From: Lachnospiraceae bacterium
GTDB taxonomy: Bacteria > Bacillota > Clostridia > Lachnospirales > Lachnospiraceae
Assembly: GCA_029067205.1 (NCBI GenBank)
Contig: JAIEEY010000455.1
Span: forward strand, 1-35,633
DNA length: 35,633 bases
Direction of reading: 5' to 3'
Shown here: piece after piece, positions 1 through 35,633 of the stretch
Numbering within the stretch: position 1 is the first letter of the stretch
How the letters are laid out: every line of letters begins with the position of its first letter
Position numbers and translations under genes: made by a program
Notes under the pieces: model-generated
The model's database searches: none
Seen by the model: the letters and a program-made list of their open reading frames with translations, nothing else
Told to the model about the DNA's origin: nothing

Positions 1-62
1 ACATAACAGAAGAAGAACTGAACAGTCTCAATATATTTTTTCCAATGGATATTGATAATTAA
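1..62 (+). CDS. 3' end of a truncated CDS (unknown product)
   Basis: The window opens inside an open frame that encodes about 19 residues ending FFPMDIDN and stops with TAA at 60-62. It is followed directly by a hairpin terminator, as expected for the last codons of a rightward gene. Too little protein is present to name a family. It could also be a chance open frame; the terminator at the right distance is the main support. Confidence 0.4.
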   Translation, partial: ITEEELNSLNIFFPMDIDN

Positions 63-78
63 GAATTTCAAATATATA

Positions 79-115
79 AAAAGTCCCAGACTTTACCTAA
101 AAATCTGAGACTTTT
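79..115. terminator. Bidirectional hairpin terminator
   Basis: Arms 79-90 and 104-115 pair over 12 positions with one C/A mismatch and a 13-nt loop. The A-rich and T-rich flanks give a U-tract in either direction. It lies between the convergent ends of the truncated gene (ends 62) and the DUF6465-like gene (ends 136), so it can serve both. Confidence 0.7.
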
Positions 116-135
116 ATGTGTAACATACTCTCCGC

Positions 136-837
136 TTAGTACAGGCTGATCCCAGAAGCATATCCATCAATTACATAATATGCCATATTCTCATCAACCT
201 TGATATAGACTTCAATACTCTTGATTGAGTCCGCCTTATGCCCTTCTGCAACATATGCTGCCTTTACTCTGTCAATAAGGCTATTCATAACTAAATCTTC
301 TCTGCCGCCAATCTGCAAAACAACCTTCTCTGATGCTGCTGCTTTTGCAGTTGTCTTTGACTTTGTCTTTGGTTCTGCTGCTTTCTCTTCCTTCTTTGCT
401 GTAGTTTTTGTAGCTGTCTTTGTATCTTCCTTCTTTGCTGCTCTTGTCCTTGTTGTCTTTGCAGCCTTTGTCTTCGGTTCTGTTTCCTTCTCTTCATTAA
501 CTGCAGCTGGCTCCTCTGTCTTTGGCTCCTCAGTTGTCACTTCAGCGGCTTCCACCTCTGTATTTACTTCTTCTGCTTCTGCTGTTACTTCAGCGGCTTT
601 TACCTCAGCTTTTGTATCAGCAGCTGCCTTAGCTGCACTGACTGATTTCTTTTCTACCTGTTTCTTTGCTGTTGATTTCTTTTCTACTGATTTTCTCACT
701 TCTAACCTCTCCTGATCTAAATCTTCTAATTTTATTTGTCCCAAAATCAAATTCCGAGAATCTGCTTTTTTCCCTGATGCAGAACTCTCCTTGGTCTTAG
801 AGACCCGTTTTTGTTTTGAACTGCCAGTAACTTTCAT
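136..837 (-). CDS. DUF6465-like protein with Lys/Ala/Glu-rich N-terminal tail
   Basis: The 233-aa protein has two parts. Residues 1 to about 165 are low-complexity and built from Lys, Ala, Glu and Thr (repeated AAK, KKE, TTAK, EEP), likely disordered or helical. Residues about 170-233 form a compact domain (starting VVLQIGGREDLVMNSLIDRV, ending YVIDGYASGISLY) that I associate with the Lachnospiraceae family DUF6465. AGGAGG sits 8 nt before the ATG and a good promoter lies at 939-967. No catalytic motif or membrane segment is visible. The tail resembles histone-like or AlgP-type tails, so a nucleic-acid or envelope role is possible, but the function is unknown. It appears monocistronic. Confidence 0.75.
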   Translation of the reverse strand: MKVTGSSKQKRVSKTKESSASGKKADSRNLILGQIKLEDLDQERLEVRKSVEKKSTAKKQVEKKSVSAAKAAADTKAEVKAAEVTAEAEEVNTEVEAAEVTTEEPKTEEPAAVNEEKETEPKTKAAKTTRTRAAKKEDTKTATKTTAKKEEKAAEPKTKSKTTAKAAASEKVVLQIGGREDLVMNSLIDRVKAAYVAEGHKADSIKSIEVYIKVDENMAYYVIDGYASGISLY

Positions 838-938
838 AATGCCATCCTCCTCTCATGCCTGTATTTTCCCTCAACAGCTATGTTCTGTCGCCAGCCAAAA
901 TACAGACTTCGAAATGATGCAAAATTACATGCATTAAT

Positions 939-967
939 ATGATATCACATTCACTCCCATATTTCAA
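939..967 (-). promoter_or_regulatory. Promoter of the DUF6465-like gene
   Basis: On the minus strand TTGAAA (962-967) and TATCAT (939-944) are 17 nt apart, with a TGn extended -10. This leaves an about 100-nt 5' UTR before the start codon at 837. Confidence 0.6.
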
Positions 968-1045
968 TTTATTTACATAAATTTTATGAATTAATTATAT
1001 GAATCTACTTTTTTCATTGCCATTCATTGACAAAAAGTGACAATA

Positions 1046-1190
1046 AAAAATCTGGCGTGTTTCAAAATCCACAATGATTAGTTGACAAATTACAGAAACA
1101 GATGCGTCCTATTTTGTCGTATTTAAAAGCTTTCCATGGCAATTTGTAAACATGCATTTGTCAACTAGAATTGAAACACGCCAAAAATCT
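1046..1190. mobile_element. MITE-like element (129 bp) with 8-bp target duplication
   Basis: GGCGTGTTTCAA at 1054-1065 is matched by its exact reverse complement at 1171-1182. A second inverted block, TAGTTGACAAAT (1079-1090), has its complement at 1156-1167. Identical 8-bp copies of AAAAATCT flank the element at 1046-1053 and 1183-1190, as a target site duplication. An 8-bp duplication and ends beginning GG resemble ISL3-family insertion sequences, so this may be a non-autonomous ISL3 relative. There is no transposase inside. It occupies most of the 409-nt gap between the DUF6465-like and DUF378 genes; the rest of that gap holds only the promoter at 939-967. Confidence 0.7.
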
Positions 1191-1249
1191 TTATCTAATG
1201 TATAATCCCTATCATATATGGTAATCCTATTCTTGGAGGAGGCGAAAAT

Positions 1250-1465
1250 ATGGGTAATAAATTAATTGATGGCATCGCATTGACCATTGCAATTATTGGT
1301 GCAGTAAACTGGGGATTGATTGGCTTCTTCGACTTTAATCTTGTCGCTACTGTTTTCGGCAGCATGACATGGCTCTCCAGAATTATCTATGCGCTTGTAG
1401 GCGTATGCGGCCTATATCTGATTTGTTTCTATATGAGACTTGGCAGCTCCACGTCAGAGGCATAG
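1250..1465 (+). CDS. DUF378 family small membrane protein
   Basis: A 71-aa protein with two hydrophobic segments (about residues 7-27 and 42-62) and the family-typical GAVNWGLIGF stretch, matching DUF378 (B. subtilis YuzA type), whose function is unknown. GGAGGAGG at 1235-1242 lies 7 nt before the ATG. TATAAT at 1201-1206 could be a -10 but I see no convincing -35, so a promoter at the MITE boundary is only a possibility. The gene converges on hflC, with a hairpin and repeat region between them. Confidence 0.85.
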   Translation: MGNKLIDGIALTIAIIGAVNWGLIGFFDFNLVATVFGSMTWLSRIIYALVGVCGLYLICFYMRLGSSTSEA

Positions 1466-1492
1466 CACACAGCATTGGTCTATGTTATATCG

Positions 1493-1524
1493 TGCCTGCG
1501 GTAAGAATTCTTTTACCGCAGGCA
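1493..1524. terminator. Perfect 12-bp hairpin after the DUF378 gene
   Basis: Arms 1493-1504 and 1513-1524 are perfectly complementary with an 8-nt loop. There is no clean U-tract on either side, so this may be a weak intrinsic terminator or a 3'-end stabiliser between convergent genes. Confidence 0.55.
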
Positions 1525-1584
1525 TGATAAGAATTATCATGATAATTCTTATCACGATAATTCTTATCACAATAATTCTTATCT
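1525..1584. repeat. Four 13-bp GATAATTCTTATC repeats, period 15
   Basis: Copies are at 1526-1538 (inverted), 1541-1553, 1556-1568 and 1571-1583 (first base changed). Each unit is itself an inverted repeat, GATAA-TTC-TTATC. The first two together make a 28-bp palindrome, and the last overlaps the stop codon of hflC. The flanking form TGATAATTCTTATCA is one base from the 7-1-7 Fur-box model, but the array lies between gene 3' ends rather than at a promoter. Confidence 0.85.
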
Positions 1585-2448
1585 GTTATAAAAAATCTGT
1601 GTGATCGGTGAATCCTTGTCAAGAATAATCGTCTTATTCCCACCTTTTATGGAGTTTTTTAACGCATCTAAGCTTCTTGTAAAACTGTAAAAATCTGCTT
1701 TCATATCTCCATCATATGCAGCTGCGATCTCCCGCATGTATTCCGCCTCACCTTCCGCTTTCAATATTTCGGCTTTCTTGTTTGCTTCCGAGATCATCAA
1801 CGCTGTTTCCTTGTCCGTCGTATTGCGGATTTTCTGTGCATCAGAATTTCCCTCTGCCGTGTATGTTGCTGCGATATTCTCACGCTCTGATATCATTCTC
1901 TCAAAGACTGCATTCTTATTGTCTTCCGGCAGATCAAGAAGCTTGATCTCAACCGTGGTAATCTCGATTCCATACTGATTAATCCCAGTGACATTTTCCA
2001 TGATCAGACTGGTAAGCTTCTGACCCCTTGCTGCAATAATGTCTGCCTGTGTCATACTGCTTATCACATTTTTGATCGAGTTATAAACTGCCACATTGAT
2101 CCTGCCCTCAGCGTTCTGGCTGGACGTATTCAGCGTCTGCGCAAAAACCTTTGGATCCGTGACCCGCCACAGGACGAAGCTGTCTACGATCATCGATTTT
2201 TTATCCTGCGTGATTACATCTGACTTGGCAATATCATAGAGCAGCAATTCCTTGGAGACAGTATCTTTTTCCTGTATAAACGGCACCTTAAAATATAATC
2301 CGGATTCCGATATCACTCTCTCAATTCTTCCAAATTCACGCACTAATCCATACTGGTTTTCCTTGATGATAAATGCCGAATTTGCCAGCACCACAAGAGC
2401 CGCCACCAAAATGATGATGCCAAATATACTGCTAAACTTTTTCTTCAT
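1579..2448 (-). CDS. hflC: HflC-type SPFH/band 7 membrane protein
   Basis: A 289-aa protein with a single N-terminal membrane segment (about residues 7-26) followed by a band-7/SPFH domain beginning ENQYGLVREFGR and a coiled-coil region (TAEGNSDAQKIRN, KAEILKAEGEAEYMREIAAA), the usual HflC order. In proteobacteria HflC and HflK form a membrane ring that restrains the FtsH protease; in Clostridia the same role is inferred by homology. Its start follows the hflK stop by 2 nt, with GGAGG inside the hflK 3' end, so the two are probably translationally coupled. The stop overlaps the last GATAATTCTTATC repeat. Confidence 0.92.
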   Translation of the reverse strand: MKKKFSSIFGIIILVAALVVLANSAFIIKENQYGLVREFGRIERVISESGLYFKVPFIQEKDTVSKELLLYDIAKSDVITQDKKSMIVDSFVLWRVTDPKVFAQTLNTSSQNAEGRINVAVYNSIKNVISSMTQADIIAARGQKLTSLIMENVTGINQYGIEITTVEIKLLDLPEDNKNAVFERMISERENIAATYTAEGNSDAQKIRNTTDKETALMISEANKKAEILKAEGEAEYMREIAAAYDGDMKADFYSFTRSLDALKNSIKGGNKTIILDKDSPITQIFYNR

Positions 2449-2450
2449 GT

Positions 2451-3518
2451 CTATTGTCCCTCCTGTGTATTGGCTTCACTCGAAGAAGCTTCAGACTTGT
2501 TACCTGTGATATTCTCCAACTGCAGTTCATCGAGATACAGCGTTTTATTCAGATCACCGCTTCCATCATCAATGATAAGCTTTACACCTGGAAGTACTTC
2601 TTCCATTGCCTCATAGAACATTCTCTGCTTTGTCAGAAGCGGATTCTTCTCATACTCCGCATACATCTCATTAAATCTTGCCGCCTGCGCAATTCCTTCA
2701 TTCACCCGCGCCTGCTTAGCAGCTTCAGCCTCTTGTGTGATCTGGTCTGCCTTTGCACTCGCCTCGGGCAGCTTTTCATTTCTATATTTATTGGCATTGT
2801 TGATCGCAGTTTCCTTGCCCTGCTTTGCTGTCTCGACTGCCTTGAACGCCTCTATGACGTTTTCTGTAGGCGGCTCCGCATCCTGCATTGAGATATTGAC
2901 AAGCATTAATCCGATATCCTGCTCTTCGAGTTTCTCTATGATCATTTCCTTAATTTCAGCCTGTATCTTGCTCTTTCCAGTGGTAATCACATCGTCCACA
3001 ATGTAATTGCTGATAATATTTCTGATACAAGACTGGGCAATATTTTTGAGTATTTCCTTAGGCTGTCTGGAATTATACAGATATTTCACAGGATCAGACA
3101 CCTTGTACTCTACATAAAAATCCACATTTACAAAATTAAAATCCGAAGTGATCATCAGTGATTCATCATCGATCTGTTCCTGGCTGGCGCTGTCATCACC
3201 GCCTGATCTGTATCCGATGGGAAATCCTAAAATTGTGGTATTTACTTTTGTCACTTTTTGTACAAAAGGAATCTTAAAATGCAGACCTGATGTCACTACA
3301 CTGCCAGCATGACCAAATGTAGTAACCACCCCTTGTTCCTGCTCTCCAATGGAATAGACGGACTCCAACGCCAATACAGCAAATATCATCAGACCGACTA
3401 TACTTGCAACTATTTTACCATAGGATCTGCTGCCTTTTCTCGATGTCTTATTTTTCGTGTTATTTCCTTCATTCCCCGAACCGTTTCCGGGATTAAATTC
3501 TCTAAAGTTCTCTGCCAT
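2451..3518 (-). CDS. hflK: HflK-type SPFH/band 7 membrane protein
   Basis: A 355-aa protein. A polar Gly/Asn-rich cytoplasmic head (residues 1-30) precedes one membrane helix (about 33-53), then the SPFH domain (QGVVTTFGHAGSVVTSGLHF), a helical stretch rich in Ala/Glu/Lys (EASAKADQITQEAEAAKQAR) and an acidic Ser/Glu-rich tail. This order is typical of HflK, the partner of HflC. AGGAG lies 6 nt before the ATG. Upstream is pepD with an 18-nt gap, so pepD-hflK-hflC looks like one operon. Pairing of these membrane proteins with a cytosolic dipeptidase may point to linked protein turnover, but that is inference. Confidence 0.92.
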   Translation of the reverse strand: MAENFREFNPGNGSGNEGNNTKNKTSRKGSRSYGKIVASIVGLMIFAVLALESVYSIGEQEQGVVTTFGHAGSVVTSGLHFKIPFVQKVTKVNTTILGFPIGYRSGGDDSASQEQIDDESLMITSDFNFVNVDFYVEYKVSDPVKYLYNSRQPKEILKNIAQSCIRNIISNYIVDDVITTGKSKIQAEIKEMIIEKLEEQDIGLMLVNISMQDAEPPTENVIEAFKAVETAKQGKETAINNANKYRNEKLPEASAKADQITQEAEAAKQARVNEGIAQAARFNEMYAEYEKNPLLTKQRMFYEAMEEVLPGVKLIIDDGSGDLNKTLYLDELQLENITGNKSEASSSEANTQEGQ

Positions 3519-3536
3519 TCTGTTTTCTCCTAGTTC

Positions 3537-4991
3537 TTACTCCTCTTTTTGCCTGAGGACTTCCAACAAATATTCCCACATTCTTGCCGTTGAAGAGATA
3601 CTCAGACGTTCTTCCGTAGTATGAATATCAAAGATATCCGGACCAAAGGATACACAATCAAGCCCTGGAATCTTTGATATCATGATGCCGCATTCCAGAC
3701 CGGCATGAAGTGCCTCCACCTGCACATCCTTACCAAACATTTCTTTGTATATCCTTACCATGTCAGCCCTTAGTTTTGAGTCCGGATCAAACTGCCAGCC
3801 AGGATATTCCCCGTGCGTTTCTGTGTATCCGCCAAATATTCCAGTCAATGTTTCCAGTTGAAGGTTGACTTTATGCTTTGCAGTCTCGATTGCACTCCTG
3901 ATTGCACTGCTTGCAACCACTTCATTGTCACAAGTCTTTAATATGCCGACATTCAACGACGTTTCGACCAATCCGTCTATATCCGCACTCATAGCCACTA
4001 CTCCGTTCGGAACCAGCACCAGAAACGACAAAACCCTATCGGTACTATCATCTTCAAATACTACTGTCGCATTCCTCTCCACCCCTTCTACTTTTATGCA
4101 CAAATTCTTTTCTTTAGACTTCTTCTCATTTTTCTCTTCTGCCTCTATCCTGTTCAACTCTGCAATAAAGTCTTCTTTTTTATCTGCTGCAAGGCATACA
4201 ACAGCTGCTGCCTCACGTGGAATCGCATTATCCTTTTCCCCGCCGCTGATCTCTGCCAGCTGGAATGGGACTTTCCTGCGGATTTGCTGCAATGTGATTC
4301 CCAGCAGTTTAATGGCATTTGCATGTTCTTTATTGATTTCTGTTCCGGAATGTCCGCCCAGAAGCCCCCTTACAGAAACTTTCAGGAATATTCCTCCATC
4401 ACTTGTCTCCGTTGTAACCGGAATGTGGCAATCCGTTCTCATACCACCTGCACAGCTCGTCAGGAGGATTCCCTCTTCCTCCGAATCAATGTTCAACATT
4501 CTCTTTGCTTTTAACATGGACAGGTCGATTGCCGTAGCGCCTTCCATCCCGGTCTCTTCGTCCGTCGTAATAACTGCTTCAATACGCGGGTGCGCAATAT
4601 CCCCGGAATCAAGGATTGCAAGAATGTAAGCCACTGCGATGCCGTCATCTCCGCCAAGACTCGTTCCCTCAGCATAGATAAAGTCTCCGTCTACTTTTAA
4701 CCTGAGCGGATCCTTTTCCAAATCAATGTCACAGTCATTCTTTTTCACTGCAACCATATCCATATGCCCCTGCAGAATAATGGGCGGGACAGACTCATAG
4801 CCGGCGGAAGCTTCCTTGATGATGATCACATTGTTGCTTGCATCCCTTATATGAAACAATCCCCTGTCTTTGGCAAACTGTGCAAGATAGCTGCTGATTC
4901 CGTCAAGATTTCCAGAGCCGTGTGGTATCCTGCATATTTCCTCAAAATAATAATATACTTTCTTTGGTCCCAAATTCTCTAATACCCTCAT
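3537..4991 (-). CDS. pepD: Aminoacyl-histidine dipeptidase (M20 family)
   Basis: A 484-aa zinc aminopeptidase of the PepD type, which releases N-terminal residues from Xaa-His and other dipeptides in the cytosol. The M20 metal and catalytic residues can be read directly: H76 and D78 in GHMDM, D115/D116 in GGDD, E145/E146 in TTDEETGMEGA, D169 in NIDSEEEG and H457 in DIHTTEERLS. The length matches E. coli PepD (about 485). GAGGT lies 7 nt before the ATG. It heads an operon with hflK and hflC. The 186-nt upstream gap is AT-rich and has a TATAAT-like box at 5054-5059 but no clear -35. Confidence 0.93.
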   Translation of the reverse strand: MRVLENLGPKKVYYYFEEICRIPHGSGNLDGISSYLAQFAKDRGLFHIRDASNNVIIIKEASAGYESVPPIILQGHMDMVAVKKNDCDIDLEKDPLRLKVDGDFIYAEGTSLGGDDGIAVAYILAILDSGDIAHPRIEAVITTDEETGMEGATAIDLSMLKAKRMLNIDSEEEGILLTSCAGGMRTDCHIPVTTETSDGGIFLKVSVRGLLGGHSGTEINKEHANAIKLLGITLQQIRRKVPFQLAEISGGEKDNAIPREAAAVVCLAADKKEDFIAELNRIEAEEKNEKKSKEKNLCIKVEGVERNATVVFEDDSTDRVLSFLVLVPNGVVAMSADIDGLVETSLNVGILKTCDNEVVASSAIRSAIETAKHKVNLQLETLTGIFGGYTETHGEYPGWQFDPDSKLRADMVRIYKEMFGKDVQVEALHAGLECGIMISKIPGLDCVSFGPDIFDIHTTEERLSISSTARMWEYLLEVLRQKEE

Positions 4992-5177
4992 GTTTTTACC
5001 TCATTTCCACATTGGGAACTTATAAGAAATAACAATTCTTATCATGTACCCTAATTATAATATATCTAATTTATGGATTATTCATACCTTTCTAAATATA
5101 GCAGATAATTCAAATATAATAAACTTACCTCCCAAAATTTTTACAAAGTTTTCATCACAAATTCTTTAATTTTCATA

Positions 5178-6353
5178 TTAATGGTTCATGGGCAGGTATT
5201 GACTTGCAATCTTATCCTCGGGGTTCTTTTCCACCATATACAGCACAATGACAAAGAGCCATTCCAATGGTTTCATGGCAAGGTACACAACGTCTGCTGT
5301 AAATGCAGTATTGATATGCTTTGATACCGGGTATCCATAATCGTCATAAAATTTCCTTATTACTCTATGAAACCTCGGGACACGCTCCTGAATCATCTGT
5401 TCAAAAGCATTTGCCACACAAAGCTGACGGTTCACGACGATTTTTTCATTCCGCCGTATTCCATACCGAAGCGGCTTCACCAGTTTTTTGTGCCCTCTCA
5501 GTGATACCGTGCATAAATAGTGGGTGTCATATGCAACTGGCGGCGGTGATATCTCTTTTGACAGGATCCAGTCGCTTGTCCTGGTAAATGCAAGTATAAT
5601 ACTGTCAGGCTGCTGACCAAACAGTGTCAAGATCACAGTGAGTACTGCCAGGAGCGGAAGCATTGCCAAAACTGCCATCAAATACTTTCCCATACTTTTT
5701 ACAAAGAAGTTGTTCACCTGATTCATCAGGGGATTATCATAATTCTTGCTGCTTTGCTCCTGTGCCTTCTCTTTCATCATAGTTATCATAAGATAAATGC
5801 AGTGAATCAGAAACAGTACAGGCACGATACACAGACAAAAAATAAGGAAGTAATCAAACTCATCCAGTGATACTTTCCAGTTTTTCAAGTATTCCTCATC
5901 CATGGCTCCTATGAGTCCGCTTATATCAGCCGGCTGTGCATGAACTCCCATGAGCAGCTGAAACAGAAACACGATGCAGAGCAGCATTCCTGCATACATG
6001 CCACCAAGCAGGAAAACTTCTGTTAATGGCGGAAATTTCTTTGTGCAGAACTTTAGTGTTATATAACTTGCAAACCCCAGCAGGGCAAACAACAGGATTG
6101 CCATACTATATTCCAGATTAACAGGTTCATGCGCTGATTCTGACCCCCATATATTGATTGGTTTATCATATGATGGCAGTTCCCACAACCTATATGCCGC
6201 ATACATATATATACTTCCTATTGAAAACGCAATCAGTTCAAACGCAAGATTCTGCTTCTTTTTTACCGCAAAAACGATTTCCATGATAATCATGACTGGG
6301 GGCAGTCCCAGCACCGCCCCTACAATACTTGACGATATAATTTCCCTTAACAT
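5178..6353 (-). CDS. Six-TM membrane protein, DUF6688-like
   Basis: From the preferred start the protein has 391 aa, with about six hydrophobic segments in the first 275 residues. A conserved-looking cytosolic C-terminal part includes YLCTVSLRGHKKLVKPLRYG and VNRQLCVANAFEQMIQERVPRF, resembling the family I know as DUF6688; its function is unknown. The frame stays open to a TTG at 6452, but no ribosome site precedes that or the nearby ATG. The ATG at 6353 has AAGGGG 7 nt upstream, so it is chosen. The gene follows rplT by 185 nt on the same strand. A transporter or envelope role is possible but unsupported. Confidence 0.7.
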   Translation of the reverse strand: MLREIISSSIVGAVLGLPPVMIIMEIVFAVKKKQNLAFELIAFSIGSIYMYAAYRLWELPSYDKPINIWGSESAHEPVNLEYSMAILLFALLGFASYITLKFCTKKFPPLTEVFLLGGMYAGMLLCIVFLFQLLMGVHAQPADISGLIGAMDEEYLKNWKVSLDEFDYFLIFCLCIVPVLFLIHCIYLMITMMKEKAQEQSSKNYDNPLMNQVNNFFVKSMGKYLMAVLAMLPLLAVLTVILTLFGQQPDSIILAFTRTSDWILSKEISPPPVAYDTHYLCTVSLRGHKKLVKPLRYGIRRNEKIVVNRQLCVANAFEQMIQERVPRFHRVIRKFYDDYGYPVSKHINTAFTADVVYLAMKPLEWLFVIVLYMVEKNPEDKIASQYLPMNH

Positions 6354-6472
6354 GCTTATACCCCTTGCGTGCTCCGGCACACATACCAATCGATAGTTTG
6401 AAAGCGACCTTCTAGCTAACTCTATACCTCGTCCATCTATCAACATCACCAATGAAACAAATAAAGGATATC

Positions 6473-6496
6473 ATCATGAAAAATTGCTTTCATGAT
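6473..6496 (-). terminator. Hairpin after rplT
   Basis: Arms 6473-6481 and 6488-6496 (ATCATGAAA/TTTCATGAT) form a perfect 9-bp stem with a 6-nt loop, 40 nt downstream of the rplT stop. The U-tract is poor, so termination would be partial. It may instead mark the 3' end of the infC operon. Confidence 0.45.
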
Positions 6497-6537
6497 AATA
6501 CCCCCTTTTAACAATATCATTCACTTAACAGGAATGA

Positions 6538-6891
6538 TCATGCACTCTTCTTCGCAAGCTCTGCAAGTGTCTTGAAGCCCTCTGCATCGTTAACTGCCAT
6601 CTCTGCAAGCATCTTTCTGTTGATATCTATTCCTGCAACCTTTAATCCATGCATCATCTTGCTGTATGATAAGCCGTTCATTCTGGCAGCAGCATTGATA
6701 CGTGCGATCCAGAGCTGTCTGAACTGACGTTTTCTCTCTTTCCTGCCAGCGTATGAGGAAGCCAATGCCCTCATAACGGACTGTTTTGCTACCCTGTACT
6801 GCTTTGATCTTGCTCCCCTGTAACCTTTCGCAAGTTTCAATACCCTGTTATGTTTCTTCTTTGCGTTTAAACCGCCTTTAATTCTTGCCAT
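6538..6891 (-). CDS. rplT: 50S ribosomal protein L20
   Basis: A 117-aa basic protein with the full L20 sequence ([40 protein letters not shown]). L20 is an early assembly protein of the large subunit that binds 23S rRNA and, in many bacteria, also its own operon leader. AGGAGG lies 8 nt before the ATG. It is the last gene of infC-rpmI-rplT, 40 nt after rpmI. Confidence 0.98.
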
Positions 6892-6931
6892 TTTCTAAAC
6901 CCTCCTAACAAATAATCGCCTTTACCAACCC

Positions 6932-7129
6932 TTACAAGTATGGTAAGATCTTCTTCATATTCTTAACATTGGTTGCATCTGTGATGGCAGCCTTTCTAAG
7001 ATTTCTCTTTCTCTTCCTGGTCTTCTTTGTCAAGATATGGCTTTTATAAGCTTTTGCCCTTTTTAATTTACCTGTTCCTGTTACTTTAAAGCGCTTTGCA
7101 GCTGAACTGCTGGTTTTCATTTTTGGCAT
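6932..7129 (-). CDS. rpmI: 50S ribosomal protein L35
   Basis: A 65-aa, very basic protein with the L35 signature ([35 protein letters not shown]). It is a large-subunit protein, middle gene of infC-rpmI-rplT. AGGAGG lies 8 nt before the ATG. The gap to infC is 147 nt, unusually long for this operon, and holds two stable hairpins. Confidence 0.98.
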
Positions 7130-7183
7130 AACTCATTCCTCCTAAACTCATAATAATACCTATGCAATTGCCAAATTCCTGCG

Positions 7184-7235
7184 AATTTGTGCCCTGCACA
7201 AATTTGCTGTATGAAAAATCCATGATTTTTCATAC
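7184..7235. other. Two perfect hairpins in the infC-rpmI spacer
   Basis: Hairpin one pairs 7184-7192 with 7196-7204 (9 bp, 3-nt loop). Hairpin two pairs 7209-7220 with 7224-7235 (12 bp, 3-nt loop). On the plus strand the second is followed by TTTTT, giving the form of an antisense-direction terminator. On the sense strand they lack a U-tract and may act in mRNA processing or in setting infC against rpmI-rplT levels. Confidence 0.6.
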
Positions 7236-7276
7236 TTTTTATCTTTTAACTGTTATAAGCCGTTCCCTGAAACTGC

Positions 7277-7783
7277 TTATCGTTTTTCAGCTAAAAACAT
7301 TGTCATAGTCCTACCCTCTACCCTGGGTTCTTTCTCCACCACTGCGATATCGCTCAGGCTCTCGCCAAAATCTACAAGAATATGTTTGCTGTTCTGCATA
7401 TGAGCCATCTCACGCCCCCGAAAACGCAGTGTAACTTTTACCTTATCACCTTTGGAAAGGAATTTGCGGGCAGCATTTATCTTCGTGTTCAAGTCATTAG
7501 TGTCGATATTGGGAGACAAACGAATTTCTTTTACGTCGATTACCTTTTGCTTTTTCTTGGCTTCCTTCTCTTTTCTTGTCTGTTCATACTTGAACTTACC
7601 ATAATCAACTATCTTACACACAGGCGGCTTTGCTGTGGGCGCTATCTTCACAAGATCGACTCCTGCTTCCTCCGCCAGTCTCATGGCCTCTCTGGATGAC
7701 ATGATACCAAGCTGTTCACCATCCTCACCAATCACGCGCACCTCTCTGTCCCTAATTTGTTCGTTAATCATTAAATCGCTAAT
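7277..7783 (-). CDS. infC: Translation initiation factor IF-3, probable ATT start
   Basis: A 168-aa IF-3, which binds the 30S subunit, checks the start codon and keeps subunits apart. The N-terminal domain begins INEQIRDREVRVIGEDGEQL and the C-terminal domain contains VKVTLRFRGREMAH. An in-frame ATG at 7771 has no nearby ribosome site. Twelve nt upstream an ATT at 7781-7783 (coding SDLM before INEQ) lies 7 nt after GGAGGTG (7791-7797). Rare AUU/AUC starts are characteristic of infC and allow IF-3 to limit its own synthesis, so ATT is the preferred start. If only ATG were accepted, the protein would be 164 aa. Confidence 0.95.
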   Translation of the reverse strand: MSDLMINEQIRDREVRVIGEDGEQLGIMSSREAMRLAEEAGVDLVKIAPTAKPPVCKIVDYGKFKYEQTRKEKEAKKKQKVIDVKEIRLSPNIDTNDLNTKINAARKFLSKGDKVKVTLRFRGREMAHMQNSKHILVDFGESLSDIAVVEKEPRVEGRTMTMFLAEKR

Positions 7784-7991
7784 AACCTTACACCTCCATA
7801 AATAAAATCATAAGAAAATATAAAAAGTGGATAACCGCAGGATCATCCACTTCATTTCTCATTTTATCTAATCTATACGCGCAAAAGACACAATAGAAAT
7901 AAAATTAAAATCTTGAACACCTATAAGCCCAATTGCCATAGGGTGAGAGTGGATACTCTGCTTGCCTGTATCTGTCTGAGTCTTCTCAAAC
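7784..7991 (-). promoter_or_regulatory. infC operon leader (L20-leader-type attenuator)
   Basis: About 205 nt of transcribed leader separate the promoter from infC. It contains an intrinsic terminator (7825-7852) and, upstream, a copy of ATCCACT (minus strand, 7948-7954) that can pair with the 5' arm of the terminator at 7845-7851 and so form an antiterminator. This matches the known strategy of Firmicutes infC-rpmI-rplT leaders, where L20 binding favours termination. Assignment to the L20 leader family is by position and layout; the detailed L20-binding fold was not traced. Confidence 0.65.
7815..7852 (-). terminator. Attenuator terminator in the infC leader
   Basis: On the minus strand, AAGTGGAT (7845-7852) pairs with ATCCACTT (7825-7832) across a 12-nt loop, followed by a T-rich tract TTTATATTTT. 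It lies about 40 nt before the infC start, so it must be bypassed for the operon to be expressed. Confidence 0.8.
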
Positions 7992-7997
7992 ACCAAT

Positions 7998-8026
7998 ACT
8001 CTATCACAGTATCCATTCCCTGTCAA
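7998..8026 (-). promoter_or_regulatory. Promoter of infC-rpmI-rplT
   Basis: TTGACA (8021-8026) and TAGAGT (7998-8003) on the minus strand are exactly 17 nt apart, with TGA directly before the -10 (extended type). Start of transcription is expected near 7991. Confidence 0.8.
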
Positions 8027-8048
8027 CCAAATTTTTCAATTTTCTTTA

Positions 8049-8363
8049 CTACTTTTCACGGAAAGTCGCACAGAGTGTCTCACCGCTTGTGCCCGCATGA
8101 TTTCCTTTAATATCAACATGCTCTGCATTGCAGCGGTAATCCGAATTGTATACGCATTTCACTGCCTCGCAATCGATGCTGATATGCTGGCTTGGGTGTG
8201 ATACTGCACTCGTAAAACTGTCACCGCTTCTCTTGTGAAAGCTCTCACAGCAGGTATCATCGCAGTCGCAGGAATGTTTTCCTCCTACCATGATATCGCC
8301 CTTGCAGCAGCAGTGGTCTTTGTTATAGGTACAATTGCATACTCCACAGGTTAATTCAGACAT
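8049..8363 (-). CDS. DUF1540 cysteine-rich protein, two domains
   Basis: A 104-aa protein with two copies of the small cysteine-rich DUF1540 module. Copy one runs over about residues 3-45 (TCGVCNCTYNKDHCCCKGD, DTCCESF) and copy two over about 63-102 (DCEAVKCVYNSDYRCNAEHV, ETLCATF). The Cys spacing suggests metal binding; the role is unknown. GGAGG lies 7 nt before the ATG at 8363, so this start is preferred to the in-frame ATG at 8390. It lies between thrS and the infC promoter, all leftward; the 152-nt gap on the thrS side shows no clear terminator. Confidence 0.85.
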   Translation of the reverse strand: MSELTCGVCNCTYNKDHCCCKGDIMVGGKHSCDCDDTCCESFHKRSGDSFTSAVSHPSQHISIDCEAVKCVYNSDYRCNAEHVDIKGNHAGTSGETLCATFREK

Positions 8364-8515
8364 AGTCATACCTCCATTCAAATTCCGCATCAGCCCTGCT
8401 CACATTATTTCATCAGAACTGATGCTTTTTTATCACATATTTTCACAGCAGTTTTGAGTTTCTATAAATGAACTCATAATTAGTATGCCTGACATTAACC
8501 TGTGTTATTCTTATT

Positions 8516-10483
8516 TCAATTATTTATTTTCTCTGCTGGAAGTTCTTCGCGGATTGTTTTGTTTCTGATTTCCTCTGTGATATCCGCAATAAAGTTTTCC
8601 AGCGATTTCGCGCCCTCGTCCCCGGCAAAACGGCTCCTGACGGATACTGTGTGGTCTGTCTCCTCCTGCTGCCCTACTACAAGCATATACGGAAGCTTAT
8701 CCAGTCTCGCCTCGCGAATCTTAAAGCCGATTTTTTCCGAGCGGCTGTCAACCGTGGCGTCGATTCCCGCTTTTTTCAGCTCCTTGCACACGCTCTGTGC
8801 ATAGTCTTCATATTTGTCGGAAATCGGAAGCACACGCACCTGCTCCGCGCAGAGCCATGTAGGAAATTTCCCGGCATATTTTTCAATCAGCCATGCAAGA
8901 GTGCGCTCATAGCAGCCCATGGAAGTCCTGTGAATGATATAAGGACGCACTTTATCGCCATTCTGGTCAATATAATACATGTCAAACTGCTCCGCAAGCA
9001 GCGCATCCCACTGAATCGTGATCATCGTGTCTTCCTTGCCATAGACATTCTTTGCATTGATATCTACCTTTGGTCCATAGAATGCAGCTTCTCCGACATC
9101 CTCTACAAACGGAATCTCCAGCTCTGTCAGAATCTCCCTGATATGCTGCTCTGTCTCATTCCATACTTCCGGCTCGCCAATATATTTTTCTTTGTTTTCA
9201 GGGTCCCATTTTGACAAATGATAGGTTACATCTCCATTTACGCCAAGTGTCTCAAGGCAATACTTTGCCAATGCAAGACAACCCTTGAACTCCTCCACCA
9301 TCTGGTCTGGTCTGACAATCAGGTGTCCCTCCGAAATCGTAAACTGGCGTACTCTGGTCAGTCCGTGCATCTCGCCAGAGTCCTCGTTTCTGAAAAGTGT
9401 AGACGTCTCACTGTACCTGCATGGAAGGTCCCGATAGGACTTCTGCGAATTTTTATATACATAATATTGAAACGGACAGGTCATCGGACGGAGCGCAAAT
9501 ACTTCCTTGTCTTTCTCCTCGTCCCCGAACACGAACATACCTTCTTTGTAATGATCCCAGTGTCCCGAAATCTTATAGAGGTCGGACTTTGCCATCAGAG
9601 GTGTTCTCGTCCGCATATATCCCCACTCATTGTCCTCCAGATCCTCAATCCATCTCTGGAGCTTCATGATCATTTTGGTTCCTTTGGGTGTAAATAAAGG
9701 AAGTCCCTGTCCGATCACATCTACCGTCGTGAACAGATCCATCTCACGACCAAGTTTGTTGTGGTCGCGGCGCTTTGCGTCCTCCATGCGCTCCAAGTGC
9801 TCCGCAAGCTCTTCTTTTTTATTATAAGCCGTACCATAAATACGCTGCAGTCGTGCCTTATTGGAATCTCCTCTCCAGTATGCCATGGAGGAAGATGTCA
9901 GTTTAAATGCCTTAACCCCCTTCGTACTCATCAGATGCGGGCCTGCACACAGGTCTACAAAGCCGCCCTGGTCATAAAAGCTGATCTCGGCATCTTCCGG
10001 CAGATCCTGTATCAACTCAACTTTGAATGGCTCACCCTTCTCCTCCATAAACTTGATTGCTTCCGCCCTTGGGAGCGTGAAACGTGTGATCTCATGCCCT
10101 TCCTTGATGATCTTTTTCATCTCTGCCTCGATCTTATCCAGATCCTCCCTTGAAAACGGATCTGCATCAAAATCATAATAAAAGCCGTCATCAATAGCTG
10201 GTCCGATTGTCACTTTTGCATTCGGGAACAGGCGCTTTACCGCCTCTGCAAGCACATGGGATGCCGTATGCCTGATCACATAGAGCGCTTTGGGATCTGT
10301 CGCTGTGATAATGTTGAGTTCGCAATCATTTTCAATCATTGTCCTTAAGTCTGCCATCTCTCCATTGATCTCGCCAGCACACGCCACACGCGCAAGCCCC
10401 TCACTGATGTCCTTTGCGATGTCAATAATTGATTTCGCTTCACTGTACTCTTTTACTAATCCGTCTTTTAATGTAACCTTCAT
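8516..10483 (-). CDS. thrS: Threonyl-tRNA synthetase
   Basis: A 655-aa class II synthetase that charges tRNA-Thr. Order: TGS domain (1-60), editing domain with metal site H72, H76, C179, H183 (HTASH, CAGPH), then the catalytic core with zinc ligands C336 (RPMTCP), H387 (ISEGH) and H518 (IIHRTSMG), motif 3 near GCYERTLAWLIEKY, and the C-terminal anticodon-binding domain. The frame opens at 10525, but GGGAGGT lies 6 nt before the ATG at 10483, which gives the family-typical MKVTLKDG start. It is preceded by a small ORF and a threonine T-box, so expression should rise when tRNA-Thr is uncharged. Confidence 0.97.
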   Translation of the reverse strand: MKVTLKDGLVKEYSEAKSIIDIAKDISEGLARVACAGEINGEMADLRTMIENDCELNIITATDPKALYVIRHTASHVLAEAVKRLFPNAKVTIGPAIDDGFYYDFDADPFSREDLDKIEAEMKKIIKEGHEITRFTLPRAEAIKFMEEKGEPFKVELIQDLPEDAEISFYDQGGFVDLCAGPHLMSTKGVKAFKLTSSSMAYWRGDSNKARLQRIYGTAYNKKEELAEHLERMEDAKRRDHNKLGREMDLFTTVDVIGQGLPLFTPKGTKMIMKLQRWIEDLEDNEWGYMRTRTPLMAKSDLYKISGHWDHYKEGMFVFGDEEKDKEVFALRPMTCPFQYYVYKNSQKSYRDLPCRYSETSTLFRNEDSGEMHGLTRVRQFTISEGHLIVRPDQMVEEFKGCLALAKYCLETLGVNGDVTYHLSKWDPENKEKYIGEPEVWNETEQHIREILTELEIPFVEDVGEAAFYGPKVDINAKNVYGKEDTMITIQWDALLAEQFDMYYIDQNGDKVRPYIIHRTSMGCYERTLAWLIEKYAGKFPTWLCAEQVRVLPISDKYEDYAQSVCKELKKAGIDATVDSRSEKIGFKIREARLDKLPYMLVVGQQEETDHTVSVRSRFAGDEGAKSLENFIADITEEIRNKTIREELPAEKINN

Positions 10484-10502
10484 TTTTATACCTCCCTCTT
10501 TC

Positions 10503-10700
10503 CTACTTGCTCTTCTGTGCGCCAACCATCATATCAGCTGCACTGTTTCTGGAGCCATTCTTAGAACCGATCGTATTGTTGCTCAAAACGGTTATTCTGC
10601 CTTTTTTCGCTGGCGACAGCAAAAATCCAATCAGAATTCCTGCCAATAGACATAATATTGGTAATGCATAATCGCCATATTTTGTTTTTGTTTCATCCAT
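10503..10700 (-). CDS. Small single-TM protein in the thrS T-box operon
   Basis: A 65-aa protein: a charged N-terminus (MDETKTKYGDY), one strong hydrophobic segment at about residues 11-28 (ALPILCLLAGILIGFLLSP), then a basic Ser/Asn-rich tail. AAGGAG lies 9 nt before the ATG at 10700; the open frame upstream to 10775 runs into the T-box terminator and is not used. It ends 19 nt before thrS and lies downstream of the T-box, so it should be co-induced with thrS. I do not recognise the family; the GFLLSPAKKG segment loosely recalls YtxH-like small membrane proteins. Confidence 0.65.
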   Translation of the reverse strand: MDETKTKYGDYALPILCLLAGILIGFLLSPAKKGRITVLSNNTIGSKNGSRNSAADMMVGAQKSK

Positions 10701-10763
10701 AATACACATCTCCTTTATAATGTTTCGTATAAATCGAGTAGGGGAATGGGCATCCGTGTGCAT

Positions 10764-10801
10764 AAAAAATCCCATACACTACAGATTATGTAATGCATGG
10801 G
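10764..10801 (-). terminator. T-box terminator before the thrS operon
   Basis: On the minus strand, arms 10789-10801 and 10771-10783 pair over 13 positions (several G-U pairs) around a 5-nt loop and are followed by a run of T (10764-10769). It competes with the T-box antiterminator, sharing the CCC at its 5' edge. Confidence 0.88.
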
Positions 10802-10867
10802 ACGTGTTAACGCGGTTCCACCCTGCTTGCCTGCTATCCATGCGCAGGACGCACACCTAACAGACCA

Positions 10868-10935
10868 CTTAGGAACTGTTCAGAAATAACTTGTGACAAG
10901 TCATTGTTATGAGTTATTTCTGAACAGTTCCTTAG
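10868..10935. mobile_element. 62-bp palindromic element inserted in the T-box
   Basis: Perfect 21-bp inverted arms lie at 10871-10891 and 10912-10932 (starting AGGAACTGTTCAGAAA), separated by 20 nt. CTTAG occurs on both sides (10868-10872 and 10931-10935), possibly a short target duplication overlapping the ends. The same terminal sequence bounds the larger element at 16449-16622, so this is a repeat family. It sits between stem I and stem III of the T-box and should fold as an isolated hairpin. Confidence 0.8.
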
Positions 10936-11089
10936 ATTGTAACGTAATCAACGGACCGGATTGGGGCCACTCCGAGTTAGTTTTCGGATATCTCCTGCAA
11001 AAGCGTTTTCACCACAGATGACGCTTCTCTCTGATACATTGTAATATCTTACTCGTCTCATCAACGTGTTTTTATATCACTTACAGATT

Positions 11090-11118
11090 ATATTATTCCT
11101 AAAATTGCGGATTGTAAA
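11090..11118 (-). promoter_or_regulatory. Probable promoter of the thrS T-box transcript
   Basis: On the minus strand TTTACA (11113-11118) and TAATAT (11090-11095) are 17 nt apart. A TATAAT three bases further on would need a 20-nt spacer. Either places the transcript start just before stem I of the T-box. Confidence 0.5.
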
Positions 11119-11144
11119 GAGTAATTTTTTAGAAATCTGCAAAT

Positions 11145-11663
11145 TTATTTATTTTTTCCGCAACACTTTTTATATTTCCTGCCGCTTCCGCATGGGCAGG
11201 GATCATTCGGGTAAATCTTAGTCTCCTTAACAATCGTTGTCGAGGATTTCTGCTCCTTATATAACGCTTTCTTCTTATCCTCGTCAAAAATGGCATTCCA
11301 CTCTTCAAGGTTATATAGCCAGTCAGCTTCCGCTGCAACCATATTTTTATAGAGAAGCTCCTTTTCAAATCCAAGGCTCACCTCTGTGTCCTCGTTCATC
11401 TCCTCAATTGGATTTGCCACTTTTAAGCTTTCATTGATACCATCAAGGAATCCCGTCATTGTCATGATGTCCACACCGTACTTTTCTGCCAGCTCTTTCA
11501 CGGTTCCCCTTACTTCCTCATCGGGATTTGTCAAAAGCTGCTGATAGATCTCTTTTTCCTTCTGGAAATAGTCAATCCAAAGTTTCTGCAGCGTGTTTTT
11601 ATCTGTCTGCTCGTTGTATGCCATCCCTCTCCACTGGTCTAATAATGTCATTTCCTCTGCCAT
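11145..11663 (-). CDS. SEC-C motif protein
   Basis: A 172-aa acidic, mostly helical protein ending in a SEC-C zinc-binding motif: C156, C158, C167 and C168 in [13 protein letters not shown]. In SecA this motif binds zinc and SecB; stand-alone SEC-C proteins are common and mostly uncharacterised. The helical body (residues 1-140) may be a protein-binding domain. A weak AAAGGA lies 10 nt before the ATG. It has a strong own promoter at 11791-11819 overlapped by a perfect palindrome, suggesting repressor control. It lies upstream of the T-box on the same strand, with no clear terminator seen between. Confidence 0.85.
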
Positions 11664-11776
11664 GATACTTACATCCTTTCGTCTTTATCACATATTTTTG
11701 TACCGCCATAAACCATTTGGCTGTGTATCCTCCGCAATAAATGCCATCTGTATCTTATTTGTCCCTATTCATTATG

Positions 11777-11819
11777 ATACTGTCAGTAACAGTATATACT
11801 AAACTCCACCGAAAGTCAA
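11777..11819 (-). promoter_or_regulatory. Promoter of the SEC-C gene with overlapping palindrome
   Basis: On the minus strand TTGACT (11814-11819) and TATACT (11791-11796) are 17 nt apart. A perfect 7-5-7 inverted repeat, ATACTGT-n5-ACAGTAT, covers 11777-11795 and overlaps the -10, the usual place for a repressor operator. The regulator is not identifiable here. This, plus an about 120-nt 5' UTR with a 19-codon open frame at 11688-11747, accounts for the 334-nt gap between the SEC-C gene and the two-TM gene. Confidence 0.7.
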
Positions 11820-11997
11820 AGGGAATGTCGGTTGGATTATTATTTTTGTGATCCCTATAATCATAATACGTAATATTATTGCGTATCAAGAACGGGTGTG
11901 GTATACTGAGATGGCAAAAGCTTTGCTATTAAGAAATTATCAACACAAAAGCAATAACAATACAATAACATTTTGGGAAAGGTATGGATATCATAAT

Positions 11998-12258
11998 ATG
12001 AAAAAAAATGCACGAAGGATTATTGCCCTCTTTGCACTGGCTGCGATTGTTGTTTTGATTATTGCATTTGCGATATCCGCTTTTACCGCGGCTCCTGGGG
12101 AATCCGGAAATCGCTTTATGGCACTTTTATTTTGTATTATTGCAATTCCTATTCTGGCATGGTTATTGCTGTTTTGTATCGGTCGTTTTCAGCATAAGCA
12201 TACCATAGCAGAACTTTTTCCTGAGCAAAAGGAAGAAAACAGAGAAAATGATCTGTAA
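11998..12258 (+). CDS. Small two-TM membrane protein
   Basis: An 86-aa protein with two hydrophobic segments (about residues 7-29 and 39-62) and a charged C-terminal tail rich in Glu. The frame is open from 11848, but that upstream part is Asn-rich and non-membrane, while the ATG at 11998 gives a typical MKKNARR head. The ribosome site is weak (GGAT, or AAAGG further up), so the start is uncertain. I recognise the general type (short two-TM proteins common in Lachnospiraceae) but no family name or function. Confidence 0.55.
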   Translation: MKKNARRIIALFALAAIVVLIIAFAISAFTAAPGESGNRFMALLFCIIAIPILAWLLLFCIGRFQHKHTIAELFPEQKEENRENDL

Positions 12259-12267
12259 AAATTTTTG

Positions 12268-12296
12268 TGGACTTTCATCATGAGACATGCTATAAT
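12268..12296 (+). promoter_or_regulatory. Promoter of the preQ1 riboswitch operon
   Basis: TGGACT (12268-12273) and TATAAT (12291-12296) are 17 nt apart, with TGC before the -10 (extended type). Transcription would start near 12303, about 20 nt before the aptamer. Confidence 0.75.
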
Positions 12297-12323
12297 AAGC
12301 ACTGCTAATCAAAAACTTCATAC

Positions 12324-12363
12324 AGACAGTTCGAAACCATCCTGTCTATAAACAAAACTATGG
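12324..12363 (+). promoter_or_regulatory. preQ1-I riboswitch aptamer
   Basis: P1 pairs AGACAG (12324-12329) with CTGTCT (12342-12347). The loop begins TTCGAAACCAT, and an A-rich tail TATAAACAAAACTATGG follows. CCAT in the loop (12337-12340) can pair with ATGG in the tail (12360-12363) to close the H-type pseudoknot. The layout closely follows class I preQ1 aptamers such as that of Thermoanaerobacter tengcongensis. A queuosine transporter lies downstream and two terminators lie between, so preQ1 binding is expected to switch the operon off. Confidence 0.88.
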
Positions 12364-12375
12364 ATTGTAAAATTC

Positions 12376-12399
12376 GGAGCTTTGTGCTCCTTTTGTTTT
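12376..12399 (+). terminator. Riboswitch-linked terminator
   Basis: GGAGC (12376-12380) and GCTCC (12386-12390) form the stem with a 5-nt loop, followed by TTTTGTTTT. It is 13 nt after the aptamer and is the likely expression platform. Confidence 0.8.
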
Positions 12400-12402
12400 G
12401 AT

Positions 12403-12433
12403 GGGAATTTGTACAGCTGCAAGTTCCCTTTTT
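12403..12433 (+). terminator. Second terminator in the same leader
   Basis: GGGAATTTG (12403-12411) pairs with CAAGTTCCC (12420-12428, one U-G pair) around an 8-nt loop, followed by TTTTT. A TATAAT with extended TGC at 12467-12472 follows it, so a second, riboswitch-independent promoter for the downstream genes is possible. Confidence 0.75.
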
Positions 12434-12509
12434 CATTGCAGGACACAAAATCAGGCATCTGTCTGCTATAATGGCTGGCTTTTTAATAAAGGAAGGACAT
12501 GATAATTTT

Positions 12510-13223
12510 ATGGAAACGGATTCACTGACAAGATATTCTGAGATTACAGAGAAAAACAGACGTGAAATCGTGCTGCTGCGCGGTTCGGGCTGTAAATGGC
12601 GGCGATGTACTTTCTGTGACTACCACCTTGATTTTGGTCTTGACAAGGACAGCAATTTTGCGCTGAATCAGGAAGTTCTGAAACAGGTCACGGGAAAATA
12701 CGGCAAGCTGGAAGTCATCAATTCGGGAAGTTTTGTAGATTTGGACAATCAGACAGTTCAACTGATTTTGGATACCTGCATTGAAAAAAAGATTGCGGAA
12801 ATCCATTTTGAGTGTCACTGGATGCACAGGGAATCGGTGGCTGCACTCCGCAAGATCTTTGCGGCACATGGGATTCAGGTAAAAATCAAGATCGGCGTGG
12901 AGACCTTTGACAATCAATACCGTGAGCAGGTACTTCGCAAAGGAATCGACGAGACATCTCCCGCAAAAATTGCCGCCTGTTTTGATGAAGTCTGTCTGCT
13001 CTTTGGTTTAGATGGCCAGACGGAAGATTCAATGCTGTATGATATCGAAACAGGTCTTGCAAATTTCGAGCGCGTCTGTATCAATATCATGGTTGAAAAT
13101 ACGACAAAGATACAACCTGACTCATCAGTTATTGACATTTTTATGAAAAAGATTTATCCGGTTTATAAGGACAACACACGTATTGACATTTTACTGAACA
13201 ATACGGATTTTGGTGTTGGATAA
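12510..13223 (+). CDS. queL: Radical SAM enzyme of queuosine salvage (probable queuine lyase QueL)
   Basis: A 237-aa protein with an iron-sulfur motif near the N-terminus: C28, C33 and C36 in GCKWRRCTFCDYH. The spacing is CX4CX2C, not the usual CX3CX2C. It lies behind a preQ1-I riboswitch and directly before a YhhQ-type queuosine-precursor transporter. Queuine lyase QueL, described from Clostridioides difficile as a non-canonical radical SAM enzyme that converts queuine to preQ1, fits this context; the assignment is by context and motif and is not proven. The ATG at 12510 is chosen (GGAAGG 13 nt upstream); the ATG at 12471 overlaps a TATAAT box and has no ribosome site. Confidence 0.75.
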   Translation: METDSLTRYSEITEKNRREIVLLRGSGCKWRRCTFCDYHLDFGLDKDSNFALNQEVLKQVTGKYGKLEVINSGSFVDLDNQTVQLILDTCIEKKIAEIHFECHWMHRESVAALRKIFAAHGIQVKIKIGVETFDNQYREQVLRKGIDETSPAKIAACFDEVCLLFGLDGQTEDSMLYDIETGLANFERVCINIMVENTTKIQPDSSVIDIFMKKIYPVYKDNTRIDILLNNTDFGVG

Positions 13224-13258
13224 AAATTTTATTATTTTGATAACTATGGGGGATTATT

Positions 13259-13987
13259 ATGTGCAATGAACTTTTATTGATTCTTAGTCTGATATTGATT
13301 TACACCTGTGTAGTACTTTTTTACCGTTTTCTTGGAAAATCTGGTCTGTACTGCTGGACAGTTCTCGCCACGATTGCGGCTAACATTGAGGTTTTGATCA
13401 TCGTAAACGCCTTTGGCATGGAACAGACGCTTGGCAATATTTTGTTTGCTTCAACATTTCTGGTCACAGATATTCTGAGCGAAGTGGAAGGAAAACGCGC
13501 CGCTAATAAGGCAGTCCTTATCGGTATCCTTACTTCCGGCGTGTTTATCCTAATTTCGCAGTCCTGGATGCTTTACACGCCAAACACCAGCGACTGGGCT
13601 TCTCCTGCGATTGCGTCTGTCTTTTCCAACACGCCGCGGCTGATGCTCAGCAGCATTATCGTCTATGCCATTGTGCAGGCGTTTGATGTCTTTGCGTACC
13701 ATGCAATCTGGGCACGCACAACAAAACGGTGTAATGACTCCAGAAAATTCTTGTGGCTGAGAAATAACGGCTCCACACTTGTCTCACAGTTTTTTAATAC
13801 GTTCCTATACACCTTTGCTGCATTCTGGGGCGTTTACGAATTCAGGACCTTGATAAACATTGTTTTTTCAAGCTATGTTATCTTTATTTTTACGAGTCTT
13901 TTGGACACGCCAGCTGTCTATATGGCAAGAACGCTGTCTCCCAATATCAATGTGAATTTGGAAGAAACAAGTCAAAAGATAACATGA
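13259..13987 (+). CDS. Queuosine precursor transporter (YhhQ/VUT family)
   Basis: A 242-aa integral membrane protein with about six hydrophobic segments and the family-typical TDILSEVEGKRAANKAV and STLVSQFFNTFLYTF stretches. YhhQ/VUT (DUF165) proteins import preQ0, preQ1 or queuine. GGGGGA lies 6 nt before the ATG. It starts 35 nt after the radical SAM gene under the same preQ1 riboswitch, so the two likely act in series: import of a queuosine precursor, then conversion to preQ1. The gene converges on the GNAT gene with a 38-nt gap. Confidence 0.9.
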   Translation: MCNELLLILSLILIYTCVVLFYRFLGKSGLYCWTVLATIAANIEVLIIVNAFGMEQTLGNILFASTFLVTDILSEVEGKRAANKAVLIGILTSGVFILISQSWMLYTPNTSDWASPAIASVFSNTPRLMLSSIIVYAIVQAFDVFAYHAIWARTTKRCNDSRKFLWLRNNGSTLVSQFFNTFLYTFAAFWGVYEFRTLINIVFSSYVIFIFTSLLDTPAVYMARTLSPNINVNLEETSQKIT

Positions 13988-14025
13988 TCGTATGTCATTT
14001 TCTTCCTGTTTATGACTCTTTTTTA

Positions 14026-14553
14026 TCATTTGAGTTTCTTAGAAAAGTATAACACCAGATCATCATCATTACAACAATCTGCATATTGTCCGCAAATCTC
14101 ATCCTTGTACCAGACTCCCGTACCGTCTGGAATATATCCACGCTTTACATACATTCTCTGCGCACTTCCGTATCCGGTATGAAGACCGACACCGAGACAG
14201 ACTATATCTGAGTACTCTGATGCGATCTGCTCAGCCACATCCATCAGCCTGCTGCCAATCCCCTTTTTCCGATATTTCTCCAACACTCCAAAATCAACGA
14301 TTTCAGGATATCCCTGATTTGCAAATGCTCCCCACTTAGAATCGAGATATACATTGATATATCCTGCTATCTTACCATGGTATTCAGCAGTCAGAGCTGC
14401 CGACTTTCCCTCGCTCTGGTCCCGAAGCCTCATTTCATACTTTTCCACACTGGCATCCCAGCCCTGTGCAATCTCCTCCTCGGTGATCATCTGCGCATCA
14501 CTCTGCTGCATATCACGTATTAAGATGTTATTTTTATCATAATAAATTTTCAT
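14026..14553 (-). CDS. GNAT family N-acetyltransferase
   Basis: A 175-aa protein with a GNAT fold. The acetyl-CoA binding motif A reads VDFGVLEKYRKKGIGSRLMD at about residues 86-106 (core R/Q-x-x-G-x-G/A as RKKGIG), followed by the family-typical late GYGSAQRMYVKRGYIPDGTG. The substrate is unknown. GGAGGG lies 7 nt before the ATG, and the ATG overlaps the rsgA stop in an ATGA, so the two are translationally coupled. Its pairing with a ribosome-assembly GTPase recalls ribosomal-protein acetylation, but that is only a guess. Confidence 0.88.
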   Translation of the reverse strand: MKIYYDKNNILIRDMQQSDAQMITEEEIAQGWDASVEKYEMRLRDQSEGKSAALTAEYHGKIAGYINVYLDSKWGAFANQGYPEIVDFGVLEKYRKKGIGSRLMDVAEQIASEYSDIVCLGVGLHTGYGSAQRMYVKRGYIPDGTGVWYKDEICGQYADCCNDDDLVLYFSKKLK

Positions 14554-15563
14554 TGACGCCCTCCTTCAATTCTCCGTCTTTTTGATTTCTCCATTTTCCT
14601 CATAAGCACCTGCTGCCTTGTCCTGGCATATGCCTCTTCTTTTTGCAGGCCCAGATACGTTTTCCAATGCCTTTGGTCAAGTGTTCCGTCCTCCAGGGCT
14701 CTTTTGACGGCGCACCCTGGCTCTGTCTGGTGCTGGCAGTCCGAAAATCTGCACTGTAATACCAGCTCCTCAATGTCCTCAAAAGTAAGTTCCACTCCGT
14801 CTGTGCCCTCACCCAGGATCAGCTTTCGTATACCTGGTGTATCAATGATTCTGCCACCACCTTTTATGACGCTTTTATCGGGGAGTGTAATCTGGTCTGG
14901 AATATCAAACATCTGCTTATACGTTGTCGTATGACGTCCCTGTGCATCTGACTCCCTGATACTGCCTGTCTGCATCTGCTCTTCACCCATCAGGATATTT
15001 ACAAAAGAAGATTTTCCAACTCCCGAAGATCCGAGCAGTACAATGGTATGTCCATTCGTAAAATATTTTTCTAACTGCAAGAACCCTTCCCCGGTATACG
15101 AACTTACACAGTATATATCGACGCCAGGCGCCAGAGTATTTACCTGCGCTAATACCTGTTCCCGATCTTCCATTAGATCGGATTTGGTCAGCAATATAAC
15201 AGGTGTTCCTCCACTCTGCCATGCGACTGTCAGATACCGTTCTAACTTTGACGGATGAAAATCCTTATTCAACGACATTGTGATAAAAACATAGTCAAAA
15301 TTGGCTGCTACCGCCTGATCAGGCAGTCCTTGTGTTGCGTTTAAGCGCATAAACACTGATTTTCGCTCCATGACCTTGAGAATCGTGCTGTCACCGTCCG
15401 CATTCCAAAGCACTTCAACCTGGTCGCCGACAGTCGGGAACATTACGATTTCCCCACTGTTGTAAAAAGCTGCTGTCTTTAATCTTCCATATAAAATTTC
15501 TGTACCAAAACTCAATTCATAGCGGTCCCTGTGCACCGCCGTAACAATCGCTATATTTTCCAT
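14550..15563 (-). CDS. rsgA: Ribosome small subunit-dependent GTPase A
   Basis: A 337-aa circularly permuted GTPase. An N-terminal OB-like domain (1-80) is followed by G4 TKSD (126-129), then G1 GSSGVGKSS (178-186), then G3 DTPG (241-244). The C-terminal zinc finger has C271, C276, H278 and C284, and the tail is basic. RsgA (YjeQ/YloQ) acts in late 30S maturation. AGAGGAAAAG precedes the ATG. Upstream is a leader with its own promoter, a 23-codon ORF and a strong terminator, so expression is probably attenuated. The N-terminal half differs from housekeeping copies in length and may mark a second paralogue. Confidence 0.92.
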   Translation of the reverse strand: MENIAIVTAVHRDRYELSFGTEILYGRLKTAAFYNSGEIVMFPTVGDQVEVLWNADGDSTILKVMERKSVFMRLNATQGLPDQAVAANFDYVFITMSLNKDFHPSKLERYLTVAWQSGGTPVILLTKSDLMEDREQVLAQVNTLAPGVDIYCVSSYTGEGFLQLEKYFTNGHTIVLLGSSGVGKSSFVNILMGEEQMQTGSIRESDAQGRHTTTYKQMFDIPDQITLPDKSVIKGGGRIIDTPGIRKLILGEGTDGVELTFEDIEELVLQCRFSDCQHQTEPGCAVKRALEDGTLDQRHWKTYLGLQKEEAYARTRQQVLMRKMEKSKRRRIEGGRQ

Positions 15564-15684
15564 TTCGTCTTTTCCTCTTTCTTATCAATCTTTTCCTGTT
15601 CCATGTGACTTCGTTTTCCAAAACATTTTTGAATTCATTTTTCCTATTCTGTATCATAGTACATCTCTCCTTTCACGCAAAAAA

Positions 15685-15718
15685 TCCCGAAGACACCATT
15701 CTATGCCTTCGGGATTAA
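15685..15718 (-). terminator. Terminator in the rsgA leader
   Basis: On the minus strand, AATCCCGAAG (about 15708-15717) pairs with CTTCGGGATT (about 15684-15693), followed by TTTTTG. It lies about 120 nt upstream of the rsgA start and downstream of the short ORF. A smaller hairpin, TCGTGG/CCACGA plus TTTT (15736-15764), precedes it. Confidence 0.8.
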
Positions 15719-15774
15719 AAATCTACTGTATGCATAAAATCGTGGCACCAGACGATACCACGACAAACACAACT

Positions 15775-15852
15775 TTTTTAATTGCAGTTCTCCGAGGTAA
15801 CCGCGCACTTTATGAAGTTCTTTTCCATGCTGTTCTTCATCTTTGTCATTAT
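15775..15852 (-). CDS. 23-codon leader ORF upstream of rsgA
   Basis: GGAGG lies 9 nt before an ATG, and the frame encodes 23 residues (MTKMKNSMEK..., ending CAVTSENCN) before TAA. It is the first ORF after the strong promoter at 15889-15917 and is followed by two hairpins, the second an intrinsic terminator, before rsgA. This is the layout of a leader peptide that controls attenuation, for example by ribosome stalling. I do not recognise the peptide. A 60-codon frame in the same place starts only at TTG and has no good ribosome site. Coordinates of the ends are approximate to a few bases. Confidence 0.5.
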
Positions 15853-15888
15853 CAATTACCTCCGTTTCATTTAATATTTTCAATCCTT

Positions 15889-15917
15889 ATATTATCAGGT
15901 TATAGAACCAATGTCAA
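15889..15917 (-). promoter_or_regulatory. Strong promoter of the rsgA leader
   Basis: On the minus strand TTGACA (15912-15917) and TAATAT (15889-15894) are 17 nt apart, with TGA before the -10. It accounts, with the leader ORF and terminator, for the 392-nt stretch between rsgA and the next gene. Confidence 0.78.
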
Positions 15918-15955
15918 CCATCAAAAAATTTTATCCCTTCCATTCCGTGCAAGAA

Positions 15956-16402
15956 CTACTCGGGCATTCGGCGATATCTTCCCAGGTTGAGGCTGTCAAA
16001 CGCATCCTTGCCAGGTCTGCACCAGACACCAAGTTCTTTTAACAACAGGTTGATCGTTCCATCACCGCTGCGTGGTTCAATGGAGATTCGTCCATTTTCA
16101 TAAAGCACGCCTGCCTGAGTTCCCACACCACCAAAATAATCGGTTTCCACATAGGCTAATTTTGTACGAAACGAATATTGCTGCAGGAGTTGCTCAGCCG
16201 CCACAGTGAAATAGTCTAGTTCAGGAAAACAGAACTCATCAGGTACGTCGTATAACTCTGTAATGTCATCCAAAAGCGCATTCGTCAAAAAGACCATTCC
16301 ATATCCTTGTAGCAGTTCGATTTCCTCTGCGTATACCCAGTCTTCTGCCAGTTTCTGAACAGACTCATGTACTCCAATAATAGCTCTTATGCAATGTCCC
16401 AT
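15956..16402 (-). CDS. Hypothetical protein, 148 aa
   Basis: Not recognised. A soluble acidic protein without signal peptide or membrane segment. A stretch around residues 90-115 (YVETDYFGGVGTQAGVLYEN) looks conserved in style with uncharacterised or immunity-like proteins from other Gram-positive bacteria, but I cannot name the family. The ATG at 16402 is chosen because AAAGGA is 9 nt away; the ATG at 16408 is only 3 nt from it. The gene sits alone between the rsgA leader promoter and a repeat element. Confidence 0.65.
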   Translation of the reverse strand: MGHCIRAIIGVHESVQKLAEDWVYAEEIELLQGYGMVFLTNALLDDITELYDVPDEFCFPELDYFTVAAEQLLQQYSFRTKLAYVETDYFGGVGTQAGVLYENGRISIEPRSGDGTINLLLKELGVWCRPGKDAFDSLNLGRYRRMPE

Positions 16403-16448
16403 TGTCATTTGTCCTTTCTGCTAAATCTAAATATATATTGCGATCCTT

Positions 16449-16622
16449 AGGAACTGTTCAAAAATAACATGTACACCTTGACTTGTCTATTTCTCCGATT
16501 GCACAGGTCAAAAAGCCTCGCCGTAGCCCACTACGCCTACGTTTTTTGACCAATTGATTTATCAATTTAACCTCGAAGAAATATCCTGCGCAAGTTGCAC
16601 ATGTTATTTCTGTACAGTTCCT
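16449..16622. mobile_element. 174-bp inverted-repeat element
   Basis: About 24-bp terminal arms (16449-16472 and 16599-16622, two mismatches) begin AGGAACTGT and carry AAATAACATGT, the same ends as the element in the thrS T-box. An inner inverted repeat, GGTCAAAAA against TTTTTTGACC (about 16507-16553), surrounds a GC-rich core. CTTA occurs at both outer edges. There is no coding capacity. It lies between the 148-aa gene and the MATE gene end and may also act as a transcription barrier. Confidence 0.75.
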
Positions 16623-16644
16623 TATCATGATAATACATCATACT

Positions 16645-17991
16645 CTATGTAGTTGGCATAACCACATCTTTCTTATTTTTCATCAGATAGAACGCTGCAC
16701 CTGCCGCATCTGCAAGGAACCACCCAATCGGCACGGACATCCAGATGCCCGTCACACCGATTCCGTCTATGGCAGAGAGCGTATACGCCAACAGCACACG
16801 CATTCCAAGTGATATCACGGTAAGAATGACGGAGATGCCTGGCTTGTTGACTGCTCGAAAATAACCATAAAACAAAAACAGCAGTCCTATCCCAAAGTAA
16901 AACGACGCCTCGATGCGCAGATATCCAACACCCACCACAACCGCCTCCGCACTGCTCTCATCGAGAAACAGCGACATAAGCGGCTTTGCAAATCCTACCA
17001 CCAGCACAGAAATCACAGAACAGAATAGAAATGCACTAAGTACGGCATCCCGCATTCCTCTGCGGATTCGATCCTGTTTTCCAGCTCCGTAGTTTTGCGC
17101 CACATAAGTTGAGAATGCATTGCCGAAATCCTGTACTGGCGAGTAGGCAAATGAGTCAATCTTGACTGCTGCCGCAAATGCCGCCATCACTACTGCACCA
17201 AAGCTGTTGACAAGTCCCTGCACCATTAAAATGCCAAAGTTCATAACCGACTGCTGCAGACATGTCAGTGATGACAAGCCGAGCAGTTCTTTTAAGATCC
17301 CTTGGTTCCAATGTCTGTTTTCCTTTTTAATATGTACCTCGGGATATTTCCTCACACAATATATCAAAATACCCGCTCCTGCCACATACTGCGAGATCAC
17401 TGTAGCTGCCGCCGCTCCGCCGACACCCCACATCAGCACGCGGATAAAAAACAAATCCAGAAAAATATTCAATACTGCTGAGACGCCAAGGAAACAGAGT
17501 GGTATCAGCGAATTGCCGAGAGCACGCATAAAATTTGCCACAAAGTTATACAAAAAGGTCGCGATAATCCCCGCAAATATCCATAAGAGATACTCCTTCA
17601 TGAATGGTACTACTTCTTCAGGTACACGAAGAAAAACAAGAATCCCCTGAATCCCTGCGTAGACCAGGACATTCAGAGTTATGGTAACTGTCCCGATCAT
17701 CAGAAACGCCATATAGATGCCCTTTTCCAGCCTGTCATAATCACGCCTGCCAAACTGCATAGAAAAAAAGGCACTACTGCCCATACAGAGCCCTAAAATA
17801 ATCGAAGTAACAAAAACCATCAGCGTGTAGGAGGACCCCACTGCCGCCAGCGCGTTTTTACCGAGAAACCGCCCGACGATCAGCGTATCCACCACATTGT
17901 AAAGCTGCTGCAGGACATTTCCCACCATAATCGGAAATGCGAACTTTAACAGCTTTTTCATGATATTTCCCTGGGTTAAATCGCAGTTCAT
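16645..17991 (-). CDS. MATE family efflux transporter
   Basis: A 448-aa membrane protein with twelve predicted helices in two pseudo-symmetric halves. The MATE signature is present: an N-terminal PIMVGNVLQQLYNVVDTLIV and the matching second-half stretch around QDFGNAFSTYVAQNYGAGKQ. MATE proteins export cationic drugs or metabolites using Na+ or H+ gradients. The frame is open to a TTG at 18009, but GAGG 9 nt before the ATG at 17991 decides the start. A 35-codon ORF with a strong ribosome site ends 11 nt upstream. No regulator gene adjoins, although the promoter region is rich in dyads. Confidence 0.92.
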   Translation of the reverse strand: MNCDLTQGNIMKKLLKFAFPIMVGNVLQQLYNVVDTLIVGRFLGKNALAAVGSSYTLMVFVTSIILGLCMGSSAFFSMQFGRRDYDRLEKGIYMAFLMIGTVTITLNVLVYAGIQGILVFLRVPEEVVPFMKEYLLWIFAGIIATFLYNFVANFMRALGNSLIPLCFLGVSAVLNIFLDLFFIRVLMWGVGGAAAATVISQYVAGAGILIYCVRKYPEVHIKKENRHWNQGILKELLGLSSLTCLQQSVMNFGILMVQGLVNSFGAVVMAAFAAAVKIDSFAYSPVQDFGNAFSTYVAQNYGAGKQDRIRRGMRDAVLSAFLFCSVISVLVVGFAKPLMSLFLDESSAEAVVVGVGYLRIEASFYFGIGLLFLFYGYFRAVNKPGISVILTVISLGMRVLLAYTLSAIDGIGVTGIWMSVPIGWFLADAAGAAFYLMKNKKDVVMPTT

Positions 17992-18002
17992 ATGACCAGT
18001 CC

Positions 18003-18110
18003 TCACCAATCTCCAAGGAACAGATTTCTGTTGATGCTCTCTGTCTCCTTTTTAGTGTATTCTCTTTCCAGCGTTCTGATTTCAAGTTTGCAGTCTACGA
18101 ACTGCTTCAT
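18003..18110 (-). CDS. 35-aa ORF directly upstream of the MATE gene
   Basis: AAAGGAG lies 10 nt before the ATG at 18110. The frame encodes 35 residues (MKQFVDCKLEIRTLERE..., ending RNLFLGDW) and stops 11 nt before the MATE start, with the MATE ribosome site GAGG overlapping its TGA. It is charged and probably helical. It could be a leader peptide coupling translation to the transporter, or a small protein in its own right. No known family was recognised. Confidence 0.5.
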   Translation of the reverse strand: MKQFVDCKLEIRTLEREYTKKETESINRNLFLGDW

Positions 18111-18142
18111 GACTGTCACACTCCTTTTGCCTGTTTATTTCT

Positions 18143-18170
18143 ATTTTATCACATTTATTATGTTTGTAAA
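18143..18170 (-). promoter_or_regulatory. Promoter of the MATE operon with dyads
   Basis: On the minus strand TTTACA (18165-18170) and TAAAAT (18143-18148) are 16 nt apart, with TGA before the -10. An inverted repeat ACAT-n5-ATGT (18151-18163) falls in the spacer and a second, TTGCGT/ACGCAA, lies upstream near 18180-18203. They resemble operator sites. Confidence 0.6.
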
Positions 18171-18235
18171 TATAATGTTTGCGTGCATAATATTTAATAC
18201 GCAATCACATCTGTGCGAAGATGATGCTGAATAAT

Positions 18236-18272
18236 AGCGCTTTGTTATAGTTTCAAACTATCTCAAAGCGCT
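18236..18272. terminator. Long hairpin between MCP and MATE units
   Basis: AGCGCTTTG (18236-18244) pairs with CAAAGCGCT (18264-18272), and inside it ATAGTTT (18247-18253) pairs with AAACTAT (18255-18261). No U-tract follows on either strand. It lies 140 nt past the MCP stop and is the main feature of this 302-nt stretch besides the MATE promoter. Confidence 0.55.
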
Positions 18273-18412
18273 GTTGCTACTCATTTTCTATTATTACTCT
18301 TTTCTTGTATATTCTGTCCCTTTCCTCTCCATGTTCCCTTCTGAGATCATATCTCTCCGTATGGTACAATAATCCTCGTTAAACTCCTGAATAACAGCAT
18401 TTACCTTTCATT

Positions 18413-20401
18413 TTATGTACGCTTTTTTAACTGGAATTGTACAATCGTATCCATTAACGCCTGTGCACATGCTCCTAAATGCGATGAAATTTCAGAATTT
18501 TCCTTGGCACTCGCCGCATTATTTCCCACCATTTCACTAATTTTTCTTATACTTATGGAAATTTCATCCGCGGAATTTTTCTGTGTTTCAACAAAATTTA
18601 CGATTTCATCGACCATCTGTGTATTAGCAGCAGAAAACTCCGCACTGTCTGAAATTGTTTTATCTGTCTTTGCAACTAGTTCCTTTCCTTTTGCAACGGA
18701 AGTCAGGGAATGCGCGATGACATCGCTGATCTTAGCACTTGACTGTGAACTGCTTGCTGAGAGTGTACCGATTTCTTCAGCCACCACTGCAAATCCCCTG
18801 CCGGCATCTCCAGCTCTTGCAGCTTCTATTGATGCATTTAATGCAAGCAGATTTGTCTGGCTTGCAATCGCGTTGATTTCTGTTACAAATCCGGCGATCT
18901 CATCATAACAGCCCGCTATCTCATCAATCGCCATAACCAGTTCATTCATTTCCGCACTTCCAACTGCCAGACGTTCATTTACATTATCTGTATTTACTTT
19001 AATGGAAACCGCAAATTCGGTTATTTTCTCCATATTATCCGTCAGACTCTTCATTTCCCTTGACGCATTCATAACAGATTCACTTTGCACCGCCGCCACA
19101 TTTGCGACATTTTCACTTGTTTCCGATAAGTTTTCCGAATAATGTAGCACTGTTGCTGCCTGTTCGCTTATTTCTATAAAGCTTTCATTCAGCACTTTTA
19201 TAATATCAATCAATGCGATCTTAATTTTTTCATACTCTCCCGTATACTCTCCTTCTACACTAAAGTTCAGATTCTTCTCTGAAATAGAAGTCACAGTATT
19301 TGTAATCTCCATAATATAATGCTGCAGCCCTTTCATTGTGTTGTTAAGCGCTACTGACAGTGCATTTACTTCCTGCGACTGCTCATCTACATGAAAAACA
19401 TAATCCAATTTACCGTCCGATATTTTACTCACATTTGCTGCCAATTCTTCCAGTGGTGAAAACATTGGATTAATGCCATTGATCAGCTGCCGCTTTGCCA
19501 GTTTCTCCAGCAAAATACCCAATATTATTGTCAGTATCATAATCAGGACAATCACCATGATGATCCATGTAAGAGATATAACTGCTACCACATTCCAGCC
19601 TGTTGTTTTGGCAATGCTGCTGACTGCAAATTTTAATCCGCCGCTGTAATCCCAAATCAGTTTTGCTGACAGCTCTTTCTCACAAACGCTTTTATATTTC
19701 CCACCTAAAGCCTCTGACACCGTTGTACTTTTTTCATTATTCAATGCAATATCTTTATCCGGATGTGTTAAAATGACGTCTTCCTTTGATGTTAAAAACA
19801 CATAGTTCCCGTCATCGTATGAACTCTCAATCAACGCAACCAGATTATCCATATACATATCTATTCCTGCCACGCCAAGTAGAGAACCGCCGCTGTATAT
19901 CGCTTTAGAGGCGGTAATACAAATATTTCCGGTCTGTTCATCCAGATATGGCTCGGTCACATATACCCCCTGCGTCTCTACTGCACCTACATACCATGCG
20001 CGTTCAGATACTACAAAATCAGCTTCCGGCAGCCATCCGCCTGACATATATGTCATAATTCCGTCCGAGTAGATGACATCGTCCTGCTTTACACAGACAT
20101 ATACTGCCGATATATCATCATACTGGTTTGCCAGTTCATCTATATACGCATAATAATCCGACTGTGCTATTCCGGAAGAAATCCCTGTCGCAACAGTATT
20201 GATAAATGCCATCTTTTCCGTCATAGCATTATCCACTTGTGAACAATATAGCTGTGCCTGCTTTCTATTATCTTTAATTGTATACGAAATAATAATAGCA
20301 AGTACCGTTGCTCCTGCTAACATGCACAGTCCGAAAATAATTCTCCTGATTGACTGGCTGGCCCTCTTGTTGACATTTGAACTAAGTTTTTGTAATTCCA
20401 T
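18413..20401 (-). CDS. Methyl-accepting chemotaxis protein, dCache sensor
   Basis: A 662-aa chemoreceptor. TM1 is at about 21-41, followed by an extracellular dCache domain (about 45-270), TM2 (271-298), HAMP (about 299-365) and the cytoplasmic signalling hairpin, whose tip reads [20 protein letters not shown] (514-533). In the sensor, R134, W136, Y137, Y152 and D181 (RAWY, EPY, GID) fit the dCache amino-acid-binding pattern, so an amino-acid-like ligand is plausible. GAGGAG lies 8 nt before the ATG at 20401; the earlier ATG at 20428 lacks a site. It lies 184 nt downstream of a BMP-type lipoprotein on the same strand. Confidence 0.93.
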
Positions 20402-20446
20402 TGTGCAGTCTCCTCGTCTGATTAGCAAAGATTTTTCTATTATTTT

Positions 20447-20474
20447 AGTATATGGAGTTTCCGGATTTTTTCAA
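20447..20474 (-). promoter_or_regulatory. Promoter of the MCP gene
   Basis: On the minus strand TTGAAA (20469-20474) and TATACT (20447-20452) are 16 nt apart. It is a housekeeping-type promoter; no sigma-D chemotaxis promoter was found. Confidence 0.65.
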
Positions 20475-20487
20475 TAGGAGTTGCACG

Positions 20488-20526
20488 AATTGTCAAAATC
20501 CGTCCTAATTGTAAAAAAATCTGTCC
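20488..20526. repeat. Tandem direct repeat upstream of the MCP promoter
   Basis: Two imperfect copies of a 19-20-bp unit (AATTGTCAAAATCCGTCC at 20488-20505 and its variant at 20507-20526) lie 14 nt above the -35. Spacing of about two helical turns is typical of activator sites. Confidence 0.5.
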
Positions 20527-20585
20527 GATTTAGGGCTTGACAAAAACAATTCTGGATATCTAACCATGATCAGATACTCTACTTA

Positions 20586-21767
20586 CTACTTTATGATCCC
20601 ATAATCTGTCACCCTGATATCTGTCACAGGCATTTTCGAAGTATCACCAGAAACTACAATCTCGCCGCTATACATCGCCTTTACCAGCGCATTATAATCG
20701 TTCTCCGTAAATGCATCGCTCCATTGTGTACTCCGAATCGGCAGCTGCACATAATTCTCCTCTGGATTCTCTGAGACGATTCCGAGGTTTCCAATTTTTC
20801 CTGCATAATCACTCCATCTTCCATCTCTGATGCTTGTGAGAACGTCGTTGACCGTCCCAGTGAGGTCTTTCATTGCCGAGGTAACTGTTAAGCCCTGTCC
20901 ATATACCCCGTCAATAACAGGTTGCTGGTCCGAATCGACGCCGATCACTTTCCCACCTGTCTTTGCCGCCGCTTCTGCCGCTGATGTGTAGATTTTACCT
21001 CCGCAGGAAAAGACGATTTCTACATTTTTCTCACTGTACCATGTATCCATGACACTTGTAATGTCAGCGTCTCCATAAAACTGCCCACCGCATATATATT
21101 CCACTTCAATCTCACCTGTGATACCAAGTTCTGCCGCTGCTGCATCAATTCCTTGCAGATAACCATATCCATAACGATGAACTACTGGAGCAGACACTCC
21201 TCCGAGAAATCCAAGATGCCTGTAACCTGATTTCACAGCCGCATATCCCACCATATATCCGGAAATCTCCTCCTGATAAGTACAACAGTAGACATTCTCT
21301 TCATGGTAATAATCAGTCACACTGTAATCTTCTGGATTTCCAGTATATTCCTCACCTACAGCCTTTTCGCAGAGATCTCCTGCACTGACATCGAGTGCAA
21401 CAAATTTTACGCTCGGATACCTTTCTGGCTGCGTGACAATCGTCGCCGCAAACAGATATCCCGGCATAACAATGATATCTGCTCCTTCTGCCACAGCTTT
21501 GTCAACACTCGTGTTTCTCGCCTCGTCAGAATCACTTTCCGGTTTGTAACAGGTAAATGGCACATCGTTAATCTCAGACCAGTTCCTGCAGGCTTCATAT
21601 GATGCCTGGTTATAACCTTGGTCTGTGACATCGCCGGAATCCGTGATCATTGCAATATTCATCTCTGTCGTAATAGTATCATCAGAATGCCCTATGTGAG
21701 AAGCACACGCTGTCAATGACATCACCATGACAGTCGTCAGCATCAATGCCAATACTTTCTTCTTCAT
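20586..21767 (-). CDS. BMP family substrate-binding lipoprotein
   Basis: A 393-aa lipoprotein. The signal peptide ends in the lipobox SLTAC with C21 as the lipidated residue. The mature part matches the BMP/PnrA-type periplasmic-binding fold (NIAMITDSGDVTDQGYNQAS, IIVMPGYLFAATI, GVSAPVVHRYGYGYLQGIDA). Family members bind nucleosides or related ligands for ABC import. No ABC ATPase or permease adjoins, which is unusual; its neighbours are purA upstream and a chemoreceptor downstream. GGAGGAT lies 7 nt before the ATG at 21767; the frame upstream to 21839 runs through the purA terminator. It may supply a shared transporter elsewhere or serve in sensing. Confidence 0.9.
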   Translation of the reverse strand: MKKKVLALMLTTVMVMSLTACASHIGHSDDTITTEMNIAMITDSGDVTDQGYNQASYEACRNWSEINDVPFTCYKPESDSDEARNTSVDKAVAEGADIIVMPGYLFAATIVTQPERYPSVKFVALDVSAGDLCEKAVGEEYTGNPEDYSVTDYYHEENVYCCTYQEEISGYMVGYAAVKSGYRHLGFLGGVSAPVVHRYGYGYLQGIDAAAAELGITGEIEVEYICGGQFYGDADITSVMDTWYSEKNVEIVFSCGGKIYTSAAEAAAKTGGKVIGVDSDQQPVIDGVYGQGLTVTSAMKDLTGTVNDVLTSIRDGRWSDYAGKIGNLGIVSENPEENYVQLPIRSTQWSDAFTENDYNALVKAMYSGEIVVSGDTSKMPVTDIRVTDYGIIK

Positions 21768-21814
21768 AAATTTTATCCTCCGTTGATATTTTTCCTTTGA
21801 ATGTCCGTGTGCAT

Positions 21815-21854
21815 AAAAAGCCAAAGGCATACGATACACATCACCTTTGGCTTT
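21815..21854 (-). terminator. Terminator after purA
   Basis: On the minus strand, AAAGCCAAAGG (21844-21854) pairs with CCTTTGGCTTT (21817-21827), followed by TTTTTA. A possible promoter, TTAAAG-17-TAAAAT, lies just before it inside the purA 3' end, so the hairpin might also act in the leader of the BMP gene. Confidence 0.8.
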
Positions 21855-21867
21855 CTATTTTATCACA

Positions 21868-23166
21868 TTATTTTGAACTCTTTAATTTACTCTTTCTATA
21901 TATGATATCATCCCTCGCTGGTCCATTGCTCACAAGTGTGATCGGATAGCCAATCTGTTTCTCGATGAATTCCACATATCTGCGGCAGTTCTCAGGAAGC
22001 TCCTCGTAGTTCCTGATGCCCCTGATGTCCGTCTTCCATCCGGGCAATGTCGTGAACACCGGCTTTGCCTTCCCAAGCTTTGCCGTGACAGGAAACTGCG
22101 TCGTAACTTCCCCGTCAATCTCATATCCTGTACATACAGGAATCTCGTCGAGATATCCGAGCACATCCAGCACTGTAAAGCAGACATCCGTCGTTCCCTG
22201 CATACGGCAGCCGTACTTGGACGCCACACAGTCAAACCAACCCATACGTCTCGGGCGTCCTGTCGTAGCACCGTACTCTCCGCCATCTCCTCCACGCCGT
22301 CTGAGCTCATCAGCCTCGTCGCCAAATATTTCTGAAACAAAAGCACCTGCGCCAACTGCCGACGAATATGCCTTACATACTGTATAAATTTCTTTGATCT
22401 CATAGGGTGGTATCCCTGCACCAATCGCACCGTAAGCTGCAAGTGTCGATGAAGACGTTACCATTGGATAAATTCCGTGGTCAGGATCCTTTAACGTGCC
22501 AAGCTGCCCTTCCAGGAGAATATTCTTTCCAGCCTTTAATGCCTCGTCAAGATATGCAGAGATATCACATACATAAGGCTCGACCATATCCCTGTATCCG
22601 TGCAGTGTCTCAAGAAGTTCTGCCGGAACGATTGCAGGCTTGTGATACAAATGCTCCAGGATAACGTTTTTCTGCTCTGACACCTGCTCAATCTTCTCTT
22701 TCAAGAGTTCCTCGTCAAAAAGCTCGCTCACCTGAAAACCAATCTTTGCATATTTATCTGAATAGAAAGGGGCGATACCTGACTTGGTGGATCCAAACGA
22801 TTTTCCACCCAGGCGCTCCTCCTCATACTGGTCAAACAGCACATGATACGGCATCACGATCTGCGCCCTGTCTGATACCAGGATCTTGGGCATCGGCACA
22901 TTCCTGTCCGTGATCGACTTGATCTCATTCATCAGAACCGGAATATTCAGCGCCACACCATTACCGATAATGCTTGTCGTATGATTATAAAATACTCCTG
23001 AAGGCAGGGTGTGAAGTGCAAACTTACCATAATTATTCACGATTGTGTGTCCTGCATTTGCCCCCCCCTGAAAACGGATAACAATATCTGCCTCGCGTGC
23101 GAGCATATCGGTAATCTTACCTTTTCCCTCGTCGCCCCAATTAGCTCCTACTACTGCTTTTACCAT
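21868..23166 (-). CDS. purA: Adenylosuccinate synthetase
   Basis: A 432-aa enzyme that joins IMP and aspartate with GTP to form adenylosuccinate, the first step of AMP synthesis. The phosphate loop GDEGKGK (11-17) has the catalytic base D12, with partner H40 in GGANAGHT; TTGRPRRMGWFD is the IMP/aspartate region. The second ATG (23166) is 7 nt after GGAGG; the first (23172) is too close. The 121-nt gap to purB holds a promoter-like pair, so it may be transcribed both from purC and on its own. Confidence 0.97.
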   Translation of the reverse strand: MVKAVVGANWGDEGKGKITDMLAREADIVIRFQGGANAGHTIVNNYGKFALHTLPSGVFYNHTTSIIGNGVALNIPVLMNEIKSITDRNVPMPKILVSDRAQIVMPYHVLFDQYEEERLGGKSFGSTKSGIAPFYSDKYAKIGFQVSELFDEELLKEKIEQVSEQKNVILEHLYHKPAIVPAELLETLHGYRDMVEPYVCDISAYLDEALKAGKNILLEGQLGTLKDPDHGIYPMVTSSSTLAAYGAIGAGIPPYEIKEIYTVCKAYSSAVGAGAFVSEIFGDEADELRRRGGDGGEYGATTGRPRRMGWFDCVASKYGCRMQGTTDVCFTVLDVLGYLDEIPVCTGYEIDGEVTTQFPVTAKLGKAKPVFTTLPGWKTDIRGIRNYEELPENCRRYVEFIEKQIGYPITLVSNGPARDDIIYRKSKLKSSK

Positions 23167-23251
23167 TGACATACCTCCGGTTCTTTTTTACTAGGAACGA
23201 TTTCGTTCCCCAAACTCCTCTTACACCGTGTGCACAAACACACCGCTAATT

Positions 23252-23280
23252 ATCATACAACTTTTTGACAAATAAGTAAA
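23252..23280 (-). promoter_or_regulatory. Probable purA promoter
   Basis: On the minus strand TTTACT (23275-23280) and TATGAT (23252-23257) are 17 nt apart, just after the purB stop. A small hairpin, GGAACG/CGTTCC, lies at 23193-23208 in the resulting 5' UTR. Confidence 0.5.
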
Positions 23281-23287
23281 GCATATT

Positions 23288-24739
23288 TCAGACATTTATT
23301 TCCGCCTTGATGCCAAGCTCGGACTGATTTGCCTCGAGCACTGGCTTGACCACTTTGTCCAGGAAATTGTCAACCTGTATCGGTGATCTGCCCACATACC
23401 TGGACGGATCCATCGCCGCCTGGAGCTGTTCCAGTGACAGATTGAACTCCGGATCTGCCGCGATCAGCTCCAGCAGATTGTTGTCCTTTCCCTCCACTTT
23501 GACATTCTTTCCTGCTTCCATGGAAAGCGTCCTGATTTTCTCGTGAAGTTCCTGTCTGTTTCCGCCATTTTTCACAGCGTCCATCATGATATTCTCTGTC
23601 GCCATGAACGGAAGCTCTGCCATCAGGTGCTTTGTGATCACTTTGTCATAGACAACAAGCCCATCAACCACATTGAGGCACAGATCAAGAATACCGTCAA
23701 CTGCAAGAAATCCTTCAGGAATCGAAAGCCTCTTATTCGCCGAATCATCAAGTGTCCTCTCGAACCACTGTGTTGCGGAAGTAATTGCAGGATTTAACGC
23801 ATCTATCATCACATATCGGGACAATGATGCAATGCGCTCCGAGCGCATGGGATTTCGCTTATATGCCATCGCAGACGAACCAATCTGGTCTTTCTCAAAG
23901 GGTTCCTCCACCTCTTTCAGATGCTGCAGCAATCTGATGTCATTTGACATCTTGTGCGCGCTTGCCGCAATCCCGGCAAGGATATTCGCCACCCTGGTAT
24001 CTACCTTGCGGGAATACGTCTGTCCTGACACAGCATAGCACTCCTTAAAGCCCATCTTTGCCGCAATCATCGGATCTATCTTGTCAATTGTCTCCTGATC
24101 ACCATTAAACAGTTCCAGGAAACTTGCCTGCGTGCCTGTCGTCCCCTTAGAGCCCAGCAGTTTCAGACTTCCCATCACATACTCCAAATCTTCCAGATCC
24201 ATCAAAAACTCCTGCATCCAGAGAGTAGCACGCTTTCCCACGGTAGTGGGCTGTGCCGGCTGGAAATGCGTAAAGGCAAGCGTTGGCAGACTCTTGTACT
24301 TCTCTGCGAACTTTGCAAGCTCGTCGATTACATTCACAAGCTTTTTGTGCACAAGCTTCAACGCCTCATTCATCACGATAATGTCCGTATTGTCTCCCAC
24401 ATAACAGGAGGTTGCCCCCAGATGAATGATGCCTGCTGCCTTCGGACACTGCTGCCCATAGGCATACACATGACTCATAACGTCGTGGCGGACAAGCTTT
24501 TCGCGCTCCCTTGCAATCTCGTAATTGATATCCTCGGCGTGCGCCTTCAGCTCGTCAATCTGCTCCTGTGAGATGACCGGCTTGCCGTTCTCACTCAGTC
24601 CCAGCTCCATCTCCGTCTCCGCCAAGGCGACCCAGAGCCGTCTCCATGTACGGAACTTCATATCCTGTGAAAAAATGTATTGCATTTCCTTGCTGGCATA
24701 GCGCTCAGAAAGGGGACTAGTGTATCTGTCTGTACTCAT
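23288..24739 (-). CDS. purB: Adenylosuccinate lyase
   Basis: A 483-aa enzyme of the fumarase/aspartase superfamily. It releases fumarate from SAICAR and from adenylosuccinate, serving both the de novo IMP pathway and AMP synthesis. Visible are H86 (RHDVMSH), the catalytic H159 (THFQPAQPTT) and the flexible signature loop SSAMAYKRNPMRSER (288-302). The length is that of the longer, animal-like PurB type rather than the about 430-aa Bacillus type. AAGGAG lies 6 nt before the ATG. It follows purF by 56 nt. Confidence 0.97.
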   Translation of the reverse strand: MSTDRYTSPLSERYASKEMQYIFSQDMKFRTWRRLWVALAETEMELGLSENGKPVISQEQIDELKAHAEDINYEIAREREKLVRHDVMSHVYAYGQQCPKAAGIIHLGATSCYVGDNTDIIVMNEALKLVHKKLVNVIDELAKFAEKYKSLPTLAFTHFQPAQPTTVGKRATLWMQEFLMDLEDLEYVMGSLKLLGSKGTTGTQASFLELFNGDQETIDKIDPMIAAKMGFKECYAVSGQTYSRKVDTRVANILAGIAASAHKMSNDIRLLQHLKEVEEPFEKDQIGSSAMAYKRNPMRSERIASLSRYVMIDALNPAITSATQWFERTLDDSANKRLSIPEGFLAVDGILDLCLNVVDGLVVYDKVITKHLMAELPFMATENIMMDAVKNGGNRQELHEKIRTLSMEAGKNVKVEGKDNNLLELIAADPEFNLSLEQLQAAMDPSRYVGRSPIQVDNFLDKVVKPVLEANQSELGIKAEINV

Positions 24740-24795
24740 ACTCTTCTCCTTATTTCATAATCGAACAGGAAAATCCCTTTTCCCTGTCCGCAAAC

Positions 24796-26244
24796 CTATT
24801 TTTCAAAATCGCCCCGGATATCCTGTGTCGGCGGCTCCATCGGATAATTCCCATCGAAACACCCCGTACAGATACCCAGTCCGTCCACCATACCCTTTAA
24901 CCTGTCTATATTCAGATATCCAAGCGAATCAGCGTCTATGATTTCCCTGATCTCGTCGATCGTCCTGTTATTTGCGATCAGCTGGTCTTTCTCTGGAACA
25001 TCTGTTCCAAAATAACATGGCCACAAAAACGGCGGCGAACTGATGCGTACATGGACTTCCCTTGCCCCTGCCTCCCGGAGCATTCTCACGATCCTGTCCG
25101 AAGTCGTTCCGCGCACGATAGAGTCATCGATCATGATAATACGCTTTCCGTTCACAGCTTCCTTAAGGACATTCAGTTTCACCTTCACACTTGACTCGCG
25201 GCTGCTCTGTTTCGGCTTGATAAATGTTCTTCCCACATAACCATTTTTCACAAAAGCAGTGCCATATGGTATTCCAGACTGCAGCGAATAACCAAGCGCC
25301 GCTGCATTTCCTGACTCGGGCACACCCACGACAAGATCTGCCTCAACTGGCGAATCCATGGCAAGAAAGCGCCCTGCCTGAATACGCGACGCATACACAC
25401 TCACCCCGTCAATATGACTGTCTGGTCTTGCAAAGTAAATGTACTCAAAGATACATCTTGCCTCCTGCTCCTTTGGAAGCGCACGCGACAGATCTGATAT
25501 AATCCCTCCATCAGGAGTAATCGTGACAGTCTCCCCTGGAAGCACATCCCGCACAAACTCTGCACCGATCGTATCGAGCGCGCAAGTCTCTGAAGTGATG
25601 ATATAGCTGTTTTCCCGTTTTCCGATACAAAGGGGTTTGAAACCGTAAGGATCTCTCGCCCCGATCAGTTTTCTCGGACTCATGACCACTAAGGAATAAG
25701 CCCCTTTAATCTTCTGACACGCCCGATTGACAGCTTCCTCAACAGTCTTAGTGTTAAGCCGCTCCCTCGCGATATGGTAAGCAATCACCTCCGAGTCGAT
25801 CGTGGTCTGAAAAATCGCACCTGTGTATTCCAGATCATGCCTGAGCTCCGCCGCATTGATTAGATTTCCATTGTGTGCCAATGCCAGTGTTCCCTTTACA
25901 TAATTTAACACAAGCGGCTGGGCATTTTCCCGCGTGGAAGCGCCCGCAGTCGAATAGCGAACATGTCCTACGCCGATATCCCCTTTCATCGTTTCCAGAT
26001 TGTCCTGCGTAAACACTTCATTCACAAGTCCCATGCCTTTATAGGAAACTACTTTTCCCTTCGGACCACTCGTCTCACTGACTGCGATACCACAGCTTTC
26101 CTGTCCTCTGTGCTGCAGCGCAAAGAGTCCGTAGTAAATCGTGGAAGCGACATCCTGTCCGTCAAAATCATAGATGCCAAAGACGCCGCACTCTTCCTTT
26201 AAACCAGTCTCGTCAAGAGTTCTGTCGATATCTTCATTATACAT
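24796..26244 (-). CDS. purF: Amidophosphoribosyltransferase
   Basis: A 482-aa enzyme that commits PRPP and glutamine to purine synthesis. A propeptide of 18 residues precedes the nucleophile C19 (ECGVFGIYD). The PRPP loop is IMIDDSIVRGTTS (370-382). Four cysteines expected to hold the 4Fe-4S cluster of Bacillus-type PurF are present at C264, C410, C459 and C462. The ribosome site is weak and distant (AGGGG 13 nt before the ATG). It starts 31 nt after the purC stop. Confidence 0.97.
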   Translation of the reverse strand: MYNEDIDRTLDETGLKEECGVFGIYDFDGQDVASTIYYGLFALQHRGQESCGIAVSETSGPKGKVVSYKGMGLVNEVFTQDNLETMKGDIGVGHVRYSTAGASTRENAQPLVLNYVKGTLALAHNGNLINAAELRHDLEYTGAIFQTTIDSEVIAYHIARERLNTKTVEEAVNRACQKIKGAYSLVVMSPRKLIGARDPYGFKPLCIGKRENSYIITSETCALDTIGAEFVRDVLPGETVTITPDGGIISDLSRALPKEQEARCIFEYIYFARPDSHIDGVSVYASRIQAGRFLAMDSPVEADLVVGVPESGNAAALGYSLQSGIPYGTAFVKNGYVGRTFIKPKQSSRESSVKVKLNVLKEAVNGKRIIMIDDSIVRGTTSDRIVRMLREAGAREVHVRISSPPFLWPCYFGTDVPEKDQLIANNRTIDEIREIIDADSLGYLNIDRLKGMVDGLGICTGCFDGNYPMEPPTQDIRGDFEK

Positions 26245-26275
26245 AAATTATCTTATACCCCTCGATCATTCGTGC

Positions 26276-27148
26276 CTAAACAAATTCTTTCCCTGTGAGC
26301 AGTGTGAATGCTTCCTTGTATTTGTCAACCGTCCTGGTGACAACTTCATCTGGCAGCAGATTATCATTGGCAGGATTTGCCTTGAGCCAGTCCCGCACAA
26401 ACTGCTTGTCAAAAGAAGGCTGTCCCTTGCCTGCCTCATATCCTTCCAACGGCCAGAAACGCGAGCTGTCCGGTGTGAGCATCTCATCGCCGAGCACCAC
26501 ATTTCCATTCTCATCAAGACCAAACTCAAACTTAGTATCCGCGATAATGATCCCCTTGCTCAGTGCATATGCTGCGCACTTATTATAAAGGGCAATCGTA
26601 GCTTCCTTGATCTTTGTGGCATACTCCTTACCCTTTCCAGGGAACTTCTGTTCAAGTACTTCGATGCTTCTCTCAAAGGAGATATTCTCGTCATGCAGTC
26701 CGATCTCCGCCTTAGTGCTTGGTGTATAGATCGGCTCAGGAAGTTTTTCTGACTCTTTCAGACCTTCGGGAAGCCTGATGCCGCACACTGTCCCATTTTC
26801 CTTGTAGCTTGCCCAACCGCTTCCTGTGATGTAACCACGCACGATGCACTCAATCGGAAGCATCTCAAGTTTGCGGCACATCATACTGTTGCCATCAAAT
26901 CTGTCATTCTGGAAAAATTCAGGCATATCCTTTACATCCACGGAGATCATATGGTTTGGCACAACGTCCTTTGTAAAATCAAACCAAAACTTTGACATCT
27001 GCGTGAGTATCGCGCCCTTCTTCGTAATCTGGTTCTTTAAAATCACATCAAAAGCGGAGATTCTGTCTGTTGCCACGATGATCAGACTGTCCCCGTTGTC
27101 ATATACTTCACGTACCTTACCCTCTTTGATTGGTGCAAATTCCTGCAT
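26276..27148 (-). CDS. purC: SAICAR synthetase
   Basis: A 290-aa phosphoribosylaminoimidazole-succinocarboxamide synthase, which adds aspartate to CAIR with ATP. Typical features are KEGKVREVYD near the N-terminus, ATDRISAFDV, IECIVRGYITGSGWASY and IADTKFEFG. The length is nearer the longer fungal-like PurC form than the about 240-aa Bacillus form. AGGAGG lies 7 nt before the ATG. Only 84 nt separate it from the coiled-coil gene upstream, with no purine riboswitch and no clear promoter, so it may be read from the unknown cluster's transcript. Confidence 0.97.
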   Translation of the reverse strand: MQEFAPIKEGKVREVYDNGDSLIIVATDRISAFDVILKNQITKKGAILTQMSKFWFDFTKDVVPNHMISVDVKDMPEFFQNDRFDGNSMMCRKLEMLPIECIVRGYITGSGWASYKENGTVCGIRLPEGLKESEKLPEPIYTPSTKAEIGLHDENISFERSIEVLEQKFPGKGKEYATKIKEATIALYNKCAAYALSKGIIIADTKFEFGLDENGNVVLGDEMLTPDSSRFWPLEGYEAGKGQPSFDKQFVRDWLKANPANDNLLPDEVVTRTVDKYKEAFTLLTGKEFV

Positions 27149-27232
27149 TTTTCTTCCTCCTCATTGCATAGTTTATATTATTTGGGCCGCAAAGCAGCGC
27201 TTTCCCTTTGTGTAACACCTGCTTCCGTCTGT

Positions 27233-28420
27233 TTAAGCAAGCGCTTTCTCATAATCGGACACTAAGTCCAGTATTCTCTCTGCATATTCCGGATATTTTG
27301 CCATGATATCCTTGACCTCGTCCTGCGCCTCCTGCGCAGCCTTGGCGTTGTACTCCATCTGCTTTCTGAGCTTCTGCCGTCTGATGATGAGCCCATGTCT
27401 GATCTCCACCATTTCCTTGCTGTCGATCAGCGCCGCTGCCTGATGAAGCCAAACGTTCGGATCTGCAATATTGCAGTTGCGTAGAAGTTTGATCAGAGCT
27501 GCCTCGTTGAAATCCATATCCTGTTCCATCTGCTTCTCCTGCTCGCGATGGATATTCTCCTCGAGGTACTTGTCCCAAAGTTTCTTGAGTTCATTAGAGC
27601 TGTTGACATCGTATTTCACATACAGATATTCCAGCAGATTCGTGTTGTTCACATAGCGGATCTTCACAGTATTGTGCAATAAGACAAGCTTATTAATGCC
27701 TTTCTCAACCTTTACGAGTTCTCTCTGCGACTCATGAAATTTTACATACACAAAAGCAAGTGTCGATGCCGCGATCAGCACAGCAATCGCATATCCAAGA
27801 GAGACATCGAGATTCCACGCAGAGCCTATGATCGTGAGCATTAATATCAGAAGCAGCATGGAACCGACACACATGATCGTAATGCCTTTCATGTTGCCCA
27901 TCGCATTCTGAAGCTCATTCTTTCTATAATAATAGGCATGCCGCTCGCCATCAAGTCGCCCCATATCCTTTTTTACAAGTATCTGATAATCTTCTGCTTC
28001 CTTTAATTTCTTGTATCCTTCGGGCATATACTGCTCGATCCGTTCCATGCGAAGATAATCCTCTGGCTTCATGATACGGCGCTTTTTGTCAAGTTTCTCC
28101 CTGCTGTTCTCCAATTCAAGAATTTTTGAAGCGTATGTTTTTAACTGTTCCTTGACTTCATCGGGCTGCGCCTCGATTTCCTCCATATCCGTCAGATAGG
28201 AAGTCACTAAGTTATACTCCCCTCCAAGTGTGTCCAGTTCCTTGGATGCCTCTGTTATCTGCTCCATACATGCCTTGACATAATGCTCACGCTGTATCTT
28301 GTCATGCATGTCAATATTGTCGCGCTTTAGGCTCTCCTCCTCCCAGTCAGGTCTGTATACATTTTCTCCGTCGTCCGTCTGCCGATTAAAAAATCCCTTA
28401 ATCTTTCCTAATAATCCCAT
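27233..28420 (-). CDS. Membrane coiled-coil protein of the four-gene cluster
   Basis: A 395-aa protein of no recognised family. A charged, mostly helical N-terminal half with coiled-coil character (about residues 20-165) leads to two adjacent hydrophobic segments (about 180-200 and 207-227), then a second long helical, Glu/Lys/Gln-rich half (about 230-395). The two halves therefore probably lie on the same, cytosolic, side of the membrane. It starts 18 nt after the TPR gene and is the last gene of the cluster; purC follows. It is the only member with membrane anchors, so it may dock the others. Confidence 0.8.
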   Translation of the reverse strand: MGLLGKIKGFFNRQTDDGENVYRPDWEEESLKRDNIDMHDKIQREHYVKACMEQITEASKELDTLGGEYNLVTSYLTDMEEIEAQPDEVKEQLKTYASKILELENSREKLDKKRRIMKPEDYLRMERIEQYMPEGYKKLKEAEDYQILVKKDMGRLDGERHAYYYRKNELQNAMGNMKGITIMCVGSMLLLILMLTIIGSAWNLDVSLGYAIAVLIAASTLAFVYVKFHESQRELVKVEKGINKLVLLHNTVKIRYVNNTNLLEYLYVKYDVNSSNELKKLWDKYLEENIHREQEKQMEQDMDFNEAALIKLLRNCNIADPNVWLHQAAALIDSKEMVEIRHGLIIRRQKLRKQMEYNAKAAQEAQDEVKDIMAKYPEYAERILDLVSDYEKALA

Positions 28421-28438
28421 ACTTTAACCCCTTTCACC

Positions 28439-29272
28439 CTAATTCTTAGTCTGACGCTTGTAATCCTTCTTGAGCTGTCTTATGAGTGTCTGCGACTGCT
28501 GGCGGTACATTTCCATCTGTCCGCTTTCTTTGAGCTCTGCCAATTCTGTCACCAACTTTCTCTCCCTCGAAGCAAGCCATTTCTCATCTGTCTGTGCACA
28601 CATCTGTTCTACTTGCAGAAAATCCTCCTCCCAATTTGGATTCTCCCGCTTGAACGCACCATATGCATAGTCTGTGAGTGCCTTTTTGTTTGCAAGAATA
28701 TAAGCGCACCTTGTCTGTCTGTCAGGGTGCAGAAGATACGCTTCATAATACAAATCTGCGGCCTGTTTATATGCAAAATCCATGGCGTAAATCGATGCCA
28801 TATTATAATATAGAAGTGCTCTTCCTGCACTGTCCCTTGAGGGAATATATTCCACAAGCTCACTGTAAATAGCAAGTGCCTGACGGAATCTCCCCTGCTG
28901 GTATAGATACTCTGCCCGTTTCTTGTATTTCTCGGTGATCGTAAGACTTGATTGTTCTTTTAATATGCGGTCTATTTGCTTGACAGTACTGCTGTCATAC
29001 ATGCCTGTCCGCTCAAAGATCGTTGAGACAAAAGCGGCGACCGACACACGCTTTCTGACATACACATCAAGTTCGTCCGCAAGTTCTGTAAGTCCACACT
29101 CGTGGCGAATCCAGTTTACCAGATCTGCCGAGACAATCGAGTCATCCAGGAGATGTACCCTTTCCATAAAATAATAACATAACTCCTCTACAGAATACAA
29201 TGAAATGTCAGAAAATTTTATATAAAATGGATTTTTCGCGTAATTTCCTATACATAAACATACATTATTCAT
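28439..29272 (-). CDS. TPR-repeat protein of the four-gene cluster
   Basis: A 277-aa soluble protein. An N-terminal helical domain (1-110, NPFYIKFSDISLYSVEEL...) is followed by TPR-like helices at about residues 113-205 (YLYQQGRFRQALAIYSELVE, ALLYYNMASIYAMDFAYKQA, ADLYYEAYLLHPD). A Lys/Arg-rich helical tail ends the protein. It probably mediates protein contacts. GAGG lies 8 nt before the ATG. A perfect 11-bp hairpin precedes it in a 69-nt gap after the Hsp70-like gene. Confidence 0.82.
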   Translation of the reverse strand: MNNVCLCIGNYAKNPFYIKFSDISLYSVEELCYYFMERVHLLDDSIVSADLVNWIRHECGLTELADELDVYVRKRVSVAAFVSTIFERTGMYDSSTVKQIDRILKEQSSLTITEKYKKRAEYLYQQGRFRQALAIYSELVEYIPSRDSAGRALLYYNMASIYAMDFAYKQAADLYYEAYLLHPDRQTRCAYILANKKALTDYAYGAFKRENPNWEEDFLQVEQMCAQTDEKWLASRERKLVTELAELKESGQMEMYRQQSQTLIRQLKKDYKRQTKN

Positions 29273-29302
29273 TTACATAACCTCTAAACTCTGTCCCATG
29301 CT

Positions 29303-29330
29303 CTGTCATGAAAGAACCTTTTCATGACAG
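29303..29330. other. Perfect hairpin inside the four-gene cluster
   Basis: CTGTCATGAAA (29303-29313) and TTTCATGACAG (29320-29330) form an 11-bp stem with a 6-nt loop between the Hsp70-like and TPR genes. No U-tract follows in the direction of the genes, so it is more likely a processing or stability element than a full terminator. Confidence 0.65.
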
Positions 29331-29341
29331 AACCCTGTTTT

Positions 29342-30676
29342 TTATGTAATCGCCTCGAGTGGAAGACATTCCTTCCAAATCTGACCCGTAGACGGAAAAA
29401 ACTCCCCGAACCCCTTATCTGTGATCTCAATCTGTACTGCATTGGCATCTTCCATATAAAACCGAAGTTCCACGCGGTTTGTCTTATTGCCCCGCACCTT
29501 CAGTCCTTCGAGAGAGATCCTCGCCACCCGCGTCTTTCTTCCATCCACTGGAGATATATTGAGCGTAATCGTGTTGTTTTTTATGAGCATCACATCAAAG
29601 GTATTCTGCGCCTCATACCAGTTCGTACCTGCGTCAAGAATCGGATAGTACACCTCCGCCTGCCCCCTGTCACAGGTCATGCCGATATTGGCGCGAAGTT
29701 TATCCTCTGATAAATACACATAGGACGTAGACAAAGTCGAGGGATATACACGCTCCCGCGCGCCATAACAGGCTCCTTTGCTGAACAGATTGTTTCCCTG
29801 AAACACACGCCTTCCCCGGCACATGTACTTCAACGACTCCCGGCACCAGTCCTTCGAAAAGGAATCGCCCAATAGAAAAACGGACGTGATGACTCTCTGG
29901 TCACAGTTTTTCCGCACAATCTCAAGCAGCGCTGAATCAAGCTGCTTGAAAAACGCACCTTTGGTGGTCTCATTTTTATCTGACAGATCAGGTATTTTCA
30001 TCTGTGGATACTGCACGGTGTCTATGAAACATGCTATTGGGTTTGTCTTCCTGTTCATAGAGAGAAGATAGCTTTTGATGCCATCATTCTTATAATCATA
30101 CAAAAGCACATCGTGTATCCACATTTCCTGCGGTTGGTGAATGATATACTGGAAAAAACAGTCCTCATGACTCAGAAAATAGACTTCCATTTTCCGCTGA
30201 CCGATATGCTTTGATATATTTCTGAGCATTTCCATAATATCTGTATTGGTATCCTTCATCGTAAATGCTACTGCCGCAATATCTTCCGATACGATATATG
30301 CATACAGAATTGCAAGTGCTTTTTTTACAAATATCTCGAGCAGATACTCCGCAGACAAGGAATCCGCACCAACTTTGACACTGACATTGTTTTTTGCGAT
30401 CCGCAGCAGATCCTCTACAAGTACTCCCTGTCCTTCTTTTGCCGCTTTTAGAGCTTCCTTGCCGATCAGCCATGCAGACTCTCCCTCAACATCGTTTTTC
30501 CTGCACAGAAGTGTTGGGATATTGTACTGCTCCTCCCCCATCACCAGACTGACTGTATCGGGCATGCTCTGATTCTGCCTGCAGTAGCTGATCTGTGAAT
30601 AATCATTTCCAAAGTCAAAACCGACTACCACTTTATTCTTTTTTGTTATTTCGTCTAATGCCCTATCGATCAACAT
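29342..30676 (-). CDS. Hsp70/actin-like protein (DUF5716-like)
   Basis: A 444-aa protein with an Hsp70-type nucleotide-binding fold. Phosphate motif 1 is VGFDFGNDYSQIS (18-30), phosphate motif 2 is at 191-199 (LLYDYKNDG, where Hsp70 has DLGGG), and an adenosine motif is at 265-306 (SVFLLGDSFS...GACYGA). A C-terminal beta-rich domain (about 310-444, NTITLNISPVDGR) stands where Hsp70 has its substrate-binding beta domain. Motif 2 has lost two glycines, so hydrolysis is uncertain. I associate it with DUF5716-like families. GAGGGG lies 8 nt before the ATG. It follows the 1208-aa gene by 30 nt. Confidence 0.8.
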   Translation of the reverse strand: MLIDRALDEITKKNKVVVGFDFGNDYSQISYCRQNQSMPDTVSLVMGEEQYNIPTLLCRKNDVEGESAWLIGKEALKAAKEGQGVLVEDLLRIAKNNVSVKVGADSLSAEYLLEIFVKKALAILYAYIVSEDIAAVAFTMKDTNTDIMEMLRNISKHIGQRKMEVYFLSHEDCFFQYIIHQPQEMWIHDVLLYDYKNDGIKSYLLSMNRKTNPIACFIDTVQYPQMKIPDLSDKNETTKGAFFKQLDSALLEIVRKNCDQRVITSVFLLGDSFSKDWCRESLKYMCRGRRVFQGNNLFSKGACYGARERVYPSTLSTSYVYLSEDKLRANIGMTCDRGQAEVYYPILDAGTNWYEAQNTFDVMLIKNNTITLNISPVDGRKTRVARISLEGLKVRGNKTNRVELRFYMEDANAVQIEITDKGFGEFFPSTGQIWKECLPLEAIT

Positions 30677-30706
30677 TTTCCTTACCCCTCTTTCAGGGAG
30701 TCAGTA

Positions 30707-33700
30707 TTACAATACTTTAAACAGCTCCCTTACACAGAAATCCCGATATACATAGTCTTCTGTCAGCTGTTGTGCCGTCACCTCGTCATGAAGGCTGATG
30801 CTTAACAGGATATCATTCAATATATTAAACCTGTCATCTGCATCATATTGATGATTCCCTGATACAGATGCTTCTGACCTGCCAGACAATGTACTGCTCT
30901 GCGTCACGCGCTCCTGCATGATCTCCCCATTTACCAGACTGCTTTCCGTAACATAATACTGTATTGTTTCCCCGTGAAAGAGCTGGAACATGCTCACATG
31001 GATTCCCTCATACATTTCCTTCATTTCCCTGATTTCATAACACTCGTAATCTATATTTCCCGCTGTGTGCTCTTCCTGTTTATCATGATCGTCATCTAAA
31101 GAACCGTCATCAAACGCATAATGCAGATATACTTGTGTATGCGGCTGCGTCCTGTATTCGACAAACACACTGTTTTTGATATAATGCAGTTCTGGAACCA
31201 AATCCACAAGATTTGCATAGAAAGGAAAGTACACATCATCATTCAGAAGCTCCTGAATGATCTGTCTGACAGCATCTTCCGGCACTTCCGTGCTATTATG
31301 CATGTTTTCTGCCCAAAATTTTAAGAGGGCAAGCTCACATACTCTGTCTGTCAGCTCTCCCTGTGCATATTTGTGATACAACATATCAAAAATTTCCGGA
31401 CACAGAATCGCCTCATAGACAAAATACTCATAGGACATACCCATCAGAAGCCTGTTCACCAGCTCCCTGTCATGCGCTTCACACTGCGCATATGCAGTTA
31501 GCAGACGATCCTTATCAGGAATCGTAACACCTGTATATTCGATCTGCCTCAGGATTCGCTCCATGATCAATTTCGCATCAAGCTCCAAATCAACCGCAGA
31601 TTTCCACAATTTTCTGAGTTCTGATGACTTTCCGTCATAATTCATCATCAAATAACGCAGGATATTTTCATCGTATTTCATATGCTTGTAAATATAATGC
31701 GCCACATTTACAAGAAATTCATCATACTCGTAATCCTTGTTCACAATCCTCTTGCTGACAAGTCTTGCTACTGCCTTTGGCTCTACATCTGCCACGCCAT
31801 ACGACCGCAGCCAGTAATACGCCTTGTCAAACATTCCTCTCGAGATCAGATACTTGATAAATTCTGCACGCTCAGCAGCCTCCATCTCATCCGCCTCAGT
31901 ATCTTCCAGAAAGGCATCGAGCTCACCGATCATATCATTGTCATAGTAAAACCGAAGAAGCTTTGTACGGATTTCTTTCTTAAAACTCTCTACCACCTGC
32001 GGTGACTCTGCAAGGTTTTTATAGCGCTTTACATTGTCATGTGAAATCGTTATGTAATTCTTATCCACCTCACACAGATAGATGTCAAACCTAAGCCGCC
32101 CCTGCATATAACCGCTGATATAGCTCAGCTGCTTTTTGGGCTCCATGAGCCGCTTATTTTCATAACAAATACTCTTCGTAAACCGGTTTCCGTTCTCATC
32201 CTGCAGAAAAAGCTTGTACTCACTGCCGTAAATCGGTATCATACAGACACAGTTCACTACCGGATAAGAACTCTCCCCATTCACTTTCTCATGGATAACA
32301 ACAATACTTTTTACTTTCGGATTATCCACATAGATACGGTGCATGAAAAGCAGCGGTGTAAAAGCATATACAGTATCATCCATGATCATCTGCGGCGCCA
32401 GCATATTTTTGTATAGATATGCAAGGTTTTCATTGATATGCCCCAGCTTGATCTGGTCCACCACAAAACGCTCTATCGCAATGCGGTAGCTCTGTTCCAG
32501 ATCTGGGTACTTGTCCCTGTTCCTGATGATATATGCATACAAAAAAGCATTTAATTCATAATCCAGACTGCTCTGATATGCAAAATACATCAAAACCATC
32601 TTCGGAATCTCGATGCCTTCCTTGATATCTCCATACTTGTCAAGCTCAAGTGACATCATATAATACTCATACAGTCCTGTTACCCTCACGGAATGCTCCA
32701 CCCCAAGTGAATACCAAGGATAGTAATCTGTCCCTTTCTTATCACCCAGTATCAGAACATGGCAGATCGATGCCACTGTCTGCGGCGATTTGTAGGTACA
32801 GTATATCTCGCCCAATATTCTGAGCAGCAGAGCCGAATACTCCTGCTTGCGGGCAGCAAGATACTGCAGCTGCTCTATTAACTCTGGACGGAGCATCTTG
32901 CGTCTGGCTCCATGCCACAAAACATTTTCCTCAAACCTCTCTAGCTTTAACAGGAAAGTCGGATTGTCCTGCAGCAATAAAATTGCCTCACACAGCAGCA
33001 GCGGACTTGTACAGCCATTCTCAAACATTTCTTCCATAAACTGCCAGCGAAGCTCCCTGCTGCGCTGGAGATCTTCATTTAACTGCAGGACAAACCAGCC
33101 AAGTCTCCACTCCACCGGATTGTTGGCATAAATCGTCTCGATCTCATCACTGACATCCTTGACATAATCTTCCGCACAGTTGATCAGAGTTGTCAGATAC
33201 AGATAATAACAGTTCTGGAAAATATTACTTGGTTCCTTTGACAGTCTTTGCTCGAGCATGTCCAGATACCACTTCGCCTCATTGAAACGCTCCTTTGTGA
33301 TCAACAGCTGTACTCTGTACAGATTAAAGAGAATACTGTCTTCATCCAACTCAAGAAAAACCTTCAGTTCTTTTTCAAACTTACTAATCCATTGAGTCAT
33401 TGTCAGACGATTCAGTCTCATGTCAACATAACCGTTTGCCAAATTACATAACGCCTGTCTTTGTTTCTTGTTGTCCGTTCGTTTCTCTGGCTCCTCCTCT
33501 ATCAATATATCAAACGGAATCGTATACTCGTTACACGCATCAGAGAAAACAACTGCCCCACTGTTCACGCCATCATGCAGTTTTGAGGCATCGATATAAA
33601 TATTAAAATCACATTTGTTATTAATAAAATCCTCACTGTTCAAAAGCTGCCTGTCTGTGCTGATAAAGTCCCCGTTAACCCAAATATGGACACAGCTATA

Positions 33701-34333
33701 ACCCCAGCCGCTCTTTGTGATGACGACGCTCTTCACAATGCTGTCCTGAACATCTTCGAGCAAAAAACCTTCAATGTCAAAGCTGTATATAATAGGTGTC
33801 TTTTTGCTGACTTCGATCAAAAATTCCTCGACGTTCTGTTCATTTCCCTCATAACGCGATTGTCCTATGTAAGATAAGTATGGATTCTTGTCACTTTTCT
33901 GCAATATGGAAACGAAATTTCGGGAATAAAACAGGGCGACTGCCTCCTCCCAGTTTGTCTGTGCGAGGTTCGTAAAATGAAACAGGTTCCTGATATTTCC
34001 GAGAGAGCTCTGAAGCTGTGGCTTCTGCACAGTAATATTATAGGAGATCGCATATTCGCCGCGATTGCTGATGATTACAAACTCGCCTCTGATGCTGCCG
34101 CCCGTCTCGACAGATGTCCCATCACAGCAGTACTCGATCTGAGTCTCTTCCCCGCGAAATTCGACCTCGTACAGTCTCATCCGTGTATCAGATGAATAGA
34201 GCTTCCCCTCTGCGTACTTGTCAGCGGCATATATGGTAAAGCTGTCCTCGACAATTTCCCCTGGTTCTGTGCTAAACTCTATATTTTGACAAGAAAATTC
34301 GAGATATTCCGGCTTCTCCCTGTTGTCCCCCAT
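30707..34333 (-). CDS. Large solenoid-like protein (DUF5717-like)
   Basis: A 1208-aa protein, first gene of the cluster. There is no signal peptide and no membrane segment. An N-terminal beta-rich part (about 10-290) appears to hold two Ig-like domains. A helical, TPR-like solenoid follows (about 290-715), then a second beta domain (about 720-815), more helices (about 820-1080) and a beta-rich, Ser-rich C-terminus. I associate it with DUF5717, a Lachnospiraceae family without known function. AAGGAAG lies 7 nt before the ATG. Size and repeats suggest a scaffold for the Hsp70-like partner. Confidence 0.8.
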   Translation of the reverse strand: MGDNREKPEYLEFSCQNIEFSTEPGEIVEDSFTIYAADKYAEGKLYSSDTRMRLYEVEFRGEETQIEYCCDGTSVETGGSIRGEFVIISNRGEYAISYNITVQKPQLQSSLGNIRNLFHFTNLAQTNWEEAVALFYSRNFVSILQKSDKNPYLSYIGQSRYEGNEQNVEEFLIEVSKKTPIIYSFDIEGFLLEDVQDSIVKSVVITKSGWGYSCVHIWVNGDFISTDRQLLNSEDFINNKCDFNIYIDASKLHDGVNSGAVVFSDACNEYTIPFDILIEEEPEKRTDNKKQRQALCNLANGYVDMRLNRLTMTQWISKFEKELKVFLELDEDSILFNLYRVQLLITKERFNEAKWYLDMLEQRLSKEPSNIFQNCYYLYLTTLINCAEDYVKDVSDEIETIYANNPVEWRLGWFVLQLNEDLQRSRELRWQFMEEMFENGCTSPLLLCEAILLLQDNPTFLLKLERFEENVLWHGARRKMLRPELIEQLQYLAARKQEYSALLLRILGEIYCTYKSPQTVASICHVLILGDKKGTDYYPWYSLGVEHSVRVTGLYEYYMMSLELDKYGDIKEGIEIPKMVLMYFAYQSSLDYELNAFLYAYIIRNRDKYPDLEQSYRIAIERFVVDQIKLGHINENLAYLYKNMLAPQMIMDDTVYAFTPLLFMHRIYVDNPKVKSIVVIHEKVNGESSYPVVNCVCMIPIYGSEYKLFLQDENGNRFTKSICYENKRLMEPKKQLSYISGYMQGRLRFDIYLCEVDKNYITISHDNVKRYKNLAESPQVVESFKKEIRTKLLRFYYDNDMIGELDAFLEDTEADEMEAAERAEFIKYLISRGMFDKAYYWLRSYGVADVEPKAVARLVSKRIVNKDYEYDEFLVNVAHYIYKHMKYDENILRYLMMNYDGKSSELRKLWKSAVDLELDAKLIMERILRQIEYTGVTIPDKDRLLTAYAQCEAHDRELVNRLLMGMSYEYFVYEAILCPEIFDMLYHKYAQGELTDRVCELALLKFWAENMHNSTEVPEDAVRQIIQELLNDDVYFPFYANLVDLVPELHYIKNSVFVEYRTQPHTQVYLHYAFDDGSLDDDHDKQEEHTAGNIDYECYEIREMKEMYEGIHVSMFQLFHGETIQYYVTESSLVNGEIMQERVTQSSTLSGRSEASVSGNHQYDADDRFNILNDILLSISLHDEVTAQQLTEDYVYRDFCVRELFKVL

Positions 34334-34365
34334 TGTTTCACTTCCTTAAAAACTCATTATCTTCT

Positions 34366-34395
34366 AGTATACCCTATAATATGACATTATGTAAA
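34366..34395 (-). promoter_or_regulatory. Promoter of the four-gene cluster
   Basis: On the minus strand TTTACA (34390-34395) and TATACT (34366-34371) are 18 nt apart, directly after the rpe terminator and about 30 nt before the 1208-aa gene. Confidence 0.6.
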
Positions 34396-34405
34396 TGTCT
34401 ATTTC

Positions 34406-34440
34406 AAAAAAAGTGCAATTCCCTAAAGAACTGCACTTTT
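34406..34440 (-). terminator. Terminator after the Rpe-like gene
   Basis: On the minus strand, AAAAGTGCA (34432-34440) pairs with TGCACTTTT (34409-34417) and the stem can extend inward; seven T follow (34406-34412). It separates the epimerase from the four-gene cluster. Confidence 0.88.
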
Positions 34441-34449
34441 CGTTTACCA

Positions 34450-35118
34450 TTAAGTTCCATCACAGTATCGGCGAATCTCTTTTATGACTTCCCCATATGG
34501 CCGCCCCTTCCCAAAAAGGAGTGTGGTTCCGAGCACAAAACCATCCATCCCCATCGGGGCAAACTTTAAAATTTTATCTGCACTGCATGCGCCATCCCAG
34601 TAAAGCTGAAACTGCATTTCCTCCTTTAATGTCAACAGTTTCTTGATCTTTTTTCCGACATAAGGCATATACATCTGACCTGCATTGCCAGGATTTACCG
34701 TCATAACCAGAACCTTCCTTACAATGCGGAGCATCTCATAGACTGTCTCCACGCTTGTCCCTGGATTGATAGCGATACCTGGAACCATACCTGCATCAAT
34801 AATCTTCTGCAGCGTTGTTGAAGGGTGATATTCTGCCTCCGGGTGGATATATACTGTGTCTCCACGCCTTAAATTATTTAAAAAAAGCTGAACATTATTG
34901 TTGGGATGTTCAATCATCAGGTGTACATCAAGCGGTTTTTTGGTTGCACTGGCTATGTATTTCATGTCATTTAAGGACATTGCAAAATTTGGCACATACC
35001 GCCCGTCCATGATATCAATATGGAAAGAGTCGATCCCCCCCTCGTCCAGCTCCCTAATCTCCTTCTCCAAATGACCATAATCGGCACACATTAACGATGC
35101 TGTAAGCTCAAAATACAT
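34450..35118 (-). CDS. Ribulose-phosphate 3-epimerase family protein
   Basis: A 222-aa (beta/alpha)8 enzyme. Catalytic and metal residues of the family are in place: H33 and D35 (FHIDIMDGRYVPN), H66 (LDVHLMIEHP) and D175 (YWDGACS). The phosphate-binding parts are altered, however: VNPGNAGQ for VNPGFGGQ and GTTLLFG for GSAIF. This suggests a paralogue that could act on another ketose phosphate such as allulose 6-phosphate, rather than the housekeeping Rpe. GAGGG lies 3 nt before the ATG. It is transcribed alone from 35167-35195 and ends at a good terminator. Confidence 0.85.
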   Translation of the reverse strand: MYFELTASLMCADYGHLEKEIRELDEGGIDSFHIDIMDGRYVPNFAMSLNDMKYIASATKKPLDVHLMIEHPNNNVQLFLNNLRRGDTVYIHPEAEYHPSTTLQKIIDAGMVPGIAINPGTSVETVYEMLRIVRKVLVMTVNPGNAGQMYMPYVGKKIKKLLTLKEEMQFQLYWDGACSADKILKFAPMGMDGFVLGTTLLFGKGRPYGEVIKEIRRYCDGT

Positions 35119-35166
35119 AAGCCCTCGTCTCCATTTTCTCTGCTTTCTTTTTCTGATACTTTGTAT

Positions 35167-35195
35167 ATGATATCACATTTCGACAGGGTTCGCAA
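35167..35195 (-). promoter_or_regulatory. Promoter of the Rpe-like gene
   Basis: On the minus strand TTGCGA (35190-35195) and TATCAT (35167-35172) are 17 nt apart, with TGA before the -10. Confidence 0.6.
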
Positions 35196-35320
35196 TGGTT
35201 AAGTTTCGCGTCAAATTTGAGATTTTTACTACCATTTTTAGACTTTTTTTTATGATATTTTTAAGAAAAGACCACGGAGATTTGCTCCTATATTATTTAC
35301 TGAAAGGAAACAACATCTAA

Positions 35321-35620
35321 ATGAACTTTCTAGAAATAACAATATACCGAATCATCTTTAAAACTTACATGTTCCTGGAAGAAACAGGACGACAAAACAG
35401 CTTTGAACGTTTTCCCTATCTCCGTGTGCTCACCAAACGCCTGACAAAAGAATGTATGGAAATATGGCAATGTGATACCGGAGTGGAAGCATCACGTTAC
35501 TATGAACTTCTCCACCGCATATGTGGAACGGAGAAGGACTTGGAAAACACTATACTTTACTCATACTTCCCACACCAAAATAAGCCATTACCCCTTGTAA
35601 CACGTGGGTTTGACCCTTAA
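35321..35620 (+). CDS. Hypothetical protein, 99 aa
   Basis: Not recognised. A charged, mostly helical protein starting MNFLEITIYRIIF, with two Cys and no signal peptide or clear membrane segment. AAAGGA is 12 nt before the ATG, somewhat far. The last 15 residues (KPLPLVTRGFDP) look less protein-like, so it could be the front of a longer gene broken by a frameshift, or a short gene that continues differently beyond the window. The 200-nt gap upstream holds the Rpe promoter and a small GGAG/CTCC hairpin (35276-35288). Confidence 0.5.
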   Translation: MNFLEITIYRIIFKTYMFLEETGRQNSFERFPYLRVLTKRLTKECMEIWQCDTGVEASRYYELLHRICGTEKDLENTILYSYFPHQNKPLPLVTRGFDP

Positions 35621-35633
35621 TAATACTATGCAG

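Follow-up and report, generated by a model that had tools for sequence, protein, structure and literature searches.

Hsp70 and actin have the fold of their NBD in common, and subdomain IIB of the Hsp70 NBD is a main site at which exchange factors bind. Ssz1 is a subunit of the yeast ribosome-associated complex with a constant role in docking or holding. Among bacterial systems, DnaK1, DnaJ3 and GrpE act in the type IV pilus motility of cyanobacteria, as described in the available portion of one report (PMC9239167), and systems built around GAP1-N2 GTPases combine an HSP70, a GrpE, a second HSP70 without peptide-binding domain and an FNIII-DnaJ or FNIII-TPR protein, according to the available sections of Kaur et al. 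(eLife 2020, PMC7159879). Hsp70s of Myxococcus have been studied (PMC8265645, available in part), and the main text of a survey of DnaK paralogues (PMC11019930), as far as it was available, contains neither "Clostridi" nor "Lachnospir".

We analyzed a stretch of 35,633 nucleotides from a Lachnospiraceae bacterium (contig JAIEEY010000455.1; hereafter the window) containing a quartet of genes, the first two of which are members of the Pfam families DUF5717_N/DUF5717 and DUF5716_C, which Pfam lists without a known function. The four genes form a reduced, family-wide set around a pseudo-Hsp70 and are related to a locus with multiple Hsp70s; the predicted membrane subunit is optional and follows flagella within Lachnospiraceae. 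Compared with the GAP1-N2 systems in the available sections of their description (PMC7159879), the longer locus of related families likewise contains an HSP70, a GrpE, a second HSP70, and TPR and beta-domain proteins but differs in having four Hsp70s and no internal GTPase, and it belongs to a family-wide core rather than to a patchily distributed set. The cyanobacterial DnaK1-DnaJ3-GrpE system is similarly a dedicated Hsp70 system tied to motility but, in the available portion of its report (PMC9239167), has a J protein and serves type IV pili rather than flagella. Unlike the Ssz1-containing complex of yeast, the system here is bacterial, with scaffold and TPR proteins as partners and no J-domain partner seen; Pfam matches of the four window proteins and of the cluster proteins scanned from other families include no J domain. 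NCBIfam and PADLOC gave nothing useful for the quartet. Searches of an open-access library showed no title on this locus, which is undescribed as far as these searches reach. The word DUF5716 occurs there once, in an article that is unrelated by its title.

The quartet and its products

The original prediction described four consecutive minus-strand genes, and a recheck of the open reading frame coordinates found their lengths (Table 1) and the spacers of 30, 69 and 18 nt to be exact. It also proposed a single promoter. A promoter-like match indeed lies ~33 nt upstream of gene 1, but such sites are common, 31 being found in the region versus a mean of 19 in shuffled sequence, so that one promoter is compatible with the sequence rather than indicated by it. 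Upstream of the quartet is a ribulose-phosphate 3-epimerase-like gene and downstream are purine genes, encoding SAICAR synthetase, a purF-like amidotransferase, adenylosuccinate lyase and adenylosuccinate synthetase. A scan of 20 further proteins of the window named one GTPase, RsgA (14550-15563).

Table 1. Positions of the quartet and of associated signals in the window
Feature	Position	Strand	Basis
Gene 1, DUF5717, 1208 aa	30707..34333	-	Pfam, AlphaFold2 model, Foldseek/VIA
Gene 2, DUF5716 pseudo-Hsp70, 444 aa	29342..30676	-	Pfam, DnaK profile, model
Gene 3, TPR protein, 277 aa	28439..29272	-	Sub-cutoff TPR matches, hairpins in model, homologue in L291
Gene 4, 395 aa, optional subunit with predicted membrane hairpin and helical arms	27233..28420	-	Two hydrophobic stretches
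Promoter-like site 5' of gene 1	34366..34395	-	Consensus match 10/12; no evidence of function
Inverted repeat, 13 pairs, in the gene 2/gene 3 gap	29302..29331	.	Terminator-like scan

The resemblance of two genes to DUF5716 and DUF5717, recognized from the sequence in the first reading, was correct: gene 1 matches DUF5717_N (E 1.5e-275, 917 bits) and DUF5717 (2.8e-69, 234 bits) and gene 2 matches DUF5716_C (E 1.5e-103, 346 bits), all above the curated cut-offs. The AlphaFold2 model of gene 1 (residues 9-1208; mean pLDDT 85.3, pTM 0.55) consists of two immunoglobulin-like beta domains of ASH/PapD type at about model residues 1-95 and 172-270, a TPR-like helical solenoid, a small inner beta domain and a C-terminal beta domain. 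In Foldseek and VIA comparisons, residues 1-270 resembled HYDIN, CEP192 and PapD-type as well as other beta-sandwich domains, and the solenoid resembled TPR proteins; profiles of solved structures gave weak matches only (best E 0.072). The N-terminal immunoglobulin-like domains had been overlooked earlier.

Gene 2 is a degenerate pseudo-Hsp70, with an NBD minus subdomain IIB, an SBD-beta and no lid. The earlier label of an Hsp70-like protein holds, as a DnaK profile matches the NBD and, in a second, weak segment, the SBD-beta, and as structural comparison with Foldseek and VIA recovers both domains. The NBD has the actin-like fold, with 275-293 residues aligned at 3.6-3.9 A to the NBDs of Ssz1 and DnaK (VIA). 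The strands of the SBD-beta span residues 329-439 of the model, alignments to lid-less Hsp70s reach about residue 439, and the last beta strand stops there, five residues before the end of the protein, leaving no alpha-helical lid. The NBD fold and the SBD-beta are thus shared with Hsp70/DnaK (PF00012), but in the Pfam scan gene 2 has no PF00012 match, and it differs further in lacking most catalytic residues, subdomain IIB and the lid. Structural scores for Ssz1 and DnaK were tied, so an analogy with Ssz1 draws on the common lack of lid and catalysis and not on a ranking of folds.

The degeneracy recurs in the DUF5716 proteins compared. Among 141 aligned DUF5716 proteins, the columns of subdomain IIB are empty in every row, and the stretch concerned measures 27-46 aa versus 102-142 aa in the Hsp70-A, -B and -C proteins of other families described below. 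The catalytic residues, which we take to be T13, K71, E175, T204 and D206 in Hsc70 numbering, are kept in 0, 11, 1, 10 and 3 of the 141 rows, respectively; the phosphate-1 aspartate is retained in 129 and the equivalent of D199 in 91. Neither the degeneracy nor the missing subdomain had been noticed in the first reading. With ATPase chemistry, subdomain IIB and lid lost, the product of gene 2 should, judging by its residues, not cycle. We considered the alternative that it is an active ATP-driven chaperone working with the general DnaJ and GrpE. The two retained aspartates and the actin-like fold speak for this, but the near absence of the five catalytic residues and the missing subdomain IIB make an active chaperone improbable; the protein may still bind ATP without hydrolyzing it. 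Still harder to credit is a membrane-anchored cytoskeletal filament of actin type. It would build on the NBD fold common to Hsp70 and actin and on secondary MreB_Mbl matches among the Hsp70-A, -C and -D relatives, but gene 2 has an SBD-beta-like domain and groups beside Hsp70-B, and the residues needed for nucleotide-driven polymerization are lost; we give this reading scarcely any credence.

For gene 3, Pfam yielded TPR matches below the cut-off only (best 1.7e-5). The model contains an N-terminal domain of ~100 aa and then a short TPR array, seen as helical hairpins, and the homologous protein of locus L291 has strong TPR matches. In one of the 141 loci (L093), genes 2 and 3 are naturally fused into a 709-aa protein, the halves of which each cover almost the whole of the respective profile. 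We modeled the two window proteins as a tethered pair, joined by a 24-residue stretch that the window strain does not translate in this manner; the alignment comprised 70 rows, including 10 tethered pairs. The model, which comes without an inter-domain error map, reached a pTM of 0.76 and a mean pLDDT of 90.3. By our estimate, the larger part alone would give a pTM of ~0.6 if the halves were unarranged, and the higher value thus suggests an interface between gene 2 and gene 3. As matches to the Hsp70 half of the tethered model take up the VIA and Foldseek lists, these are uninformative about its TPR half.

Gene 4 has no Pfam family better than E 0.97 and weak matches only to profiles of solved structures (best E 0.36). 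Its hydrophobic stretches at residues 175-208 and 204-229 predict a transmembrane hairpin with two helical arms; of 103 homologues, the window included, 94 have at least two such stretches and nine have one.

Conservation in Lachnospiraceae and the association of gene 4 with flagella

In a sample of 291 genomes of the class, DUF5716_C was found in 10, which are all the Lachnospiraceae of the sample, and DUF5717_N in the same 10 plus one match below the cut-off; none of the 281 genomes outside the family had either domain above the cut-off. Among 200 Lachnospiraceae genomes, 195 carry DUF5716, in a single copy in 193 and in two copies in two. Three of the five remaining genomes contain pieces of DUF5717, and G318 and G380 have neither family. 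This DUF5717 search covered 19 of the 200 genomes and found one (G486, 70% complete) with DUF5716 present and no DUF5717 match.

The linkage of genes 1-2-3 is far beyond chance. We compared the window with 60 regions picked by the presence of DUF5716, a selection that favors high scores, and found the three genes in the same order and on one strand in all 61, mostly with gaps of less than 30 nt or short overlaps; in region L095, an extra 270-aa gene separates genes 1 and 2. The original prediction had named a lack of conserved linkage as one finding that would refute it; linkage was observed for genes 1-2-3, and genes 2 and 3 are in one case naturally fused. On contact between the products, its other point, the tethered model of genes 2 and 3 offers an indirect prediction. 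Of the 61 regions, 24 have gene 4 after gene 3. In the 80 nearest named loci (mostly with Lachnospiraceae titles, with Butyrivibrio, Roseburia, Acetatifactor and a few others), genes 1 to 4 are present in 79, 80, 80 and 79 cases, respectively, gene 1 missing at the contig start in L156 and gene 4 missing in L204 despite ~2.6 kb after gene 3. The flanking genes vary among the 61 regions, with an aminotransferase that by eye resembles HisC/CobD in 28, a valS-like gene in 16 and a purF-like gene in 16, and what is conserved is thus the gene set.

The presence of gene 4 tracks flagella within Lachnospiraceae. Leaving out three matches of 18-21 bits (G333, G348 and G279), gene 4 occurs in 91 of the 200 genomes and flagellin in 110: both are present in 89 genomes, gene 4 alone in 2, flagellin alone in 21 and neither in 88. 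Flagellin is thus found in 89 of 91 genomes with gene 4 versus 21 of 109 without it (Fisher p 2.7e-33, kinship ignored). The two genomes with gene 4 and no flagellin are G418 (86% complete, 6% contaminated) and G440 (72% complete). Kinship was considered using a FastTree phylogeny of DUF5717 from 139 genomes, which leaves out G299 and G328 as their fetched stretches had no long enough protein. Among 12 well-supported independent pairs differing in gene 4, flagellin changed in parallel in 9.9 on average and never in opposition (median p of the sign test 0.002). A second tree method, with ten genomes (mostly long branches) and two outgroup rows dropped, gave 10 pairs, of which 7.3 differed the same way and none the opposite way (median p 0.016, range 0.004-0.06). 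Two large clades lack gene 4 throughout and retain flagellin in some members, and the 21 of 110 flagellin-positive genomes without gene 4 indicate that it is dispensable for flagella. Among 24 genomes of other families, in which flagellin is found in 23 and gene 4 was seen in 4, the flagellin-less G510 among them, no such link was seen.

DUF5716 is still carried by 88 of the 90 flagellin-less Lachnospiraceae, from which we conclude that the core genes 1-3 serve another duty; their dependence on the flagellum is rejected. This bears on the reading that all four genes serve flagella, as a chaperone system dedicated to flagellar assembly or export. The Lachnospiraceae genomes with gene 4 are nearly a subset of the flagellin-positive ones, as that reading would have it, and in a sample of the order flagellin is found in 46 of the 50 genomes that carry the DUF5717 locus versus 42 of the 66 that do not (kinship ignored; the 42 include G533, which falls short of the family cut-off), but with genes 1-3 being independent of flagella we find it unlikely. 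A link to sporulation was tried and rejected, SpoIVA being present in 36 of 50 locus-positive versus 54 of 66 locus-negative genomes of the order and missing from 14 of the 50. The membrane docking of the complex envisaged in the first reading applies to gene 4 only, with its two hydrophobic stretches, and this gene is encoded by fewer than half of the Lachnospiraceae genomes.

A longer Hsp70 locus in other families

Using profiles built from Lachnospiraceae, we found longer relatives of the locus outside the family. The DUF5717 profile matched 50 of 116 genomes of the order, comprising 11 Lachnospiraceae and 39 of the 105 others. In an initial 20 regions from other families, DUF5717 is mostly divided between two adjacent genes, one encoding a beta protein (~400 aa) and the other a solenoid (~900 aa); the two are fused in L234, L237 and L248. 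The genes that follow are, in order, Hsp70-A (~559 aa), a GrpE-like gene (279-645 aa), Hsp70-B (~525 aa), Hsp70-C (~546 aa), Hsp70-D (~692 aa), a TPR gene (~387 aa) found by the gene 3 profile and sometimes a homologue of gene 4. In 16 of 24 other-family genomes, the gene order is complete, starting with the beta part (in split or fused form) and ending with the TPR gene; two or three of these have small inserted genes, and in G489 Hsp70-D and the TPR gene each occupy two frames. Among the incomplete clusters, the beta part is on another contig in G531 and G587, contig or region ends cut the cluster in G500, G518, G490 and G523, the genes of G515 are scattered with no TPR gene seen and the cluster of G553 stops after Hsp70-B. 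A gene 4 homologue turned up in 4 of these 24 genomes, some stretches being too short downstream to show it, and in neither of two further stretches checked. In the class outside the order, the solenoid profile found only short weak matches (best 43 bits, in frames of ~320 aa).

The Hsp70s of the longer locus range from intact to degenerate. The tested Hsp70-A, -C and -D proteins are clear members of the Pfam HSP70 family, with the MreB_Mbl matches mentioned above as secondary hits, and Hsp70-D has a vWA domain in the position of the lid (VWA_4, 2.7e-10). The catalytic set is kept in Hsp70-D (17 rows) and, except for one K71R, in Hsp70-A (T13, E175, T204 and D206 in all 19 rows, K71 in 18). 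Hsp70-C is without K71 in 13 of 13 rows (Y in 10), and Hsp70-B has T13 in 5 of 16 rows and has lost nearly all other catalytic residues while retaining subdomain IIB. GrpE (PF01025) matches were found in three of four GrpE-like proteins (5.4e-12, 6.5e-13 and 1.4e-14) and not in that of L249. The Hsp70-B of L231 bridges the families, matching both DUF5716_C (1.8e-25) and HSP70 (1.9e-16). In the Hsp70 tree, 15 DUF5716 rows form one group with the Hsp70-B of L230 as sister and two more Hsp70-B rows adjoining (support 99-100). The tree was inferred with a quick method, is unrooted and leaves out MreB and FtsA, and the program warns of long branches, including that of the L230 Hsp70-B; we therefore rely only on the nearness of DUF5716 and Hsp70-B.

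None of 12 Lachnospiraceae genomes contained Hsp70-A: the best matches to its profile, of 155-198 bits, were in DnaK-sized frames (620-641 aa), compared with 913-1099 bits in three other-family genomes. In the tree, additional Hsp70-like matches from G335 and from the genome of the window fall with DnaK; two further weak ones occur in G438 and G473. The simplest reading is that Lachnospiraceae probably lost Hsp70-A, -C and -D and the GrpE-like gene and kept the scaffold, the pseudo-Hsp70, the TPR protein and, in part, the membrane protein. The window would thus hold a reduced set without ATP-driven Hsp70s or an exchange factor at the locus. With the tree unrooted, the direction may also be the reverse, an expansion of the locus in the other families, but L230, the source of the nearest Hsp70-B, has the long form. 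The loss of subdomain IIB accompanies that of the GrpE-like gene. That the quartet is the reduced form of a larger locus had escaped the earlier reading.

The composition of the longer clusters also raises the possibility of a conflict or defence system akin to the GTPase-centered ones, the parts list of which, in the available sections of Kaur et al. (PMC7159879), is alike in HSP70, GrpE, a further degenerate HSP70, TPR, vWA and beta-sandwich domains. The locus is, however, near-universal in Lachnospiraceae, with a single copy in 193 of 195 genomes, and no PADLOC match was convincing (best E 0.015 and 0.02). The tightly packed clusters leave no room for a further gene between their members, and their interiors contain no GTPase. 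We judge a conflict system to be very unlikely.

Proposed role and wider meaning

We lean toward reading the quartet as the core that remains of a dedicated machine of Hsp70 type: a scaffolded, non-cycling binding complex that in flagellated species is membrane-tethered. Both the formation of a complex among the products and any client are what we infer rather than observe. Gene 1 would provide the scaffold through its immunoglobulin-like domains and solenoid, and gene 2, by analogy with Ssz1, could be the constant docking or holding subunit, possibly clamped by the TPR array and N-terminal domain of gene 3. Where encoded, gene 4 would tether the complex to the membrane by its putative hairpin with a pair of helical arms, a role connected with flagellated cells. 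Of the chaperone-like or cytoskeletal complex originally proposed, the first half is supported by descent, with intact motifs in the Hsp70s and a GrpE-like gene among the relatives, and the second is not.

A more far-reaching scenario strikes us as possible though rather doubtful. On the stem of Lachnospiraceae, a bacterial machine of four tandem Hsp70 paralogues, one of them ending in a vWA domain instead of a lid, with its own GrpE would have become a scaffolded pseudo-Hsp70 complex that works independently of ATP and is now nearly universal in the family. In motile species, the membrane hairpin would connect this complex with either the flagellar or the chemosensory apparatus.

Lachnospiraceae are common human gut bacteria, and a core locus found throughout the family is present in Pfam merely as two DUFs beside unnamed neighbors. 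The longer clusters of the order tie the DUF5716/DUF5717 locus to a multi-Hsp70 chaperone system, and the link between gene 4 and flagellin offers a concrete, testable phenotype. The ladder from the intact Hsp70-A and -D through the degenerate Hsp70-B, with subdomain IIB kept, to DUF5716, with IIB lost, indicates how an Hsp70 may become a structural subunit.

Variants of the longer cluster in other families

In several families outside the Lachnospiraceae, the beta gene, which corresponds to the beta part of the DUF5717 scaffold, is preceded by a gene for a protein of 330–480 aa with an N-terminal stretch that is hydrophobic as judged by eye (Table). Comparison of this protein with Pfam gave no clear family; it might be a membrane anchor replacing the hairpin protein of gene 4. 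Among the other families, the Hsp70-B closest to DUF5716 is that of G489 (L230/L275). Hsp70-D and the TPR protein of this genome are each encoded in two frames, so that their genes may be decaying or mis-assembled. The cluster of G553 (L240/L289) is shorter, consisting of beta, solenoid, Hsp70-A, GrpE-like (312 aa) and Hsp70-B genes followed by other genes, and is a possible intermediate of the proposed reduction.

Genes beside or inside the locus

Upstream of the locus, many genomes carry a divergent aminotransferase-like gene (~366 aa; e.g., regions L234, L236 and L291), HisC/CobD-like by eye, which adjoins the locus in 28 of the 61 Lachnospiraceae regions and does so in other families too. 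Proteins of ~460–470 aa with an initial zinc ribbon, recognized by eye, are encoded near the locus both in Lachnospiraceae and in other families and, by the same kind of inspection, may hold TPRs. An additional gene within the locus was seen in one genome.

Coordinates of features in the window and in fetched regions
Feature	Location	Remark
Protein preceding beta gene	L246:7196-8644	
Protein preceding beta gene	L235:6748-7743	
Protein preceding beta gene	L242:10904-12256	
Zinc-ribbon-start protein	L277:27-1433	~460-470 aa
Zinc-ribbon-start protein	L278:13060-14475	~460-470 aa
Zinc-ribbon-start protein	L103:4458-5828	~460-470 aa
270-aa gene	L095:10929-11741	between genes 1 and 2; G477
13-pair inverted repeat	window 29302-29331	between genes 2 and 3
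Methyl-accepting chemotaxis protein gene	window 18413-20428	

The window and its genome

Extra short Hsp70-like proteins of 563–584 aa are encoded separately from the four-gene locus, two in the window genome (L300 and L301) and one in G335 (L302), and cluster with DnaK in the tree. Within the locus itself, the inverted repeat might act in mRNA processing or in attenuation. The chemotaxis protein gene is in keeping with a motile host, the window genome having 12 flagellin matches.
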